Below, one piece after another: positions 1 to 64,000 of a stretch of DNA of 64,000 nucleotides. The stretch comes from Streptomyces sp. RFCAC02 (GTDB lineage Bacteria; Actinomycetota; Actinomycetes; Streptomycetales; Streptomycetaceae). How positions within the stretch are numbered: the first letter of the stretch is position 1; every line of letters starts with the position of its first letter. The stretch spans positions 4,435,501-4,499,500 of the forward strand of contig NZ_SAUH01000001.1 in the NCBI RefSeq assembly GCF_004193175.1, in the 5' to 3' direction. A model generated the notes under the pieces. It was given only the letters and a program-made list of their open reading frames with translations. It was not told where the DNA came from and searched no databases. Both the position numbers and the translations under genes were made by a program.

Positions 1-205
1 GGCCGAAGGACTCGTGCCCGAGGACCAGGCGGTCCCTGCCCGGCGGGGCGGCGCCGTACTCGCCCGTCACGATCTCCCGGTCCGTCCCGCAGACGCCGAC
101 CGCGATGCCCTCGACGAGCAGGTCGTCCTCGCCGGGGGTCGGGTCGGGAAGCTCGGAGACGGTCAGGGAATCCTTCCGCTCCGGCTCGATCGTCACCGCT
201 CGCAT
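1..205 (-). CDS. Zinc-dependent glucose/alcohol dehydrogenase, N-terminal part (runs off the window)
   Basis: Reads MRAVTIEPERKDSL, then a GroES-like fold with GVCGTDREI, whose Cys is the usual catalytic-zinc ligand of medium-chain dehydrogenases, and GHES near the window edge. The first 68 residues are visible. The start is ATG at 205-203, preceded by a strong GGAGGT ribosome site. The GTDRE motif and the start resemble actinobacterial glucose 1-dehydrogenases, but another sugar or polyol is possible because the substrate-binding part is outside the window. It is divergent from the B12 operon, and 206-430 between them holds no gene I can support. Confidence 0.8.
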   Translation of the reverse strand, partial: MRAVTIEPERKDSLTVSELPDPTPGEDDLLVEGIAVGVCGTDREIVTGEYGAAPPGRDRLVLGHESFG

Positions 206-430
206 GGGTCGACCTCCCCGTCGTCCGTGGCCGCGCCCGCCGCCGGGTCAGCCGCCTCCGTGACACGGGTGGCCGGGAGCCGCCGGGTGAAACATCCGGG
301 CCGCGCCACGGGCGCGGTCGTCACTCCCGGTGAGGTTGCGCCCCACCGTCTGGTCATGGGCCCACCCGGCGCGTACAGTTGTGCGGCGGACCGGCGACCG
401 AACGGTTGTCCGGGCCGCTTCCGACAATTG

Positions 431-537
431 AATGCGTGTGCGAACGAGGGAAGCCGGTGCGAATCCGGCGCTGACCTGCAACCGTGAGTGACGCCCCTGG
501 GGGCCGTCACGAGCCGGAATGCTCGCCGCACGCGTGC
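431..537 (+). promoter_or_regulatory. Cobalamin (B12) riboswitch
   Basis: The conserved core is visible: GGGAAGCCGGTGCGAATCC at 448-466, then the B12-box-like GCTGACCTGCAACCGTGA at 470-487. A hairpin follows (GTGACG at 488-493 pairs with CGTCAC at 505-510), then GCCGGAATGCTCGCC. The element is closed by a 9-bp helix, GCGTGTGCG (434-442) with CGCACGCGT (527-535). Such elements switch off B12 import genes when adenosylcobalamin is plentiful. The stretch 538-687, up to the first gene, should contain the expression platform; I see GC-rich pairing there but cannot assign the switching helices. It precedes a B12-type ECF operon, which supports the call. Confidence 0.88.
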
Positions 538-687
538 ACTGCTTCCCACTGTCACGGTCTGCAGAGTGGAGCCCTGGGTCCTCCGGCCCCTCGGCCCCTG
601 CCGCCGCTCCTCCACACGAGCGCGCCAGGGGTTTCGCGATGTCCGGGGCGTCGCGCGGGGTCCGCCTGCCCCAGCGAAAGGCCCGCG

Positions 688-1749
688 ATGCCGCTCCGCG
701 CCGAAGCCGCCCGCGCCGTCGGGATACGGGCCGCCGCCCTCACCGTCCTCCTCGTCCTGCTGCAGGCCCTGCTGCCGCCGACCGCCGCACGGGCCGCGCA
801 GCCCACGGCGGCCGGCACCCCCGGGTTCTGCCCCGGTGCCGCCGGCGTGACGGTCGTCGTCGACTTCCGCGAGCTGGGCGGCGGGCAGGTCGTGCGCTGC
901 GCGCCGGACGCGCCCGCCGACGGCCTCGCCGCGCTGCGGGCCGCCGGGTTCGAGATCACCGGGACGAGCCGGTGGGGCGACTCGTTCGTCTGCCGCATCA
1001 ACGGCCGCCCCGGCGTGGACGCCGAACCCTGCACGGACACCCCGCCGGCCTCGGCGTACTGGTCGTACTGGCACGCGGAGAACGGCGGGTCCTGGACGTA
1101 CAGCCAGCGCGGCGCCTCGTACCGCACCCCGGCGGAGGGCACGTTCGAGGGCTGGTCGTTCTCGCTGGACCGGGAGATGGACGACGCGCCGCCGCCCGGT
1201 GTCGCCCCGGTCCGTCCCGTGCCGGACGACGGCGGGGACGGTGGTGGCGGGGACGACGGGGACGACGGCGGGACCGCGCCGGGCGGCAGCGGCGGCTCGT
1301 CCTCCGGCTCGTCCGGCTCGGATTCCGGCGCCGGCCCGGACCCGGGCTCCACCGCGGGCACCGACCCCTCCGACGGCGACGGCGGGAACACCCCGCCCGC
1401 CGGGCAGCCGTCGGCCCCCGGCGCCGACCCGTCCCCCGACGACGCGCCCACCCCGGACGACGACGCCACCGCCACACCGGACGACGGGCCGACCGGGCCG
1501 GACGACGACGCCACGACCCCCGCCCCCGCGGACGGGACCACGGCCCCCGCCCCCTCCGAGGCCCCGGCCTGGAGCGGCGAGGACGAGGAGTTCGAACAGG
1601 AACGCGCCGAACGGGACGGGTCGTCGCGAGGCCCCTCCCCGGCCACCGTCGCCGTGCTGGCCCTGGTCGCCGCGCTCGCGGCCGGCGGTGCCCTCGCCGC
1701 CAGGCGCCGGCGCCGCACCGCCGAGGCACGGACGGACGACGCCGCATGA
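688..1749 (+). CDS. Secreted, membrane-anchored DUF4430-like beta-domain protein (transcobalamin C-terminal-domain-like)
   Basis: 353 residues. Signal peptide at about 1-36 (ending PTAARA). A compact domain at about 53-160 starts VTVVVDF and ends with YWSYWHAENGGSW, an RGASYRTP stretch and EGWSF. This resembles the beta domain of intrinsic factor/transcobalamin, where YWQF and the following strands occupy the same place. Cys 48, 71, 102 and 115 could form two disulfides. A D/G/S/P-rich stalk (about 165-315) leads to one TM helix and RRRRR, with no LPxTG-type motif, so it is probably held in the membrane. The start is ATG 688 with GAAAGG upstream; a longer frame from 484 would run through the riboswitch. 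Stop and next start overlap (ATGA). Confidence 0.75.
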   Translation: MPLRAEAARAVGIRAAALTVLLVLLQALLPPTAARAAQPTAAGTPGFCPGAAGVTVVVDFRELGGGQVVRCAPDAPADGLAALRAAGFEITGTSRWGDSFVCRINGRPGVDAEPCTDTPPASAYWSYWHAENGGSWTYSQRGASYRTPAEGTFEGWSFSLDREMDDAPPPGVAPVRPVPDDGGDGGGGDDGDDGGTAPGGSGGSSSGSSGSDSGAGPDPGSTAGTDPSDGDGGNTPPAGQPSAPGADPSPDDAPTPDDDATATPDDGPTGPDDDATTPAPADGTTAPAPSEAPAWSGEDEEFEQERAERDGSSRGPSPATVAVLALVAALAAGGALAARRRRRTAEARTDDAA

Positions 1750-2861
1750 CACCGCGACTCCTGCCGCGCGCGCTGCACCCCGGCGCCTGGTGGCTGTGGG
1801 CACTCGGCCTCGCGGCCGCGGCGAGCCGCACGACCAACCCCGTCCTCCTCGCCCTGCTCCTCGCCGCCGCCGGCTGCGTCGTGGCGCGGCGGCGCACGGA
1901 CGCGCCCTGGGCGCTCTCGTTCCGCATGTACGTCGTCCTCGGCGGGGTGATCGTGGCGGCCCGCGTCCTGTTCCGCGTCGTCTTCGGCGGCGGCAGCGGG
2001 GAGACGATCCTGCTCACCCTGCCCGAGATCCCCTTGCCCGACTCCACCGGCCTGCGCCTGCTCGGCCCGGTCGCGGCCGAGGAGGTGCTCGGCGGCGCGT
2101 ACGACGGCCTGCGGCTGGCCGCCATGGTGATCTGCGTCGGCGCGGCGAACACCCTCGCCGACCCCAAACGCATGCTCAAGGCCATGCCCGGCGCCCTGTA
2201 CGAGGTCGGCACCTCCGTGGTGGTCGCGCTGACCGTCGCCCCGCAGCTCGTCGAGAGCGTGGGCCGGGTACGCCGGGCGCGGCGGCTGCGCGGCGCCCGC
2301 GAGAAGGGCCGCCGGGCGCTGCGCGGCATCGTCGTCCCCGTCCTCGAGGACGCCCTGAACCGCGCGCTTGCCCTGGCCGCCGCCATGGCGTCGCGCGGGT
2401 ACGGCCGCACCGGCGGCACCCCGGCCCGTACGCGGCTGCTGGTCGGCGTCCTCGTGCTCGGCGGGCTCCTCGGCATCGCGGCCGGCCTGTACGGGCTGCT
2501 CGACGCCTCGTCCCCCGCGTACCTCGGGACGCCGATGCTGCTGGCCGGCACCGCCGTCGCCGTGACCGGGTTCGCGCTCGGCGGGCGGCGGGTGCGCCGC
2601 AGCGGCTACCGCCCGGACCGCTGGCGCGCCGCCGAACTCCTCACCGCCGCCTCGGGCCTCGGCGCGGCGGCGCTCGCCCTGTGGGCCGACCGCGTCGATC
2701 CGGCCGTCCTCAACCCGCCGCTCGCGCCGCCGGTGTGGCCCGACGTGTCGGCCCTCGCGGTCGCCGCCGTGCTGACGGGCCTGCTGCCCGCCGTCCTGAC
2801 GCCACCCCCGCCCCCGCCCGTCCCCGCGCCGTCCGCCGTCCCCGAGGAGGCCACCGCGTGA
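1746..2861 (+). CDS. ECF transporter T component (EcfT)
   Basis: 371-residue polytopic membrane protein. It couples ATP hydrolysis by the ATPase subunits to movement of the substrate-binding S component. The two short coupling motifs typical of EcfT are visible: ARRLRG at 178-183 and AMASRGYG at 213-220, in a basic cytoplasmic stretch after the third hydrophobic block. Further TM helices follow, then a Pro-rich C-terminus. It is longer than the usual 250-270-residue EcfT because of additional C-terminal helices. Start overlaps the previous stop (ATGA), and its stop overlaps the GTG of the ATPase gene, so the operon is translationally coupled. Confidence 0.9.
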   Translation: MTPRLLPRALHPGAWWLWALGLAAAASRTTNPVLLALLLAAAGCVVARRRTDAPWALSFRMYVVLGGVIVAARVLFRVVFGGGSGETILLTLPEIPLPDSTGLRLLGPVAAEEVLGGAYDGLRLAAMVICVGAANTLADPKRMLKAMPGALYEVGTSVVVALTVAPQLVESVGRVRRARRLRGAREKGRRALRGIVVPVLEDALNRALALAAAMASRGYGRTGGTPARTRLLVGVLVLGGLLGIAAGLYGLLDASSPAYLGTPMLLAGTAVAVTGFALGGRRVRRSGYRPDRWRAAELLTAASGLGAAALALWADRVDPAVLNPPLAPPVWPDVSALAVAAVLTGLLPAVLTPPPPPPVPAPSAVPEEATA

Positions 2862-4474
2862 TCACTTTCGAGGACGTCGGCTTCACCTACCACGGCGCTT
2901 CCCGCCCGGCCCTGGCCGGCGTGGACCTGACCGTGTCCGAGGGCGAACTGTGCCTGGTCGCCGGACGGACCGGCGCGGGCAAGTCCACGCTGCTCGGCGC
3001 CGTCAACGGCCTGGTGCCCCGGTTCACCGGCGGCACCCTCGCCGGGCGCGTCACGGTCGCGGGGCAGGGCACCGAGGACCATCCGCCGCAGGAGTTCGCC
3101 CACCTCGTCGGCACCGTCGGCCAGGACCCGCTCGCCGGCTTCGTCACCGACACCGTCGAGGAGGAACTCGCCTACGGCATGGAGCAGCTCGCGATCCCGC
3201 CGGACGTCATGCGCAAGCGGGTCGAGGAGACCCTCGACCTCCTCGACCTCGCCGCGCTCCGCCACCGCCCGCTGCGCGCCCTCTCCGGCGGCCAGCAGCA
3301 GCGGGTCGCCATCGGATCGGTCCTCACCGCCCACCCCGCCGTCCTCGTCCTGGACGAGCCGACCTCCGCGCTCGACCCGACCGCCGCCGAGGAGGTCCTC
3401 GCGGCCGTGCTGCGGCTCGTCCACGACCTCGGCACCACCGTCCTGATCGCCGAGCACCGCATGGAACGCGTCCTCCAGTACGCCGACCGCCTGCTGCACC
3501 TGCCCGGCGACGGCACCGTCAGGGACGGCACGCCCGCCGACCTCATGACCGACTGCGACGTCGCGCCGCCCGTCGTCCACCTCGGCCGCGCCGCCGGCTG
3601 GCGGCCCCTGCCGCTGTCCGTGCGCGACGCGCGCCGCCGGGCACCCGAACTCCGCGACCGCCTCGCCGGCCTCGTGCCACCGCGGCCCGCCACCGCGTAC
3701 GGCGGGGGCGCGACCGTCCTCGACGCCAGGAGGGTGACCGTCACCCACGGCGCGACCGTCGCCGTCCGCGCCCTCGACCTGACCCTGCGCGCCGGCGAGG
3801 TCACCGCCCTCATGGGACGCAACGGCGCGGGCAAGTCCTCCCTGCTGTGGGCGCTCCAGGGTTCGGGTCCGCGCCGCTCCGGCAGCGTCGCGGTGGACGG
3901 CACCGACCCCGCACGCCGCCCGCCGCACGAGGCCCGCGCCCTCGTCGGGCTCGTCCCCCAGTCCGCCGCCGACCTGCTCTACCTCCACACCGTCGCCGAC
4001 GAGTGCGCCCAGGCCGACACCGAGTCGGCCGCCGCACCCGGCACCTGCCGTGCCCTGCTGGACGGCATCGCCCCCGGCGTACCGGACGACCGGCACCCGA
4101 GGGACCTGTCCGAGGGGCAGCGCCTCGCCCTCGTCCTCGCCGTCCAGCTCACCGCCGCGCCGAAGGCCGTCCTGCTGGACGAGCCGACGCGGGGCCTCGA
4201 CTACCACGCCAAACGCGCCTTCGGCCGGATCGTCCGCGACCTCGCCGACGGCGGCGCCACCGTCCTCGTCGCCACGCACGACGTGGAGTTCGCCGCCGCG
4301 ACCGCCGACCGCGTCACCGTGCTCGCCGACGGGGCCGTCGTCGCCGACGGGCCGACCGCGCACATCCTGTGCTCGTCGCCCTCCTTCGCCCCCCAGGTCG
4401 CCAAGGTGCTGCGGCCCCAGCCCTGGCTGACGCCCGAACAGGTGGCCGACGCCCTGGCGGGGGCCGCCGGATGA
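2858..4474 (+). CDS. ECF transporter fused A-A' ATPase (two CbiO-type ABC domains)
   Basis: 538 residues with two ABC ATPase domains in one chain. Domain 1 has Walker A GRTGAGKST at 36-44, LSGGQQQR signature and VLVLDEPTSALD. Domain 2 has GRNGAGKSS, a degenerate LSEGQ signature and VLLDEPTRGLD. This replaces the separate EcfA and EcfA' subunits and powers cobalamin uptake with EcfT and the S protein. The GTG start at 2858 has GAGGAGG at 2844-2850 and overlaps the EcfT stop. The weaker second signature suggests unequal ATP sites, common in fused pairs. Confidence 0.93.
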   Translation: MITFEDVGFTYHGASRPALAGVDLTVSEGELCLVAGRTGAGKSTLLGAVNGLVPRFTGGTLAGRVTVAGQGTEDHPPQEFAHLVGTVGQDPLAGFVTDTVEEELAYGMEQLAIPPDVMRKRVEETLDLLDLAALRHRPLRALSGGQQQRVAIGSVLTAHPAVLVLDEPTSALDPTAAEEVLAAVLRLVHDLGTTVLIAEHRMERVLQYADRLLHLPGDGTVRDGTPADLMTDCDVAPPVVHLGRAAGWRPLPLSVRDARRRAPELRDRLAGLVPPRPATAYGGGATVLDARRVTVTHGATVAVRALDLTLRAGEVTALMGRNGAGKSSLLWALQGSGPRRSGSVAVDGTDPARRPPHEARALVGLVPQSAADLLYLHTVADECAQADTESAAAPGTCRALLDGIAPGVPDDRHPRDLSEGQRLALVLAVQLTAAPKAVLLDEPTRGLDYHAKRAFGRIVRDLADGGATVLVATHDVEFAAATADRVTVLADGAVVADGPTAHILCSSPSFAPQVAKVLRPQPWLTPEQVADALAGAAG

Positions 4475-5370
4475 GCGGCACCCGGCCCCGCCGCGCGGCA
4501 CGCGTCACGGCGCTGCGGGTCGGCCCCCGCGCGAGCGCCGTCCTGTGCGTCGCGAGCGCCATCGGCCTCGCCATGTTCTGCTGGCCGCTCCTGAGCCCGC
4601 CGCAGCCCCAGGCCATGGCCCACGCCGGTCACGCGCCGCTGCTCTTCGTCGTGCTGCTGCCGGTCGTCATCGCCCTGGTGCTCGCCGAGCTGTCCGAGGG
4701 CGGCATCGACCCGAGGACGCTCGCCCTGCTCGGCGTCCTGGCCGCCGTCAACGCCGCGCTCCGCCCGCTCGGCGCGGGCACCGCCGGCATCGAGACGGTG
4801 TTCTTCCTGCTCATCCTGGCCGGACGGGTCCTCGGCCCCGGGTTCGGCTTCGCGCTGGGCGCCGTCTCCCTGTTCGCCTCCGCCCTGCTGACGGCCGGCG
4901 TCGGCCCGTGGCTGCCGTTCCAGATGATGGCCGCCGGCTGGGTCGGGCTCGGCGCCGGGCTGCTGCCGCGCCGCCCCACGGGCCGCGCCGAGATCGCGCT
5001 CCTCGCCGCCTACGGCGCCGTGTCCGCGTACGCCTTCGGCCTCGTCATGAACCTGTGGTTCTGGCCCTACGCGACGGGCACCGGCACCGACCTGTCCATC
5101 GACCCCGAGGCGCCCTGGACCACCAACCTCCGCACCTTCCTCCTCTACACCCTGGTGACCTCCACCATCGGCTGGGACACCGGCCGGGCGGTGACCAACG
5201 TCCTCACCGTCTGCGCCCTCGGCCCCGCCGTCCTCACCACCCTGCGCCGCGCCGCGCGGCGCGCCGCCTTCGACACCCCCGTGACGTTCGCCGGCCGCGC
5301 ACCCGCCGCCGGCGACACCGCCACCGGCGTCCCACCGGGCGCCGACGACAAGGAAGCACCCATCCGATGA
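4471..5370 (+). CDS. ECF transporter substrate-binding S component, probably for cobalamin (CbrT-like)
   Basis: 299 residues with about six to seven TM segments and a hydrophilic C-terminus. It contains GFGFALGAVSLFASALLTAGVG and a GPWLPFQM stretch, as in ECF S proteins. S proteins bind the vitamin; the identity of the vitamin here is inferred from the upstream B12 riboswitch and the operon partners rather than from binding residues. ATG 4471 overlaps the ATPase stop. An alternative would be cobinamide or another corrinoid as main ligand. Confidence 0.85.
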   Translation: MSGTRPRRAARVTALRVGPRASAVLCVASAIGLAMFCWPLLSPPQPQAMAHAGHAPLLFVVLLPVVIALVLAELSEGGIDPRTLALLGVLAAVNAALRPLGAGTAGIETVFFLLILAGRVLGPGFGFALGAVSLFASALLTAGVGPWLPFQMMAAGWVGLGAGLLPRRPTGRAEIALLAAYGAVSAYAFGLVMNLWFWPYATGTGTDLSIDPEAPWTTNLRTFLLYTLVTSTIGWDTGRAVTNVLTVCALGPAVLTTLRRAARRAAFDTPVTFAGRAPAAGDTATGVPPGADDKEAPIR

Positions 5371-6833
5371 CCAGACCCCAGCGGCCCCGCGCCGCCACCC
5401 TGCTGACCGCCGCCCTCCTCGCCTCGGCCGCGCTCGCGGGCTCGGGCACCGCCGCCCGCGCCGACGCGCCGCCGGACCTCGCCGACCCCGCCGCCGCGGC
5501 CGCGACCTGGACCGTCGCCCAGCTCACCGACGGCAGCAACGCGTCGGGCGACCACGGCCTGACCGCCGACATCGTCCTCGGCCTCGCCTCCACCGGCACC
5601 GCGGGCGACGCCCAGCGGGCCGCGACCGACTGGCTCGCGGAGAACGCCGCCGACTACGTCACCCGGGGCGCGCCCGACAGCGGGACCGTCTTCGCCGGCG
5701 GCACGGCGAAGCTCGCCCTCGTCGCCGCGGCCGAGCACCGGGACCCGTCGGACTTCGGCGGCCTCGACCTCACCGCCCTGCTGCTCGCCGGTCTCCAGGA
5801 CACCGGCCGGATCAGCGACGCCGGGTCGGCCGGCGACATGTCGAACCAGTTCTCCCAGTCCCTCGCCGTCCTGGCCCTGGAACGGACCGGCGACCTCCCC
5901 GACTTGGCCGTGGACTTCCTCGCCTCGACCCAGTGTGCCGACGGCGGCTTCCCTCTGTCGCTGCGCCGCAACCCCGACCGCTGCACCTCCGACACCGACA
6001 GCACCGGGCTCGCCGTCCAGGCCCTGATCGCCGCCGGGCACAGTGACGGCACCGACGCCGCCCTCGACTGGCTGGAGGACGGGCAGGGCGAGGACGGCGG
6101 CTTCGGCTACAACGCCACCGCCGTCCCCAACAGCAACTCGACGGCCCTCGCCGTGCAGGCCCTCGTGGCCGGCGGCCGGGACGAGGCCGCCGACCTGGGC
6201 GTCACCTGGCTGCGCGCGATGCAGGTCGGCTGCGCCGGGGCCGCCGGGGACCGGGGCGCCGTCGGCTACCTGGACCCGGTCGCGGACGGCATGGCGCTGC
6301 GCTCCACCGCCCAGGTCGTCCCGGCCCTCGCGGGCGTCCCGCTCGGCGACATCGACGCGCCGGCCACGACCACGCCGGGCGTGTCCGGGATCGACTGCAC
6401 GCCGGACGAGGGGCAGACGGACGGCGGCGCGTCCGGCGACCCGGGCACCGACGACCCGCAGGACCCGGACGAGCCGGGCGACCCGCAGGACCCGGACGAC
6501 GGCACCTCCGGCGGCACCGACCCGGGTGACACCGACCCGGACGACACCGACCCGGACGACACCGGTACGGGCGGCACGACCACCGGCGGCACCGACTCCG
6601 GCGGGACGGACACCGGCGGCACGACCACGGACGGCACGACCACCGGCGGGACGGATTCCGGCGGCACGACGACGGGCGGCACGGACACGGGCGGCACCGG
6701 CGGTGTCGTCCCGGACGGCAGCCTCGCGTCCACCGGCAGCTCCCCCCTGCCCCTCGTCGGCCTGGCCGCGGCCCTGCTGGCGGCGGGAGCGGCCGCCACC
6801 CTCGTCGCACGCCGCCGCCGCGCCACGCACTGA
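5367..6833 (+). CDS. Exported alpha/alpha-barrel protein with LAxTG sortase signal (transcobalamin/intrinsic-factor alpha-domain-like)
   Basis: 488 residues. Signal peptide about 1-33. An all-helical barrel of prenyltransferase/squalene-cyclase type spans about 40-330. Repeated helix motifs QFSQSLAVLALERTG, DTDSTGLAVQALIAAG, NSNSTALAVQALVAGG and LRSTAQVVPALAGV are strikingly like the STGLAMQAL and SIAQILPSLKG segments of human intrinsic factor as I remember them. A D/G/T-rich stalk (345-450) leads to LASTG at 453-457, a hydrophobic helix and RRRR, the class E sortase sorting layout of Streptomyces. So it is likely wall-linked and binds corrinoid outside the cell. Start overlaps the S-component stop. 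Confidence 0.8.
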   Translation: MTRPQRPRAATLLTAALLASAALAGSGTAARADAPPDLADPAAAAATWTVAQLTDGSNASGDHGLTADIVLGLASTGTAGDAQRAATDWLAENAADYVTRGAPDSGTVFAGGTAKLALVAAAEHRDPSDFGGLDLTALLLAGLQDTGRISDAGSAGDMSNQFSQSLAVLALERTGDLPDLAVDFLASTQCADGGFPLSLRRNPDRCTSDTDSTGLAVQALIAAGHSDGTDAALDWLEDGQGEDGGFGYNATAVPNSNSTALAVQALVAGGRDEAADLGVTWLRAMQVGCAGAAGDRGAVGYLDPVADGMALRSTAQVVPALAGVPLGDIDAPATTTPGVSGIDCTPDEGQTDGGASGDPGTDDPQDPDEPGDPQDPDDGTSGGTDPGDTDPDDTDPDDTGTGGTTTGGTDSGGTDTGGTTTDGTTTGGTDSGGTTTGGTDTGGTGGVVPDGSLASTGSSPLPLVGLAAALLAAGAAATLVARRRRATH

Positions 6834-6867
6834 CCCGTCCTCCCCACCACGACGAAGGAGTCCGTCC

Positions 6868-7353
6868 ATGCACCTGCCCCTGACCCGCCGCACCGGAACC
6901 GCCCTGACCGCCGTCGTGACCGCCGCGCTGGCGTTCACCGGTGCCACGGCCGGCCCGGCGGCCGCCGCCGACCCGGTCACCGTCACCCTCACCGTCACCG
7001 CATCCGACGGCGTGGTGTTCGACGGCGAGGTGACCACGACCGGCCACACCGTCACCCCGGCGACCGGCGCGGCGCACCTGTGCGACGGCACCAACGCCGG
7101 CGCCAACCCGACCGCCGGCGCCACCCCGACCGCGGCCCTGGACGACGCGGCCGACGGAGCCGGCTTCGACTGGGACGGCGTCTGGTACGCGTCGTTCGAC
7201 GACTACCTGGTGACGAGCATCGACGGCCGGCCGCAGGACGCCGACCACTTCTACCTGCTCACCGTCAACGGCGCGGAGGCGACGGTCGGCGGCTGCCAGC
7301 TCCTCCTGGACGAGGGCGACGAAGTCGCCTTCACCTGGACCGAAATAGGCTGA
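6868..7353 (+). CDS. Small secreted DUF4430-domain protein (transcobalamin beta-domain-like)
   Basis: 161 residues. Signal peptide 1-34 (ending AAAA). The rest is a single domain: VTVTLTVTAS start, a WDGVWYASFDDYLVTSID middle, HFYLLTVNG, and a DEGDEVAFTWTEIG end. The pattern of a beta strand, an aromatic turn, xVNG and a terminal DGDxVxF strand is that of DUF4430. Cys 72 and 143 may pair. No anchor is visible, so it is either free or bound to the preceding barrel protein, which in animals is fused to this domain. ATG 6868 has GAAGGAG upstream. Last gene of the operon. Confidence 0.78.
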   Translation: MHLPLTRRTGTALTAVVTAALAFTGATAGPAAAADPVTVTLTVTASDGVVFDGEVTTTGHTVTPATGAAHLCDGTNAGANPTAGATPTAALDDAADGAGFDWDGVWYASFDDYLVTSIDGRPQDADHFYLLTVNGAEATVGGCQLLLDEGDEVAFTWTEIG

Positions 7354-7362
7354 CCCGCCCGC

Positions 7363-7392
7363 CCCGGGCCGCGGGCACCCCCACGGCCCGGG
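7363..7392 (+). terminator. Terminator hairpin of the B12 operon
   Basis: Perfect 9-bp stem CCCGGGCCG (7363-7371) with CGGCCCGGG (7384-7392), ten bases after the last stop codon. It has no T-run, as is usual in high-GC actinobacteria. Confidence 0.6.
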
Positions 7393-7575
7393 ACGACGGC
7401 CGGTCGGGCGCCGCCGGGCCAGGGGCACCCCGCCCCGGCGGCACGCCGACGGCTGCCGCCGCACTCCCGCGCCCACGACTCCGGGTCCTCCCCGGCCGGC
7501 CTGCGCGGGGCCGATCCGCCCCGGGAGCGCGTCCCACCGGTCGAGCAGCTCCGGTGTGCCGAGCGTCGGACAGGC

Positions 7576-8430
7576 TCAGCGTGTGCCCGCCGCCGTCGTC
7601 CCGTCGAGCAGTTCCCGCGTGAGCGTGTGCAGCCGCAGGGCCGATCGCCGGTCGAACGCCCGCGAGGTGACGGACAGCCGGCGCCGGCCGCGCCATGCGG
7701 TGAACGGCTCGTCCGGCGGGTCGTCCAGCAGCCGTGCCATCGGGACGACGGCCTTCTCCACGGATGTCGCGACCACCGCGAAGGCCGCCTTGGTCAGGGC
7801 GCGCAGCGGCTGCGGCAGGTGGTCCGGCATGCCGGTCGCCACCATGCCCGGGTTGTAGCCGATGTAACGGACCGGCGAGCCGGGGTACAGGAGCGGGAAC
7901 GCCGCGCCGAGCAGGTCGTTGGCGCGGAACGACTGGAGCGTGGCCCGCGTGCCGCCGTAGCGGCGGGTGAGCTGCGGGTCGTCCCAGTGGACGCGGCCCA
8001 GCGGGACGCCGGGGGTGCCGACGTTCATCACGACCGGCCGGGGCGCCGCCTCCAGGACCGGCCGCAGCCCGTGGCCCAGGACGTAGCGGCTCAGGTAGGC
8101 GAGCGCGAAGCTGTGCTCGAAGCCCTCGGGGGTGACGCTGCGGCGGCCGGTGAGCCGGTAGCGCTGGGCGCACAGGACGAGCCGGTCCACGACGGGGCAG
8201 GCCCGCGTGACGGTGGCGACGAGGTCGCCGGCCGCGGCGACCGAGGTGAGGTCGGCCCGCAGGAAGACGGCACGGTCCCCTGCTCCCGCGGTGCCGGCCT
8301 CCGCGAGGAACGCCTCGCCCTTGGCCGGTGTGCTGCCGACGGCGAACACGCGTGCCCCCCGGCGCAGATGGTGCAGCGCGAGCCCCCTGCCGAGCCCGTC
8401 CGTTCCGCCGGTGATGACGACGGTCTCCAC
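7576..8430 (-). CDS. Short-chain dehydrogenase/reductase, atypical
   Basis: 284 residues. Rossmann start VETVVITGGTDGLGRG gives the NAD(P) glycine motif TGGTDGLG. At the active-site position it reads RYGGTRATLQ: Tyr is kept but the usual Lys four residues later is Arg. The substrate is unknown; it resembles retinol-dehydrogenase-like SDRs. GTG 8430 has GGAAGGGGA upstream; a longer reading frame goes back through the operator region and the neighbouring TetR gene. It is divergent from the TetR gene and shares the promoter region with it, so is probably its main target. Confidence 0.82.
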   Translation of the reverse strand: METVVITGGTDGLGRGLALHHLRRGARVFAVGSTPAKGEAFLAEAGTAGAGDRAVFLRADLTSVAAAGDLVATVTRACPVVDRLVLCAQRYRLTGRRSVTPEGFEHSFALAYLSRYVLGHGLRPVLEAAPRPVVMNVGTPGVPLGRVHWDDPQLTRRYGGTRATLQSFRANDLLGAAFPLLYPGSPVRYIGYNPGMVATGMPDHLPQPLRALTKAAFAVVATSVEKAVVPMARLLDDPPDEPFTAWRGRRRLSVTSRAFDRRSALRLHTLTRELLDGTTAAGTR

Positions 8431-8457
8431 GCCGTTCCCCTTCCGCCCGCCGCGATA

Positions 8458-8474
8458 CGGATATCCGATATCCG
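8458..8474. promoter_or_regulatory. TetR-type operator, copy 1
   Basis: CGGATA-N5-TATCCG inverted repeat lying just upstream of the SDR start. The same half-sites and spacing recur at 8502-8518. Binding by the TetR protein encoded next door is inferred from position and symmetry. Confidence 0.7.
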
Positions 8475-8501
8475 CTTCCGGTCCGGGACCGTACCACGAA
8501 A

Positions 8502-8518
8502 CGGATAGGCTGTATCCG
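8502..8518. promoter_or_regulatory. TetR-type operator, copy 2
   Basis: Second CGGATA-N5-TATCCG inverted repeat, on the TetR side of the divergent promoter region. Its centre is 44 bp from that of copy 1, about four helical turns, so two dimers would sit on the same DNA face. Confidence 0.7.
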
Positions 8519-8545
8519 GACGGTGCGCGGACGGAAGGGCGGCGG

Positions 8546-9172
8546 ATGGGCGAGCACACGCGGCACGGGGACGACGCCCCGCCGGGGGAGCGTCCGCCAC
8601 GCCGCGACGCCGAACGGAACCGGCGCCGCGTCCTCGCGGCCGGCCGGGAGGTCTTCGCCGAGCGCGGCCTCGCCGCCACGCTGAACGACGTCGCGCACCA
8701 CGCGGGGGTGGGCGTCGGCACGGTCTACCGGAAGTTCCCGGACAAACAGGCCCTCGCCGAGGCCGTCTTCACCGAGGAACTGGACGAGATCGCCGCCGCC
8801 GCCCGCGCCGCCCTCGCCGCCGGCGACGCCTTCACCGCGCTCGCCGGCTTCCTCACCCACGCCCTCGAACGCGCCGCCCGGAACCGCGGCCTGCGGGAAC
8901 TGATGCGCCACGGCACCCTCGACGGCACCCGCCCGGCCCGCGCGCGGGAGGAGATCGCGGCGCACTGCCGGACCCTGCTCGCCCGCTCCCGCGCCCAGGG
9001 CACCCTGCGTGAGGGCGTCACCGAAAACGACATGGCGCCGATCGCCGCCATGATCGACGCCGTGATGGCGCTGCCGGGCGACGCGCCCTCCGGCACGTGG
9101 CGCCGTTACCTGACGATCGTCCTCGACGGCCTGCGCGCCCGCCCGGGCCAGCCGCCGCTGCCCGCCCCCTGA
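8546..9172 (+). CDS. TetR-family transcriptional repressor
   Basis: 208 residues. N-terminal HTH at about 25-70: RVLAAGREVFAERGLAAT, then DVAHHAGVGVGTVYRKFPDK, the classic TetR recognition helix. The C-terminal ligand domain is unremarkable. ATG 8546 follows GGAAGGGCGG. It is divergent from the SDR gene; two identical inverted repeats between them indicate joint control and autoregulation. The inducer is unknown and is probably a substrate of the SDR. Confidence 0.88.
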   Translation: MGEHTRHGDDAPPGERPPRRDAERNRRRVLAAGREVFAERGLAATLNDVAHHAGVGVGTVYRKFPDKQALAEAVFTEELDEIAAAARAALAAGDAFTALAGFLTHALERAARNRGLRELMRHGTLDGTRPARAREEIAAHCRTLLARSRAQGTLREGVTENDMAPIAAMIDAVMALPGDAPSGTWRRYLTIVLDGLRARPGQPPLPAP

Positions 9173-9215
9173 ACACCCGGGCCGCCCGCGCGCCGTTCCG
9201 TGGTGGGATGGTGCC

Positions 9216-9632
9216 GTGAGCCGCGCCGTGGAGGAGACGAACCGCCGCATGCTGCGCGCGCGGGACGCGATGGACCGCGCCTACGCGCAGCCGCTGGACA
9301 TCCCCGCCCTCGCCCGCATCGCCCACGTGTCACAGGCGCACTTCATCCGCGTCTTCCGCGCGACGTTCGGCGAGACACCGCACCGCTACCTGCAGCGCCG
9401 CCGCATCGAGCGGGCCATGTTCCTGCTGCGGACGACCGGCCGCAGCGTCACCGACATCTGCTTCGAGGTCGGCTTCGGCAGCACCGGCACGTTCAGCCGG
9501 ACGTTCCGCGACATCGTCGGCCGCTCGCCCAGGGCCTACCGCAAGGAGACGGCGACCATCGCCGTCCCGACGTGCTTCGCGATGGCGTGGACACGGCCGG
9601 GCACCGGCCCCGCATCGAGCAGTTCCGGATAA
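9216..9632 (+). CDS. Short AraC-family regulator (HTH only)
   Basis: 138 residues, almost entirely the AraC double helix-turn-helix. It reads LDIPALARIAHVSQAHFIRVFRATFGETPHRYL, then a second helix pair with VTDICFEVGFGSTGTFSRTFRDIVGRSP. No ligand-binding domain, so it probably responds through partners or abundance. GTG start at 9216. The VOC gene 34 bp downstream is a frequent partner of such stand-alone AraC genes, and likely its target. Confidence 0.85.
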   Translation: MSRAVEETNRRMLRARDAMDRAYAQPLDIPALARIAHVSQAHFIRVFRATFGETPHRYLQRRRIERAMFLLRTTGRSVTDICFEVGFGSTGTFSRTFRDIVGRSPRAYRKETATIAVPTCFAMAWTRPGTGPASSSSG

Positions 9633-9666
9633 GTTTTCCCGCCCGGCGCCGACTAGCGTCATACCC

Positions 9667-10077
9667 ATGTTCAACGCCATCACGCAGTCGCAGATATACG
9701 TCCTCGACCAGGACGAGGCCCTCGATTTCTACGTCGGCAAGCTCGGTCTGGAGACCGCCGCCGACATCGACATGGGCTTCATGCGCTGGCTCACCGTCAG
9801 CGTCCCCGGCCACCCGGAACGCCAGATCCTGCTGGAGCGGCCGGGCGCGCCCGCCATGTCCGAGGAGACCGCCGAGCAGGTCCGCGACCTGGTGACGAAG
9901 GGCGCGATGGGCGGCTGGCTCATCCTCACCACCGACGACTGCCGCGGCACGTACGAGACGCTGCGGGAGCGCGGCGTCGAGTTCACGGAGGAGCCGACGG
10001 AACGCCCCTACGGCATCGACTGCGGCCTGCGCGACCCGTTCGGCAACCGCATCCGCTTCACCCAGCCCAAGGGCTGA
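9667..10077 (+). CDS. VOC (glyoxalase/bleomycin-resistance fold) protein
   Basis: 136 residues with two beta-alpha-beta-beta-beta modules: QSQIYVLDQDEALDFYVGKLG at the start and GLRDPFGNRIRFTQPKG at the end, typical of dioxygenase/glyoxalase-like proteins. Substrate not predictable. A TAGCGT -10 box at 9654-9659 ends 7 nt before the ATG and there is no ribosome site, so the mRNA is probably leaderless. Sits directly after a short AraC gene, an arrangement seen repeatedly in actinobacteria. Confidence 0.85.
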   Translation: MFNAITQSQIYVLDQDEALDFYVGKLGLETAADIDMGFMRWLTVSVPGHPERQILLERPGAPAMSEETAEQVRDLVTKGAMGGWLILTTDDCRGTYETLRERGVEFTEEPTERPYGIDCGLRDPFGNRIRFTQPKG

Positions 10078-10104
10078 ACCGGCCGTCCGCCGTAGCCTGC
10101 ACGC

Positions 10105-10746
10105 GTGGGACTCGACATCACCGTGCTCATGGCCGACTGGCGGCACCTGGCGCGCATACCGCCCGGCGCACGCATGGCGGCACTGGACGACGCCGCGTAC
10201 CCGCCGTTCTGCTGCGCGGCGTGCGAGGAGGAACAGTGCCGCCCGGACGGCGGCTGGGTGTGGCCGCGGGGGCAGGAACCGCCGTGGTGCGCCGAATACC
10301 GGTTCGTGCACACCACGGGCTCGTACGGGTGGCACTTCCGTCTGGGCAACGCATGGGAGGACGTCAGGGACCGGGTGGCCCCCGACCTGCGCGACGCGCT
10401 CGACACGTTCCTGTGCGGCCTGTTCTGGGACGGCCCGTACACCGGCCCCGGCACGGAGACGGACGACGGGCCGCCGGCCGCGGCCGGCTTCCCCGGCGAC
10501 CCCGAGCCGTGGCGGCCCGACCTGCTGCTCCTGTGCCCGCCCGACGGCATGCCCGCGCTCGCCGGCGCGTGGCGGCGGGCCGAACCCCGCCTGGAGGAAC
10601 TGAGAACCCCCTTCGACACCGTGTCCGCCGGATGGGCGGGCCGCCCGGACTCGTTCGACGCGGCCACCGCCCTCCTGCGCGAGTGGGGCGCCATCGTGAC
10701 GGCCGCCGCCCACCGCGGCTGGGGCCTGATCGGCCTGCCCTACTGA
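10105..10746 (+). CDS. Conserved hypothetical protein
   Basis: 213 residues, no signal peptide and no TM helix. It is rich in Trp, Cys and Pro; it starts MGLDITVLMADWRHL and has a CCAACEEEQC cluster at about residues 36-45 that could bind a metal. I do not recognise a catalytic motif. TAGCCT at 10093-10098 stands 6 nt before the GTG, pointing to a leaderless transcript of its own. The neighbouring genes do not suggest a function. Confidence 0.65.
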   Translation: MGLDITVLMADWRHLARIPPGARMAALDDAAYPPFCCAACEEEQCRPDGGWVWPRGQEPPWCAEYRFVHTTGSYGWHFRLGNAWEDVRDRVAPDLRDALDTFLCGLFWDGPYTGPGTETDDGPPAAAGFPGDPEPWRPDLLLLCPPDGMPALAGAWRRAEPRLEELRTPFDTVSAGWAGRPDSFDAATALLREWGAIVTAAAHRGWGLIGLPY

Positions 10747-10771
10747 CCGGCGGACGGCCCGCCCGGAGACC

Positions 10772-11662
10772 TCAACCGCCCCCGCCGGCGGCGGCGTTCT
10801 CCCGCAGGGCGGCGCAGGATGCCCGGGTGGTGCCGTCGGCGGTGGCGGTGAGCCCGGCCGCCAGGCATGCGGCCACCGCGTCCGGCTGCGCGTCGCCCCA
10901 CGGGTCGGCCGCCGCGCCCCCGTTCTCGCGGAACACCCGCAGCACGGCCAGCCGTTCCCCGTCCCACACGACGTACACCCGGCCGCGGGCGCCGCTGTCC
11001 AGCACCACGTCCGCGACGCGTCCCCGCGCCCCCGGACCGCCCACGTCCGCACCGCCGTCCTTCCCGGCGCCCCGGTCGGGCCACACACCGACGACGCACC
11101 GGTCCGCGTCGAGGATCGCCGCCGCCGTCGACGCGGCCTCCTTCGCGCCGGCGAAGTCCAGCTCCTCGTAGCTGGCGACCGCCCCCTCGTCGCCCGCGTA
11201 GTACCGCACCCGGCCGCCCGTCCCCGCCGTCTCCGTGATCCGGGGCGACCAGCCGCACGCCGCCTGCCACTCCGTGAGCCCCGGGAACACCGCGTTCGTC
11301 CCCGCCACCTCGTGCCAGGACAGCTCGTCGTCCCACGGCAGCAGGCCGGGCTCCGGGCCGATCGCCGCCCCCTCACCCGTGCCGGACGCGCCGGGCGGGG
11401 AAGCGGCCATCACGGGAGCCCCGCCCTCCTGCCGCAGTGCCCCCTGCCACAGGCCGGCGGCGATGACGGCGACAGCCGCGGCGGACGCCGCCACCCGGCG
11501 GGCGCGCCGGCGTTCCCCCCGCCGCACGGCGGCCGCCGCCCCCGGCAGCGTCACGACGGCGTCCAGCTCGTGCGCGAACGAGCGCAGCCGCCGTCCTACG
11601 GCCGCGTCCCGCGGGTCGTCGGGCGGGTCGTCGGCCATCGGTTCCGTCGAGCGGTCGGTCAT
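10772..11662 (-). CDS. Single-pass membrane protein paired with an ECF sigma factor (possible anti-sigma-like)
   Basis: 296 residues. About 55 cytoplasmic residues end in RRGERRRARR, then one TM helix (VAASAAAVAVIAAGLW) and about 215 extracytoplasmic residues with several Cys and no recognised domain. The start overlaps the sigma-factor stop (ATGA), so the two are made together. That coupling, with the cytoplasm-TM-exterior topology, suggests control of the sigma factor, but no zinc anti-sigma motif (HxxxCxxC) is visible, so this is an inference. An alternative is a sensor or structural protein of the sigma regulon. Confidence 0.65.
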   Translation of the reverse strand: MTDRSTEPMADDPPDDPRDAAVGRRLRSFAHELDAVVTLPGAAAAVRRGERRRARRVAASAAAVAVIAAGLWQGALRQEGGAPVMAASPPGASGTGEGAAIGPEPGLLPWDDELSWHEVAGTNAVFPGLTEWQAACGWSPRITETAGTGGRVRYYAGDEGAVASYEELDFAGAKEAASTAAAILDADRCVVGVWPDRGAGKDGGADVGGPGARGRVADVVLDSGARGRVYVVWDGERLAVLRVFRENGGAAADPWGDAQPDAVAACLAAGLTATADGTTRASCAALRENAAAGGGG

Positions 11663-12210
11663 GACGCACGGATGCCTTCCTCGGAGGGGAGCGGGGGCAC
11701 GGACACGCCCCGCCGGGGCCGCGGATCGTCGGCCAGCACGCGCCGCAGCTCCCGGCGCGCCCGGCTGAGCCGCGCCCGGACCGCGACCTCGGACGCCCCG
11801 GCCTGCCGGGCCACCTCGGCCACCGGCAGGTCGAGCAGGTGGTGGAGCACGACGGCCGTGCGCTGATCGTCCGGCAGCCGCCGCAGCGCGCCGACGAGCG
11901 CGACATGGTCGGGCGACAGCGCGGGCACGTCCGGCGGCGGACCGTGCCGCAGCTGCGCCCGCAGCCGGTTGCGGGCCTTGCGCCACGTGCTGACGGCCAG
12001 GCGCAGCGCGACCGTCCGCACCCATGGCGCCGGGTCGCCCTCGGCGCACAGCCGCCGCCAGCGCTGCCAGGCGCGCGCGTACGCCTCCTGGACGGCGTCC
12101 TCGGCGTCGGTGAGGTCACCGGTCAGCGCGTAGACGGCGGTCACGAGACGACGGGCGGTGGCGGCGTAGAACTCCTCGAAGTCCGGCCGCCCGCCGGGCC
12201 GTTCCGTCAT
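11659..12210 (-). CDS. ECF RNA polymerase sigma factor (SigE-type family)
   Basis: 183 residues. Region 2: [20 protein letters not shown] followed by [17 protein letters not shown]. Region 4: [45 protein letters not shown]. Region 3 is absent, as in ECF factors. ATG at 12210; translationally coupled to the downstream membrane protein. It directs RNA polymerase to a stress or envelope regulon that cannot be named from this sequence. Confidence 0.92.
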
Positions 12211-12417
12211 CGTGCCGCACGCCGGCCCGCGCCGCCGTCCGCCATGTCACGCGGCTGTCCCAGGAGTCCCACGAGCACCGGATTCTGCCCGCGCGGGGCA
12301 CGCGCCGTCAGCAACGGGCGGTGTCGGGAATCTCTCTGTCACCACCCAGGGCCGCCGCGCGTGGTGGGTGCGAACGGGTCCGTCCGGGCCGGTTCGGGAA
12401 CGTCGAAGGGATGTCGG

Positions 12418-13632
12418 GTGCCGATCACCATGTCACCGGCGGCCACCGGTCTTTCGCTGCGCGCGCTGTCGCCCGCCGAGCACGGCCACCACCTGCGGGG
12501 GCGGCGCGCGGCCACCGACGCGGGGCTCGGCGGGGTCAGCTTCCTCCAGTCCCCGGCGTGGGCGCTCGTGAAGGAGGGCTGGCGCGCGGAGGGCGTGGGC
12601 TGGTTCGGCGCCGACGGACGTCCCGCCGGTGCCGCGCTCGTCCTGTTCCGCCGGCTGCCGGGGGTCCGCCGGTCGTTCGCGTACCTGCCGGAGGGGCCGG
12701 TCCTCGACTGGTCGGCGCCCGACCTGGCGGAACGCTGGCTCGCGCCCCTGTGCGCCTGGCTGGGCGAGCGGGGCGCGTTCACCGTGCGCATCGGGCCGCC
12801 GCTGCCGTACCGCCGCTGGTCCGCCGGGACCCTCAAGCAGGCGGTGGGGCACGGGCGCCGCGTCCGGGACGTGCTGCCCGACCGCGTGGAGCCGCTGGGC
12901 GCCGCGGTGGCCGACCGGCTCGGGGAGGCGGGCTGGCGGCGCTGCCAGGACGACGCGCAGCCGCGATTCGTCCTCGAAGTGCCGCTGGCCGGACGGTCGC
13001 TGGACGACCTGTGGACCGGGCTGAACCAGGAGTGGCGCCGCAACGTGAAGCGGGCCGGCCGCGCCGGCGTCCGCACCGACGTCGCGGACGCCGGGGCACT
13101 GCCCGACTTCCACCGCCTGCTCGGCGTCACGGAACGCCGCGACGGGTTCCGTCTCGGACGTTCCCTCGCGTACTACGAGCGCCAGTACGCGGCGCTGAAC
13201 GCGGACGGACCGGGGACGATGCGGCTCTACACCGCGCGGCACGGCGGCGAGATCCTCGCGGCGCACACACTGATCCGGTCGCCGGACGGCGCCCGCGCCT
13301 GGTACCAGACGGGCGCCTCGGCCGACCACCGCAGGGAGGTGCGGCCGAGCAACGCGCTCCAGTGGCGCATGCTGTGCGACGCCCACGGGGAGGGCGCGTC
13401 CGCGTACGACATGCGCGGTGTCCCGACGACGCTGGACCCGGGGGACAGGGAGTTCGGACTGCTGCGCTGGAAACTCGGCACGGGCGGCGAGGTGGTGGAG
13501 ACACTGGGCGAGTGGGAACTGCCGCTGCACGGAACGGTGAACCGCACCCTGCACCGGGCCGTGCAGGGCTACCTGGCCCGCCCGCGCGGAGCGGCGACGG
13601 CACAGCACCCGCCCCGGGAACGCGAACGATGA
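12418..13632 (+). CDS. FemX/FemAB-family peptidoglycan bridge aminoacyltransferase
   Basis: 404 residues from a GTG at 12418, which has GAAGGG 7 nt upstream; an ATG at 12430 is too far from it. It contains two GNAT-like halves: [15 protein letters not shown] near the N-terminus, [10 protein letters not shown], then [16 protein letters not shown] and YDMRGVP toward the C-terminus, all FemABX hallmarks. Such enzymes add the first residue of the peptidoglycan cross-bridge, Gly in Streptomyces, from aminoacyl-tRNA on the lipid precursor. Ends ATGA-overlapped with a sigma-factor fragment. Confidence 0.88.
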
Positions 13633-13826
13633 GTCCCGCCCCCGCCCGCGGCAGCGTACGGCTGGCCCTCGTCGTCGCGCTCCAGCGGCTCCCGCCCCGG
13701 CAGCGGGCCGTCCTCATCCTGCGGGACGTGCTCGCCTGGCGTGCCGCCGAGGTCGCCGACCTCCTCGACACCAGCACCACGGCCGTCAACAGCGCGCTGC
13801 AACGGGTGGTTCGAGGGGGTCGATGA
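13629..13826 (+). pseudogene. Remnant of a sigma-70-family factor (region 4 only)
   Basis: 65 residues matching the region-4 helix-turn-helix of an ECF sigma factor: [31 protein letters not shown], then TAVNSALQR. Region 2 is missing and the frame stops soon after the helix where related factors continue with a long C-terminal domain. The ATG overlaps the FemX stop. This is most likely the residue of a deleted sigma gene at the edge of a variable region. The alternative, a short DNA-binding regulator, seems less likely. Confidence 0.6.
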
Positions 13827-13970
13827 CCGCTTCGATCCACTCCGGCACGGGTGAGTCGGCCGTGGTGGTCGGGTTCGTCCTCGCGGCCGGGCGCATCCGG
13901 CTGCGATCGCCTCACCCCCGCTGCACAGCCGATCCCGGAGACGGTCGATTCTGCGGCCGGCCCGCGACGC

Positions 13971-14294
13971 TCAGGTTGGCGGGTCCGCGCTGTCCGGCTC
14001 GGGTGCCCGGGCCGCGGCGGCGATGCGTTCGAGGGCCAGGGCGTGCCTGCGGAACGCCTCGCGCCCCTCGGGGGTGAGGCGGACCAGGGTGCGCTGCGCG
14101 CGGAGGGCTTTCTGCTTGCGGACCTGGACGTAGCCCTTGGCGGCGAGGGCGGACAACTGTTTGGAGAGTGCGGAGTCGCTGGCACCGACCGAGTCCCGGA
14201 CGAACGTGAAGTCGGCCCAGCCGACGGGCGCCAGCAGCGCGACGATCGCCAGCCGTGCCGGTGCGTGCAGGAACTCGTCGAACGAGGCGTCCAT
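13971..14294 (-). CDS. Winged-helix (MarR/ArsR-like) transcriptional regulator
   Basis: 107 residues. Winged HTH: LHAPARLAIVALLAPVGWADF, then VGASDSALSKQLSALAAKGYVQVRK and a wing with RTLVRLTPEGREAF. The start (ATG 14294) overlaps the stop of the membrane-protein gene upstream, so the pair forms one unit. The two palindromes at 14808-14852, in front of this unit and of lspA, are the obvious candidate operators. The signal sensed is unknown. Confidence 0.85.
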   Translation of the reverse strand: MDASFDEFLHAPARLAIVALLAPVGWADFTFVRDSVGASDSALSKQLSALAAKGYVQVRKQKALRAQRTLVRLTPEGREAFRRHALALERIAAAARAPEPDSADPPT

Positions 14295-14722
14295 CAGGGT
14301 CGCCCTCGGCGACCTGCGAGGGTCAGGCAGACGGCCCCGGCCGCGCAGAGCAGGGCCGCCGCGGCCGTGTGCGGGGCGGGGACACCGCCTGCCCGCACCG
14401 CGGCCGCCAGTCCTTTGAAGACGGCCACGAGAGCGGTGCCGACCGCCGCACCGAGCGCTGCCTCGCGGGTGGTGATGGATCGGCGCACGGGCGAACGATG
14501 CAGGTATGCCACCAGCATGACCGCGAGGAGGACCGCCTCGGGGAGGATCATCGCCCCTCCCCACGGGTTCGGCAGGTCGAAGGAGGCGAAGGCCAGGAAG
14601 ACAGACAGAGTCAACAGCAGCACGGCGGTGCGGGAGTGCCCGAACCGGAGGTACGCGTCACGGGACTGCTCACCGCGGCGACGGATGTCAGCCAGTGCGT
14701 TCTGTGCATCGACGGGATTCAC
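14294..14722 (-). CDS. Four-TM membrane protein, co-transcribed with the winged-helix regulator
   Basis: 142 residues. Hydrophilic N-terminus (ADIRRRGEQSRDAYLRFGHSR) followed by four hydrophobic segments. GTG 14722 with a weak GAGAG site. Proteins like this are common upstream of winged-helix regulators in actinobacteria; no function can be given. Divergent from lspA. Confidence 0.75.
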   Translation of the reverse strand: MNPVDAQNALADIRRRGEQSRDAYLRFGHSRTAVLLLTLSVFLAFASFDLPNPWGGAMILPEAVLLAVMLVAYLHRSPVRRSITTREAALGAAVGTALVAVFKGLAAAVRAGGVPAPHTAAAALLCAAGAVCLTLAGRRGRP

Positions 14723-14807
14723 GGGGACGTCTCTCTTTCCGGCGCGTGGTCGTTGGGGGTCTGCTTCTCGTCATGACCGGGAGAGACGAGCACGGAGCAC
14801 TCCTGGC

Positions 14808-14852
14808 ACTTTCCTCTGAGGAAAATACTGGGTACTTTCCTCAGAGGAAAGT
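14808..14852. promoter_or_regulatory. Pair of palindromic operators between membrane-protein gene and lspA
   Basis: TTTCCTC-T-GAGGAAA at 14810-14824 and ACTTTCCTC-A-GAGGAAAGT at 14834-14852 (perfect 9-1-9). Centres are 26 bp apart. The two sites plus flanking GCACT/AGTGC also form a larger inverted repeat. They lie between two divergent genes, one of which is in an operon with a winged-helix regulator. Confidence 0.65.
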
Positions 14853-14897
14853 GCTGCCCGCGGCGCGACCGGGGGCAAGGGGAACCGGAGAGGGAAC

Positions 14898-15482
14898 GTG
14901 ACGGCAAGCGACGTGACAAGCGGTCCTGCGTCCGCTCCACCCAGGCGGCTGTGGGTGCTGTGGGTGGTTGCCGCCACTGCGTATGCCCTTGACCTGGCGA
15001 GCAAGGTGGCGGTGGTCGCGGGGCTCGAGGGGCGTACGCCCGTGCCGCTGATCGGAAGCCGGCTGGTGTTGCGGGTGCAGCGGAACCCCGGCGCGGCTTT
15101 CGGCCTCGGCCATGCGATGACCATCGTCTTCACACTGATCGCCGCGGCCGTCGCTGTCGCCGTGGTCCGGGTGTCGCGCAGACTGGCCAGTACGCCGTGG
15201 GCGTTCTCCCTGGGGCTACTGCTGGGTGGAGCGCTCGGAAACCTGACGGATCGTCTCTTTCGTTCCCCCGGCGGCATGGAGGGGGCGGTGGTCGACTTCA
15301 TCGCGGTCCGCGGCTTCAGCGTGATGAACCTCGCCGACTGGGCGATCACCTGCGGATGCGCCCTCGCGCTTCTGCTGTCCTTCCGCGGGACGCCGTCGAG
15401 CGGCGTCGCCGACTCTCCCGGCGATGCGGACGGCGGCGGTCCGTCCCGGCGACAAGAGGCCGATGCCGCTCGGAACAACTGA
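14898..15482 (+). CDS. lspA: Signal peptidase II (LspA) paralogue
   Basis: 194 residues, four TM helices. Catalytic signatures are intact: [10 protein letters not shown] with Asp118 and VVDF...NLADW with Asp147; QRNPGAAFG is also present. It cleaves the signal peptide of prolipoproteins in the membrane. The hydrophilic Ser/Gly/Arg tail after residue 163 is longer than usual. GTG 14898 with GGAGAGGGA. The context is a variable region next to a tRNA island and a regulator, not the usual housekeeping context, so this is probably an additional, regulated or acquired copy. Confidence 0.85.
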
Positions 15483-15494
15483 TCGGGGCGCCAC

Positions 15495-15703
15495 GCCACG
15501 GCGCCCCGAGGTCAACCCTCGGGGCGCTCTCTATGTCTGTCTGTGCGAAGAAGGAAAGGAATGTCCGATCCCGCGAATAGCCCACGGGACGTGTCCCGAG
15601 GCTGCTTCTCGCGGCACTCGGCTGCACCTGGCCGACGCTGAAGGGCCGGTCCATCGGTGCTGGTCGGGAGCGCTTTTCAGCGTCCGATCCGGAGTGCCCC
15701 CGG
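15495..15703. repeat. Distal direct repeat (att-like), copy A
   Basis: Aligns with 18289-18489: about 14 substitutions and one 8-base gap by my count. Its right end is TGCCCCCGG (15695-15703), equal to the 3' end of tRNA-Arg; similarity stops there. It carries the same hairpin as copy B. Confidence 0.8.
15501..15527. terminator. Terminator hairpin after lspA
   Basis: Perfect 10-bp stem GCGCCCCGAG / CTCGGGGCGC with loop GTCAACC, 18 bp after the lspA stop. It is part of direct repeat copy A. Confidence 0.65.
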
Positions 15704-16091
15704 GCAGCGCGTGGAGCTGTTCGGGGACCGAGTCGGCAGCCGCGTCGAACTGGGCCATCAGACCGTCGGCGACCCCGGCGACGGCGTCCGCCGCCTCCTG
15801 GAGGGAACATCCCCGGTGTTCCCGGACGATGAGCACCGCGTTGTGCAGGTAGTCGACGGCCGCTTCCTCCGGAGCGGAGTGGATGTCGTTGTAGAGGCCG
15901 ATCCACTCCGAGGCGCGGGCGCGGGCCTGCGCCATCGCGGGCAGGTTCCGCACCGAGGCCGGCAACTCGATGTCGTGCACGTACTCCGCGAGGTGGTGGA
16001 AGATCAACTCGTTGACACCGTCGCGCCGGTGGGCCAGGTACTCGCCGAAGTCCATCACCCCGCACGTGCTGGACTTCCTCACCGGCGACAT
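15704..16091 (-). pseudogene. Terpene synthase fragment
   Basis: The translation on the minus strand reads DFGEYLAHRRDGVNEL, then WIGLYNDIHSAPEEA with the class I terpene cyclase NSE/DTE-type metal motif (ND...S...E), and HNAVLIVREHRG, all typical of bacterial terpene synthases such as pentalenene- or geosmin-type enzymes. The N-terminal half with the DDxxD motif is absent. At the other end the homology stops exactly where the direct repeat begins (15703/15704), and the reading frame only runs on through repeat DNA. It is therefore a truncated remnant inside the tRNA-linked island. Confidence 0.75.
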
Positions 16092-16132
16092 GCCCCTGCC
16101 CGGCGTCGTGAAGTGGCCGGTCGGAGATCCGG

Positions 16133-16525
16133 TCAGGCGGGGCGGGCTTGCGCGTTCCCGCCCGGGATCGGCTGAGTGAGGTTCACCGGGTTGCCGTCGG
16201 GGTCCTGTATGTGGGCGACGCGCTGCCCCCAGGGCATGTCGTTGGGGGCTCCGCTGACCGTGCCGCCCAGTGCCTCCACCCGTGCGAGCGTCGCGTCGAC
16301 GTCGTCGACAGCGATGCTGAGCAGGATCCGCGGCTGCGCCCGGGTCCCCGGATTCTTCTTCTTGGCCACCAGCCCGAGGTCGGTGTCGCCGATGCGCAGG
16401 CCGAGGTAGAAGGCGGGGCCTTCCTCCGGTATCCGGAAGGTCTTCTCAGCGCCGAACAATTCCGTGTAGAAGCCGATCAGGACGTCGAGGTCGGCGGACA
16501 GGATCACTGGCTGGATGGTGGACAT
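16133..16525 (-). CDS. VOC-family (glyoxalase-like) protein
   Basis: 130 residues: STIQPVILSADLDVLIGFYTELFG at the start, IGDTDLGLVAKK in the middle and HIQDPDGNPVNLTQPIPGG at the end, the vicinal-oxygen-chelate fold. The start ATG 16525 has GGAG 5 nt upstream; a longer frame to 16585 lacks a ribosome site. Substrate unknown. Lies in the island; 16526-16718 shows no gene. Confidence 0.82.
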   Translation of the reverse strand: MSTIQPVILSADLDVLIGFYTELFGAEKTFRIPEEGPAFYLGLRIGDTDLGLVAKKKNPGTRAQPRILLSIAVDDVDATLARVEALGGTVSGAPNDMPWGQRVAHIQDPDGNPVNLTQPIPGGNAQARPA

Positions 16526-16718
16526 GGCACTCCAGTCGAGAACGGTCGGGTCGCTGGGCAGACCGTTCGAGGACGGCGAACTCATCGGTGCACCACACCC
16601 CGCCGGACGATCAGCACCCCGGGCCCCCGCTCACCGGCCGTTTCCTGAGTGAGCACCGGCACAGTATCGACCTGGTCCGCTACCGATTGTTCGGCGGCAC
16701 CCACATCGGCCTGGAGCC

Positions 16719-17633
16719 TTACAGGTTGCTCGCATAGAAGCTGGTGAGTCGTTCGACGGCAGCGTCGACGTATTCGGGTTCGTCGTACATCTCGTAGTGG
16801 CCGGCGCCGTCGATCACCATGAGGTCGAAGGGGTCAGGGGCCAGCTTCCACAGCTGCATGCCGGTGTCGTAGGAGCCGGTGTTGCCGATGCGTCCGGCGA
16901 GGATGACCTGGAGTGGCTGGGTCATGAGCCGATCGGCCAGGTGGAACGCGTCGTAGCCCAGCAGAAGGGAGTCGCTGCGCAAGAGGCGCCGGTTCGTGGA
17001 GTGTTCGTTGCCGCCGCGCTCGGTGCGGTAGTAGGTGACGGCCTGAGTGGTGTCGATGTCGGTCAGGCCCGCTGTCGTGGCGTCCTCCAGGGTGTCGGGC
17101 AGCCAGTTCACGCGGGTCGTCTCGCCGGAGCTGGCCTCTTCGGTCCGTGCGTCCGCGAGGGCGTCGAGTGCTGCGGCCGGACCGCCGGGGGAGAAGCTGC
17201 GGAACGCGGCGCCGATGTTGACGGGGACGACCGTGCCGACCGCCTTGATGCGGTGGTCCGTGCGAGCGGTGTGCACGGCGTAGCCGCCACCGGCGCAGAT
17301 GCCGAGGACGCCGATGCGCTGCGGGTCGATGCCGGGGGTCGTGGTGAGCACGTCGATGGCGTAGGAGATGTCCTCACCTCGGCGGTAGGGGTCTTCGAGG
17401 TCGCGGGGCTCGCCCTCGCTCCGACCCTGGTGGGCGGGGTCGAGGACGAGCGCCGCGATGCCGCGGGCGGCGAGACGGGAGGCGTAATGGGCGCCGATCT
17501 GCTCCTTCACGCTGCTGCCCGGGGTGGAGAGCACCACGGCGCGCAGCGGTGCGCCGCTGTCGGCGTCGTCGGGCAGGTGGAGGTCCGCGGCGAGGTTGAT
17601 GGGGCCGCGCGGGATCGTGAGGTGCTCGAGCAT
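16719..17633 (-). CDS. Alpha/beta hydrolase with Cys in the nucleophile elbow
   Basis: 304 residues. Alpha/beta-hydrolase fold: VVLSTPGSSVKEQIG, LDPAHQGRSEG, then the elbow GVLGICAGGGYAV where the usual Ser is Cys (GxCxG), as in dienelactone-hydrolase and YcjY-like families, and VIDGAGHYEMY with the catalytic His. Substrate unknown. ATG 17633 has AAGGAAG upstream; an in-frame extension to 17726 runs across the operator. Divergent from the MarR gene, likely repressed by it. Confidence 0.85.
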   Translation of the reverse strand: MLEHLTIPRGPINLAADLHLPDDADSGAPLRAVVLSTPGSSVKEQIGAHYASRLAARGIAALVLDPAHQGRSEGEPRDLEDPYRRGEDISYAIDVLTTTPGIDPQRIGVLGICAGGGYAVHTARTDHRIKAVGTVVPVNIGAAFRSFSPGGPAAALDALADARTEEASSGETTRVNWLPDTLEDATTAGLTDIDTTQAVTYYRTERGGNEHSTNRRLLRSDSLLLGYDAFHLADRLMTQPLQVILAGRIGNTGSYDTGMQLWKLAPDPFDLMVIDGAGHYEMYDEPEYVDAAVERLTSFYASNL

Positions 17634-17674
17634 GCCTGGCTTCCTTCGTGAGATGGTTGTTCCATAGGAGTCCA

Positions 17675-17695
17675 GTACAAGGCATCGTATTGTAC
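17675..17695. promoter_or_regulatory. Inverted-repeat operator of the MarR/hydrolase pair
   Basis: GTACAA-N9-TTGTAC, a 6-9-6 inverted repeat in an unusually AT-rich stretch between the two divergent starts. A further CTGTAC half-site lies near 17714. Confidence 0.6.
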
Positions 17696-17741
17696 GACCT
17701 GAAACTAATACGAAACTGTACCGCATGGGTGGAGGGGTCGC

Positions 17742-18155
17742 ATGTCAGTCGACGGGGCGCGGCTGTGGACGCTGAACCAGCGGCTGCTGGGCGTTGTGAT
17801 GGACGCCTGCACGGGGGAGCTGACCGAGCTCGGTCTGGAGACGAAGGAGTTCTTCGTCCTGGCCGAGGTGGAGGCATCGCCGTACCCGGCCGGGATCGCG
17901 ACGGCACTGCTGCTCCCCAAAGCGAGCGTGACCGTCTACGTCCGCAACCTCGTCGCCAAGGGGTTCATCCGGCGCGAGATCGACGACGCGGACCTGCGGC
18001 GTCACCGGCTCGTACTGACTGCTGAGGGCACAGAGGCGCGGGATCGTGCACTTGCGGCGCTCGCGGCGGAGTACGACCGCAGGCTGGCGCGGATCACTCC
18101 GCAGGACCGCACCGAACTGCAGCGCATTCTCCAGGAGATGCTCTCGCCCGCATGA
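17742..18155 (+). CDS. MarR-family transcriptional regulator
   Basis: 137 residues. Winged helix: ELTELGLETKEFFVLAEVEASPYPAG, then ALLLPKASVTVYVRNLVAKGFIRREIDDADLRRHRLVLTAEG, where the D-D-R-R wing is characteristic of MarR. ATG 17742 with GGAGGGG upstream. It probably represses the divergent hydrolase gene through the palindrome between them. Inside the tRNA-linked island. Confidence 0.88.
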   Translation: MSVDGARLWTLNQRLLGVVMDACTGELTELGLETKEFFVLAEVEASPYPAGIATALLLPKASVTVYVRNLVAKGFIRREIDDADLRRHRLVLTAEGTEARDRALAALAAEYDRRLARITPQDRTELQRILQEMLSPA

Positions 18156-18288
18156 GTCCATGGTCACGAGCGGTTCGCCTGCCCGGTGGACCCCTCCGGT
18201 CAGAGCAATGGAGCAACTGCTCGCCGAGCACATCGATGTGACGGCTCGGTACGCCTGCGCAAGCCCTGAGCAGCGTGATCAAGGTCAT

Positions 18289-18489
18289 GCCACGGCGCCC
18301 CGAGATCAACCCTCGGGGCGCTGCTTATGTGCGAAGAATGAAGAGAATGTCCGATCCCGCGAATAGCCCACGGGACGTGTCCCAAGACTGCTTTTCGCGG
18401 CACTCGGCTGCACATGACCGACGCTGAAGGGTCGGTCCATCGGTGCTGGTCGGGAGCGCTTTTCAGCGCCCGATCCGGAGTGCCCCCGG
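18289..18489. repeat. Proximal direct repeat (att-like), copy B, overlapping the tRNA-Arg 3' end
   Basis: Counterpart of 15495-15703. It includes the last 9 bases of tRNA-Arg plus 192 bp of its 3' flank. The interval from the end of copy A to the end of copy B is 2786 bp, the size of the putative island. Confidence 0.8.
18295..18321. terminator. Hairpin downstream of tRNA-Arg and of the MarR gene
   Basis: GCGCCCCGAG (18295-18304) pairs with CTCGGGGCGC (18312-18321), loop ATCAACC. It can serve both converging transcripts. Same structure as at 15501-15527. Confidence 0.55.
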
Positions 18490-18552
18490 CAGGATTCGAA
18501 CCTGCGCACACGGCTCCGGAGGCCGTTGCTCTATCCCCTGAGCTACGGGGGC
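18481..18552 (-). tRNA. tRNA-Arg, anticodon CCG
   Basis: 72 bases. Acceptor stem GCCCCCG/CGGGGGC with discriminator A, D arm GCTC..GAGC, anticodon arm ACGGC-CTCCGGA-GCCGT giving anticodon CCG (codon CGG), and T arm GCAGG-TTCGAAT-CCTGC. CCA is not encoded. Its 3' end is the junction of the island. Confidence 0.95.
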
Positions 18553-18708
18553 CTCGTCGTTCCTTGCGGTGCGACGGGAAGAACCCTACCAGCTTCCCGT
18601 GGTGCCTCCGCACCGTGATTCCGTACGCGGGTGCGGGGCGCGGCACTGACGGGTGGGAGTTGGCGGAACGCCCGGACGGCGGGGGAGTGGCGCGCTTACG
18701 CTGGCTGT

Positions 18709-19107
18709 GTGCCATGCGCTCCGGGGCGGGTCCTTGTCGTGGACGACAGTCAGGTGATCCGGCAGTTGATCAGGATCAACCTCGAACTCGACGGGTTCGA
18801 GGTCATGACCGCCGCCGACGGCGCCGCCTGTCTCGAGGCCGTGCACGACTTCCGGCCCGATGTCATCACCCTCGACCTCGCCATGCCCCGGCTCGACGGG
18901 TCGCGGACCGTGGACCGGCTGCGGCTCGACCCCCGCACCGTGTGGATCCCGCTCGTCGTCGTCAGCGCCAGCGCCGGCGGGGCGCTCGCGGTGCCCGTCG
19001 GGGTCGACGCGGTCGTGGCCAAGCCGTTCGAGCCGAGCGACCTCGTGGGCCTCGTGCGGACGCTGTGCGCGGAGGGCCGTCCGGCCTCTCGTACGCTTGC
19101 TCCATGA
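18709..19107 (+). CDS. Single-domain response regulator (receiver only)
   Basis: 132 residues. Receiver fold: VLVVDDSQVIRQLIRINLELDG with the acidic pair, VITLDLAMPRLDG with the phosphorylatable Asp, VVSASAG, and VVAKPF with the conserved Lys. No output domain and no kinase nearby. TACGCT at 18697-18702 ends 6 nt before the GTG, so the message is probably leaderless. The stop overlaps the start of the NrtL gene (ATGA). Confidence 0.88.
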   Translation: MPCAPGRVLVVDDSQVIRQLIRINLELDGFEVMTAADGAACLEAVHDFRPDVITLDLAMPRLDGSRTVDRLRLDPRTVWIPLVVVSASAGGALAVPVGVDAVVAKPFEPSDLVGLVRTLCAEGRPASRTLAP

Positions 19108-19862
19108 CCCCCGCCCAGCTCTCCGCCGTCCTCCTGCGCACCGCGCGGGACGGGTACGGCGTCGACGCCGGGCAGGAGTGGGTCGCCCTGCGGCGCGCGC
19201 CGCACGGGCGCGGCGGCTGGGCCACGCCCCTCGCGCTGCGGCTCGCGCGCGAGGCCGGGAGGCCGGCCGCCGCCGTCGCCCGTGACCTGCGGGAACGGCT
19301 GCTGCACGTGCCCGGTGTGCGGGCCGTCGAGATCAGCGGCGGCGGATTCCTGAACGTCGAGGTCGACGACGCCGGCGCCGCCCTCGTCGCGGAGATCCTC
19401 GCCCGCCCCCGCCCGCCGGTCCTCCTCGAGGACCCCGCCCGCGACGCCGCCCGCTGGGCCGACGCCACCGGTGGCGACCGGGACGATCCCGCCCTCCTCG
19501 TCCAGCGCGAGGACAACCCCCTCTTCCGCGTCCGTCACGCCCACGCCCGCGCCGCCGCCATCGGCCGTGCCGCGCGCCTCCTCGGGTTCGCGGCCGAGCC
19601 AGGGGCCGCGCCGCCGGGCACCGGGGCGGAGAAGGCGCTCCTCGCGCTGCTGGGCGAACGGCCCCCCGCCCGCCCCGCCACCTGGCTCGACGCGGTGGCG
19701 CGCGCCTTCGCCGACACCGGGCACGGGCACGCGGCGCTGCCCCTCGGCGACGAGAAACCCGGGGCCGTCCACCGCGCCCGGCTGGCCCTCGCCCTGGCCA
19801 CCGGGACGGTGCTCGCCGACGGCCTGCACCGCCTGGGCATCAGCGCGCCCGATCACGTGTGA
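19104..19862 (+). CDS. nrtL: ArgS-related anticodon-binding protein (NrtL-like)
   Basis: 252 residues. The N-terminal part resembles the additional domain of arginyl-tRNA synthetase ([22 protein letters not shown]). The C-terminal part is a DALR helix bundle ([24 protein letters not shown] and the end [16 protein letters not shown]). The HIGH/KMSKS catalytic core is missing, so it cannot charge tRNA. The name NrtL is used for this actinobacterial family; its role is unknown to me. It follows the receiver gene with a 4-nt overlap and lies 550 bp from tRNA-Arg. Confidence 0.82.
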
Positions 19863-19881
19863 GATCCGAGAGAGAAGACCC

Positions 19882-21273
19882 ATGAGCCGTTCCGCCCACC
19901 CCGCGGGGCCTCGTCACGCCGACGTCCTGCCCGAAGGCCACTACGCGGCGCCGCCCGCCGACCTCAACGGCCTCGACCCCAAGGTGTGGTCCCGCACCGT
20001 GGAGCGCGGCGCCGACGGCGAGGTCCGCGTCGGCGGCGTCCCCGTGCGGACGCTGGCCGCCGAGCAGGGCACGCCCGCCTACGTCCTGGACGAGGCGGAC
20101 TTCCGCGCCCGCTGCCGGGCCTGGCGCGACGCGTTCGGCGACGGCGCCGACGTGTACTACGCGGGCAAGGCGTTCCTGTCGCGGGCCGTCGTCAGGTGGC
20201 TGCGCGAGGAGGGCCTGAACCTCGACGTCTGCTCCGGCGGCGAACTCGCCACCGCCCTCTCCGGCGGCATGCCGCCCGCGCGCATCGCGCTGCACGGCAA
20301 CAACAAGTCGGCCGCCGAGATCGACCGCGCGGTCGGCGCCGGTGTCGGCCACATCGTGCTGGACTCCCTGCAGGAGATCGAGCGGGTGGCCGCGGCCGCC
20401 GCGCGCCACGGGGTGCGGCAGCGGGTCCTGATCCGGGTGACGGTGGGCGTCGAGGCGCACACGCACGAGTTCATCGCGACGGCGCACGAGGACCAGAAGT
20501 TCGGCCTGGCGCTGGCCGACGGCACCGCGGCGGAGGCCGTCCGCAGGACGCTGGCGCACGAGAGCCTCGACCTGGCCGGGCTGCACTCCCACATCGGTTC
20601 GCAGATCTTCGACATGGCGGGCTTCGAGGTGGCGGCGCGCCGCGTCGTGGGGCTGCTGGCCGAGATCCGCGACGAGCACGGCACCGAGCTGCCCGAGGTG
20701 GACCTCGGCGGCGGCCTCGGCATCGCGTACACCTCCGACGACGACCCGGCCGAGCCGCAGGAGATCGCGAAGACCCTCGCCGACATCCTGGCCCGCGAGT
20801 GCGCGGGCGCCGGGCTCGCCGTGCCGCGGCTCTCGGTGGAGCCGGGCCGCGCCATCGTGGGGCCGACGGCGTTCCTGCTGTACGAGGTCGGCACGGTGAA
20901 GCCGCTCTCCGGCCTGCGGACGTACGTCAGCGTCGACGGCGGCATGTCCGACAACATCCGCACCGCCCTGTACGACGCCGAGTACTCCGTGGCGCTGGTG
21001 TCGCGCGCCTCCACGGCCGAGCCGATGCTCGTGCGCGTGGTCGGGAAGCACTGCGAGAGCGGCGACATCGTCGTGCGGGACGCGTACCTGCCCTCCGACC
21101 TGGCGCCGGGCGACCTGATCGCGGTACCGGCGACCGGCGCGTACTGCCGCTCCATGGCGAGCAACTACAACCACACCCCGCGCCCGCCGGTGGTGGCCGT
21201 CGCCGGCGGCGAGTCCCGCGTCATCGTGCGGCGCGAGACGGAGGACGACCTGCTGGCGCTCGACGTCGGCTGA
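19882..21273 (+). CDS. lysA: Diaminopimelate decarboxylase
   Basis: 463 residues. Fold-type III PLP enzyme making L-lysine from meso-diaminopimelate. The PLP lysine is Lys96 in [18 protein letters not shown], the glycine loop [14 protein letters not shown] and CESGD are all in place. ATG 19882 follows a short AGAGAAG site, 19 bp after nrtL. First of the aspartate-family genes here. Confidence 0.96.
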
Positions 21274-21373
21274 CGGTGGCGGGTCTGTCGTCCGCATACT
21301 GAACGGAAGAAAGGATTTCCGGTCCCGGAGGCGAGACTGGACACTCCTTGCGATAGCTGAGAGGCGAAGTCGA

Positions 21374-22666
21374 ATGGTGCGTAGCCGTCCGCTGAAGGTG
21401 GCGCTGCTGGGGTGCGGGGTCGTGGGCTCCCAGGTGGCCCGCCTGATGACGACGCACGCCGACGACCTCGCCGCCCGGATCGGCGCGCCGGTCGAACTGG
21501 CCGGTGTCGCCGTCCGCCGCCCCGCGAAGGTCCGCGGCGACCTCCCGCCCGGGCTGGTCACGACCGACGCCGCGGGGCTCGTCGGCCGGGGCGACATCGA
21601 TGTCGTGGTCGAGCTGATCGGCGGCATCGAGCCGGCCAGGAGCCTCATCACCGCCGCGTTCGAGAACGGCGCGGGCGTCGTCACGGCGAACAAGGCGCTG
21701 CTCGCGCAGGACGGGCCGACGCTGCACGCCGCGGCGGCGGCCCACGGCGCCGACCTGTACTTCGAGGCGTCCGTCGCCGGCGCGATCCCGCTGCTGCGGC
21801 CGCTGCGCGAGTCCCTCGCCGGCGACACGGTCAACCGCGTCCTCGGCATCGTGAACGGCACCACGAACTTCATCCTCGACCGCATGGACTCCACCGGCGC
21901 GAGCTACGGCGACGCGCTGGAGGAGGCCACCGCGCTCGGCTACGCGGAGGCCGACCCGACCGCCGACGTCGAGGGCTTCGACGCGGCGGCGAAGGCCGCG
22001 ATCCTCTCCGGCATCGCCTTCCACAGCCGCGTCGCCCTGGACGACGTGCACCGGGAGGGCATCACCGAGGTGACGGCCGCCGACATCGCGAGCGCCCGCC
22101 GCATGGGGTGCACGGTGAAACTCCTCGCGATCTGCGAGCGCGCGCAGGACGGCCGCTCCGTCACCGCCCGCGTGCACCCGGCGATGATCCCGCTGACGCA
22201 CCCGCTGGCGTCCGTCCGCGAGGCGTACAACGCGGTCTTCGTCGAGGCGGAGGCGGCCGGGCAGCTCATGTTCTACGGCCCGGGCGCCGGCGGTGTGCCG
22301 ACGGCGTCCGCGGTCCTCGGCGACCTGGTCGCCGCCTGCCGCAACAAGATCGGCGGCGGGCGCGGCCCCGGCGAGTCGGCGTACGCGGCGCTGCCCGTCG
22401 GCCCGATGGGCGAGGTCGTCACGCGGTACCACATCAGCCTCGACGTGAGCGACAAGCCGGGCGTCCTCGCCCAGGTCGCGACCGTCTTCGCCGGTCAGGG
22501 CGTGTCGATCGACACCGTGCGGCAGACCGGCAAGGACGGCGAGGCGCAGCTCGTCGTCGTCACGCACCGGGCGCCGGACGCGGCGCTCGTCGCGACCGTC
22601 GAGGCGCTGCGCAGACTGGACTCCGTCCACGGGGTCGCCAGCATCATGCGGGTCGAGGGCGAGTAG
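21374..22666 (+). CDS. hom: Homoserine dehydrogenase
   Basis: 430 residues. NAD(P) site [12 protein letters not shown] at 9-20, central NGTTNFIL and GLAAKAAIL-type region ([12 protein letters not shown]), and a C-terminal ACT domain ([28 protein letters not shown]) that usually confers threonine feedback inhibition. It converts aspartate semialdehyde to homoserine for threonine and methionine. ATG 21374 with GAGAGGCGAAG. The 100-bp gap before it may contain a promoter. Confidence 0.96.
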
Positions 22667-22710
22667 CGCCGCGCACGCACCGTGATCGCACACAGAAGGA
22701 CACGATTGTC

Positions 22711-23793
22711 ATGAAGTCACCCGTCATGTCCGCCACCAGCCGTCAGTGGCGGGGTGTCATCGAGGAGTACCGGGACCGGCTGCCGGTGACGTCCGAGACG
22801 CCCGTGGTGACCCTGCGTGAGGGCGGTACGCCGCTGGTGCCCGCCCAGGTCCTCTCCGAGCGCACCGGGTGCGAGGTCCACCTGAAGGTCGAGGGCGCGA
22901 ACCCGACCGGTTCCTTCAAGGACCGGGGCATGACCATGGCCATCACGAAGGCCAAGGAGGAGGGCGCGCGCGCCGTCATCTGCGCCTCCACCGGCAACAC
23001 GTCCGCCTCCGCCGCCGCGTACGCGGTGCGCGCCGGCATGGTGTGCGCGGTGCTCGTCCCGCAGGGGAAGATCGCCCTCGGCAAGATGGGCCAGGCCCTG
23101 GTGCACGGCGCCCGCATCCTCCAGGTCGACGGCAACTTCGACGACTGCCTGACGCTGGCGCGCGGCCTGTCCGAGAAGTACCCGGTGGCGCTCGTCAACT
23201 CGGTGAACCCGGTGCGCATCGAGGGCCAGAAGACAGCGGCCTTCGAGATCGTCGACATGCTCGGCGACGCCCCCGACATCCATGTCCTGCCGGTCGGCAA
23301 CGCGGGCAACATCACGGCGTACTGGAAGGGCTACCGCGAGTACGCGGCCGACGGCCCGGCGACCCGCACCCCCCGCATGTGGGGCTACCAGGCGTCCGGC
23401 GCGGCCCCGATCGTGCGCGGCGAGCCGGTGAAGGAGCCGACGACGATCGCCACGGCCATCCGCATCGGCAACCCGGCCTCCTGGGCGTACGCGGAGGCGG
23501 CCAGGGACGAGTCGGGCGGCCTGATCGACGAGGTGACGGACCGCCAGATCCTGTCGGCGTACCGGCTGTTGGCGGCCCAGGAGGGCGTCTTCGTCGAGCC
23601 CGCGTCGGCCGCGTCGGTGGCCGGTCTGCTGAAGGCGCACGAGCAGGGGCTCCTCGACCCGGGCCAGCGCGTCGTGTGCACCGTCACGGGCAACGGCCTG
23701 AAGGACCCCGACTGGGCCGTGTCCGGCGCGCCCCGCCCGATCGTCGTCCCCGTGGACGCCGACGCCGCCGCCGAGCGCCTCGGCCTGGCCTGA
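22711..23793 (+). CDS. thrC: Threonine synthase
   Basis: 360 residues. PLP enzyme converting O-phosphohomoserine to threonine. PLP Lys70 lies in [24 protein letters not shown] and [13 protein letters not shown] bind substrate phosphate and PLP phosphate. ATG 22711 with AGAAGGA; an internal ATG at 22726 is an alternative start. 44 bp after hom. Confidence 0.96.
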
Positions 23794-23996
23794 TCCCCAC
23801 GCCCCGGATCCCCGCGGACGACACCGGGCGGCCCTGTATCGCGTCTGAACCTTCCTTCGATAGGCTGGTATTCGTCCCGGGGCGGTCTGCCGCCCGGGTC
23901 CCCGTCCGCGGGACGGGGGCCGGGTCCGGCGCGTCACTATCCGCCGCGCGCCCGCGGGGACGTGCCGCACATCTCACCAAGGAGAGTCATCCACCG

Positions 23997-24923
23997 ATGG
24001 CCCATCCCGCCTTCCGCGCCGCCGCAGTGCGCGTCCGTGTACCCGCGACCAGCGCGAACCTGGGTCCGGGCTTCGACGCGCTGGGGCTCGCGCTCGGGCT
24101 CTACGACGATGTCGTCGTCCGTGTCGCCGACACCGGCCTCCACCTGGACATCGCGGGCGAGGGCGCCGACACGCTGCCCCGCGACGAGGGGAACCTGCTG
24201 GTCCGCTCGCTGCGCACCGCGTTCGACGCGCTCGGCGGCCAGCCGCGCGGCCTGGAGATCGTCTGCGCCAACCGCATCCCGCACGGCCGGGGCCTCGGCT
24301 CGTCGTCCGCAGCGATCTGCGCGGGCCTGATGGCGGCCCGCGCGGTCACCACCGGCGGCGAGCACAAGATCGACGACGGTGCGCTGCTGGAGCTGGCCGC
24401 CGAGATCGAGGGCCACCCGGACAATGTCGCCGCCTGTCTCCTCGGCGGTTTCACGCTGGCCTGGGGCGAGGGCGGCGCGGTCCGCGCCGTGCGCATGGAC
24501 CCGGCGCCGGGCGTCGTGCCGGTCGTGTTCGTGCCCGCCCGTCCGCTGTCCACCGAGGCGGCCCGCGGGCTGCTGCCGAGGACCGTCCCCCATGTGGACG
24601 CCGCGGTGAACGCCGGCCGTGCCGCGCTGCTGGTCGAGGCCCTCACGCGGCGGCCGGAGCTGCTGCTGCCGGCCACCGAGGACCGCCTCCACCAGGAGTA
24701 CCGCGCGCCCGCCATGCCGGAGAGCGTCGAGCTGGTGCGCCGGCTGCGGGCGGAGGGCGTCCCCGCGGTGATCTCGGGTGCCGGGCCGACGGTCCTGGCC
24801 CTCGCCGACGACGGTCAGGCCGAGAAGGCGGCCCTGCTGGCGGGCGACGGCTGGGCGGCGAACCGGCTGGCCCTCGACGCGGCGGGGGCGAGCGTCCTCC
24901 CGCTGTCCGGAACGGCGCAGTGA
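23997..24923 (+). CDS. thrB: Homoserine kinase
   Basis: 308 residues, GHMP kinase. VRVPATSANLGPGFDALG at the N-terminus and PHGRGLGSSSAAICAG at 95-110 form the ATP loop; GHPDN and ISGAGPTVLAL are the later motifs. Phosphorylates homoserine for threonine synthase. ATG 23997 with AAGGAGAG. The 203-bp gap from thrC has TAGGCT near 23862, a possible -10 box, so thrB may have its own promoter. Confidence 0.96.
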   Translation: MAHPAFRAAAVRVRVPATSANLGPGFDALGLALGLYDDVVVRVADTGLHLDIAGEGADTLPRDEGNLLVRSLRTAFDALGGQPRGLEIVCANRIPHGRGLGSSSAAICAGLMAARAVTTGGEHKIDDGALLELAAEIEGHPDNVAACLLGGFTLAWGEGGAVRAVRMDPAPGVVPVVFVPARPLSTEAARGLLPRTVPHVDAAVNAGRAALLVEALTRRPELLLPATEDRLHQEYRAPAMPESVELVRRLRAEGVPAVISGAGPTVLALADDGQAEKAALLAGDGWAANRLALDAAGASVLPLSGTAQ

Positions 24924-25315
24924 CGCGGCCGCGCGGCCGCCCGGCGCCGCGCATCGTCACCGACGAGAGGGGGAATGAACGCGGTATCCGGTAGTGTTAA
25001 TCTCAAGTCCGCACCCACGGCCCGACGGGGCCGGTGCGGAATTCCGGGGTCCCACCTCCTGGGGCCACCTCTTCTTCCGGGAGCGCCTCCACGCATCTGC
25101 CTGAGCAGCCTGCCGGGCAGCCCCGAGCACGCTCCGGAACTGGTGCGGCGGTAGTCCGCGACCCCAACGCACCACACCATGAATCGATCTTCCGCCCCAT
25201 TCGACAGCGGGCGGAATCACCGCACCGGCCGGTCCACCGCACAGGGCCGCAGCCGGACAGCACGACCGGTCGCCGAGCCAGACAGGCCGACGTCCGCTCC
25301 AGGGAAGGACCCTTA
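24924..25315 (+). promoter_or_regulatory. Long rho leader with promoter-like box and hairpin
   Basis: 392 bp without a gene. A TAGTGT -10-like hexamer lies at 24992-24997. Just downstream TCCGCACC (25008-25015) pairs with GGTGCGGA (25033-25040), with GGCCC/GGGCC inside, a stable hairpin near the likely 5' end of the mRNA. The remaining 275 nt is unstructured at a glance and C-rich. A long leader would fit autoregulation by Rho-dependent termination, as known for rho in other bacteria; this is inference. Confidence 0.45.
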
Positions 25316-27298
25316 GTGAGCGACTCCACCGATCTGATGGGCGTGAGTGCCGACACCGCCGACAAGACTGCCGGTGCTGCCGCCGCGTCCGCACCGGACG
25401 CTCCTGCCGCCTCCGCCGCGCCCCGGCGCCGGCGTTCCGGCACCGGCCTCGAGGGCATGGTGCTGGCCGAGTTGCAGCAGGTCGCCGCAAAGCTGGGCAT
25501 CAGGGGCACGGCGCGGATGCGCAAGGGCCAGCTGATCGAGGTCATCAAGGAGAAGCAGGCCGGCGGCGCGGGCGCGGCGAGCGCCGACACCCGTCCGGCC
25601 GACGCCGCCGCGGAGAAGCCGAAGCGCCGCGCCACCTCCCGGGCCCGCACCGGTGACGAGGCGGCCGCGCAGATCGAGATCCCCGGCCAGGCCGCCGACG
25701 CGGGGACGTCCGAGGCGGCGCCCGCCAGGGCGGTGAACGGCTCGTCCGAGCCGGCCGAGAAGGACCGTGCCGACGGCGCCGCGCAGCCGGCGTCCGAGCA
25801 GGGCCGCGCCGAGGGCGGCAGGAACGCGGGCGGCGACGGTCAGCAGGACCGTCAGTCCAAGCGCGAGCGCGGCCGCCGTGACAAGGACCGCGACCGCGAC
25901 AAGGGCGGCAACCAGGGCGGCGGCAGCCAGGACCGCGACCGCGACAAGAGCGGTGGCCAGGGCGGCGGCAACCAGGGCGGCGGCCAGGGCCGCAGCCGGG
26001 ACCGGGACCGCGACCGGGACCGGGACCGCGACCGCGACCGGGACCGGGACCGTGACGACGACTTCGACGGCGGCCGCCGCGGCCGCCGCGGCCGGTACCG
26101 CGACCGGCGCGGGCGCCGGGGCCGCGACGAGGTCGTCGGCGAGCCGCAGATCACCGAGGACGACGTGCTGATCCCCGTCGCGGGCATCCTCGACATCCTC
26201 GACAACTACGCCTTCGTCCGGACCTCCGGCTACCTCCCCGGCCCGAACGACGTGTACGTGTCGCTGGCCCAGGTCCGGAAGAACAACCTGCGCAAGGGCG
26301 ACCACGTCACCGGCGCCGTCCGGCAGCCGAAGGACGGCGAGCGCCGCGAGAAGTTCAACGCCCTCGTGCGCCTCGACTCCGTCAACGGCATGGCGGCCGA
26401 ACAGGGCCGCAACCGGCCCGAGTTCAACAAGCTGACCCCGCTGTACCCGCAGGAGCGGCTGCGCCTGGAGAACGACCCGGGCGCCCTGATCCCGCGCATC
26501 ATCGACCTGGTCTCGCCCATCGGCAAGGGCCAGCGCGGTCTCATCGTGGCCCCGCCGCGCACCGGCAAGACCACGATCATGCAGTCGATCGCCAACGCGA
26601 TCACCCGCAACAACCCCGAGTGCCACCTCATGGTCGTCCTCGTGGACGAGCGGCCCGAGGAAGTCACCGACATGCAGCGGGCGGTCAAGGGCGAGGTCAT
26701 CTCCTCGACGTTCGACCGGCCCTCCGAGGACCACACCACGATCGCCGAGCTGGCCATCGAGCGCGCCAAGCGGCTCGTGGAGCTCGGGCACGACGTCGTC
26801 CTGCTGCTGGACAACATCACCCGCCTCGGCCGCGCCTACAACCAGGCGGCGCCCGCCTCGGGCCGCATCCTGTCCGGCGGTGTGGACTCCGCCGCGCTCT
26901 ACCCGCCGAAGAAGTTCTTCGGCGCCGCCCGCAACATCGAGGACGGCGGCTCGCTGACCATCCTCGCCACCGCGCTGGTCGAGACCGGCTCCCGGATGGA
27001 CGAGGTGATCTTCGAGGAGTTCAAGGGCACCGGCAACATGGAGCTGAAGCTCGACCGGAAGCTCGCCGAGAAGCGCATCTTCCCGGCCGTGGACGTGGAC
27101 GCCTCCGGCACCCGCAAGGAGGAGATCCTCCTCGGCGGCGATGAGCTGGCCATCGTCTGGAAGCTGCGCCGGGTGCTGCACGCGCTCGACCAGCAGCAGG
27201 CCATCGAACTGCTCCTGGACCGGATGAAGAAGACCAAGAGCAACGCCGAGTTCCTCCTGCAGATCCAGAAGACCACGCCCTCGCCCAGCGGCGAGTGA
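25316..27298 (+). CDS. rho: Transcription termination factor Rho with long disordered insert
   Basis: 660 residues, against about 420 in E. coli. Rho_N helical domain about 48-82. A long low-complexity insert follows, Ala/Glu-rich, then Arg/Asp/Gly-rich, with alternating R-D at about 228-248. Next come the RNA-binding cold-shock fold ([13 protein letters not shown]) and the RecA-like motor with Walker [10 protein letters not shown] at 412-420 and [16 protein letters not shown]. The hexamer translocates on RNA and ends transcription. GTG 25316 with AGGGAAGGA. The insert is typical of actinobacterial Rho; the R-D part is encoded by imperfect hexamer repeats. Confidence 0.97.
25999..26057 (+). 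repeat. CGGGAC/CGCGAC hexamer repeat inside rho
   Basis: Roughly ten tandem units of CGGGAC or CGCGAC encode the alternating Arg-Asp tract of Rho. Unit length is a multiple of three, so slippage changes tract length without a frameshift. Confidence 0.75.
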
Positions 27299-27320
27299 CG
27301 AAGCGGTCACAGCGTTCCAC

Positions 27321-27356
27321 CGCCCGCCCCCCGGCCACCCGGCCGGGGGGCGGGCG
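27321..27356 (+). terminator. Terminator after rho
   Basis: 16-bp GC stem: CGCCCGCCCCCCGGCC (27321-27336) with GGCCGGGGGGCGGGCG (27341-27356), 4-nt loop. No T-run follows. Confidence 0.7.
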
Positions 27357-27403
27357 CGCGTGATCGACGGGCGCGGCCGGGCGTACCGGGTCACCATGGA
27401 CGG

Positions 27404-28522
27404 ATGAGCCCCGAACCGTTCGGATCGGATGGCGGCGAGCGGGCGGCCCGGCCCCGCGGTGCGGGGGACGGCGGGCGCCGCCGGCGCCGCCGCGCGCTGC
27501 GCGCGGCGCTTCTCGGTCTCGCCCTCGTCCTGCTGGTCGCGGGCGGCGGCCTCACGGCGCTGTACGTCAAGCTCGACGGGAACATCAGCGGTGTCGACAT
27601 CGACACCGCGCTGGGCCGGGACCGCCCCGCCGACAGCCCCAACGGCTCCACGGACCTGCTGGTCCTCGGCTCCGACTCCCGGGCCGGCGCGAACGGCGCC
27701 TACGGCGGCAGCGAGCCGGGCGCCCGCGCGGACACCGCGATGGTCGTCCACATCGCCGAGAACGGCGAGGCGGCGAGCGTCGTGTCGATCCCCCGGGACA
27801 CGATCGTCGACCGGCCCGCGTGCGAGCGTCCCGGCGGCGGCACCGCGCCCGCCAGGACGCGCTCCATGTTCAACGACGCGTACGCGGTCGGTGGCCCCGT
27901 GTGCGCGGTCAAGACCGTCGAGGAGCTGACGGGCCTGCGCATGGACCACTACCTGGAGATCGACTTCAGCGGCTTCGCGAAGCTGGTGGACACCCTGGGC
28001 GGCGTCGAGATCACCACCACCGAGGCCATCGACGACCGCGACTCGCGGCTCAGCCTGCCCGCCGGGACCCACACCCTCGACGGGGACCAGGCCCTGGCGC
28101 TGGTGCGCACCCGCAAGGCCGTGGGCGACGGCAGCGACCTGAGCCGCATCGAGCTGCAGCACAGCTTCCTGCGCGCCCTGGCCGAGCAGGTCGGCGACGC
28201 CGGACTGCTCACCGACCCGAAGCGGCTGTACGACTTCGCGGACGCCGCGACCTCGTCCGTCACGACGGACTCGTCCCTCGCGTCCGTGGCCGACCTCACC
28301 GGGCTCGCCCGGACCCTGCGCGGCATCGACCCCGACCGGCTCCAGACGCTCACGCTGCCGGTCACCCAGGACCCGGCCGACCCCAACCGCGTGCTGCCCC
28401 TGGAATCGGCCTCCCGCGCCGTGTGGGACGCCCTGCGCGCGGACCGGCCCGTCCCCGACTCGGCGCTGCGCGGCTCGACGGCCGGGGGGCACCGGGGGGA
28501 CGGCCTCATAGCGGGGGAATAA
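27404..28522 (+). CDS. LytR-CpsA-Psr (LCP) family cell-wall glycopolymer ligase
   Basis: 372 residues. Arg-rich cytoplasmic start, TM helix about 31-53, then the extracellular LCP domain: DLLVLGSDSRAGANG, ARADTAMVVHI, VVSIPRDTIVD, DHYLEIDFSGFAKLVDTLGGVEI and ALALVRTRK, which carry the Arg/Asp residues that hold the polyprenyl-diphosphate. These enzymes attach teichoic-type polymers to peptidoglycan. ATG 27404; an ATG 8 nt earlier hits a stop at once. Fits with the lipid-carrier transferase gene further along. Confidence 0.92.
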   Translation: MSPEPFGSDGGERAARPRGAGDGGRRRRRRALRAALLGLALVLLVAGGGLTALYVKLDGNISGVDIDTALGRDRPADSPNGSTDLLVLGSDSRAGANGAYGGSEPGARADTAMVVHIAENGEAASVVSIPRDTIVDRPACERPGGGTAPARTRSMFNDAYAVGGPVCAVKTVEELTGLRMDHYLEIDFSGFAKLVDTLGGVEITTTEAIDDRDSRLSLPAGTHTLDGDQALALVRTRKAVGDGSDLSRIELQHSFLRALAEQVGDAGLLTDPKRLYDFADAATSSVTTDSSLASVADLTGLARTLRGIDPDRLQTLTLPVTQDPADPNRVLPLESASRAVWDALRADRPVPDSALRGSTAGGHRGDGLIAGE

Positions 28523-28643
28523 CGGGCGGCCCGACCCCGTTTTGGCCCTCGCGTACCAGTACTGGCAGACTGGACCGTCGGCCCCGGTTCACGGCGCGCG
28601 TCCGCGTGCCGACCCGGCGCCCCACCGCTAGCTAGGAGAGACC

Positions 28644-28868
28644 GTGAAGCGCGACATCCACCCGGCGTACGGCGAGACCCAGGTGAGCTGCACCTGTGGC
28701 GCCTCGTTCACCACCCGCAGCACCATCAGCGGCGGCAGCATCCGCGCCGACATGTGCTCGGAGTGCCACCCGTTCTACACCGGCAAGCAGAAGATCCTCG
28801 ACACCGGTGGCCGCGTGGCCCGCTTCGAGGCGCGGTTCGGCAAGAACGCCGGGTCCACCCGCAAGTAG
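28644..28868 (+). CDS. rpmE: 50S ribosomal protein L31, zinc-binding type
   Basis: 74 residues starting [23 protein letters not shown] and CSECHPFY give the Cys set of the zinc-containing (C+) L31; actinobacteria often also have a zinc-free paralogue used under zinc starvation. GTG 28644 with TAGGAGAG. Confidence 0.97.
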
Positions 28869-28878
28869 CGACCCCATC

Positions 28879-28928
28879 GGCGCCGGGCCCGGCCGTTCGT
28901 CAAGGCGAACGGCCGGACCGGCGCCTTT
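28879..28928 (+). terminator. Terminator after rpmE
   Basis: Outer stem GGCGCCGG (28879-28886) with CCGGCGCC (28918-28925), inner stem CGGCCGTTCG with CGAACGGCCG, followed by TTTCGT. Confidence 0.7.
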
Positions 28929-28988
28929 CGTGTCCCCACTTCCCCCGCATCCCTCCCCGCAGCACCCGTCATCCCAGGAGCGCACACG

Positions 28989-30059
28989 ATGTTCGAGGCG
29001 GTCGAGGAACTCATCGGCGAGCACGCCGACCTCGAACGGAAACTCGCCGACCCCGCCGTCCACGCCGACCAGAACGCCGCGCGCCGCCTCGGCCGCCGGT
29101 ACGCCGAGCTGACCCCCGTCGTCACCGCGTACCGGGCCTGGAAGTCACTGGGCGACGACATCGAGACGGCCAGGGAACTGGCCGCCGAGGACCCGGACTT
29201 CGCCGGCGAGGTCAAGGAGCTGACCGCGCGCCGCGAGGCCCTGACGGACGAGCTGCGCCTGCTGCTGGTGCCGCGCGACCCGAGCGACGGCAAGGACGTC
29301 ATCCTGGAGATCAAGGCGGGCGAGGGCGGGGACGAGTCCGCGCTGTTCGCCGGCGACCTGCTGCGCATGTACCTGCGGTACGCGGAGCGCGTCGGCTGGC
29401 GCACGGAGATCATCGACGGCAACGAGTCCGACCTCGGCGGCTACAAGGACGTGTCCGTGGCCGTGAAGCACCGGGGCGTCCCGGAGGGCGGGCAGGGCGT
29501 GTGGGCGCGCCTGAAGTACGAGGGCGGCGTGCACCGCGTGCAGCGCGTGCCGGCGACCGAGTCCCAGGGCCGCATCCACACCTCGGCGGCGGGCGTGCTG
29601 GTGCTGCCCGAGGCGGAGGACGTCGAGGTCGAGATCGGTCCGAACGACCTCCGTATCGACGTGTACCGCTCCTCGGGACCCGGCGGCCAGTCCGTGAACA
29701 CGACGGACTCCGCGGTCCGCATCACGCATCTGCCGACCGGCATCGTCGTGTCCTGCCAGAACGAGAAGAGCCAGCTCCAGAACAAGGAGCAGGCGCTGCG
29801 GATCCTCCGCGCCCGGCTGCTGGCGGCCGCGCGGGAGGAGGCGGACCGCGAGGCGTCGGACGCGCGCCGCAGCCAGGTGCGGACGGTCGACCGGTCCGAG
29901 CGCGTGCGGACGTACAACTTCCCGGAGAACCGCATCTCCGACCACCGCGTCGGCTACAAGGCGTACAACCTCGACCACGTCCTGGACGGCGACCTCGACG
30001 CCGTGATCCAGGCGTGCGTGGACGCCGACGCCGCCGCCAAGCTGGCCGCGGCCCAGTGA
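28989..30059 (+). CDS. prfA: Peptide chain release factor 1
   Basis: 356 residues, full length. The stop-codon recognition tripeptide is PAT at 188-190 in [16 protein letters not shown], typical of RF1 (UAA/UAG). The catalytic GGQ is at 232-234. ATG 28989 with CCAGGAG upstream. The GGQ Gln is the substrate of the methyltransferase encoded next. Confidence 0.97.
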
Positions 30060-30083
30060 CGGCGGGTGCGTAGGGTGGAATCC

Positions 30084-30971
30084 GTGACCGCTTCGTCGTC
30101 CTCGCCGTCCCCGTCGTCGCCCTCCCGGTCCGTGCTGCTGGCCGAGGTGGCCCGCGCCACCCAGCGCCTCGCCGACGCCGGGGTGCCATCGCCGCGTTTC
30201 GACGCCGAGGAGCTGGCCGCCTTCGTGCACGGCACGGAGCGCTCGCGGCTGCACAGCGTGCCGGACAGCGAGTTCGACGCGCGGTACTGGGAGGCCGTGG
30301 CGCGGCGCGAGGCGCGGGAGCCGCTGCAGCACATCACCGGCCGCGCGTTCTTCCGCTACCTGGAGCTGCAGGTCGGTCCCGGGGTGTTCGTGCCGAGGCC
30401 GGAGACGGAGTCGGTCGTCGGCTGGGCGATAGACGCCGTGCGCGCCATGGACGTCGCCGAGCCGCTGATCATCGACCTGTGCACCGGGTCCGGCGCCATC
30501 GCGCTGGCCCTCGCGCAGGAGGTGCCGCGCTCGCGCGTGCACGCCGTCGAGCTGGACGAGACGGCCCTGTCCTGGGCGCGCCGCAACGCCGAGGGCTCCC
30601 GCGTCGTCCTGCACCACGGGGACGCGCGCACCGCCCTGCCGGAGCTGTCGGGCCAGGCCGACCTCGTGATCTCCAATCCGCCGTACATCCCGCTCACCGA
30701 GTGGGAGTACGTGGCGCCCGAGGCCAGGGACCACGATCCGCAGCTCGCGCTGTTCTCCGGCGAGGACGGCCTGGACGTCATCCGCGGCCTGGAGCGGGCG
30801 GCCCACCGCCTGCTGCGGCACGGCGGCATGGTGGTCGTCGAGCACGCCGACACCCAGGGCGGCCAGGTGCCCTGGATCTTCACCGAGGACCGGGGCTGGG
30901 CCGACGCGGCCGACCATCCCGATCTCAACAACAGGCCCCGGTTCGCCACCGCACGCAGGGTCGCCCGCTGA
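30084..30971 (+). CDS. prmC: Release-factor glutamine methyltransferase
   Basis: 295 residues. SAM-binding DLCTGSGAIALALA and the N5-glutamine methyltransferase motif NPPY at 198-201. It methylates the GGQ glutamine of RF1/RF2. TAGGGT at 30071-30076 precedes the GTG 30084 by 7 nt, suggesting a leaderless start there; a GTG at 30066 in the same frame is less likely. Ser-rich N-terminal extension of about 20 residues. 24 bp after prfA. Confidence 0.94.
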   Translation: MTASSSSPSPSSPSRSVLLAEVARATQRLADAGVPSPRFDAEELAAFVHGTERSRLHSVPDSEFDARYWEAVARREAREPLQHITGRAFFRYLELQVGPGVFVPRPETESVVGWAIDAVRAMDVAEPLIIDLCTGSGAIALALAQEVPRSRVHAVELDETALSWARRNAEGSRVVLHHGDARTALPELSGQADLVISNPPYIPLTEWEYVAPEARDHDPQLALFSGEDGLDVIRGLERAAHRLLRHGGMVVVEHADTQGGQVPWIFTEDRGWADAADHPDLNNRPRFATARRVAR

Positions 30972-31002
30972 CCCGGCAACCGGGAGAGGAGAGACTTCAC
31001 CC

Positions 31003-31650
31003 ATGGCACGTCGTTACGACTGCACCGTCGCCGTCGACCGGGCCACCGGCCTGCGCGAGGCCGCTTCCGCCGTGCGCCGGGGCAACCTGGTGGTCCTGCC
31101 CACCGACACCGTCTACGGGATCGGCGCGGACGCCTTCTCGCCGGCCGCGGTCGGCGACCTGCTGGCGGCCAAGGGCCGCGGCCGGAACATGCCGAGCCCC
31201 GTCCTGATCGGTTCCCCGACGACCCTGCACGGCCTCGTCACCGACTTCCACGAGAAGGCGTGGGAGCTGGTGGACGCCTTCTGGCCCGGCGGGCTCACGC
31301 TGGTGGCCCGCCACCAGCCGTCGCTGACCTGGGACCTCGGCGAGACGCGCGGCACGGTCGCCGTCCGCATGCCGCTGCACCCGGTCGCGCTCGAACTGCT
31401 GAAGGACGTCGGCCCGATGGCCGTCTCCAGCGCCAACCGCAGCGGCCACCCGTCCCCGCAGACGTGCGACGCGGCCCGGGACATGCTCGGTGACTCCGTC
31501 GCCGTCTACCTCGACGGCGGTCCCACACCGGACGCGGTGCCGTCCTCCATCGTCGACGTCACCGGCGGGGTCCCGGTGCTGCTGCGCGCCGGGGCGGTGA
31601 GCGAGGAGGAGCTGCGGAAGGTCGTTCCCGATCTGGAGACCCCGCATTGA
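31003..31650 (+). CDS. L-threonylcarbamoyladenylate synthase (Sua5/TsaC/YrdC)
   Basis: 215 residues. YrdC fold: REAASAVRRGNLVVLPTDTVYGIGADAF, LAAKGRGRNMPSPVLI, FWPGGLTLV, VAVRMPLH and VSSANRSGHPS. Makes the activated intermediate for the t6A modification of ANN-decoding tRNAs. ATG 31003 with GGGAGAGGAGAG. Overlaps the next start. Confidence 0.94.
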   Translation: MARRYDCTVAVDRATGLREAASAVRRGNLVVLPTDTVYGIGADAFSPAAVGDLLAAKGRGRNMPSPVLIGSPTTLHGLVTDFHEKAWELVDAFWPGGLTLVARHQPSLTWDLGETRGTVAVRMPLHPVALELLKDVGPMAVSSANRSGHPSPQTCDAARDMLGDSVAVYLDGGPTPDAVPSSIVDVTGGVPVLLRAGAVSEEELRKVVPDLETPH

Positions 31651-32390
31651 CGCCGCCCCCGCCCAGCCCCGCGAGCCCCGCGGACACCGGGATACCGGCG
31701 CCCCGCGGCGACGGCGCGCCGTACACGCCGCCCGGCGCGCCGGGTGACGCCGCGCCGTCCGCCGAGGTCTTCCGCATCCTGCACGTCAGCACGGGCAACG
31801 TCTGCCGTTCCCCCATCACCGAACGCCTCACCCGCCAGGCCCTCGACGACCGGCTCGGCCCGTACGCGCGGGGCCTCGTCGTGGAGAGCGCCGGCACGTG
31901 GGGGCACGAGGGCGCGCCCATGGAGGAGCACGCCGCGCAGCTCCTCGCCGAGTACGGCGCGGACCCGGGCGGCTTCACCGGCCGTGAACTGCTCGACGAG
32001 CACGTCATCCAGGCCGACCTGGTGCTGACCGCGACGCGCGACCACCGCGCGCAGGTGATCTCCATGGGGCACTCGGCGGGGCTGCGGACGTTCACGCTGA
32101 AGGAGTTCACGCGGCTGGTGCGCGCCATCGACATGGCGACGCTGCCGGTCGCCGAGTCCGCCGACGGCCTGGTGGAGCGCGCCCGCGCCCTCGCCAGGGC
32201 CGCGGCGGCGCTGCGCGGGTGGCTGCTCGCGCCCACGGCGGAGGCGGACGAGGTGCAGGACCCGTACGGCGCCCCGCTGCCGTACTTCCGCAGCGTCGGC
32301 GAGGAGATCCGCACGGCGCTCGAACCCGTCGTGACGGCGCTGACGGGCGTTCCGCGACGTCCGGGGCACGCGCGCGGGGTCCTGCGCTGA
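31647..32390 (+). CDS. Low-molecular-weight protein-tyrosine-phosphatase fold, catalytic Cys replaced by Ser
   Basis: 247 residues. Pro/Ala-rich N-terminal 40 residues, then HVSTGNVCRSPITERL. In LMW-PTPs and arsenate reductases this loop is VCxGNxCRS; the first Cys, the nucleophile, is Ser48 here, whereas the second Cys (53), Arg54 and Ser55 are kept. The acid-loop Asp-Pro is present (DPYG, Asp205). So it may bind phosphotyrosine or phosphate without classic catalysis. The start is an unusual TTG at 31647 overlapping the TsaC stop; no better in-frame start precedes the domain. Sits before the tagO-type gene. Confidence 0.8.
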   Translation: MTPPPPSPASPADTGIPAPRGDGAPYTPPGAPGDAAPSAEVFRILHVSTGNVCRSPITERLTRQALDDRLGPYARGLVVESAGTWGHEGAPMEEHAAQLLAEYGADPGGFTGRELLDEHVIQADLVLTATRDHRAQVISMGHSAGLRTFTLKEFTRLVRAIDMATLPVAESADGLVERARALARAAAALRGWLLAPTAEADEVQDPYGAPLPYFRSVGEEIRTALEPVVTALTGVPRRPGHARGVLR

Positions 32391-32469
32391 GGCGGACGCG
32401 CGGCACGCGCGGGGCGCGGATCGTGAGAGGGTGTTGCGCGGTAGTCCGGCGAGACCACTGGGGCTTTCT

Positions 32470-33891
32470 GTGCGCGAATACCTGTTGACGCTCTGCGTCG
32501 CGGCGGCCGTCACCTATCTGCTGATCGGTCCGGTGCGGAAGTTCGCCATCGCCTGGGGCGCGATGCCCGCGATCCGGGCGCGGGACGTGCACCGTGAGCC
32601 GACGCCGCGTCTCGGCGGCATCGCGATGTTCGGCGGTCTGTGCGCCGGGCTGCTGGTGGCCTCCCGACTGGAGAACGCGGGCGAGGTCTTCCGGCTGTCG
32701 GACGAGCCCCGCGCCCTGCTGTCGGGCGCGGCGCTGATCTGGGTGATCGGCGTCCTGGACGACCGGTACGGCGTGGACGCGCTGGTGAAGCTCGGCCTCC
32801 AGATGGTGGCGGCGGGCGTCATGGTGCTCCAGGGCCTCACGATCCTGTGGCTGCCGATCCCGACGGTCGGCCTGGTGGCCCTGACCCCGCTCCAGGGCAC
32901 GCTGCTCACGGTCGCGCTCGTCGTGATCACCATCAACGCCGTGAACTTCGTGGACGGTCTCGACGGTCTCGCCGCGGGCATGGTGGGCATCGCGGGCGCC
33001 GCGTTCTTCCTGTACAGCTACCGCATCTGGTACGGCTACGGCATCGAGTCCGCCGCCCCGGCGACGCTCTTCTCGGCCGTCCTGATCGGCATGTGCGTCG
33101 GCTTCCTGCCGCACAACCTGCACCCGGCGCGCATCTTCATGGGGGACTCGGGCTCCATGCTGCTCGGGCTGATCCTGGCGGCCGGCGCGGTGTCGATCAC
33201 GGGCCAGGTCGACCCGGACGCGGTGTACCTCTTCACCCTGTCCGAGCGGGACACGGTCACGCAGCTGATGCCGGTCTACATCCCGCTGCTGCTGCCGCTG
33301 ACGATCATCGCGATCCCGTTCATCGACCTGGTGATGGCGATCGTCCGCCGGACGTGGAACGGGCGCTCGCCGTTCTCCGCCGACCGCGGGCACCTGCACC
33401 ACCGGCTGCTGGAGATCGGGCACAGCCAGTCCAGGGCCGTGCTGATCATGTACTTCTGGTCGTCCCTGATCGCGTTCGGGTCCGTCGGGTACTCGGTGCA
33501 GTCGGCGAGCGCGTGGATCGTGCCCACGATCGTGGGACTGAGCGCCGTCGGGCTGGTCGTCCTGCTGCTGCCGCGGTTCACCCCCCGGGTGCCGGCCTGG
33601 GCGCAGCGGATCGTGCCGCCGCGCTACCGTATGCGGCGCGCGGACGCCTCGGGAGAGGATCAACAGCCCACGTCCGAGGGCCTGTCGGAGCCGCCGGCCG
33701 ATGCCGGGGAACGGCCCGTGACGGCCGCTGGGGAGCCCTCGCGCGGGGCGGACGACGTCCCGCCCGGGGAGCCCGGCACAGGGCCGCAGGACCCCCGTGC
33801 GAGGGCCGTACGGCCCGGTCCGCACGGTGCCTCGGCGGTGGGGGACCGGCAGCGCTTCGGCGTCCGCCGGAAGATCGACAGCCGGTCATAG
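32470..33891 (+). CDS. Undecaprenyl-phosphate sugar-1-phosphate transferase (TagO/WecA, MraY family)
   Basis: 473 residues, about 10-11 TM helices. Diagnostic cytoplasmic loops: REPTPRLGGIAMF, NFVDGLDGLAAG, GDSGSMLLG and HLHHRLL. Transfers GlcNAc-1-P (or a similar sugar) to the lipid carrier as the first step of wall glycopolymer synthesis. The GTG at 32470 (MREYLLTLCV) is preferred over GTG 32431, which would add a charged peptide before the first TM helix. The last 90 residues are a disordered Pro/Gly/Arg tail. Confidence 0.9.
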   Translation: MREYLLTLCVAAAVTYLLIGPVRKFAIAWGAMPAIRARDVHREPTPRLGGIAMFGGLCAGLLVASRLENAGEVFRLSDEPRALLSGAALIWVIGVLDDRYGVDALVKLGLQMVAAGVMVLQGLTILWLPIPTVGLVALTPLQGTLLTVALVVITINAVNFVDGLDGLAAGMVGIAGAAFFLYSYRIWYGYGIESAAPATLFSAVLIGMCVGFLPHNLHPARIFMGDSGSMLLGLILAAGAVSITGQVDPDAVYLFTLSERDTVTQLMPVYIPLLLPLTIIAIPFIDLVMAIVRRTWNGRSPFSADRGHLHHRLLEIGHSQSRAVLIMYFWSSLIAFGSVGYSVQSASAWIVPTIVGLSAVGLVVLLLPRFTPRVPAWAQRIVPPRYRMRRADASGEDQQPTSEGLSEPPADAGERPVTAAGEPSRGADDVPPGEPGTGPQDPRARAVRPGPHGASAVGDRQRFGVRRKIDSRS

Positions 33892-33939
33892 CAGATGTCA
33901 CGCTCGGCGTCAGCGCCGCAACGCCGTGATTACCCCTCT

Positions 33940-33959
33940 CGTGTGACGCCCTCCACACG
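33940..33959. promoter_or_regulatory. Inverted repeat upstream of the atp operon
   Basis: CGTGTG-N8-CACACG. It could be a weak terminator of the preceding gene or a second regulator site. Confidence 0.3.
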
Positions 33960-33986
33960 AACTGGGTAAAGACCTCATCAAATAGT

Positions 33987-34004
33987 TTGTGATAGCGTTC
34001 ACGA
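33987..34004 (+). promoter_or_regulatory. Rex-like (redox) operator of the atp operon
   Basis: TTGTGAT-AGCG-TTCACGA matches the Rex operator consensus TTGTGAA-N4-TTCACAA at 16 of 18 positions, counting the four free ones as matching. It stands 149 bp before atpI in the only large gap of the operon. Rex senses NADH/NAD+; control of atpIBEFHAGDC by Rex has been reported in Streptomyces, as I recall. Confidence 0.7.
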
Positions 34005-34152
34005 AACCCCCGGCGCCGCAGCCCTGCCGCCGGAGGTACACGACCCAAGCGTTTCCCGGTGCGACCGTTCGCGCCCGTCGCGCGACGCGGCCGCACCACG
34101 TCCGACGTCAATGACGACCGTCCCCGTAGTCCCCGCCCGGAGAAACACTTCC

Positions 34153-34578
34153 ATGCAGTCCAACGACGCCCGGATCATCCGAGGCGCCGCGATCCCCACT
34201 GCCGCGGTAGGTGTGCTCGCCGTCGCCATCGGTGCGGTGACGGCCGCCGCGGACGGTGCGCTCGGGGTGGCCCTCGGCGTGCTCGTCGCCGCCGCGTTCT
34301 TCGCGCTCGGCATGGTGTCCCTGATCCATGTCGGTGCGCGCTGGCCCGAACTGTTCATGGGCGCCGCGCTGCTGATCTACACCACGCAGATGGGAATCCT
34401 TCTCGTCCTGCTGCTCCTGCTGCGCGACGCCTCGTTCCTCAACGGGCGGGCCTTCGCCGCCGGCGTGCTGGTGGGCATCGCCGCGTGGCTGGCCGGCACG
34501 GTCCGGGCGCACCTGAAGTCCAAGACCCCGTACGTCCAGCCGGAGGCCGGCTCCGTCCCGCCGGGCGGTGGGCGATGA
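34153..34578 (+). CDS. atpI: ATP synthase protein I
   Basis: 141 residues, four TM helices: two in ARIIRGAAIPTAAVGVLAVAIGAVTA onward and two after VGARWPELFMGAALLIY. It assists c-ring assembly and cation supply. ATG 34153 has GGAGA upstream; ATG 34111 in frame lacks a site. The 213-bp gap to atpB has a TATCGT box at 34620-34625 that could be an additional promoter. Confidence 0.85.
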   Translation: MQSNDARIIRGAAIPTAAVGVLAVAIGAVTAAADGALGVALGVLVAAAFFALGMVSLIHVGARWPELFMGAALLIYTTQMGILLVLLLLLRDASFLNGRAFAAGVLVGIAAWLAGTVRAHLKSKTPYVQPEAGSVPPGGGR

Positions 34579-34791
34579 GCCGGGCCAAGGGGTGGATAAC
34601 CGGCGTGGTCGCGGGCTGCTATCGTCCGACGCCGGAAGCCGGAGCGATGCCGCGCGGGCTGTGCGGGACAGCCGCGCGTGCGCTGACCGGCCCGGCCTCC
34701 GCCACACCCAGTCCAGTGCCGTCCCGTGGCACGCTGCCACGCCGACACATCGAGGTAGCCGTATTCATGCGTCACGCCGAGGGAGCTCACG

Positions 34792-35926
<1,135 letters not shown>

Positions 35927-35967
35927 GCCTCCCGCCCGAAGCCCTTACCGACGAGAGGTCCACAACC

Positions 35968-36528
35968 ATGATCAACTTGGCCAGCGAGGAGCCGCAGAGC
36001 CCTCTGTTGCCGGTGTGGCCCGAGGTCTTCATCGGACTGTTCTGCTTCGCGGTCATCTTCTTCGTCTTCTACAAGAAGCTCCTCCCGAGCATCAACAGGA
36101 CGCTGGAGGAGCGCCGGGACGCCATCGAAGGCGGCATGGAGAAGGCCGAGGCCGCCCAGGCCGAGGCGCGCCAGACGCTGGAGAGCTACCGCGAGCAGCT
36201 CGCCGAGGCCCGCCACGAGGCGGCCCGGATGCGGCAGGAGGCCAAGGAGCAGGGTTCCGCGCTCATCGCCGAGATGCGCGCGGAGGGCCAGCGGCAGCGT
36301 GAGGAGATCATCGCCGCCGGTCACGCCCAGATCGCCGCCGACCGCAAGCAGGCCGCCGAGCAGCTCCGGCAGGACGTCGGCAAGCTCGCCGTCGACCTGG
36401 CGGGCCGGCTCGTCGGTGAGTCCCTGGAGGACCACGCCCGCCAGAGCCGGACCATCGACCGGTTCCTGGACGAGCTGGAGGACAAGGCCCAGGCCGGCAT
36501 CCCCACCCAGTCCGAGGCGGGCCGATGA
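35968..36528 (+). CDS. atpF: ATP synthase F0 subunit b
   Basis: 186 residues. One N-terminal TM helix (VFIGLFCFAVIFFVFYKKLL) and a long charged coiled coil: peripheral stalk. ATG 35968 with CGAGAGG; stop overlaps atpH. Confidence 0.96.
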   Translation: MINLASEEPQSPLLPVWPEVFIGLFCFAVIFFVFYKKLLPSINRTLEERRDAIEGGMEKAEAAQAEARQTLESYREQLAEARHEAARMRQEAKEQGSALIAEMRAEGQRQREEIIAAGHAQIAADRKQAAEQLRQDVGKLAVDLAGRLVGESLEDHARQSRTIDRFLDELEDKAQAGIPTQSEAGR

Positions 36529-37349
36529 TCGGAGCGAGCCGCGAGGCGCTGGAATCCGCCAGGGAACGCCTGGACGCCCTGGCCGACAACACGTCGACCG
36601 ACGCCGCCGCCCTCGCCGCCGATCTGGCCCGGGTCACCGGTCTGCTGGACCGGGAGACCGCGCTGCGCCGGGTCCTCACCGACCCGGCCCAGTCGGGCGA
36701 GCGGAAGGCGGAGCTGGTCGGCCGGCTCCTCACGGGGCAGGTCTCCGGCGAGGCCGTCGACCTGCTCTCCGGCATGGTCAGGTCCCGCTGGTCCGCGTCG
36801 CGCGACCTGGTGGACGCCGTGGAGGAGCTGGCCGATTCCGCCGACCTGATCGCGGCGGAGCGGACCGGCACCCTGGACGCGGTGGAGGACGAGCTGTTCC
36901 GGTTCGGCCGGATCGTCGCCACCGCGCCGCGGCTGCGCGCCGCCCTCGCAGACAAGCGGGACGGCGCCTCCGCCGTCGCCGCCAGGGCCGGTCTGGTCCG
37001 CGACCTCATCGGCGACCGCGCCGACGAGGTCACGGTGCGGCTGGTCACGCGCCTGGTGGAACGGCCGCGAGGCCGTAGCCTGGACGCGGGGATCGACGCG
37101 CTGTGCACCCTCGCGGCGGCCCGGCGCGACCGCTCCGTCGCGGTGGTCACCTCGGCGGTGCCGCTCAGCGACCGGCAGCGGCAGCGTCTCGGCGACGCCC
37201 TGGCGCGGCTGTACGGCCGGCAGATCCAGTTGAACCTCGACGTGGACCCGGCGGTCATCGGCGGGATCTCGGTCCGGATCGGTGACGAGGTCATCAACGG
37301 CACCGTCGCGGAGCGGCTGGACGAGGTCGGCCGGCGGATGGCCGGCTGA
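36525..37349 (+). CDS. atpH: ATP synthase F1 subunit delta
   Basis: 274 residues, longer than the 177 of E. coli, as is usual in actinobacteria where an N-terminal segment is added. The C-terminal part has the delta signature VTSAVPLSDRQRQRL...DPAVIGGISVRIGDEVINGTV. Links b to the top of F1. ATG 36525 overlaps the atpF stop. Confidence 0.95.
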   Translation: MIGASREALESARERLDALADNTSTDAAALAADLARVTGLLDRETALRRVLTDPAQSGERKAELVGRLLTGQVSGEAVDLLSGMVRSRWSASRDLVDAVEELADSADLIAAERTGTLDAVEDELFRFGRIVATAPRLRAALADKRDGASAVAARAGLVRDLIGDRADEVTVRLVTRLVERPRGRSLDAGIDALCTLAAARRDRSVAVVTSAVPLSDRQRQRLGDALARLYGRQIQLNLDVDPAVIGGISVRIGDEVINGTVAERLDEVGRRMAG

Positions 37350-37447
37350 CGGCGGCCACCGCGCCACCCCAACATTGCAGGAGCAGCGGCCCGGTTGGGC
37401 CGTAACGGACGAACTTACGGTCCCAACAAGGAGAGCAGGGAACCCAG

Positions 37448-39019
37448 ATGGCGGAGCTCACGATCCGGCCGGATGAGATCCGGGACGCACTGGAGAACTT
37501 TGTCCAGTCGTACACGCCGGACGCGGCCTCGCGCGAAGAGGTCGGGACGGTCAGCGTTGCCGGCGACGGCATCGCGAAGGTCGAGGGCCTTCCCTCGGCC
37601 ATGGCGAACGAACTGCTGGAGTTCGAGGACGGCACCCTCGGTCTCGCCCTCAACCTCGAGGAGCGCGAGATCGGCACCGTGGTCCTCGGCGAGTTCAGCG
37701 GTATCGAGGAGGGGCAGCCGGTGCGCCGCACCGGTGAGGTCCTCTCCGTCGGTGTCGGCGAGGGGTACCTCGGCCGGGTCGTCGACCCGCTGGGCAACCC
37801 GATCGACGGTCTCGGCGAGATCGAGACCTCGGGCCGCCGCGCCCTGGAGCTGCAGGCCCCCACGGTCATGCAGCGCAAGTCGGTCCACGAGCCCATGGAG
37901 ACGGGCTACAAGGCCGTCGACACCATGACCCCGATCGGCCGCGGCCAGCGCCAGCTCATCATCGGCGACCGGCAGACCGGCAAGACCGCCCTCGCGGTCG
38001 ACACGATCATCAACCAGCGCGACAACTGGCGTTCCGGCGACCCGAACAAGCAGGTCCGCTGCATCTACGTGGCGATCGGCCAGAAGGGCACCACCATCGC
38101 GTCCGTGCGCGGCGCCCTGGAGGACGCCGGCGCGCTGGAGTACACGACGATCGTCGCGGCCCCCGCGTCCGACCCGGCGGGCTTCAAGTACATCGCGCCG
38201 TACACCGGCTCCGCCATCGGCCAGCACTGGATGTACGAGGGCAAGCACGTCCTCATCGTCTTCGACGACCTGTCGAAGCAGGCCGACGCCTACCGCGCCG
38301 TGTCCCTGCTGCTGCGCCGCCCGCCGGGCCGCGAGGCGTACCCGGGCGACGTCTTCTACCTGCACTCCCGCCTGCTGGAGCGCTGCGCGAAGCTGTCGGA
38401 CGAGATGGGCGGCGGCTCGATGACGGGTCTGCCGATCGTCGAGACCAAGGCCAACGACGTGTCGGCCTTCATCCCGACCAACGTCATCTCCATCACCGAC
38501 GGCCAGTGCTTCCTGGAGTCCGACCTGTTCAACGCGGGCCAGCGGCCGGCGCTGAACGTCGGTATCTCCGTCTCCCGCGTCGGCGGTTCCGCGCAGCACA
38601 AGGCGATCCGGCAGATCACCGGTTCGCTCCGCGTGGACCTGGCCCAGTACCGCGAGCTCGAGGCGTTCGCCGCCTTCGGTTCCGACCTGGACGCCGCGTC
38701 CAAGGCGGCCCTGTCCCGCGGTCAGCGCATGGTGGAGCTGCTGAAGCAGGACCAGTACAACCCGTACTCGACCGAGAACCAGGTCGTCTCCGTCTGGTCC
38801 GGCACCAACGGCCTGATGGACGACGTCCCGGTCGGCGACATCCGCCGCTTCGAGCGCGAGCTGCTCGACTACCTGGGCCGTGACCACAAGGACCTCATGA
38901 CCTCGATCCGTGAGGGCGGCAAGATGTCCGACGACACGATCCAGGCCGTCCGCTCCGCGGTCAACCAGTTCAAGCAGCAGTTCGAGACGTCGGACGGCCA
39001 CCTGGTCGGCGAGGGCTGA
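37448..39019 (+). CDS. atpA: ATP synthase F1 subunit alpha
   Basis: 523 residues. Nucleotide site GDRQTGKT at 173-180, non-catalytic; [17 protein letters not shown] region present as [20 protein letters not shown] 37448 with AAGGAGAGCAGGG region. Confidence 0.97.
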
Positions 39020-39022
39020 TCC

Positions 39023-41409
<2,387 letters not shown>

Positions 41410-41431
41410 CGCCGTCGGCCGTGGACGTGCT

Positions 41432-41476
41432 CCGGGGCGGGGGCGCCGCCCTTCCGTGAGGGTGCCCCCGCCCCGG
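41432..41476 (+). terminator. Terminator-like hairpin between atpD and atpC
   Basis: 13-bp stem CCGGGGCGGGGGC (41432-41444) with GCCCCCGCCCCGG (41464-41476). It lies inside the operon in the 144-bp atpD-atpC gap and may lower atpC transcription or protect the upstream mRNA. Confidence 0.6.
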
Positions 41477-41553
41477 GGCCGTCCGCGGGTCCCAACTATT
41501 CTTCGACCAGCCAGTGATATCCACAGCGATATCCGGAAGTAGAGGGAGCCATC

Positions 41554-41937
41554 GTGGCTGAGCTGCACGTCGAGTTGGTCGCCGCCGACCGCCGGGTCTG
41601 GTCCGGTGAGGCGAGCCTCGTCGTCGCGCGCACCACCGCGGGCGACATCGGCATCATGCCGGGGCACCAGCCGGTGCTTGCCGTCCTGAAGTCGGGTCCT
41701 GTGACCATCCGCACGGCGGGCGAGAGCGGTTCCGGAACGGTGTCGGCGGCCGTGCACGGCGGTTTCCTGTCGTACACGGACGGTAAGCTGTCGCTGCTCG
41801 CGGAGATCGCCGAGCTGTCCGACGAGATCGATGTCGAGCGCGCCCAGCGTGCTCTGGAGCAGGCGCGGGCCGAGGACGACGCCGAGGCGGAACGGCGTGC
41901 CGACGTCCGTCTGCGCGCGGTGTCCGCCGGGCACTGA
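41554..41937 (+). CDS. atpC: ATP synthase F1 subunit epsilon
   Basis: 127 residues. Beta-sandwich start AELHVELVAADRRVWSGEA, TTAGDIGIMPGHQPVLAVLKSG, and a C-terminal helix pair ERAQRALEQARAEDDAEAERRADVRLRAV. GTG 41554 with AGAGGGAG. Separated from atpD by a hairpin. Confidence 0.96.
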   Translation: MAELHVELVAADRRVWSGEASLVVARTTAGDIGIMPGHQPVLAVLKSGPVTIRTAGESGSGTVSAAVHGGFLSYTDGKLSLLAEIAELSDEIDVERAQRALEQARAEDDAEAERRADVRLRAVSAGH

Positions 41938-42006
41938 CCCTTATCCGGGCACGTCCGGGGTATCCGGCGCGAGACACACGGCAGGAGACGAGGAGGTCGT
42001 AGTTCC

Positions 42007-42456
42007 ATGGTCCTCGTCGTGTGCGTGTGCGTGGCAGCGGTGCTGCTGCTCGTGGCCCTTGGACTGTTCGGTTTCGGGCTGCGCCGCAGGCTGATCCAGC
42101 GGCTCGGCGGCACGTTCGACTGCAGCGCGCGGTTCGGCGCGCCGCGCGCGGGCGGGTCCCCGGGCAAGGGCTGGCTGTACGGCGTCGCCCGCTACAACGG
42201 GGACCACGTCGAGTGGTTCCGCGTCTTCTCCTACGCGCTGCGGCCCCGGCGCACGCTGCAGCGCGACCGCATCCAGGTGCGGGAGCGCCGGCGCCCCGTC
42301 GGGGACGAGGAGCTGGCGCTGCTGCCGGGGGCGGTGGTGCTGAGCTGTCGGCACGACGAATGGGACATCGAACTCGCGATGAGCGAGGACGCGCTGACCG
42401 GCTTCCTGGCCTGGCTGGAGGCGGCACCGCCCGGACAACGGGTGAACGTCGCCTGA
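42007..42456 (+). CDS. DUF2550 single-pass membrane protein
   Basis: 149 residues. N-terminal TM helix (VLVVCVCVAAVLLLVALGLFGFGL) followed by a conserved cytoplasmic-type domain with GTFDCS, GWLYGVARY, WFRVFSYALRPRR and CRHDEWDIELAMSEDALTGFLAWLE. The family follows atpC in many actinobacteria; function unknown. ATG 42007. Confidence 0.85.
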   Translation: MVLVVCVCVAAVLLLVALGLFGFGLRRRLIQRLGGTFDCSARFGAPRAGGSPGKGWLYGVARYNGDHVEWFRVFSYALRPRRTLQRDRIQVRERRRPVGDEELALLPGAVVLSCRHDEWDIELAMSEDALTGFLAWLEAAPPGQRVNVA

Positions 42457-42509
42457 AGCCGGGCCTTTCTGTTTCCCGGGTTCCCGCCGGTCCCGTGCCC
42501 GTCCCGGTG

Positions 42510-42791
42510 TCAGTCCCTCGGGAGCAGGGAGCCGAGCGGCCCGAGGTCCAGGTTGAGGTCGGCGGCGGTCAGGCCGAACTGGTCGCGGAGGTCGGCCACG
42601 CGCTCCTCCAGCAGCATGAGGGTCGTGCCGACGCGTTCGATCTGGTCGTCGGTGAGGTTCCCCGACTCGACGCGGCGGACGGCCTGGCGTTCCATGAGCT
42701 GGCGCAGCAGTTCCACGATCGTGAGGACGAGCCCGGCCAGGTCGCGCCCCACGCTGTCCCGGTCGATGTCGAGGCGGGCGGGCGCCGTCAC
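42510..42791 (-). CDS. gvpK: Gas vesicle protein GvpK
   Basis: 93 residues: LDIDRDSVGRDLAGLVLTIVELLRQLMERQAVRRVESGNLTDDQIERVGTTLM, the GvpK signature, and a C-terminal LDLGPLGSLL. Accessory protein needed for vesicle formation. GTG 42791 overlaps the gvpS stop; last gene of the cluster. Confidence 0.93.
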   Translation of the reverse strand: MTAPARLDIDRDSVGRDLAGLVLTIVELLRQLMERQAVRRVESGNLTDDQIERVGTTLMLLEERVADLRDQFGLTAADLNLDLGPLGSLLPRD

Positions 42792-43048
42792 AGCGGCCCG
42801 CTGTCGGCCCAGGGCGACGGCACCTTGTCGGACACCGACGCGAGCAGCGCGTGCAGGGACAGCCGCACGAGCGGCACCTCGGCGATCGCGATGACGAGGT
42901 CGCCGCTGAGGACGACGCCGCAGCCCAGCACCCGGTCGAGCAGGTCCACGAGGGGCACCCCGATCGGGCCGTAGGGGCCTTCGGGTCCCGTCCACGGGAC
43001 GGGGTCGGCGGTCCGCGGGTCGACGGCGGCGGGTTCAGCGCTGGGCAT
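42788..43048 (-). CDS. gvpS: Gas vesicle protein GvpS (GvpA-like)
   Basis: 86 residues with a GvpA-fold core: VPLVDLLDRVLGCGVVLSGDLVIAIAEVPLVRLSLHALLASV. A minor GvpA homologue thought to act in nucleation or tip formation. Position between gvpL and gvpK matches the Streptomyces order. ATG 43048 overlaps gvpL by 14 bp. Confidence 0.9.
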   Translation of the reverse strand: MPSAEPAAVDPRTADPVPWTGPEGPYGPIGVPLVDLLDRVLGCGVVLSGDLVIAIAEVPLVRLSLHALLASVSDKVPSPWADSGPL

Positions 43049-43880
43049 CGGGGCCTCCGTCGTGGGGGGCGGCGTCGGGGGCGGCGAAGGAGTACGGCGC
43101 CCAGGGGCCGGTGAGGCCGATGGTCACGCGGCCCGCGATGCCGGGGAGGCGGCGCAGGGCCGCCACGGCCGCGGTGAACTCGACCGCGCGCGTCCGGTCC
43201 ACGAGGTGGGCGGTGTTGAGGATCTGGTGGCCCGCGCCGTCCGCCGTGTCCTGGAGCCGCAGCGCGCGGGACGCGGCGGCGAGGGGGCGCAGGGCGGCTT
43301 CGACGCGGTCGGCCGCGTCGAGCGCGGCCTGCCGGCGCGCGTCCCTGGCGCGGCCCCGGTCCCGTACGCGCTCCAGGTAGGCGCGTCCGCTGGAGGGCGG
43401 GGCGGGCCGCCGTGCGGGTGCGCTGCTGAGGGCGGGTTCGGGGTCGGGGGCGGCCGTGGCGGCGGGGGCGACGGTGACCTTGACGCCCCATTCGTCGCGC
43501 CCGGCGACGCGGACCAGGGCGGGGAGGAGGCGGGCGGCGTCGGCCGCGAGGGCGGCGGCGGCCCGTTCGTCGCCGAGGTAGAGCGTCGCGAGGGGGAGGG
43601 GGACGGTCGCCGCGGTGGCGGCCACGGTGGCGACCACCTCGTCGTGGGCGCGGGCGCAGCGCTCCAGGGCGGCGCGGTCGGCGAGCCGTTCGCGCAGGGC
43701 CTCGGGCGTGAAGGCGTCGGCCGGCACGCTCTGGACGACGGCGGTGAGGGGGCCGGCCGGCAGGGCGCGGACGGGTCCCGCCGCCTCGGTGTGGCCGGCG
43801 GGGCCGGTGAGGCGGCGGGCCAGCGCGGGCGCGGCGTCGGCGGGGCAGACGGCGAAGACACAGGTGGCGGTCGTGCTCAT
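43035..43880 (-). CDS. gvpL: Gas vesicle protein GvpL (GvpF/L family)
   Basis: 281 residues. GvpF/L family: CVFAVCPADAAPA at the start, VVATVAATAATVPLPLATLYLGDERAAAAL, WGVKVTVAP, YLERVRDRGRARDARR and a C-terminal GLTGPWAPYSFA that is the hallmark of the family (TGPWPPYSF). ATG 43880 overlaps the gvpJ stop. Confidence 0.92.
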   Translation of the reverse strand: MSTTATCVFAVCPADAAPALARRLTGPAGHTEAAGPVRALPAGPLTAVVQSVPADAFTPEALRERLADRAALERCARAHDEVVATVAATAATVPLPLATLYLGDERAAAALAADAARLLPALVRVAGRDEWGVKVTVAPAATAAPDPEPALSSAPARRPAPPSSGRAYLERVRDRGRARDARRQAALDAADRVEAALRPLAAASRALRLQDTADGAGHQILNTAHLVDRTRAVEFTAAVAALRRLPGIAGRVTIGLTGPWAPYSFAAPDAAPHDGGPDAQR

Positions 43881-44209
43881 GAGGCGTCGGAGCTCTCCTG
43901 TTCGAGGGCGGCGATGCGGTCGCGGAGCTGGCGGTTCTCGTCCACCAGGGCGTCGTGGGCGGCGGTGGTGGACAGGGAGGGCTCGGTCTCCCACCAGTTG
44001 ATGCCGGCCTTCTTGGCGGTGTCGACGGAGGAGATGAACAGGCGCAGGCGGATCGTGAGCAGCTCGATGTCGAGCAGGTCGATCTTGATGTCGCCGGCGA
44101 TGACGATGCCCTTGTCGAGGATGCGTTCCAGGATGTCGGCGAGGTTGGACGCGCGGGGCTTGCAGGGTTCGAACGAGTCGCAGTCGAGGGGTTCGAGCGG
44201 GAGCGTCAC
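43877..44209 (-). CDS. gvpJ: Gas vesicle protein GvpJ (GvpA-like)
   Basis: 110 residues. GvpA-like core: SNLADILERILDKGIVIAGDIKIDLLDIELLTIRLRLFISSVDTAKKAGINWW, plus a coiled-coil tail (LVDENRQLRDRIAALEQE). Minor shell or tip component. GTG 44209 overlaps gvpZ. Confidence 0.93.
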   Translation of the reverse strand: MTLPLEPLDCDSFEPCKPRASNLADILERILDKGIVIAGDIKIDLLDIELLTIRLRLFISSVDTAKKAGINWWETEPSLSTTAAHDALVDENRQLRDRIAALEQESSDAS

Positions 44210-45156
44210 CGGTCGTCACGCTCCTCGTCGTCCTCGTCCTCGTCCTCGTCCTGGTCCTCCTGGTCCTGGTCGTCGTCCTGGTCCTGGTCGTCCCGCTCGT
44301 CCTCGTCGCGGTCCTGGTCCTCGTCGTTCCCGTCCTGGTCGTCCGGCGGCTCGTGGTCCTTCACGACCTCGCCGTCCTTGATCTCGCCGAGCCAGCCCTC
44401 CGGCACCTCCTCGGCCTCCAGCGTGACGTGACGCTGGAAGTTCTTCAGGTCCAGGCGGAGCCGGCGGCCCTGGGCGCGCCAGAGGTTGGCCGTCTTCTCG
44501 AAGAAGCCCGCCGGGTAGTACATGACCACCACGACGATGCGCGTGAGCCGTGGCGCGACCTCGTGGAAGGTGACGACGCCGTTGGTGCTGCCCTGGGCGC
44601 CCTCGGACGTCCACTCGATCCGCTCGTAGGGCACCTGCTCCTGGACGGTGGCCTTCCAGCCGCGGGAGGACGGGCCGATCTTGAGCTTCCAGTCGCTGGT
44701 CGTCTCGTCGGACCGCTGGACGCTCTGGACGCCCTTCATGTAGTCGCTGAAGTCCTCGTAGCTCGTCCAGTGCCGGTAGCACTCGCGCAGGGGGACGCCG
44801 ATGTCGAGGGTCTCCACGATGCTGGTGAACTTGCCGCCGGACTTGCCGCCCTGCTTGCCGTCACCGTTCCCGCCGCCGTCACCCCCGCCGTCGTCATCGC
44901 CGCCGCCCATGCCGGGGACGGCCTTCTTGACGCTGCCGACGGCCTGGTCCTTGGCGAGCTTGGCGCCCATCTTGGGGAGGTTCTTGCCGCTGAGGGCCTG
45001 CTCGCCCACGTCACCGGCGACGCCGCTGAGCCGGCTGCCCGCCGACTCGGCGAGATGGTGCAGCCGGGCGGTGAGGAATCCGGTGATCTCGTGCCCGAGG
45101 CGCTCCAGGCTCTTCGTGAGGACGTCCTGCTTGCCGTCCTTGTCGTTGTCCGCCAT
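44206..45156 (-). CDS. gvpZ: Gas vesicle protein GvpZ (SRPBCC domain with acidic tail)
   Basis: 316 residues. N-terminal helical part, Gly/Asp linker, then an SRPBCC/polyketide-cyclase-like domain (about 108-255): VETLDIGVPLRECYRHWTSYEDFSDYMKGV, WKATVQEQVPYERIEW, MYYPAGFFEK. The last 45 residues are almost all Asp, Glu, Gln and Arg. Specific to actinobacterial gas-vesicle clusters; function not established. Overlaps gvpJ by 4 bp. Confidence 0.88.
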   Translation of the reverse strand: MADNDKDGKQDVLTKSLERLGHEITGFLTARLHHLAESAGSRLSGVAGDVGEQALSGKNLPKMGAKLAKDQAVGSVKKAVPGMGGGDDDGGGDGGGNGDGKQGGKSGGKFTSIVETLDIGVPLRECYRHWTSYEDFSDYMKGVQSVQRSDETTSDWKLKIGPSSRGWKATVQEQVPYERIEWTSEGAQGSTNGVVTFHEVAPRLTRIVVVVMYYPAGFFEKTANLWRAQGRRLRLDLKNFQRHVTLEAEEVPEGWLGEIKDGEVVKDHEPPDDQDGNDEDQDRDEDERDDQDQDDDQDQEDQDEDEDEDDEERDDR

Positions 45157-45161
45157 GTCGG

Positions 45162-45821
45162 CTATCCCTTGCGGTCGGGTCGGGTGACGATGCGCGCGGC
45201 CTTCTTGCTGCCGGGTGCCGCCTTCCGGCGCTGGGTGGCGGCCTTCTTCGTGTGGGCGGCCTTCTTGCTCGCCGGGCTCCTGCCGCGGGACTTCGAGGGC
45301 TTCGGCTTCTCGTCCTCGTCGTCCTCGTCCTCCCCCTCTTCTTCGTCCTCCCCCTCGTCCTCGTCCTCGTCGTCGTGGTCGTCTTCCTCTTCGTCCCCGT
45401 CGTCCCGCTCGTCCTCGTCGCGGTCCTCGTCCTCGTCGTCCCGCTCGTCGTCCGTGTCGCGGTCGTCGTCCCTCCCGGCGCGGTCCTCGTCACCGGTGTC
45501 CTCGTCACGGTCCGGCCGGCGGCCGTCGCCGAGGGCCTCGGTCTTCTTGTGCAGGGCGTCCGCGAGCGAGCCGATGCGTTCGTCGGCCAGCGTGCGTCCC
45601 GCGTCGAGCAACTGGTCCCGCATCTGCCCGCCGAGCTCGGCCAACTGGCCGTTCCCGGCGAGCTTGCGCAGCCCGGCGGACGCCATGTCCTTCGGGCTCG
45701 TGCCGAATCTGCGGCCCATGGCGTACGTGGCCACGGCGATGGCCAGCCGTGCCTTGCGCCGGCGCCCGAGCAGGTAGCCGCTCGCGATGCCGGCCGCGAG
45801 GGCCGCCTTCGAGTTGTCCAT
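45162..45821 (-). CDS. gvpY: Gas vesicle protein GvpY (charged low-complexity tail)
   Basis: 219 residues. A structured N-terminal half (MDNSKAALAAGIASGYLLGRRRKARLAIAVATYAMGRRFG), then an Asp/Glu/Arg run at about 105-170 and a Lys/Ala/Ser-rich histone-like end (ASKKAAHTKKAATQRRKAAPGSKKAA). The opposite charges suggest binding to acidic partners, for example the GvpZ tail, or to nucleic acid. Named by position and N-terminus. Confidence 0.82.
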   Translation of the reverse strand: MDNSKAALAAGIASGYLLGRRRKARLAIAVATYAMGRRFGTSPKDMASAGLRKLAGNGQLAELGGQMRDQLLDAGRTLADERIGSLADALHKKTEALGDGRRPDRDEDTGDEDRAGRDDDRDTDDERDDEDEDRDEDERDDGDEEEDDHDDEDEDEGEDEEEGEDEDDEDEKPKPSKSRGRSPASKKAAHTKKAATQRRKAAPGSKKAARIVTRPDRKG

Positions 45822-45825
45822 CGGA

Positions 45826-46095
45826 TCAGAGCCTTCCTGCTCGGTCGGTGGGGGGACGCGCCATGGCCCGCTGGCGGCGCCGCAGTTCGATCAGGAGGTC
45901 CTCCTCCTGGCGCTCGAACTCGTCCTGGTCGATCTCGCCCTCGTCGAGGGCGCGGTGCAGGGCGGTGATCCGGGCCAGGACGGGCGCCGGGTCGCACGTC
46001 TCCTTCTCGGCCGCGTCGGCGACCTGCCCCGCGACCCAGGCGGCACCGCGCACCGGGGCCAGCGGCAGCAGCAGGAGTCCGGACAGCAGGCCCAT
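45826..46095 (-). CDS. gvpG: Gas vesicle protein GvpG
   Basis: 89 residues: MGLLSGLLLLPLAPVRGAAWVAGQVADAAE, then a charged helix with LDEGEIDQDEFERQEEDLLIEL, the GvpG signature. ATG 46095 is 1 bp after gvpF. Confidence 0.92.
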   Translation of the reverse strand: MGLLSGLLLLPLAPVRGAAWVAGQVADAAEKETCDPAPVLARITALHRALDEGEIDQDEFERQEEDLLIELRRRQRAMARPPTDRAGRL

Positions 46096-46096
46096 G

Positions 46097-46858
46097 TCAG
46101 CCCTGCCCGGCCGGCAGCGGGGACGCCTCGGGGCCCACGAAGCTGAAGCACGGCAGCGGTCCCGTGACCCGCAGGTCGGCGTGGCCGGCGAGGGCCTCCG
46201 TCCAGCGCGCCGCCTCCGAGCCGAACGCGGCGACGGCGGTGCGCGGGACGAGGAAGGACGTGTTGCCGACGCAGCCCGGCACCTCGGGTCCGGCGGCCGT
46301 CGCCTCCGCGTACGCCCCGAGCGCGCGCAGCGCGCGGGCCGCCGCGCCCGACGCCCGGCGCCGCAGCGCGTCCGACGCCGCCTCGCCGAGCCGGACGCTC
46401 GTCTCGTAACCGGGCCTGCGGCGCGCGTCCTCCCGGAGGCGGCGCAGCCGCCCGTCGGTGCGCAGGAGGTCGGCGAGGGCGTCCTCGACGGGGAACACCT
46501 TGCAGTTCATCTCCAGCCGGCCGTCGAGGCGGTCGAGGAGCCCGGTGTGGCCGGCCGTCCCGTCGGCGAGGCGCTCGGCGAGGGTGGCGCGGTCCGGTGC
46601 GACGACGCCGAAGCGCATCGGGACGACCGGGCCGTCGGCGGCGAGGGCGAGCAGGACGTTCCGGTGGGCGATGAGGTCGCGGCGGCGGGCGAGCAGGTCG
46701 TCCGGCGCCCTGCTGACGACCGCGGCGAGTGCCCCCGGGCCGCGCACGACCCGCAGGCGCGCCGGCGGGGCGCCGACGCCGCGGGTGCCGTCGGGCAGCG
46801 GGTGGCCGGGCCGGACGATGCCGTAGACGTACAGGCCGGGCGGTTTCGTGCCGCTCAT
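46097..46858 (-). CDS. gvpF: Gas vesicle protein GvpF
   Basis: 253 residues. [61 protein letters not shown] and a C-terminal [14 protein letters not shown]: GvpF/L family. Thought to chaperone GvpA. ATG 46858 overlaps the gvpA stop. Confidence 0.93.
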
Positions 46859-47256
46859 CCGCCATCGCCTCCGTGGCGGGTCATCTTGTCCTTGGCCTTC
46901 TTCGCCTTCTTGGCGCCCTTGTCTCCGCCCATGGCCTTCTTCAGACCCTTGACGGCCGTCGTGCGGACCGGTTTGCGGGCGGCCTGGACGCCCCCGATGA
47001 TGTCGGGCAGCGTCTTGGAACGGTCGTCGGACTCCAGGTCGATGCGGTTGCAGACCTCGGCGAAGTACAGGTACGTGTCGACGCTGGCTATGACGACCCG
47101 GACGTCGACGCGCAGTATCTCGATGCCGACCAGCGAGACTCGCAGGAACACGTCGATGACCATGCCGCGGTCGAGGATGATGTCGATGACGTCGTACAGG
47201 GTGCCGGCGCGGGGCGCGCAGGCCACGTCGTCCCGGTAGGTGGTGGTCACGGTCAT
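46855..47256 (-). CDS. gvpA: Gas vesicle structural protein GvpA with Lys-rich tail
   Basis: 133 residues, against about 70 in cyanobacteria and haloarchaea. Core at about 18-70: [54 protein letters not shown]. The remaining 60 residues are basic and Lys/Ala/Gly-rich ([17 protein letters not shown]), as in other streptomycete GvpA-type proteins. Forms the vesicle shell rib. ATG 47256. Confidence 0.93.
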
Positions 47257-47295
47257 GGCTCGGGGGCTCCTTCGCGGGGCGGTGGGGGCGGTACG

Positions 47296-47604
47296 TCAGT
47301 CGTCGGCCGCGGCGCGCCGGTAGCGGCGGACGCGGCGGAAGCGGAGGAGTTTCCCGTCCTGGTCGAGGTCGACCTCGTAGGTGGCCATGAGGCTCGTCGT
47401 GTCGGGGATGCGGGGCACTTCGAGGACATCGACGGCGACGCGCCAGCCGTGCTCCTCCTCGGACACGGCGGAGACGCCGTCCACCGGGTGGCCGGTGAGG
47501 TTCTCCAGACGCCGGCTGGCGCGGCGCGCGGCGCCGGTGGCCCCGCGGATGGGGGCGGGGTCGGCCGTGTCCCGGCCGCCGTGCCGCTTCGAGGTTTCTG
47601 CCAT
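47296..47604 (-). CDS. gvpO: Gas vesicle protein GvpO
   Basis: 102 residues: ASRRLENLTGHPVDGVSAVSEEEHGWRVAVDVLEVPRIPDTTSLMATYEVDLDQDGKLLRFRRVRRYRR, the GvpO domain. ATG 47604; in-frame ATG 47655 would extend into the gap after the response regulator. First gene of the cluster, 74 bp after the response-regulator stop. Confidence 0.9.
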   Translation of the reverse strand: MAETSKRHGGRDTADPAPIRGATGAARRASRRLENLTGHPVDGVSAVSEEEHGWRVAVDVLEVPRIPDTTSLMATYEVDLDQDGKLLRFRRVRRYRRAAADD

Positions 47605-47678
47605 GGGATCAGTCTGGGCACGCCCCCGCGCCGGGGGCGCGCGCTGCTGCGCCATCCGGGTGCGGCGGCCGCCCCCCG

Positions 47679-48356
47679 TCAGTCCCGTTCGGTGGTGATT
47701 GCCAACTCCTGGGCGAGCAGGGCGGCCTGGACGCGGCTGCGCAGGTCGAGCTTGCCGAGCAGGCGGCTCGTGTGGCTCTTCACCGTGGCCTCCGCCATGG
47801 CGAGACGGCGGCCGATCTGGGCGTTGGAGAGGCCGGCGCCGATGTGGGCCAGCACCTCGCGCTCGCGCGGGGTGAGGGAGGCGACGCGGGCCGCCGCCGG
47901 GTGCGCGGTCCTGCCGCCGTCGTCCTGCCGCGGAGCCGTGCGGGCGAAGGCGGTGAGCAGCCGGCGGGTGACCGAGGGGTCCACGATCCCCTCGCCGGCG
48001 CCCACGGTGCGGACCGCGTCGATCAGCCCGGCGGCGTCCGTGTCCTTGAGGAGGAAGCCGCCCGCTCCCGCGCGCAGCGCGCCGAAGAGGTGGGCGTCGA
48101 TGTCGAACGTCGTGAGCGCCAGCACCTCCGCCAGGCCCTCGCGGGTGATGGCGGCGGTGGCGGAGACCCCGTCGAGCACCGGCATGCGCAGGTCCATCAC
48201 GACGACGTCGGGCCGCAGCGCGCGGGCGAGACGCACGGCCGCCTCGCCGTCGGCCGCCTCCCCGACCACCTCGATGCCGGGCGCGCCGCGGAGGATCAGG
48301 ACGATGCCCTGACGGACCGTGGCCTGGTCCTCGGCCACGAGCACGCGGAGGGTCAT
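47679..48356 (-). CDS. NarL/LuxR-type response regulator
   Basis: 225 residues. Receiver: VLVAEDQATVRQGIVLIL, VVVMDLRMPVLDG (phospho-Asp), LLKDTDAAGL. Output: LTPREREVLAHIGAGLSNAQIGRRLAMAEATVKSHTSRLLGKL, a LuxR helix-turn-helix. ATG 48356 overlaps the kinase stop. Lies just upstream of the gas-vesicle genes on the same strand, so may influence them. Confidence 0.93.
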   Translation of the reverse strand: MTLRVLVAEDQATVRQGIVLILRGAPGIEVVGEAADGEAAVRLARALRPDVVVMDLRMPVLDGVSATAAITREGLAEVLALTTFDIDAHLFGALRAGAGGFLLKDTDAAGLIDAVRTVGAGEGIVDPSVTRRLLTAFARTAPRQDDGGRTAHPAAARVASLTPREREVLAHIGAGLSNAQIGRRLAMAEATVKSHTSRLLGKLDLRSRVQAALLAQELAITTERD

Positions 48357-49563
48357 GGCAGCGGCTCCTGCACGGCCGGGGGCACGGGGACGGTGAGGGG
48401 GAGCGCGGCGCGGACCTCCCAGCGGCCGCCGCGCCCGGGGCCGGCGGTGAGCGTGCCGCCGAGGAGCGCGGCCCGCTCCGTCATGCCGAGGAGGCCGGTG
48501 CCCGTGCCCGGCGGCGGGACCACGGCGGTCGTCGCGTGGTGGCCGTGCGGGCTGGTGACGGCGAGCGAGAGGGTGTCGTCGCGCTGGGCGAGGTGGACGG
48601 CGACCTCGCCGGGTGCCGCGTACTTCAGGGCGTTGGCGAGGGATTCCTGCAGGATGCGGTAGGCGGCCAGTTCGACGGGCGCGGGCAGCGGGCGGGCCGT
48701 CGCGCGGTCGTTCCGGACGGTGACACGCAGCCCGGCGCGGGCGCCCGCGGCGTTGGTCCGCTCGACGAGGGCGGTGAGCCCGTCGAGGCTCGGGGAGGGG
48801 CGGGGTCGTCCGTGACGCCCTCGCGGAGCAGACCGATGAGGCGGCGCATCTCGGTGAGGCCCTGGGTGGCGTTCTCCCGGACGACGCGCAGCGCGGCGCG
48901 GTCGGCGGCGGGGTCGTCGCCGGCGAGGGCCGCGGTGGAGTGCAGGGCGGCGGCGGACAGGTGGTTGGCGATGACGTCGTGCAACTCGCGCGCCACCCGG
49001 TTGCGTTCGGCGGTGACGGCCTGGACGCGGTCCACCTCGGCGAGCAGCCGCGTCTGGTCGGCGCGCAGCCGTTCGGCCGCGGCGGCGTCGCGATGGGTCC
49101 TGGTGACGACGCCCGTGAACGCGGGACCGATCGTGACGAGGCCGAGAGTGACGCCGAGGAGCAGCGCCACGGGGGTGCGCAGTGCCGCCAGGACGGTGAG
49201 GGTCCCGGCGACCGTCACCGTCACGCTGACGACGGGCACGGCGCGGACCGTGCGCGGAGGGCCGTACATCACGGCGGCGTACACGACGTCGGTGAACATC
49301 AGCACCGTGACGAGCAGCGACCCCGTCATCTGGTCACCCGCCAGGGCGGCGCAGGCCAGGAGCAGTGCCCACGGCTGGGCGGTGCGGCGCATCACCTCGG
49401 CGGCGCACATGGCCAGCAGGGGCAGCAGGACGAGGGGGCCGCGTTCGAGGGCCGGGCTGTTGTAGAGCCCGAACGACCACAGCAGCAGACCGCCGACGAG
49501 CCCGGCGGCGGCGATGGCGAGATCGTCGCGGTGGGGACGGCGGTGCGGCGGCGGGTTCGGCAC
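48353..49563 (-). pseudogene. Sensor histidine kinase (HisKA_3 type) with a one-base frameshift
   Basis: The first frame (GTG 49563) gives several TM helices and the phosphoacceptor box ERNRVARELHDVIANHLSAAALHS. At about 48790-48812 it slips: upstream reads REGVTDDPAPP, and the continuing kinase, LDGLTALVERTN, then AAYRILQESLANALKYAAPGEV and GTGTGLLGMTERAALLGG (HATPase_c), lies in the frame that re-reads one base, ending at TGA 48353-48355 overlapping the regulator start. Without correction the protein stops at 48625 without an ATPase domain. The slip is in runs of C (on the coding strand), so a sequencing error, recent mutation or phase variation are all possible. Confidence 0.85.
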
Positions 49564-49602
49564 GGATCCATCTCAGCACGCGCGTCCCGCCGCGCCCATG
49601 GC

Positions 49603-49622
49603 CCTGCATCGAAGGATGCAGG
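49603..49622. promoter_or_regulatory. Perfect inverted repeat upstream of the two-component system
   Basis: CCTGCATC-GAAG-GATGCAGG, an 8-4-8 inverted repeat in the divergent promoter region between the kinase gene and 49723. Candidate binding site of the NarL-type regulator. Confidence 0.55.
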
Positions 49623-49722
49623 CCGCGCGCCCGGGAATCGGCCCCGGTGAGGAGGACGTGACGCCGGGGCGCGGGAGATGGTGGGAGCGGGCCGGCGGCA
49701 GGACCGGTGAGGGGGGTGACCG

Positions 49723-50319
49723 ATGGGCCTGGTGCTGATCGGCGCGGCGGAAGTCGCGTTCTGGGTGGTGCTCGCGGCGGGGCTGGCCACGCGTTACCTG
49801 CTGCGGATGCGGCGGTTGAGCACCGTGCTGCTGCTCGGTGTGCCGCTGGTGGACGTCGCGCTGCTCGTCGCGACCGTCGAGGACCTGCGGAGCGGCACCG
49901 AGGCGTCGTTCACGCACGGCCTCGCGGCGCTGTACCTCGGGTTCACGGTCGCCTACGGCCACCGCGTCATCCGGTGGGCGGACGGGTACGTGGCCCACCG
50001 GTTCGGCGGCGCGGAGCGGCCTGCCGGGCCGCCCCGGTACGGGGCGGCGCGGTCACGGTACGAGTGGCGGCTGTGGCGGATGACCCTGGTGGCGGCCGTC
50101 ATCACCCTGGTGGTGATCGAGGGCATGGTCCGGCTGGTGGACGACGCGGGGGCGGGCGGGACCGGGTCGCTGCGGGGCGTGCAGGGCACGGCCGTCAGGG
50201 CCGTCGTCATCCACGGCATCGTCGCGCTGACCTACACGCTCTGGCCGAAGCAGCCGGAACAGCCGGACCGGCCGCCGGAGTCGGGGCGGCCGGAGGCGGC
50301 GCGGGAGCCCCGTTCCTGA
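49723..50319 (+). CDS. Integral membrane protein of unknown function
   Basis: 198 residues with about five hydrophobic segments and a Pro/Glu/Arg-rich hydrophilic C-terminus. It contains VEDLRSGTEASFTHGLAALYLGFTVAYGHRVIRWAD. I do not recognise the family. ATG 49723 with GAGGGGGG upstream. Divergent from the two-component system; 12 bp from the convergent adenosyltransferase gene. Confidence 0.75.
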   Translation: MGLVLIGAAEVAFWVVLAAGLATRYLLRMRRLSTVLLLGVPLVDVALLVATVEDLRSGTEASFTHGLAALYLGFTVAYGHRVIRWADGYVAHRFGGAERPAGPPRYGAARSRYEWRLWRMTLVAAVITLVVIEGMVRLVDDAGAGGTGSLRGVQGTAVRAVVIHGIVALTYTLWPKQPEQPDRPPESGRPEAAREPRS

Positions 50320-50331
50320 ACGGCGGGGGAG

Positions 50332-50904
50332 TCAGCGGTTCTCGCCGGGCACCCACAGGATGTCGCCCACTTCGGCGTTCGCGGTGCGGGCGAGGATGAA
50401 CAGCAGGTCGGACAGGCGGTTCAGGTACGTGGCCGTGAGGGCGTTCATGGTGTCGCCGTGGGCGTCGAGCGCGGCCCACGTGGAGCGTTCGGCACGGCGG
50501 ACGACCGTGCACGCCTGGTGGAGGAGCGCCGCGCCGGGCGTGCCGCCGGGGAGGATGAAGCTGCGGAGCGGTTCGAGGGGCGCGAGGAAGCGGTCGCAGT
50601 CCTCCTCCAGGCGGTCGATGTACGTCTGCCGCACGCGCAGGGGCGGCACCTTCGGGTTCTCCGTGACGGGGGTGGACAGGTCGGCCCCCACGTCGAACAG
50701 GTCGTTCTGCACCCGCCCGAGGACGGTGCGCACGTCCTCGGGCAGGTCGCCGAGGGCCAGCGCCGTGCCGATGGCGGCGTTGGCCTCGTTCGCGTCGGCG
50801 TAGGCGGCGATGCGCGGGTCCGTCTTGGCGGTGCGGCTGAAGTCGCCGAGGGCCGTCGTGCCGCTGTCTCCGGTGCGGGTGTAGATCCGCGTCAGGTTCA
50901 CCAT
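50332..50904 (-). CDS. ATP:cob(I)alamin adenosyltransferase (PduO/MMAB type)
   Basis: 190 residues. N-terminal TRIYTRTGDSGTTALGDFSR is the ATP-binding signature; FDVGADLSTP, FILPGGTPGAALLHQACTVVRRAERS and YLNRLSDLLFILAR are the conserved helices of the trimeric enzyme. It attaches the adenosyl group to B12, giving the coenzyme and the riboswitch ligand. ATG 50904. Confidence 0.94.
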   Translation of the reverse strand: MVNLTRIYTRTGDSGTTALGDFSRTAKTDPRIAAYADANEANAAIGTALALGDLPEDVRTVLGRVQNDLFDVGADLSTPVTENPKVPPLRVRQTYIDRLEEDCDRFLAPLEPLRSFILPGGTPGAALLHQACTVVRRAERSTWAALDAHGDTMNALTATYLNRLSDLLFILARTANAEVGDILWVPGENR

Positions 50905-50936
50905 GGCACGAGGGTAGGGCGGGTACGGCCTCCCGG

Positions 50937-51692
50937 TCAGGCACCCGCCTTGCGGAACAGGCGCGTGCCGACCGTCAGCGACACGGCCGCCAGCAGCGCC
51001 GATGCCAGGGCACCGTAGGCGACGGCCGAGTCCGTGTAGTGCCCGACGAACGCGGCCCGCACGCCCTCCACGATGTAGCGGAACGGGACGAAGTGCGACG
51101 TCACGTCCAGCCATGTCGGGGCGAGGGCCATCGGCAGGAGGATGCCGGAGAGCAGCATGGCCGGCAGGCTCACCGAGTTGATGACGGGCGCGAACTCCTG
51201 CGGGGTGCTGACGCGCATGGCGAACGCGTACGACAGCGACGCGAGGGCGATGCCGAGCAGTGCCACGAAGAGGAAGCCGATCAGGACGCCGGCGACCGGG
51301 GCGCGCAGCCCGAACGCCGTGCCGGCGACGACGATCAGCACGGACTGGACCATCAGTTGCACCGCGTCGCGCAGGACGCGGCCGAGGAGGAGCGCCAGCC
51401 GGCTGACCGGCGCGACGCGCATGCGCTCCACGACGCCGAACTGCTTCTCCATGATGATGCCGAAGCCCGCGAACAGCGCGCTGAAGAGGCCGAGTTGTAC
51501 GAGCAGGCCGGGCACGAGGGTCTGCCATGAGTCGCCGTCGCCGCCGAGCGGGACGTCGCGCAGCAGCGGGCCGAAGAAGCAGAGGAAGAGGAGGGGCTGG
51601 ACGAGGCCGAAGACGACGCTGATGCGGGACCGCAGCGTCTGCCGTGCGTAGCGGTGAAAGACGACACCGGTTTCGGTGAGGAACGTGCGCAT
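50937..51692 (-). CDS. ABC-2 exporter permease (DrrB-like)
   Basis: 251 residues, six TM helices, ABC-2 type: RYARQTLRSRISVVFGLVQPLLFLCFFGPLL, GFGIIMEKQFGVVERMRVAPVSRLALLLGRVLRD, LPAMLLSGILLPM. Partner of the ATPase gene upstream; drug or peptide export is likely, substrate unknown. ATG 51692. Confidence 0.9.
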   Translation of the reverse strand: MRTFLTETGVVFHRYARQTLRSRISVVFGLVQPLLFLCFFGPLLRDVPLGGDGDSWQTLVPGLLVQLGLFSALFAGFGIIMEKQFGVVERMRVAPVSRLALLLGRVLRDAVQLMVQSVLIVVAGTAFGLRAPVAGVLIGFLFVALLGIALASLSYAFAMRVSTPQEFAPVINSVSLPAMLLSGILLPMALAPTWLDVTSHFVPFRYIVEGVRAAFVGHYTDSAVAYGALASALLAAVSLTVGTRLFRKAGA

Positions 51693-51745
51693 GTCGGTGA
51701 CTTCCGGGAGGGTTTCGGGCGGGGGAGCGACGGGTGGGGGCGGCC

Positions 51746-52531
51746 TCAGAGGGCGAGCGGCGCGTTCTCCTGCCGTTTGGGGCCCCGTCCGGTGATGGCG
51801 ATGAAGGCGTCCTGCAGCGAGGTGTCGGGGGAGCCGCCGTGCCGTTCCTTCAGGTCGGCGGGGGTGCCCTCGGCGACGACCCGGCCGCCGTCCACGATGA
51901 CCAGCCGGTCGGACAGCGCGTCGGCCTCGTCCAGGTAGTGGGTGGTGAGGAAGACGGTGGTGCCGCGTTCGGCGCGGACGCGGCGGATCAGGTCCCACAG
52001 GTCGGCGCGGCTGCCCGGGTCGAGGCCGGTGGTCGGCTCGTCCAGGAACAGGACGGCCGGCTGGTGCATGAGGGCCAGCGCGATGTCGAGGCGGCGCCGC
52101 TGGCCGCCGGACAGCTCCGATCCCTTGCGGTCGAGCAGGTCGGTGAGGTCGAGTTCGCCGGCGAGCGTGCGGGCGCGGGCCACGGACTCGGCTCTGCTCA
52201 GATGGTGGAGGCGCCCTTGGAAGACCAGTTCGGCGCGCACGGTCTCGTCCGGCATGACGCCGCCCGACTGCGCCACGTAGCCGATGCGCCGGCGTACGGC
52301 GACGGGATCGCGTGCCAGGTCGTGGCCGGCGACCGTGGCGGTGCCGCGCGTCGGGGGGAGGAGCGTCGTCAGCATGCGCAGGGTCGTGCTCTTGCCCGCG
52401 CCGTTCGGGCCGAGGAAGCCCAGGATCTCGCCGGCCTCGACCTCCATGTCGATGCCCCGGACGGCCTCGACGGGGCCGCGCTTCGTCCGGAAGGTCCTGG
52501 CGAGGTCATGGGTGGTGAGGATCGTTGCCAT
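51746..52531 (-). CDS. ABC exporter ATPase (DrrA-like)
   Basis: 261 residues. Walker A GFLGPNGAGKSTTLRML, signature LSGGQRRRLDIALAL, Walker B VLFLDEPTTGLD, H-loop LTTHYLDEAD. Belongs to the daunorubicin-resistance type of ATPase. ATG 52531 has no clear ribosome site; an upstream in-frame ATG at 52576 would cross the operator. Divergent from the TetR gene that likely represses it. Confidence 0.93.
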   Translation of the reverse strand: MATILTTHDLARTFRTKRGPVEAVRGIDMEVEAGEILGFLGPNGAGKSTTLRMLTTLLPPTRGTATVAGHDLARDPVAVRRRIGYVAQSGGVMPDETVRAELVFQGRLHHLSRAESVARARTLAGELDLTDLLDRKGSELSGGQRRRLDIALALMHQPAVLFLDEPTTGLDPGSRADLWDLIRRVRAERGTTVFLTTHYLDEADALSDRLVIVDGGRVVAEGTPADLKERHGGSPDTSLQDAFIAITGRGPKRQENAPLAL

Positions 52532-52594
52532 GGGGAGCAGCGAACCAGAGTCGAACCAATTTTGCAATCCCTCCAAGTTTTCATTGAACCTAAA

Positions 52595-52605
52595 ATGGTT
52601 ACCAT
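52595..52605. promoter_or_regulatory. Small palindrome in the DrrA/TetR divergent promoter
   Basis: ATGGT-T-ACCAT, immediately before the TetR start, in an AT-rich stretch. Also overlaps AACC-N6-GGTT. Possible TetR operator. Confidence 0.35.
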
Positions 52606-52611
52606 GGCACC

Positions 52612-53265
52612 ATGACGGGACTCAGGGAGCGGAAGAAGGCGCAGACCAGGCAGCACCTGTGCGCCGTGGCGACCGATCTGTTCGTGGCGCGCGGCTTCGA
52701 CGCGGTGACGATCGCCGAGATCGCCGAGGCCGCCGAGGTCTCCGTCAACACGGTCTACAACTACTTCCCGGCCAAGGAGGACCTCTTCCTGCCCTGGGAG
52801 CACCAGGTCGACCGCCCGTCCCGCCGGGTGCGCGACCGGGCGCCCGGCGAGTCCGCCGCCGAGGCGCTCCTCCGTGAGCTGCGCCGCGACATCGCGGACC
52901 GCCGGCCCTGGGTCGGCTTCATGGAGCGCGGGTACGACCGCTTCCTGCGCGTCGTCTTCGGGTCGCCCACCCTCATCGCCCGGCTCCAGCGCATGCAGCA
53001 CGCGACCGCGGAGCGGCTCGCCGACACCCTGCGGGAGGAGACGGGCGCCGCGCCGGACGACCCCGTGCCCGGGCTGGTCGCCGGGCTCCTCACCTGGCTC
53101 ACGGGCAACGTCTTCCGCGTCGCGGGGGACGGCGCGATGGCCGGTGATCCGGCCGACGAGATCGTACGGCGGATGCTGCACGTCATCGCGGAGGCCGAAG
53201 CGCTCCTCGGCGACCGGGTCATGGGATACGCGCGCCGTCCCCTCACGCCGGGCGGAGCGTCGTAG
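52612..53265 (+). CDS. TetR-family regulator of the ABC exporter
   Basis: 217 residues. HTH: TRQHLCAVATDLFVARGFDAVTIAEIAEAAEVSVNTVYNYFPAKEDLF. The C-terminal domain is variable. ATG 52612. Divergent with the exporter operon. Confidence 0.9.
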   Translation: MTGLRERKKAQTRQHLCAVATDLFVARGFDAVTIAEIAEAAEVSVNTVYNYFPAKEDLFLPWEHQVDRPSRRVRDRAPGESAAEALLRELRRDIADRRPWVGFMERGYDRFLRVVFGSPTLIARLQRMQHATAERLADTLREETGAAPDDPVPGLVAGLLTWLTGNVFRVAGDGAMAGDPADEIVRRMLHVIAEAEALLGDRVMGYARRPLTPGGAS

Positions 53266-53396
53266 CCGGCGCGTACGCCGACCCCCGCGCCCGCCGTACG
53301 GGCCGGTACGCAGCCCCACCCGAAAGAGTGGCGTAGAGCCGAGCGTGACAGGCACATATATCTGTGTAATCGCCCGCTCACCCACTGGAGGTCATG

Positions 53397-53504
53397 ATGT
53401 GTGAACTGCCCGGCGTGCCGGTCCTGGAGGCCCTTCTCCCCGCCGACGAGGCGGCCTGCCTGGAGGACTGGCGCCTCATGCTGGCGGACGGCGAGGTCGG
53501 CTGA
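53397..53504 (+). CDS. Small peptide gene (35 residues), unknown; possible peptide precursor
   Basis: Reads MCELPGVPVLEALLPADEA, then ACLEDWRLML and ADGEVG, stop. A good GGAGGT site (53387-53392) sits 4 nt before ATG 53397; an ATG at 53394 is directly in front. The leader region 53266-53386 contains a conspicuously AT-rich spot, CACATATATCTGTGTAAT (53353-53370). The peptide is amphipathic with two Cys. It is followed by a perfect hairpin and then a prolyl-oligopeptidase gene. I do not recognise it. Confidence 0.5.
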   Translation: MCELPGVPVLEALLPADEAACLEDWRLMLADGEVG

Positions 53505-53521
53505 CACCGGTCACGGAACGC

Positions 53522-53545
53522 GGCGGGCCCGGTGCCGGGCCCGCC
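53522..53545 (+). terminator. Hairpin between small peptide gene and peptidase gene
   Basis: GGCGGGCCCGG-TG-CCGGGCCCGCC, perfect 11-bp arms. It would terminate or attenuate transcription after the small peptide gene. Confidence 0.6.
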
Positions 53546-53568
53546 GCCCCGCCGTCCGGGAGGACTCC

Positions 53569-55710
53569 ATGACGAGGGACACCGCGGCCCCCGTGGCCGC
53601 GCCGCGATCGCCGGTGGCCGACACCCTGCACGGCCGGTCGGTCGAGGACCCGTACCGGTGGCTCGAGGACGACGACAGCCCCGCGTGCGACCGCTGGCTC
53701 GCCGCGCAGCGCGCGCTGTGGGAGACGCACGCGCCGCACTGGCCGGCACGGCCGTACTTCGCCGCACGGCTGCGCGAACTGGCCGCCGCCGGGGCGCTCG
53801 CGGGGCCGGGCCAGTCGCCGCCCGTGGTGCGCGGCTCCCGGCACTTCGCCGTGCGCGCGGCGGGGGAGGACCGGCGGCGCGTCCTGGCCGTCGTCGACGA
53901 CGGCGCGCCCGACGGCGCGGGCCGCGTGGTGCTCGACCCGCTCACCGTCGACCCCGAGGGCCTGACCGTCCTGGAGACCTGGCGCCCCTCCTGGTCGGGC
54001 GACCTGGTCGCCTGCCGGCTCCGCGACCGGCGCGACGGGCGGCAGCACCTGTGGACGTGGGACGTGGCGACCGCCCGCCCGGTGGAGGGGCCGCTGCCGC
54101 TGCGCGCGCCGGGCTCCGTCGCCTGGCTCCCCGGGGACACCGGCTTCTACTGCACGGCCACCGGTGACGACGGGCGGCAGCGCGTCCTGCTGCACCGCAC
54201 GGGCGACCCCGTGTCCGGCGACACCCCCGTCCTCACCACCTCCGACCATCTGTCGGTGGGGACCAGTTCCGACGGCCGGTGGCTCGTCGTCAACCGCTCC
54301 CCGGGCACGATGCGCGGCAACGCCCTGTACCTGGCGGACATCTCCGGCGGCCGGTTCACCGACCTCTCCCCGCAACTCCTGCACGACGGCACCGCCGACG
54401 GCAGTCAGGCGCTGCTCAGATTCGGCCCCGGCTCCCTCGTCTACGCCGTCACCGACGCCGCAGCGCCGCGCGGCCGTGTCTGCCTGGTCGACCCGCGGCA
54501 CCCGCGTTCCGCCGACTGGCGCACCGTCATCACGCCCGAAGACGGCGCGGTCATCGGCGCCTGCGTCGCCCTCGCCGATCCGGCGACGGGCGCCGCGCGC
54601 TTCCTCGTCACCGCCTCGCGCGACGGCCGGCCGACCGTCTCCCTGCACGAGACCACCGGCGGGAAGCTCGCCGACCTGCCCGTCCCCGGCCGGGGACCGG
54701 GCCGGATCTCGGGCCTCACCTGCCCGCCCGGGGACACCGGGGTGGCGTGGTTCTCCTACACGGACCACATCACGCCGCCCACCGTCCACCGCGTCGATCT
54801 CCGTGACATGCGCCCCCGCCCGGTGACGCCCCCGCCGCGCGCAGCCGCCGGCGTACGGGTACGGCAGACCACCTTCCCGGCGGCCGACGGCACCCCGGTG
54901 CCCATCTGCCTGATCCTGCCCCCGGACGGCCCCGGCGCGCGCGGCCCGCTGCCCACCGTCCTCACCGCATACGGCGGCTTCGGCGCCACCTTCGCGCCCG
55001 GCTACTCGCCCACGATCCTCGCCTGGGTCCAGGCCGGCGGCGCCTACGCCGTCGCGGGCGTGCGCGGCGGCGGCGACCTGGGCAAGCAGTGGCACGCCGC
55101 CGGGTCGGGACCCAACAAGCCCACGGCCTTCGACGACTTCGCCGCCGCTGCCGCGTGGCTCACCGCCGAGGGCGTGACGACGCCGGGGCAGCTCGCGGTC
55201 AAGGGGACCTCCCACAGCGGCCTCATGGCCGCCGTCGCCCTCACCCGCGCCCCGCACGGCTGCGCCGCGGCCGTCGTGGGCGCCGCCGTCACCGACATGG
55301 TGCGCTACCCCCTGCTCGGACGCGGCGCGCTGTGGCTCGGCGAGTTCGGCGACCCCGGCGACCCCGCCGCGCTCGACACGCTCCTGTCGTACTCGCCGTA
55401 CCACAACGTGCGCCCCGGCACCGCCTATCCGGCCGTCCTGCTCACCACCCACCGCACCGACCCCCGCGTCGGCGCCGCGCACACCCGCAAGTTCACCGCG
55501 GCGCTCCAGCACGCCACCACCGGCGGCCCGGTGCTCCTGCGCACGCAGGACGGCGCGGGCCACGGCCCCGACACCGCCGCGCAGTGGGCGGACCTGGAGG
55601 CGGACGCCCTCGCCTTCTGCGCGGTCCACACCCGCATGCCCGGCCCTCCGGCCTCCCCCACGGTCCGCCACGACCCGCCCGCGGCGTCATCCGCGCGCGC
55701 GGACCCATGA
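53569..55710 (+). CDS. Prolyl-oligopeptidase family (S9A) serine peptidase
   Basis: 713 residues. N-terminal [21 protein letters not shown], a beta-propeller, then the alpha/beta-hydrolase domain: [31 protein letters not shown], nucleophile elbow [14 protein letters not shown], Asp in THRTDPRV and His in DGAGHGPD. In classic members the elbow is GGSNGG; here the residue after Ser-x is Ser rather than Gly. No signal peptide, so cytoplasmic. ATG 53569 with GGGAGGA. Family members cleave short proline-containing peptides and some mature RiPPs. Confidence 0.9.
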
Positions 55711-55727
55711 CCCGGGTCCCGGCAGCC

Positions 55728-55892
55728 AGTGCCGCGTCAGGCAAGGTTCGCCCCGTCGCGCCGCCCGGCACGGCACCTCGCTGCGTTGCCGTATCGCGCG
55801 AATACGACGGGTATGAGCTGCGATCCGGCGCCTTGCGATGCACCGCACCGGACGCCGCTCCTTGACGGGCGAACCTTGCCTGACGCGGCACT
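55728..55892. repeat. MITE-like long inverted repeat element
   Basis: Ends are perfect 26-bp inverted repeats: 55728-55753 begins AGTGCCGCGTCAGGCAAGG, and 55867-55892 is its reverse complement. The 113 bp between are also partly self-complementary, so the whole folds into one long hairpin. No coding capacity. I believe similar elements are scattered through Streptomyces genomes. Confidence 0.75.
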
Positions 55893-55940
55893 AGTAAGGT
55901 CTGGTCTCCCGACCGGGCCGAGATCGAGGGAGATCGCCAC

Positions 55941-56795
55941 GTGACCAGCAAGCTCGCCGTCGTCGGAGCAGGACTCATGGGGGCCGGGATCGCGCAGGTC
56001 GCCGCCCGGGCCGGATGGGAGGTCGCCCTCATCGACACCACGGACGCCGCCCTCGCCCGGGGGCTGGCCGGCGTGGAGCGGTCATGGGCGAAGTTCGTCG
56101 CCAAGGGCGCGCTCGCCGAGGAGGACGCCGAGGCGGCCCGCGCCCGTATCACCACCGGCACCGATCTCGACGCCGTGGCCGGCGCCGACCTCGTCGTGGA
56201 GGCGGTGTTCGAGCAGCTCGAGGTCAAACAGGCCGTCTTCCGCGCCCTCGACGGGCTCGTCGGCGACGACACCGTGCTCGCCTCCAACACCTCAGCGATC
56301 CCCATCACCAAGCTGGCGGCCGTCACCGGCCGCCCCGAACGCGTCGTCGGCACCCACTTCTTCTCGCCCGTCCCCATGATGGCGCTGTGCGAACTCGTCC
56401 GCGGCCTGAAGACCAGCGACGAGACCCTCGCCGCCGCCCGCGCGTTCGCCGAGTCCACCGGCAAGACCTGCGTCGTGGTCGAACGTGATGTGGCGGGCTT
56501 CGTCACGACACGGCTCATCGCCGCGCTCGTCGTCGAGGCCGTCAAGCTGTACGAGTCGGGCGTCGCCAGCGCCGAGGACATCGACCTGGCGTGCCGGCTC
56601 GGCTTCGGCCACGCCATGGGGCCGCTCGCCACCGCCGACCTCACGGGCATCGACGTGCTCCTGCACGCCACCGAGAACATCCACGGCGAGACGCGCGACC
56701 CCAAGTTCGCCGCGCCCGAGCTGATGCGCCGCATGGTGGACGCCGGGGACCTCGGCCGCAAGACGGGCCGCGGTTTCTACCCGCACCCCTCCTGA
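55941..56795 (+). CDS. 3-hydroxybutyryl-CoA dehydrogenase
   Basis: 284 residues. NAD site VVGAGLMGAGIAQVAARAGWEV, then ASNTSAIPIT, HFFSPVPMMALCELVRG with the catalytic His, and FVTTRLIAALVVEAVKLYESG. Single-domain, typical length, so likely for butyryl-CoA/PHB-type metabolism rather than full beta-oxidation. GTG 55941 with GAGGGAG. Confidence 0.93.
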   Translation: MTSKLAVVGAGLMGAGIAQVAARAGWEVALIDTTDAALARGLAGVERSWAKFVAKGALAEEDAEAARARITTGTDLDAVAGADLVVEAVFEQLEVKQAVFRALDGLVGDDTVLASNTSAIPITKLAAVTGRPERVVGTHFFSPVPMMALCELVRGLKTSDETLAAARAFAESTGKTCVVVERDVAGFVTTRLIAALVVEAVKLYESGVASAEDIDLACRLGFGHAMGPLATADLTGIDVLLHATENIHGETRDPKFAAPELMRRMVDAGDLGRKTGRGFYPHPS

Positions 56796-56965
56796 ACACG
56801 CCTCGTGATCACCCCGAGGAGTGGTTTCGGTATCGGTTTCGGCACGGCCGGCCGTCATCGGGTCGCCCGGACACGTTCCGTGTACCACTCTTGATCGCCT
56901 GCGGGCGGCCCGGCGGGGCCGCCCCGGGACTTGACGAGCCGCACCACGAACCGGGGGAAGTGAGC

Positions 56966-57259
56966 ATGCACATCACGGGCGACCACGCGGAGCTGGTCGT
57001 CGGCGGACGCCTCGACGTACGGAACGCGGCCGATGTCCGCCTCGCGCTGCACCGCGCCGTGGACGGCGGCGACGGCGATCTCGTCCTCGACCTGCGGCAG
57101 CTCGACTCCTGCGACGCCACGGGACTCGGCGTCATCATGGGCGCGCACCGCCGCGCCGGACGCTGTGGCCGGCGCCTCGTCCTGCGGGCCGTGCCGCCGC
57201 ACATGCGGCGCGTGCTCGTCGCGACACGGCTGCACCGCATCCTCACCATCGCTCCCTGA
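56966..57259 (+). CDS. STAS-domain anti-sigma factor antagonist, Thr at the phospho-site
   Basis: 97 residues, complete STAS fold: AELVVGGRLDVRNAADVRLALHRAV, LVLDLRQLDSCDATGLGVIMGAHRRA. In SpoIIAA/BldG-type proteins the loop is DSSGLG with a phosphorylated Ser; here it is DATGLG with Thr52. Either Thr is phosphorylated or control differs. ATG 56966 follows GGGGGAA; GTG 56960 is too close to it. Confidence 0.88.
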   Translation: MHITGDHAELVVGGRLDVRNAADVRLALHRAVDGGDGDLVLDLRQLDSCDATGLGVIMGAHRRAGRCGRRLVLRAVPPHMRRVLVATRLHRILTIAP

Positions 57260-57385
57260 CCACCGCGCGATCCTCACGCGTGATCCCCGCGGTGAGGGCG
57301 GCACCGGGCGCCGGGACACCGCGTCACGACGGTAGCGTGGGCACCATCCGCAACTCCTCCGCACCGCGTTCGAGAGACGAAGAGC

Positions 57386-59782
57386 ATGGACCTCAACCCC
57401 TCCGCCCCGAACGGTGAGCAGCCCCGCGAGACGGGACGGGTCGTCGAACTCGTCGCAGGCGACTTCCTGCTCACCGTGAACCCCGTGGACGGCAGCGAAA
57501 TCGTCTCCTGCCCGCCCGGCCGCCGCCCGATCGCGCCGCGCCGCGCGCCCGGCACCCTGCCGGGCCCCGCGGCGTCCGTCGCCGACGCCCCCCTGTTCGA
57601 ACGCGACGAGATACGCCACCGCCTGTACGGGCTCCTGTCCCGGGGCCGGTCCGCGCGCGTCACCGGGGCCGACGGGTCGGGCCGCTCCGCGCTGCTCGCC
57701 GCCGTCGCGCGCGACTGCGCCGGCCTCGCCCCGTACGGTGTCATCCGTCTCAACGGCCACCGCCGCTCCGTCGAGGACGTCCTCCAGGAGCTGTTCACGA
57801 CCGTCCACCACACCGCCGGCTACCGCCCGGGGCCGACCGAGCTGACCGCCGCGCTCCGCGAGATCGGCGCGGTCGTCGTCCTGGACGACCTGGAGTTCGG
57901 CGGCTCCGCCCTGGACGAGCTGTTCGCCGCCACCCCCGAGTGCGCGTTCCTCCTCGGCGCGGGGCCGGACGTGCCGGCGCCGTCGCCCGCCGCACGCGTC
58001 GAGGACGTCGCCCTGCCGGGGCTGTCCACCGCCGCCGCCCTCGCGCTCCTCGAACTCGCGGCGGACCGCTCCCTCGACGACACCGAGGTGGCCTGGGCCA
58101 CCGGCCTGTGCCGCGCGTCGGAAGGGCTGCCGCTGCGGATCACCGAGGCCGGCGCCCTCCTGCGGCGGCGCGCCGAGGGGGCGCCGCTGCCCGGCGCGGA
58201 CGGCCTGACCGCCGCGCTCGCCGCTGAACTGTCTCCCACGGCACGGGAGATCCTGCGCCTCGCCGTCGCCCTCGGGGGCGAACTCCCCGGCCCCGACCAG
58301 CTCCCGGCCGTCACCGGCGCGACGGACGCGGCCCAGGCGTTCACCGAGCTGCTGGACACCGGCCTCCTCACCGCCGCAGGGACGGGCCACCGCATCGCGC
58401 CCGTCCTCGTCGCCGAGCTGACCGACGCCGGCTACGGCGAGGACTCGGACGACCGCGTCCTCGTCACCGCGCAGCACTACACCTGGTGGCTCGCGCAGCC
58501 GGCCGCGGGCGCCGCGGGCGCCGCCACCGAGGCCGACGCCGTGCTGGCCGCCGTCTCCGCCACGCAGCGCGCCGGCCACGCGGCGGACGTGACACGGCTG
58601 GCGCGCACGGCGGCACCGCTGCTGGCGGCGGCGCTGCGCTGGGGCGCGTGGGAGCGTGTGCTCCGCAGCGGCCAGGAGGCGGCCAGGGCCGCCGGCGAGG
58701 TCGCCGAGCAGGCGTACTTCCACCACGAACTCGGCGTCCTCATGATCTGCCGGGGCAGCCTGGACCGCGCCCGGGTGGAGCTTGAGGCGTCGACCGCGCT
58801 GCGCGGGGTGCTCGCCGACGCCGGCGGCGCCGTCGCCGGCCGCCGCGCCCTCACGCTCGTCGAGGACCTGAGCCGTCCCGCGCAGCCGCCGGCCGTGGAC
58901 CTGACGCCGCCGCGCGGCCTGCCCGCGGGTGCCCCGCAGGCCGCCGATCCGCCGGCCGGCGCCCGGGACGACACGGTGACGCTGCCCGCGTCGGTGGCCG
59001 AGTCCGCCGCGGTGTTCGACGCGCCGCCGCACGGTGCCGACGACGCGGCCGACACCCACGTGATCATGGGCGTGCGCGGCATGGACGCGGACGACGGGGG
59101 CGCCGGGCGGCGCCGCGGCGTCCGGCGCAATGTCGCCCTCGCCGGCGCGGGCGCCCTGCTGGTCGCGGTCCTCGGCACGGTGGTCGCGTTCGGGCTCAGC
59201 TCGGGCACGGACGAGGAGCCCGAGACGGCCACGACCGACCCGGCCGTCTCCGACCCGGACCTGCCGCTCGGCGAGGAGTCGGACGACACGACGGCCCGGC
59301 CGTCCGACGAGGCGTCCGAGACGGAGGAGGAGACCGAGGCGCCGTCCGCCGGGAGCACCGACGAGGCGACGGACGACGCGTCGCCGACGGACGGTCCCAC
59401 CCAGTCCTGGACCGACCCCGGCGACGAGGAGACCGGCTCGTCCACGGACGGCTCCGGCAGCACCTCCGACACCCCGGGCGGCGGCGGTGACGGCGGCAGC
59501 GGTGACGACGATGCCGGCGATGGCGGGGACACCGACGACGACGCCGGCGGACCCGGCGACGACGACGGGGAGACCACCACCGATCCGGGCGGCGGGAGCG
59601 ACAACGGCGGCTCCACGGGTGAGGAGACGCCGACAACCGAGCCGGGCGACAGCGACACCGGCACGAGCGAGGGCGACGACGGGACGGACGACCCGACCGG
59701 CACCCCGACGCCCGGCACCGATGGCGGCGCCAACGCGTCCACGAGCCTCACCCCCTCGGAGAGCGAGGCCCCCATCGCCTGA
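57386..59782 (+). CDS. Large membrane protein with degenerate P-loop (STAND-like) domain and extracellular disordered tail
   Basis: 798 residues. Cytoplasmic part about 1-575: P-loop-like GADGSGRS at 94-101, in which Arg replaces the Lys of GxxGxGKS, a VVVLDDLEF Walker-B-like strand, and helical repeats (EQAYFHHELGVLMICRGSLDRARVEL), as in STAND-type ATPases. One TM helix at about 582-604, then a 190-residue Asp/Thr/Gly/Ser/Glu tail outside. ATG 57386. Follows the STAS gene. Possible receptor- or scaffold-like role; unknown. Confidence 0.75.
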   Translation: MDLNPSAPNGEQPRETGRVVELVAGDFLLTVNPVDGSEIVSCPPGRRPIAPRRAPGTLPGPAASVADAPLFERDEIRHRLYGLLSRGRSARVTGADGSGRSALLAAVARDCAGLAPYGVIRLNGHRRSVEDVLQELFTTVHHTAGYRPGPTELTAALREIGAVVVLDDLEFGGSALDELFAATPECAFLLGAGPDVPAPSPAARVEDVALPGLSTAAALALLELAADRSLDDTEVAWATGLCRASEGLPLRITEAGALLRRRAEGAPLPGADGLTAALAAELSPTAREILRLAVALGGELPGPDQLPAVTGATDAAQAFTELLDTGLLTAAGTGHRIAPVLVAELTDAGYGEDSDDRVLVTAQHYTWWLAQPAAGAAGAATEADAVLAAVSATQRAGHAADVTRLARTAAPLLAAALRWGAWERVLRSGQEAARAAGEVAEQAYFHHELGVLMICRGSLDRARVELEASTALRGVLADAGGAVAGRRALTLVEDLSRPAQPPAVDLTPPRGLPAGAPQAADPPAGARDDTVTLPASVAESAAVFDAPPHGADDAADTHVIMGVRGMDADDGGAGRRRGVRRNVALAGAGALLVAVLGTVVAFGLSSGTDEEPETATTDPAVSDPDLPLGEESDDTTARPSDEASETEEETEAPSAGSTDEATDDASPTDGPTQSWTDPGDEETGSSTDGSGSTSDTPGGGGDGGSGDDDAGDGGDTDDDAGGPGDDDGETTTDPGGGSDNGGSTGEETPTTEPGDSDTGTSEGDDGTDDPTGTPTPGTDGGANASTSLTPSESEAPIA

Positions 59783-59853
59783 CGGCGGGGGACGGGCGGC
59801 GCGCGGGAAGTGTCCGCGCGCCGCCCGTCCCGTACGACGCGTCCGCCCGTCCG

Positions 59854-60534
59854 TCAGAACAGGCGCAGCTTGTCGTCCTCGATGCCCCGCAGCGCGTCGT
59901 AGTCGAGGACCACGCAGCGGATGCCCCGGTCGGTGGCCAGGGTGCGGGCCTGCGGCTTGATCTCCTGCGCGGCGAACACCCCGCGCACCGGGGCGAGGAG
60001 CGGGTCGCGGTTCAGCAGTTCGAGGTACCGCGTCAACTGCTCGACGCCGTCGATCTCCCCGCGCCGCTTGATCTCCACCGCGATCGTCGCGCCGTCCGCG
60101 TCACGCCCGAGGATGTCCACCGGGCCGATCGCCGTCGGGTACTCGCGCCGGACGAGGGACCAGCCGTCGCCCAGCGTCTCCATGCGGTCGGCGAGCAGCT
60201 CCTGGAGATGGGCCTCCACACCGTCCTTGATGAGGCCCGGGTCGACGCCCAGCTCGTGCGAGGAGTCGTGCAGCACCTCCTCCATGGTGATGATCAGCTT
60301 CTCGCCGCCCTTGTTCTCCACCGTCCAGACGGCCGGGCCGCCCTCCTCCTCCGCCGGGGCCTCCTTGAGCGTGCACGGCGGGGACATCCAGTTGAGGGGC
60401 TTGTAGGCCCGGTCGTCGGCGTGGACCGAGACGGAGCCGTCCGCCTTGATCAGGATCAGCCGCGGCGCCAGGGGCAGATGGGCGGTGAGGCGGCCGGCGT
60501 AGTCCACGGAGCAACGGGCGATGACGAGACGCAT
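59854..60534 (-). CDS. nucS: Mismatch-specific endonuclease NucS (EndoMS)
   Basis: 226 residues. N-terminal [37 protein letters not shown]; the C-terminal nuclease domain has GPVDILGRD and AVEIKRRG (Asp...Glu-x-Lys), with [10 protein letters not shown]. It cuts mismatched DNA and replaces MutS-MutL in actinobacteria. TAGGCT stands about 7 nt before the ATG on the coding strand: probable leaderless start. Confidence 0.94.
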
Positions 60535-60870
60535 GGACGCCAGCCTAGACGTCACCGGCCGAGCCCCGGGACGGGTGGGGCACCGGAGCGGGTGCGCGGC
60601 CGAACGCGCCTCCCGTGTACGCCGGTTGATCGGTGGGGGCAGGCTCGGGTGGCCTGGGGTCCTCCTGGGGCGTGCGGGACGGTTGGGTTCAGGCCGTGGC
60701 CGGTTATGTGCCCCGTATCCCTGACATGCACGGGGCGGGACGCCTACCGTTTGCCCTGGGGGCGTCGCCGCCGGGCACAGCTGTTTCACCCGTGGTCTGC
60801 GGTGGCGCTGGGCGGTCGGGTCCCCGGGCCGTTCCACGAGACCCCGCTCGGGGTCCGAGAGGAGACATTC
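60535..60870. promoter_or_regulatory. Divergent intergenic region
   Basis: 336 bp with no gene I can support. Contains the nucS promoter at its left end. Near the right, TACCGT (about 60748) and the hairpin ACCCCGCTCGGGGT (60841-60854) lie before the next gene's ribosome site. Confidence 0.4.
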
Positions 60871-61260
60871 ATGTCGCTCGACGTCTCACCGGCACTGCTC
60901 GCCCGGGCCGAGCGGGGCGAGGTCGATGACGAGGAGTTCGTCGACTGCGTCCGGACTTCCCTGCCGTTCGCCTGGGAGATGATCAGCTCACTCGTCGCCC
61001 GGCTCGACGCGGACGGCGGTGATTTCGCCGACAACACGACGCCGCCGCCGAGTGAGCACGATCGCGGCCAACTGCTGCGCGCGCTCGCCAGCGACGCCAT
61101 CAGGGGAGCGCTGGAGAGGCACTTCGGGGTCCGTCTCGCCTTCCAGAACTGCCACCGCGTGGCCGTCTTCCCGCCCGCGGGCCGCGAGGAGGTCCACGCG
61201 CGGTTCACGTCCGTCCGCAGCCAGTTGCTCAACCAGTCGCCGGAACTGCGCGACTGCTGA
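60871..61260 (+). CDS. SCO5389-family conserved protein
   Basis: 129 residues, soluble, helical: [45 protein letters not shown], then [19 protein letters not shown]. Highly conserved in streptomycetes as I recall, function unknown. ATG 60871 with GAGAGGAGA. The last 32 bp overlap the convergent LLM gene. Confidence 0.82.
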
Positions 61261-62344
61261 CCGCCGTGCCGCCGCGTGCTGCCGTTCCCCCGCCGGCGTG
61301 GCGGGGCAGGAGCGGCAGCACTTCGGCCGCGAGGCGCCGTACGTTCTCCTCCGTGGCGGCCGTGTCGCCCGACCCCTCCACCAGCAGGGCGAAGCGGGTG
61401 ATCCCCGTGGCCGCGGCCGTGGCGGCGATCCGGTCGGCGCAGCGCCCCGGGTCGCCCACCGGGTGCAGGCGGCACAGCAGCTCCGTGTAGGCGAGCGGAT
61501 CGCGCATCCGGCGCGGTCTGCCGTCGAACGTCTGGTGCGCCGCGAGGCCGTGGCTCAGCCAGCGGGGCAGCGCCGAGCGCAGGACGCCCATGGCCTCGGC
61601 GGCCGTGTCCGCGACCTGCGCGACACCCGCCGCGACATGCCCGGCCGCCGCCACCTCGGCCGCCGGTACGCCGGCCGCCGCCGCCTCGGCGCGCCACAGC
61701 GCCACCATCCCCGCCTTCTCCGCGTCGTCGATGTGCATGCCGAGCAGCATCGGCAGGCCGCGGCGCGCGGCGAGCCGTACGGTCCCGGGGGACGTGCAGG
61801 CCACCACCACGGGCGGCGGGCTCGCGGGCAGGGGCACGACGTCCACCTCGCGGAACCGGTAGCGCTCGCCGTCCGCCGCGACGCGCGGCTCGCGCAGCCA
61901 GCGCAGCAGGAGGTCGAGCGACTCGGGGAAGTCGCGCTCCAGCGCCTCCGCGCCCCCGCCGAAGACCTCGAGGTCCACCCACGGGCCACCGCGGCCCACG
62001 CCGAGGGTGAACCGGCCGCCGGACAGCAGGTGCAGCAGCGCCGCCTGCTCGCCGAGCGCCACCGGGTGCGCCGTGGACAGGACGCTGATGGCCGTCCCGA
62101 CTCCGATGCGGCGTGTCCTGCCGAGGAGCAGGGCCGCCAGGGTCGTGGCCGACGGGCACAGGCCGTAGGGCACGAAGTGGTGCTCGGCGAGCCAGACGGC
62201 GTCCAGGCCCGCCTCGTCCGCGACGACGGCCGACCGGACGGCCCGGTGCAGCGCCTCCTGCTGACTCTGCCCGGGATACTGCCCCGCCAGGACGAATGTG
62301 CCTATCCGCAGGGAGCCCGCCGCGCCGGGCGTCGAGTCGTTCAT
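61229..62344 (-). CDS. LLM-class (luciferase-like) F420/FMN-dependent oxidoreductase
   Basis: 371 residues. TIM-barrel LLM fold: RIGTFVLAGQYPGQSQQEAL, LDAVWLAEHHFVPYGLCPS, IGVGTAISVLSTAHPVALGEQAALLHLLSGGRFTLGVGRGG. Bacterial-luciferase-like monooxygenase; substrate unknown. ATG 62344 has GGAAGGGGA. Overlaps the SCO5389-like gene at the 3' ends. Confidence 0.88.
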   Translation of the reverse strand: MNDSTPGAAGSLRIGTFVLAGQYPGQSQQEALHRAVRSAVVADEAGLDAVWLAEHHFVPYGLCPSATTLAALLLGRTRRIGVGTAISVLSTAHPVALGEQAALLHLLSGGRFTLGVGRGGPWVDLEVFGGGAEALERDFPESLDLLLRWLREPRVAADGERYRFREVDVVPLPASPPPVVVACTSPGTVRLAARRGLPMLLGMHIDDAEKAGMVALWRAEAAAAGVPAAEVAAAGHVAAGVAQVADTAAEAMGVLRSALPRWLSHGLAAHQTFDGRPRRMRDPLAYTELLCRLHPVGDPGRCADRIAATAAATGITRFALLVEGSGDTAATEENVRRLAAEVLPLLPRHAGGGTAARGGTAVSSRAVPATG

Positions 62345-62500
62345 GCTGGGTGTCCCCTTCCAGGTGGGTCCGATCCGCGCGCCGGATCTCCGGATCCCGC
62401 AGGGCTCAACGGACGACACCCGGCCAGGGCACGGTCCGCCCGCCGGTTTTTCGGATCATCACGCAAGGGGTCGGAAGGGCGGATGCGTACACTCGGCGTC

Positions 62501-62827
62501 ATGTCCCCCCGACGCAACAGGCCCCAGGGCCGTACCCGGCCGAACACCGCCGGCGCGGACGACGGACCGCGCGTCCACGGCCTGGAGAACACCGAGGAGT
62601 GGCAGGGCGAGGAGTGGGTGGTGCGCCGCATCACCGGCGGCGCCGCCGCCAAGCACTACCGCTGCCCCGGCTGCGACCAGGAGATCCCGCCCGGCGTGCC
62701 GCACGTCGTCGCGTGGCCGCGGCTCGGCGCCGTCGAGGACCGCAGGCACTGGCACGCCGCCTGCTGGAACGCCCGCGACCGCCGCAGGGCGCGCGTCCAG
62801 CGGTCGCGCAACGCGCCGCGCTACTGA
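62501..62827 (+). CDS. Small conserved protein with possible zinc site
   Basis: 108 residues. Basic N-terminus, then WQGEEWVVRRITGGAAAKHYRCPGCDQEIPPGVPHVV and RHWHAACW: CxxC...HxxxC could bind zinc. Homologues are sometimes labelled ATP/GTP-binding, which the sequence does not show. TACACT at 62488-62493 is 7 nt before the ATG: leaderless. Confidence 0.8.
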   Translation: MSPRRNRPQGRTRPNTAGADDGPRVHGLENTEEWQGEEWVVRRITGGAAAKHYRCPGCDQEIPPGVPHVVAWPRLGAVEDRRHWHAACWNARDRRRARVQRSRNAPRY

Positions 62828-62834
62828 GCGCGGG

Positions 62835-63608
62835 TCAGGCGTCGCGCCGCCGCAGCACCAGCCAGCCCGCGACGACGGCGGCCGCCACCCACAGCAGCAT
62901 GATCCCGAGGCCGGTCCACGGTCCGTACGGCCGGTCCCCGGTGTCCACCACCGACATGATGCGCTGCCCCGCCTGGTCCGGCAGGTAGTGCCCGATCCGC
63001 TCGGTCGCCGACACGTTCGCGAGGATGCCCGACACGAGGAAGAAGAACGGCATCAGCACACCGAACGACAGCATCGGGCTGCGCAGCACCCAGGTCATCC
63101 CCATCGCGAACAGCGCGATCAGCGTCATGTACAGGCCGCCCCCGAACACCGCCCGCAGCACGCCCGGCTCGGCCAGCGTCGTCCGGTGCCCGCCCAGCAC
63201 GGCCTGCCCGCCGAAGAAGGCCAGGAAGCTCGTCACCATCCCCACCGCCAGCGCGAGCGCCGTGGCGACCGCCAGCTTGCAGGCCAGCAGCAGCCCGCGG
63301 CGCGGCACGGCGGCCAGGGAGGCGCGGATCATGCCGGTGCTGTACTCGTTCGACACGACGAGGATGCCGAACGCGATCATCGCGAGCTGGCCGAGGGACG
63401 TGCCCGCGAAGCTCGTCAGCGTCGGGTCGAACGTGAGCCGGTCGGCGCGCGACAGGTCGTCGAACGTGTTCCGCACCAGCAGGCTGATCAGCGTCCCCAG
63501 CACGACGGTCACCAGCAGCGCCGCCGCGAGCGTCCACCGTGTGGAGCGCACCGACCTGATCTTCGTCCACTCCGACCGCAGCACCCGGCCCGCGCCCGCG
63601 CCCGCCAC
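62835..63608 (-). CDS. ABC-2 exporter permease
   Basis: 257 residues, six TM helices. RVLRSEWTKIRSVRSTRWTLAAALL is the usual N-terminus of actinobacterial ABC-2 permeases; EYSTGMIRASLAAVPRR follows. GTG 63608 is 3 bp after the ATPase stop. Confidence 0.9.
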   Translation of the reverse strand: MAGAGAGRVLRSEWTKIRSVRSTRWTLAAALLVTVVLGTLISLLVRNTFDDLSRADRLTFDPTLTSFAGTSLGQLAMIAFGILVVSNEYSTGMIRASLAAVPRRGLLLACKLAVATALALAVGMVTSFLAFFGGQAVLGGHRTTLAEPGVLRAVFGGGLYMTLIALFAMGMTWVLRSPMLSFGVLMPFFFLVSGILANVSATERIGHYLPDQAGQRIMSVVDTGDRPYGPWTGLGIMLLWVAAAVVAGWLVLRRRDA

Positions 63609-63611
63609 CCG

Positions 63612-64000
63612 TCAACCCCTCGCCTGGTACTCGACGGTCTCGTGCGTCAGCCGCATGAACGCCTCCTCCAGGGACGCCTGCTGCACGCTCAGCTCGTGCA
63701 GCACCAGGCCGTTCGTGTGCGCCAGCTCACCGATGCGCGCCGCGTCCGACCCCGGCACGGTCAGCGCGCCGTCCGCCTCCTGGCCCGGCGATGCGCCGAT
63801 CCGCGTCAGCAGGTCGCGCATCCGCTCCGGTTCCGGGGTCCGCACCCGCACGAAAGTGGCCGAGTTCTCCTCTATGAAACGGTCCATGGCCGTGTCAGCG
63901 AGGAGCCTGCCCCGGCCGATGACCACCAGATGGTCGGCGGTCAGCGCCATCTCGCTCATCAGATGGCTCGACACGAACACCGTCCTGCCCTGCGACGCCA
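63612..64000 (-). CDS. ABC exporter ATPase, C-terminal part (runs off the window)
   Basis: About 129 residues seen: TVFVSSHLMSEMALTADHLVVIGRGRLLADT (H-loop and after), then an accessory C-terminal domain ending ASLEEAFMRLTHETVEYQARG. The P-loop lies outside the window. Forms the exporter with the permease just downstream. Confidence 0.9.
   Translation of the reverse strand, partial: ASQGRTVFVSSHLMSEMALTADHLVVIGRGRLLADTAMDRFIEENSATFVRVRTPEPERMRDLLTRIGASPGQEADGALTVPGSDAARIGELAHTNGLVLHELSVQQASLEEAFMRLTHETVEYQARG

Follow-up and report, generated by a model that had tools for sequence, protein, structure and literature searches.

What does the operon at the start of this stretch carry into the cell, and how would its exported proteins take part? 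The stretch, here called the window, is 64,000 nucleotides of DNA from Streptomyces sp. RFCAC02, and its first 7.4 kb form a single operon of six genes behind a cobalamin riboswitch (Table 1). The first-pass annotation had read these genes as a system that captures corrinoids at the cell surface and imports them through an ECF transporter, a reading supported by the riboswitch, by the predicted folds and by the conserved linkage of the parts among relatives. Taken broadly, as an uptake system for corrinoids (vitamin B12-type compounds), we consider this very likely to be correct.

Table 1. Parts of the operon, in window positions; all parts lie on the + strand
Feature	Position	Strand	Evidence
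Cobalamin riboswitch aptamer	386–544	+	Rfam RF00174, 34.3 bits, cut-off 31.5; best-conserved core 439–532
P1, exported, membrane-anchored, SCO2322/PF28005-type	688–1749	+	Sequence
Beta-grasp domain of P1, transcobalamin-type predicted fold	796–1197	+	
EcfT, ECF membrane scaffold	1746–2861	+	Pfam CbiQ, E = 3.8e-7; EcfT 5d3m, E = 9.5e-5
Fused EcfA-EcfA' ATPases	2858–4474	+	Pfam ABC_tran over two stretches; ECF_ATPase models over two stretches; sequence
S component, probable substrate-binding membrane subunit	4471–5370	+	Pfam ECF_trnsprt, 35.7 bits, cut-off 30.7
Exported alpha/alpha toroid (barrel), SCO2321-related	5367–6833	+	NCBIfam SCO2321_fam, 115.8 bits, below cut-off 300
Toroid domain	5466–6410	+	AlphaFold2 pLDDT 96.2, pTM 0.94; fold matches
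LASTG, sortase-type cell-wall sorting motif ahead of TM and Arg tail	6723–6737	+	Sequence
P6, secreted DUF4430 (transcobalamin-like C-terminal) protein	6868–7353	+	Pfam PF14478, 24.0 bits, cut-off 23.8, match at 7198–7341

The gene positions and couplings proposed for the operon were confirmed. Start and stop overlap by 4 bases at the P1/EcfT, EcfT/EcfAA', EcfAA'/S and S/toroid junctions, which suggests translational coupling across these four, and P6 follows the toroid gene after a gap of 34 bases. All the elements of an ECF transporter, EcfT, two EcfA units and an S component, are present as annotated, with Pfam matches to CbiQ, ABC_tran and ECF_trnsprt. EcfT matches the EcfT sequence of the PDB that is common to 5d3m and 6fnp, the latter of which we take to be ECF-CbrT. 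The S component is conserved along with the operon and also matches ECF-ribofla_trS; by sequence it matched none of the B12 S components of the PDB, CbrT included, and its sole match in a phmmer search of the PDB was a weak one to 5d0y (E = 0.063).

The cobalamin riboswitch called ahead of the operon also stands. Rfam places it above its cut-off, and R1, a model trained on 21 riboswitches (20 from relatives and one from the second operon of the same genome, with that of the window excluded), finds it at 439–532 with 77.6 bits (E = 7.5e-18). The source genome holds four cobalamin riboswitches, belonging to the window operon, to a second, paralogous toroid-P1-ECF operon (L039), to metE and to nrdAB. 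Such riboswitches occur in 61/61 genomes of the family, with 1 to 13 each among the matches listed, a count made with stricter filters and not used for positions. The names Streptomycetaceae and Actinomycetes, as applied here to the sampled genomes, were assigned from named relatives.

P1 and P6 had both been described as DUF4430-type beta-domain proteins. For P6 this holds narrowly by Pfam score; a search with this protein returned 185 others at E ≤ 0.001, and it has an apparent signal peptide and no visible anchor. P1 belongs with it by predicted fold and not by sequence, as a Pfam search gave no match, DUF4430 included, and hhalign found no profile similarity to the DUF4430 family (1.8% probability). 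The predicted fold of P1 is a transcobalamin-type beta-grasp (Foldseek matches, none reaching E 0.001), as in the bacterial transcobalamin-like clade of the SLBB superfamily. The protein appears to consist of a signal peptide, the folded domain, a Pro/Asp-rich linker, a C-terminal transmembrane segment and an Arg tail; these features, like the export and anchoring features of the toroid protein and P6, were assigned by visual inspection and not with a prediction program. Its precomputed family assignment is PF28005, and P1-type matches occur in 67/148 genomes of the class. Against the NCBIfam model SCO2322_fam P1 scores 38.3 bits, under the cut-off of 85, and SCO2322-type proteins in turn match the P1 core profile weakly (17–41 bits, mostly in the last third, weakest E = 0.0011). 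Because P1 and the toroid both fall under the cut-offs of the SCO2322 and SCO2321 models, they are diverged relatives of the two proteins of that Streptomyces locus.

The toroid protein begins with an apparent signal peptide and, after a low-complexity linker, ends in LASTG, a membrane segment and arginines. The LAVTG-type sorting model scores this LASTG at 22.6 bits, under its cut-off of 27, and attachment of the protein to the cell wall by the LAxTG signal is probable. Its predicted structure is an alpha/alpha toroid, the fold of the animal transcobalamin/intrinsic factor family. A structural search against transcobalamin, which the first-pass annotation had put forward as a check, agreed with the beta fold of P1 and the fold class of the toroid, but the best matches of the toroid, in fold and in sequence, are squalene-hopene-type cyclases, which lie nearer than transcobalamin. 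The STGLAVQAL-type motif, previously likened to a segment of human intrinsic factor, proved not to be diagnostic: the eukaryotic cobalamin-binding model PF01122 reaches the toroid only at E = 0.12 (11.8 bits, under the cut-off of 25) and matches 5/54 relatives at E ≤ 0.1 (best 2e-4), as against 47/54 at the same threshold for the squalene-hopene cyclase C-terminal model.

A toroid match is found in 50 of the 61 Streptomycetaceae genomes, or in 48 without tail-only matches, because G006 and G059 match only the low-complexity tail. Around 38 toroid loci (including three of G004 and two each of G008, G025, G031, G032 and G044), EcfT, EcfAA and S are all present in 36, and a P1-type protein is also present in 36. 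Gene order varies: P1-ECF-toroid-P6 is seen in the window, L042 and L043, and toroid-P1-ECF in loci of the SCO2321 type, L047 and L049. At L045, L051, L052, L053 and L058, P1 is fused to two or three toroids, with a further P1 and then the ECF genes downstream, and two proteins (P0331, P0343) are single exported chains of a P1 domain and then a toroid. Taken together, the fusions, the gene neighborhoods and the folds are most naturally read as a pairing of toroid and beta domain. At 3/20 loci outside the family (L195–L197) the ECF genes have as neighbor a P1-type protein with a lipobox-like start, and no toroid or riboswitch was detected; such systems may have diverged or may handle a different ligand. 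L199 and L200 have the riboswitch along with P1-ECF genes, and no toroid was found there.

The proposed co-occurrence of these genes with B12 riboswitches was seen both within the family and beyond it. We searched 900-base stretches upstream of 40 SCO2321-type toroids, with four more such loci (G034, G045, G049 and G057:C8) left out. Rfam models found a cobalamin-clan riboswitch in 24/40 at E ≤ 0.1, all co-directional, with 22/40 at E < 1e-3 and 14/40 when the listed family's own cut-off is applied; the other 16 had no Rfam riboswitch at E ≤ 0.1, no other RNA family appeared in the 40 at that threshold, and 20 control stretches ∼20 kb from these loci had no riboswitch by Rfam. R1 matched 27/40 of the stretches and 0/20 controls; 16 of the 40 had supplied its training sequences, and among the other 24, 11 match. 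Outside the family but within the class, R1, which had no training sequence from these loci, finds a riboswitch at 17/20; the first gene detected after it encodes a toroid at 15 loci and P1 at two. These 20 loci come from as many genomes, picked mostly for long contigs out of the 67 in which P1 matched, and cover nine families, with 10 loci from one family (f26); the 17 positives cover seven.

At L042 and L043, the other two loci to carry every gene seen in the window operon, a co-directional riboswitch that Rfam misses at its cut-off lies ahead of P1. Components placed apart from ECF genes have riboswitches of their own, namely toroid genes (L006, L007, L046, L048), P1 genes (L044, L047, L049) and DUF4430 genes (L122, L123, L124; that of L122 at E = 0.0055 by Rfam and 2.4e-18 by R1), and hence the link to B12 does not lie with the ECF genes alone. 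Two other DUF4430 matches lie outside such operons: a partial one (L125) has a riboswitch on the opposite strand only, and a weak one (L126) has none detected. At L123, the gene following the DUF4430 gene encodes a Peripla_BP_2 protein.

These riboswitches leave several cargoes to be weighed, as precursor transporters too can follow them. CbiC is needed for the corrin ring, and 57 of the 61 genomes searched keep it and therefore probably make B12, a distribution that would suit import of a precursor or a fragment of a corrinoid (cobinamide, alpha-ribazole or dimethylbenzimidazole) in place of complete B12. In the available text of a 2013 classification, CbrT itself stands in a 'Cobalamine Precursor' family (PMC3654945). 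We nevertheless think a precursor unlikely. CbiC gave no match in the source genome (G000) and in 3/60 other sampled genomes, and of the three sampled genomes that carry all the genes of the window operon, two (G000 and G008, but not G044) are without a match, a comparison of small numbers with relatedness uncontrolled; moreover, a transcobalamin-type toroid with beta partners fits a large, flat ligand. Membership of EcfT in the CbiQ family would also agree with a CbiMNQO-like importer of cobalt ions for B12 synthesis, which we judge very improbable: the matches listed for the S component include ECF_trnsprt and ECF-ribofla_trS and none to CbiM, G000 has no match to CobN either, so that cobalt for ring synthesis would be pointless there, and cobalt importers are not known to resemble a system with two exported, putative ligand-clamp proteins.

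The kinship of the toroid with squalene-hopene-type cyclases raises the prospect that it is an exported enzyme, a terpene cyclase or a glycan-active protein, and that only its neighbors serve B12 uptake. This, too, seems to us most unlikely. The toroid looks exported and anchored, toroids occur fused to a transcobalamin-type domain, and cobalamin riboswitches precede toroid genes even where these are away from the ECF genes. The toroid family also lacks the DxDD motif of class II terpene cyclases, reading D/H-x-D-S/G/A-T at the aligned position; residue 212, equated with the motif by reading the alignment, is S in 53, G in 28, A in 25, T in 7 and D in 1 of 114 rows, so that the last Asp is kept only once. 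An ECF-type importer of heme has been reported in Staphylococcus, in the accessible part of that account (PMC7299338), and heme or another macrocycle, with the riboswitch incidental, could be the ligand here as well; the recurrence of co-directional cobalamin riboswitches before several separate components makes this scarcely credible. Corrinoid uptake remains the reading that we prefer.

Related systems have been described in part. In the available text of Burroughs et al. 2007 (PMC1796856), a bacterial transcobalamin-like clade of the SLBB beta-grasp superfamily has proteins with signal peptides, often wall anchors, and a toroid fused on either side, lies in conserved operons that also encode a CbiO-like ATPase, a membrane protein resembling CbiQ and in some cases another SLBB protein, and is predicted to scavenge B12. 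There, low-GC Gram-positives, planctomycetes and some archaea are named for the clade; in the main text 'actinobacteria' appears once, for ComEA, and neither 'Streptomyces' nor 'riboswitch' appears, and the organisms given for Figure 2 include a Mycobacterium. The operon resembles that clade in pairing exported beta-grasp proteins (exported as read by eye) with a toroid and CbiO/CbiQ genes. Given the scope of the clade in that text, we regard the window system as a new variant, which is actinobacterial, has toroid and beta domains as separate proteins where fusions were described, includes a P1 beyond the DUF4430 model and, in the form usual in Streptomyces, circularly permuted toroids, and has its parts tied together by cobalamin riboswitches across families.

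Animal transcobalamin and intrinsic factor share with the operon, as modeled, an alpha/alpha toroid and a beta-grasp domain, but they are one chain with the toroid first, whereas the window has split genes and the fused actinobacterial chains that we saw have the beta domain first. BtuG of Bacteroides differs in fold from the putative capture proteins of the window. As proposed for these, it captures B12 at the surface before import, but it is, in the available text, an outer-membrane lipoprotein with BtuB in a Gram-negative organism (PMC6143338). ECF-CbrT of Lactobacillus delbrueckii is an ECF route for B12, as is proposed for the window, for which the accessible text describes no exported toroid or beta protein such as the window has (PMC5997447). 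The Streptomyces SCO2321/SCO2322 locus is of the same type, with toroid, beta protein, EcfT, EcfAA' and S, often behind a cobalamin riboswitch; its toroid halves are in swapped order, and the window differs in gene order and in its extra DUF4430 gene. Searches of open-licence PubMed Central turned up no experimental work on SCO2321, on SCO2322 or on any bacterial system of the transcobalamin type.

We infer corrinoid binding, a sandwich geometry, hand-over, wall anchoring and a separate role for P6. Low cellular B12 would permit expression of the operon, if the riboswitch acts as its RNA family suggests. The toroid, probably wall-linked, and the membrane-anchored P1 may then close on one corrinoid from two sides, by analogy with the alpha and beta domains of transcobalamin, while P6 might act as an additional, interchangeable lid or catch corrinoids as a freely diffusing protein; the corrinoid would be handed to the S component and pumped inward by EcfT-EcfAA'. 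More tentatively, as an idea we hold to be somewhat doubtful, actinobacteria might use a mix-and-match surface clamp in which a single toroid can pair with more than one beta-grasp lid (the anchored P1 or the secreted P6), with B12 riboswitches controlling lids, toroids and multi-toroid chains independently of one another, so that the cell tunes which corrinoids reach the ECF importer; this would be a two-protein counterpart, perhaps a relic, of the arrangement behind the one-chain animal B12 carriers.

To our knowledge, the collection of B12 outside the cell by Gram-positive bacteria is poorly known, and the system is a testable, widely conserved candidate for it, with relatives in Streptomyces, a genus with workable genetics. 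Families whose members here are annotated as squalene-oxidase-repeat, 'peptidase' or hypothetical proteins are now tied to B12, and discussion of the origin of animal B12 carriers gains an actinobacterial branch. For the source genome, which has four matches to the B12-binding domain, the prediction is that it depends on imported B12, unlike the 57 sampled genomes with CbiC.

Compared with the window's exported alpha/alpha barrel (toroid), the related Streptomyces toroids of SCO2321-type loci (L054-L057 and L059-L078) show a circular permutation, with the C-terminal half preceding the N-terminal half in 25 ORFs. Among the matches listed, the permuted C-terminal halves score 81-133 bits and the N-terminal halves 43-62 bits. 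At L051 and L052, a domain of the kind seen in P1, the window's membrane-anchored beta-grasp protein, is joined to three consecutive toroids in a single exported chain. One further toroid protein, P0120, carries an additional S-layer homology match (PF00395), which would be an alternative wall-attachment route for the toroid.

At L046, L051, L053, and L058, the cobalamin riboswitch that precedes the toroid or fusion gene has a second one back to back with it, on the opposite strand and no more than about 600 bases away, and at L181 (genome G150) two neighboring toroid-P1 pairs, each preceded by its own cobalamin riboswitch, lie upstream of a single ECF gene set. Away from ECF genes, at L123, a riboswitch is followed by a stand-alone DUF4430 (transcobalamin-like beta domain) protein and then by a Peripla_BP_2 (PF01497) protein, a member of the Pfam family to which BtuF belongs. 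In the source genome, nrdAB and metE are each preceded by a cobalamin riboswitch (L040 and L041), and neither CbiC nor CobN was detected in that genome.

Coordinates and properties of individual features
Feature	Location	Size or score	Upstream element
L31-Actinobacteria ribosomal protein leader	window 28578-28621	49.9 bits	
Multi-toroid ORFs	L051, L052	1305 and 1270 aa	cobalamin riboswitch
Riboswitch, DUF4430, and Peripla_BP_2 genes	L123:1489-2938		

At L195-L197, neither a toroid nor a cobalamin riboswitch was detected, and the ECF genes adjoin P1-type proteins bearing a lipobox-like signal; these P1-type/ECF sets possibly serve a different ligand.
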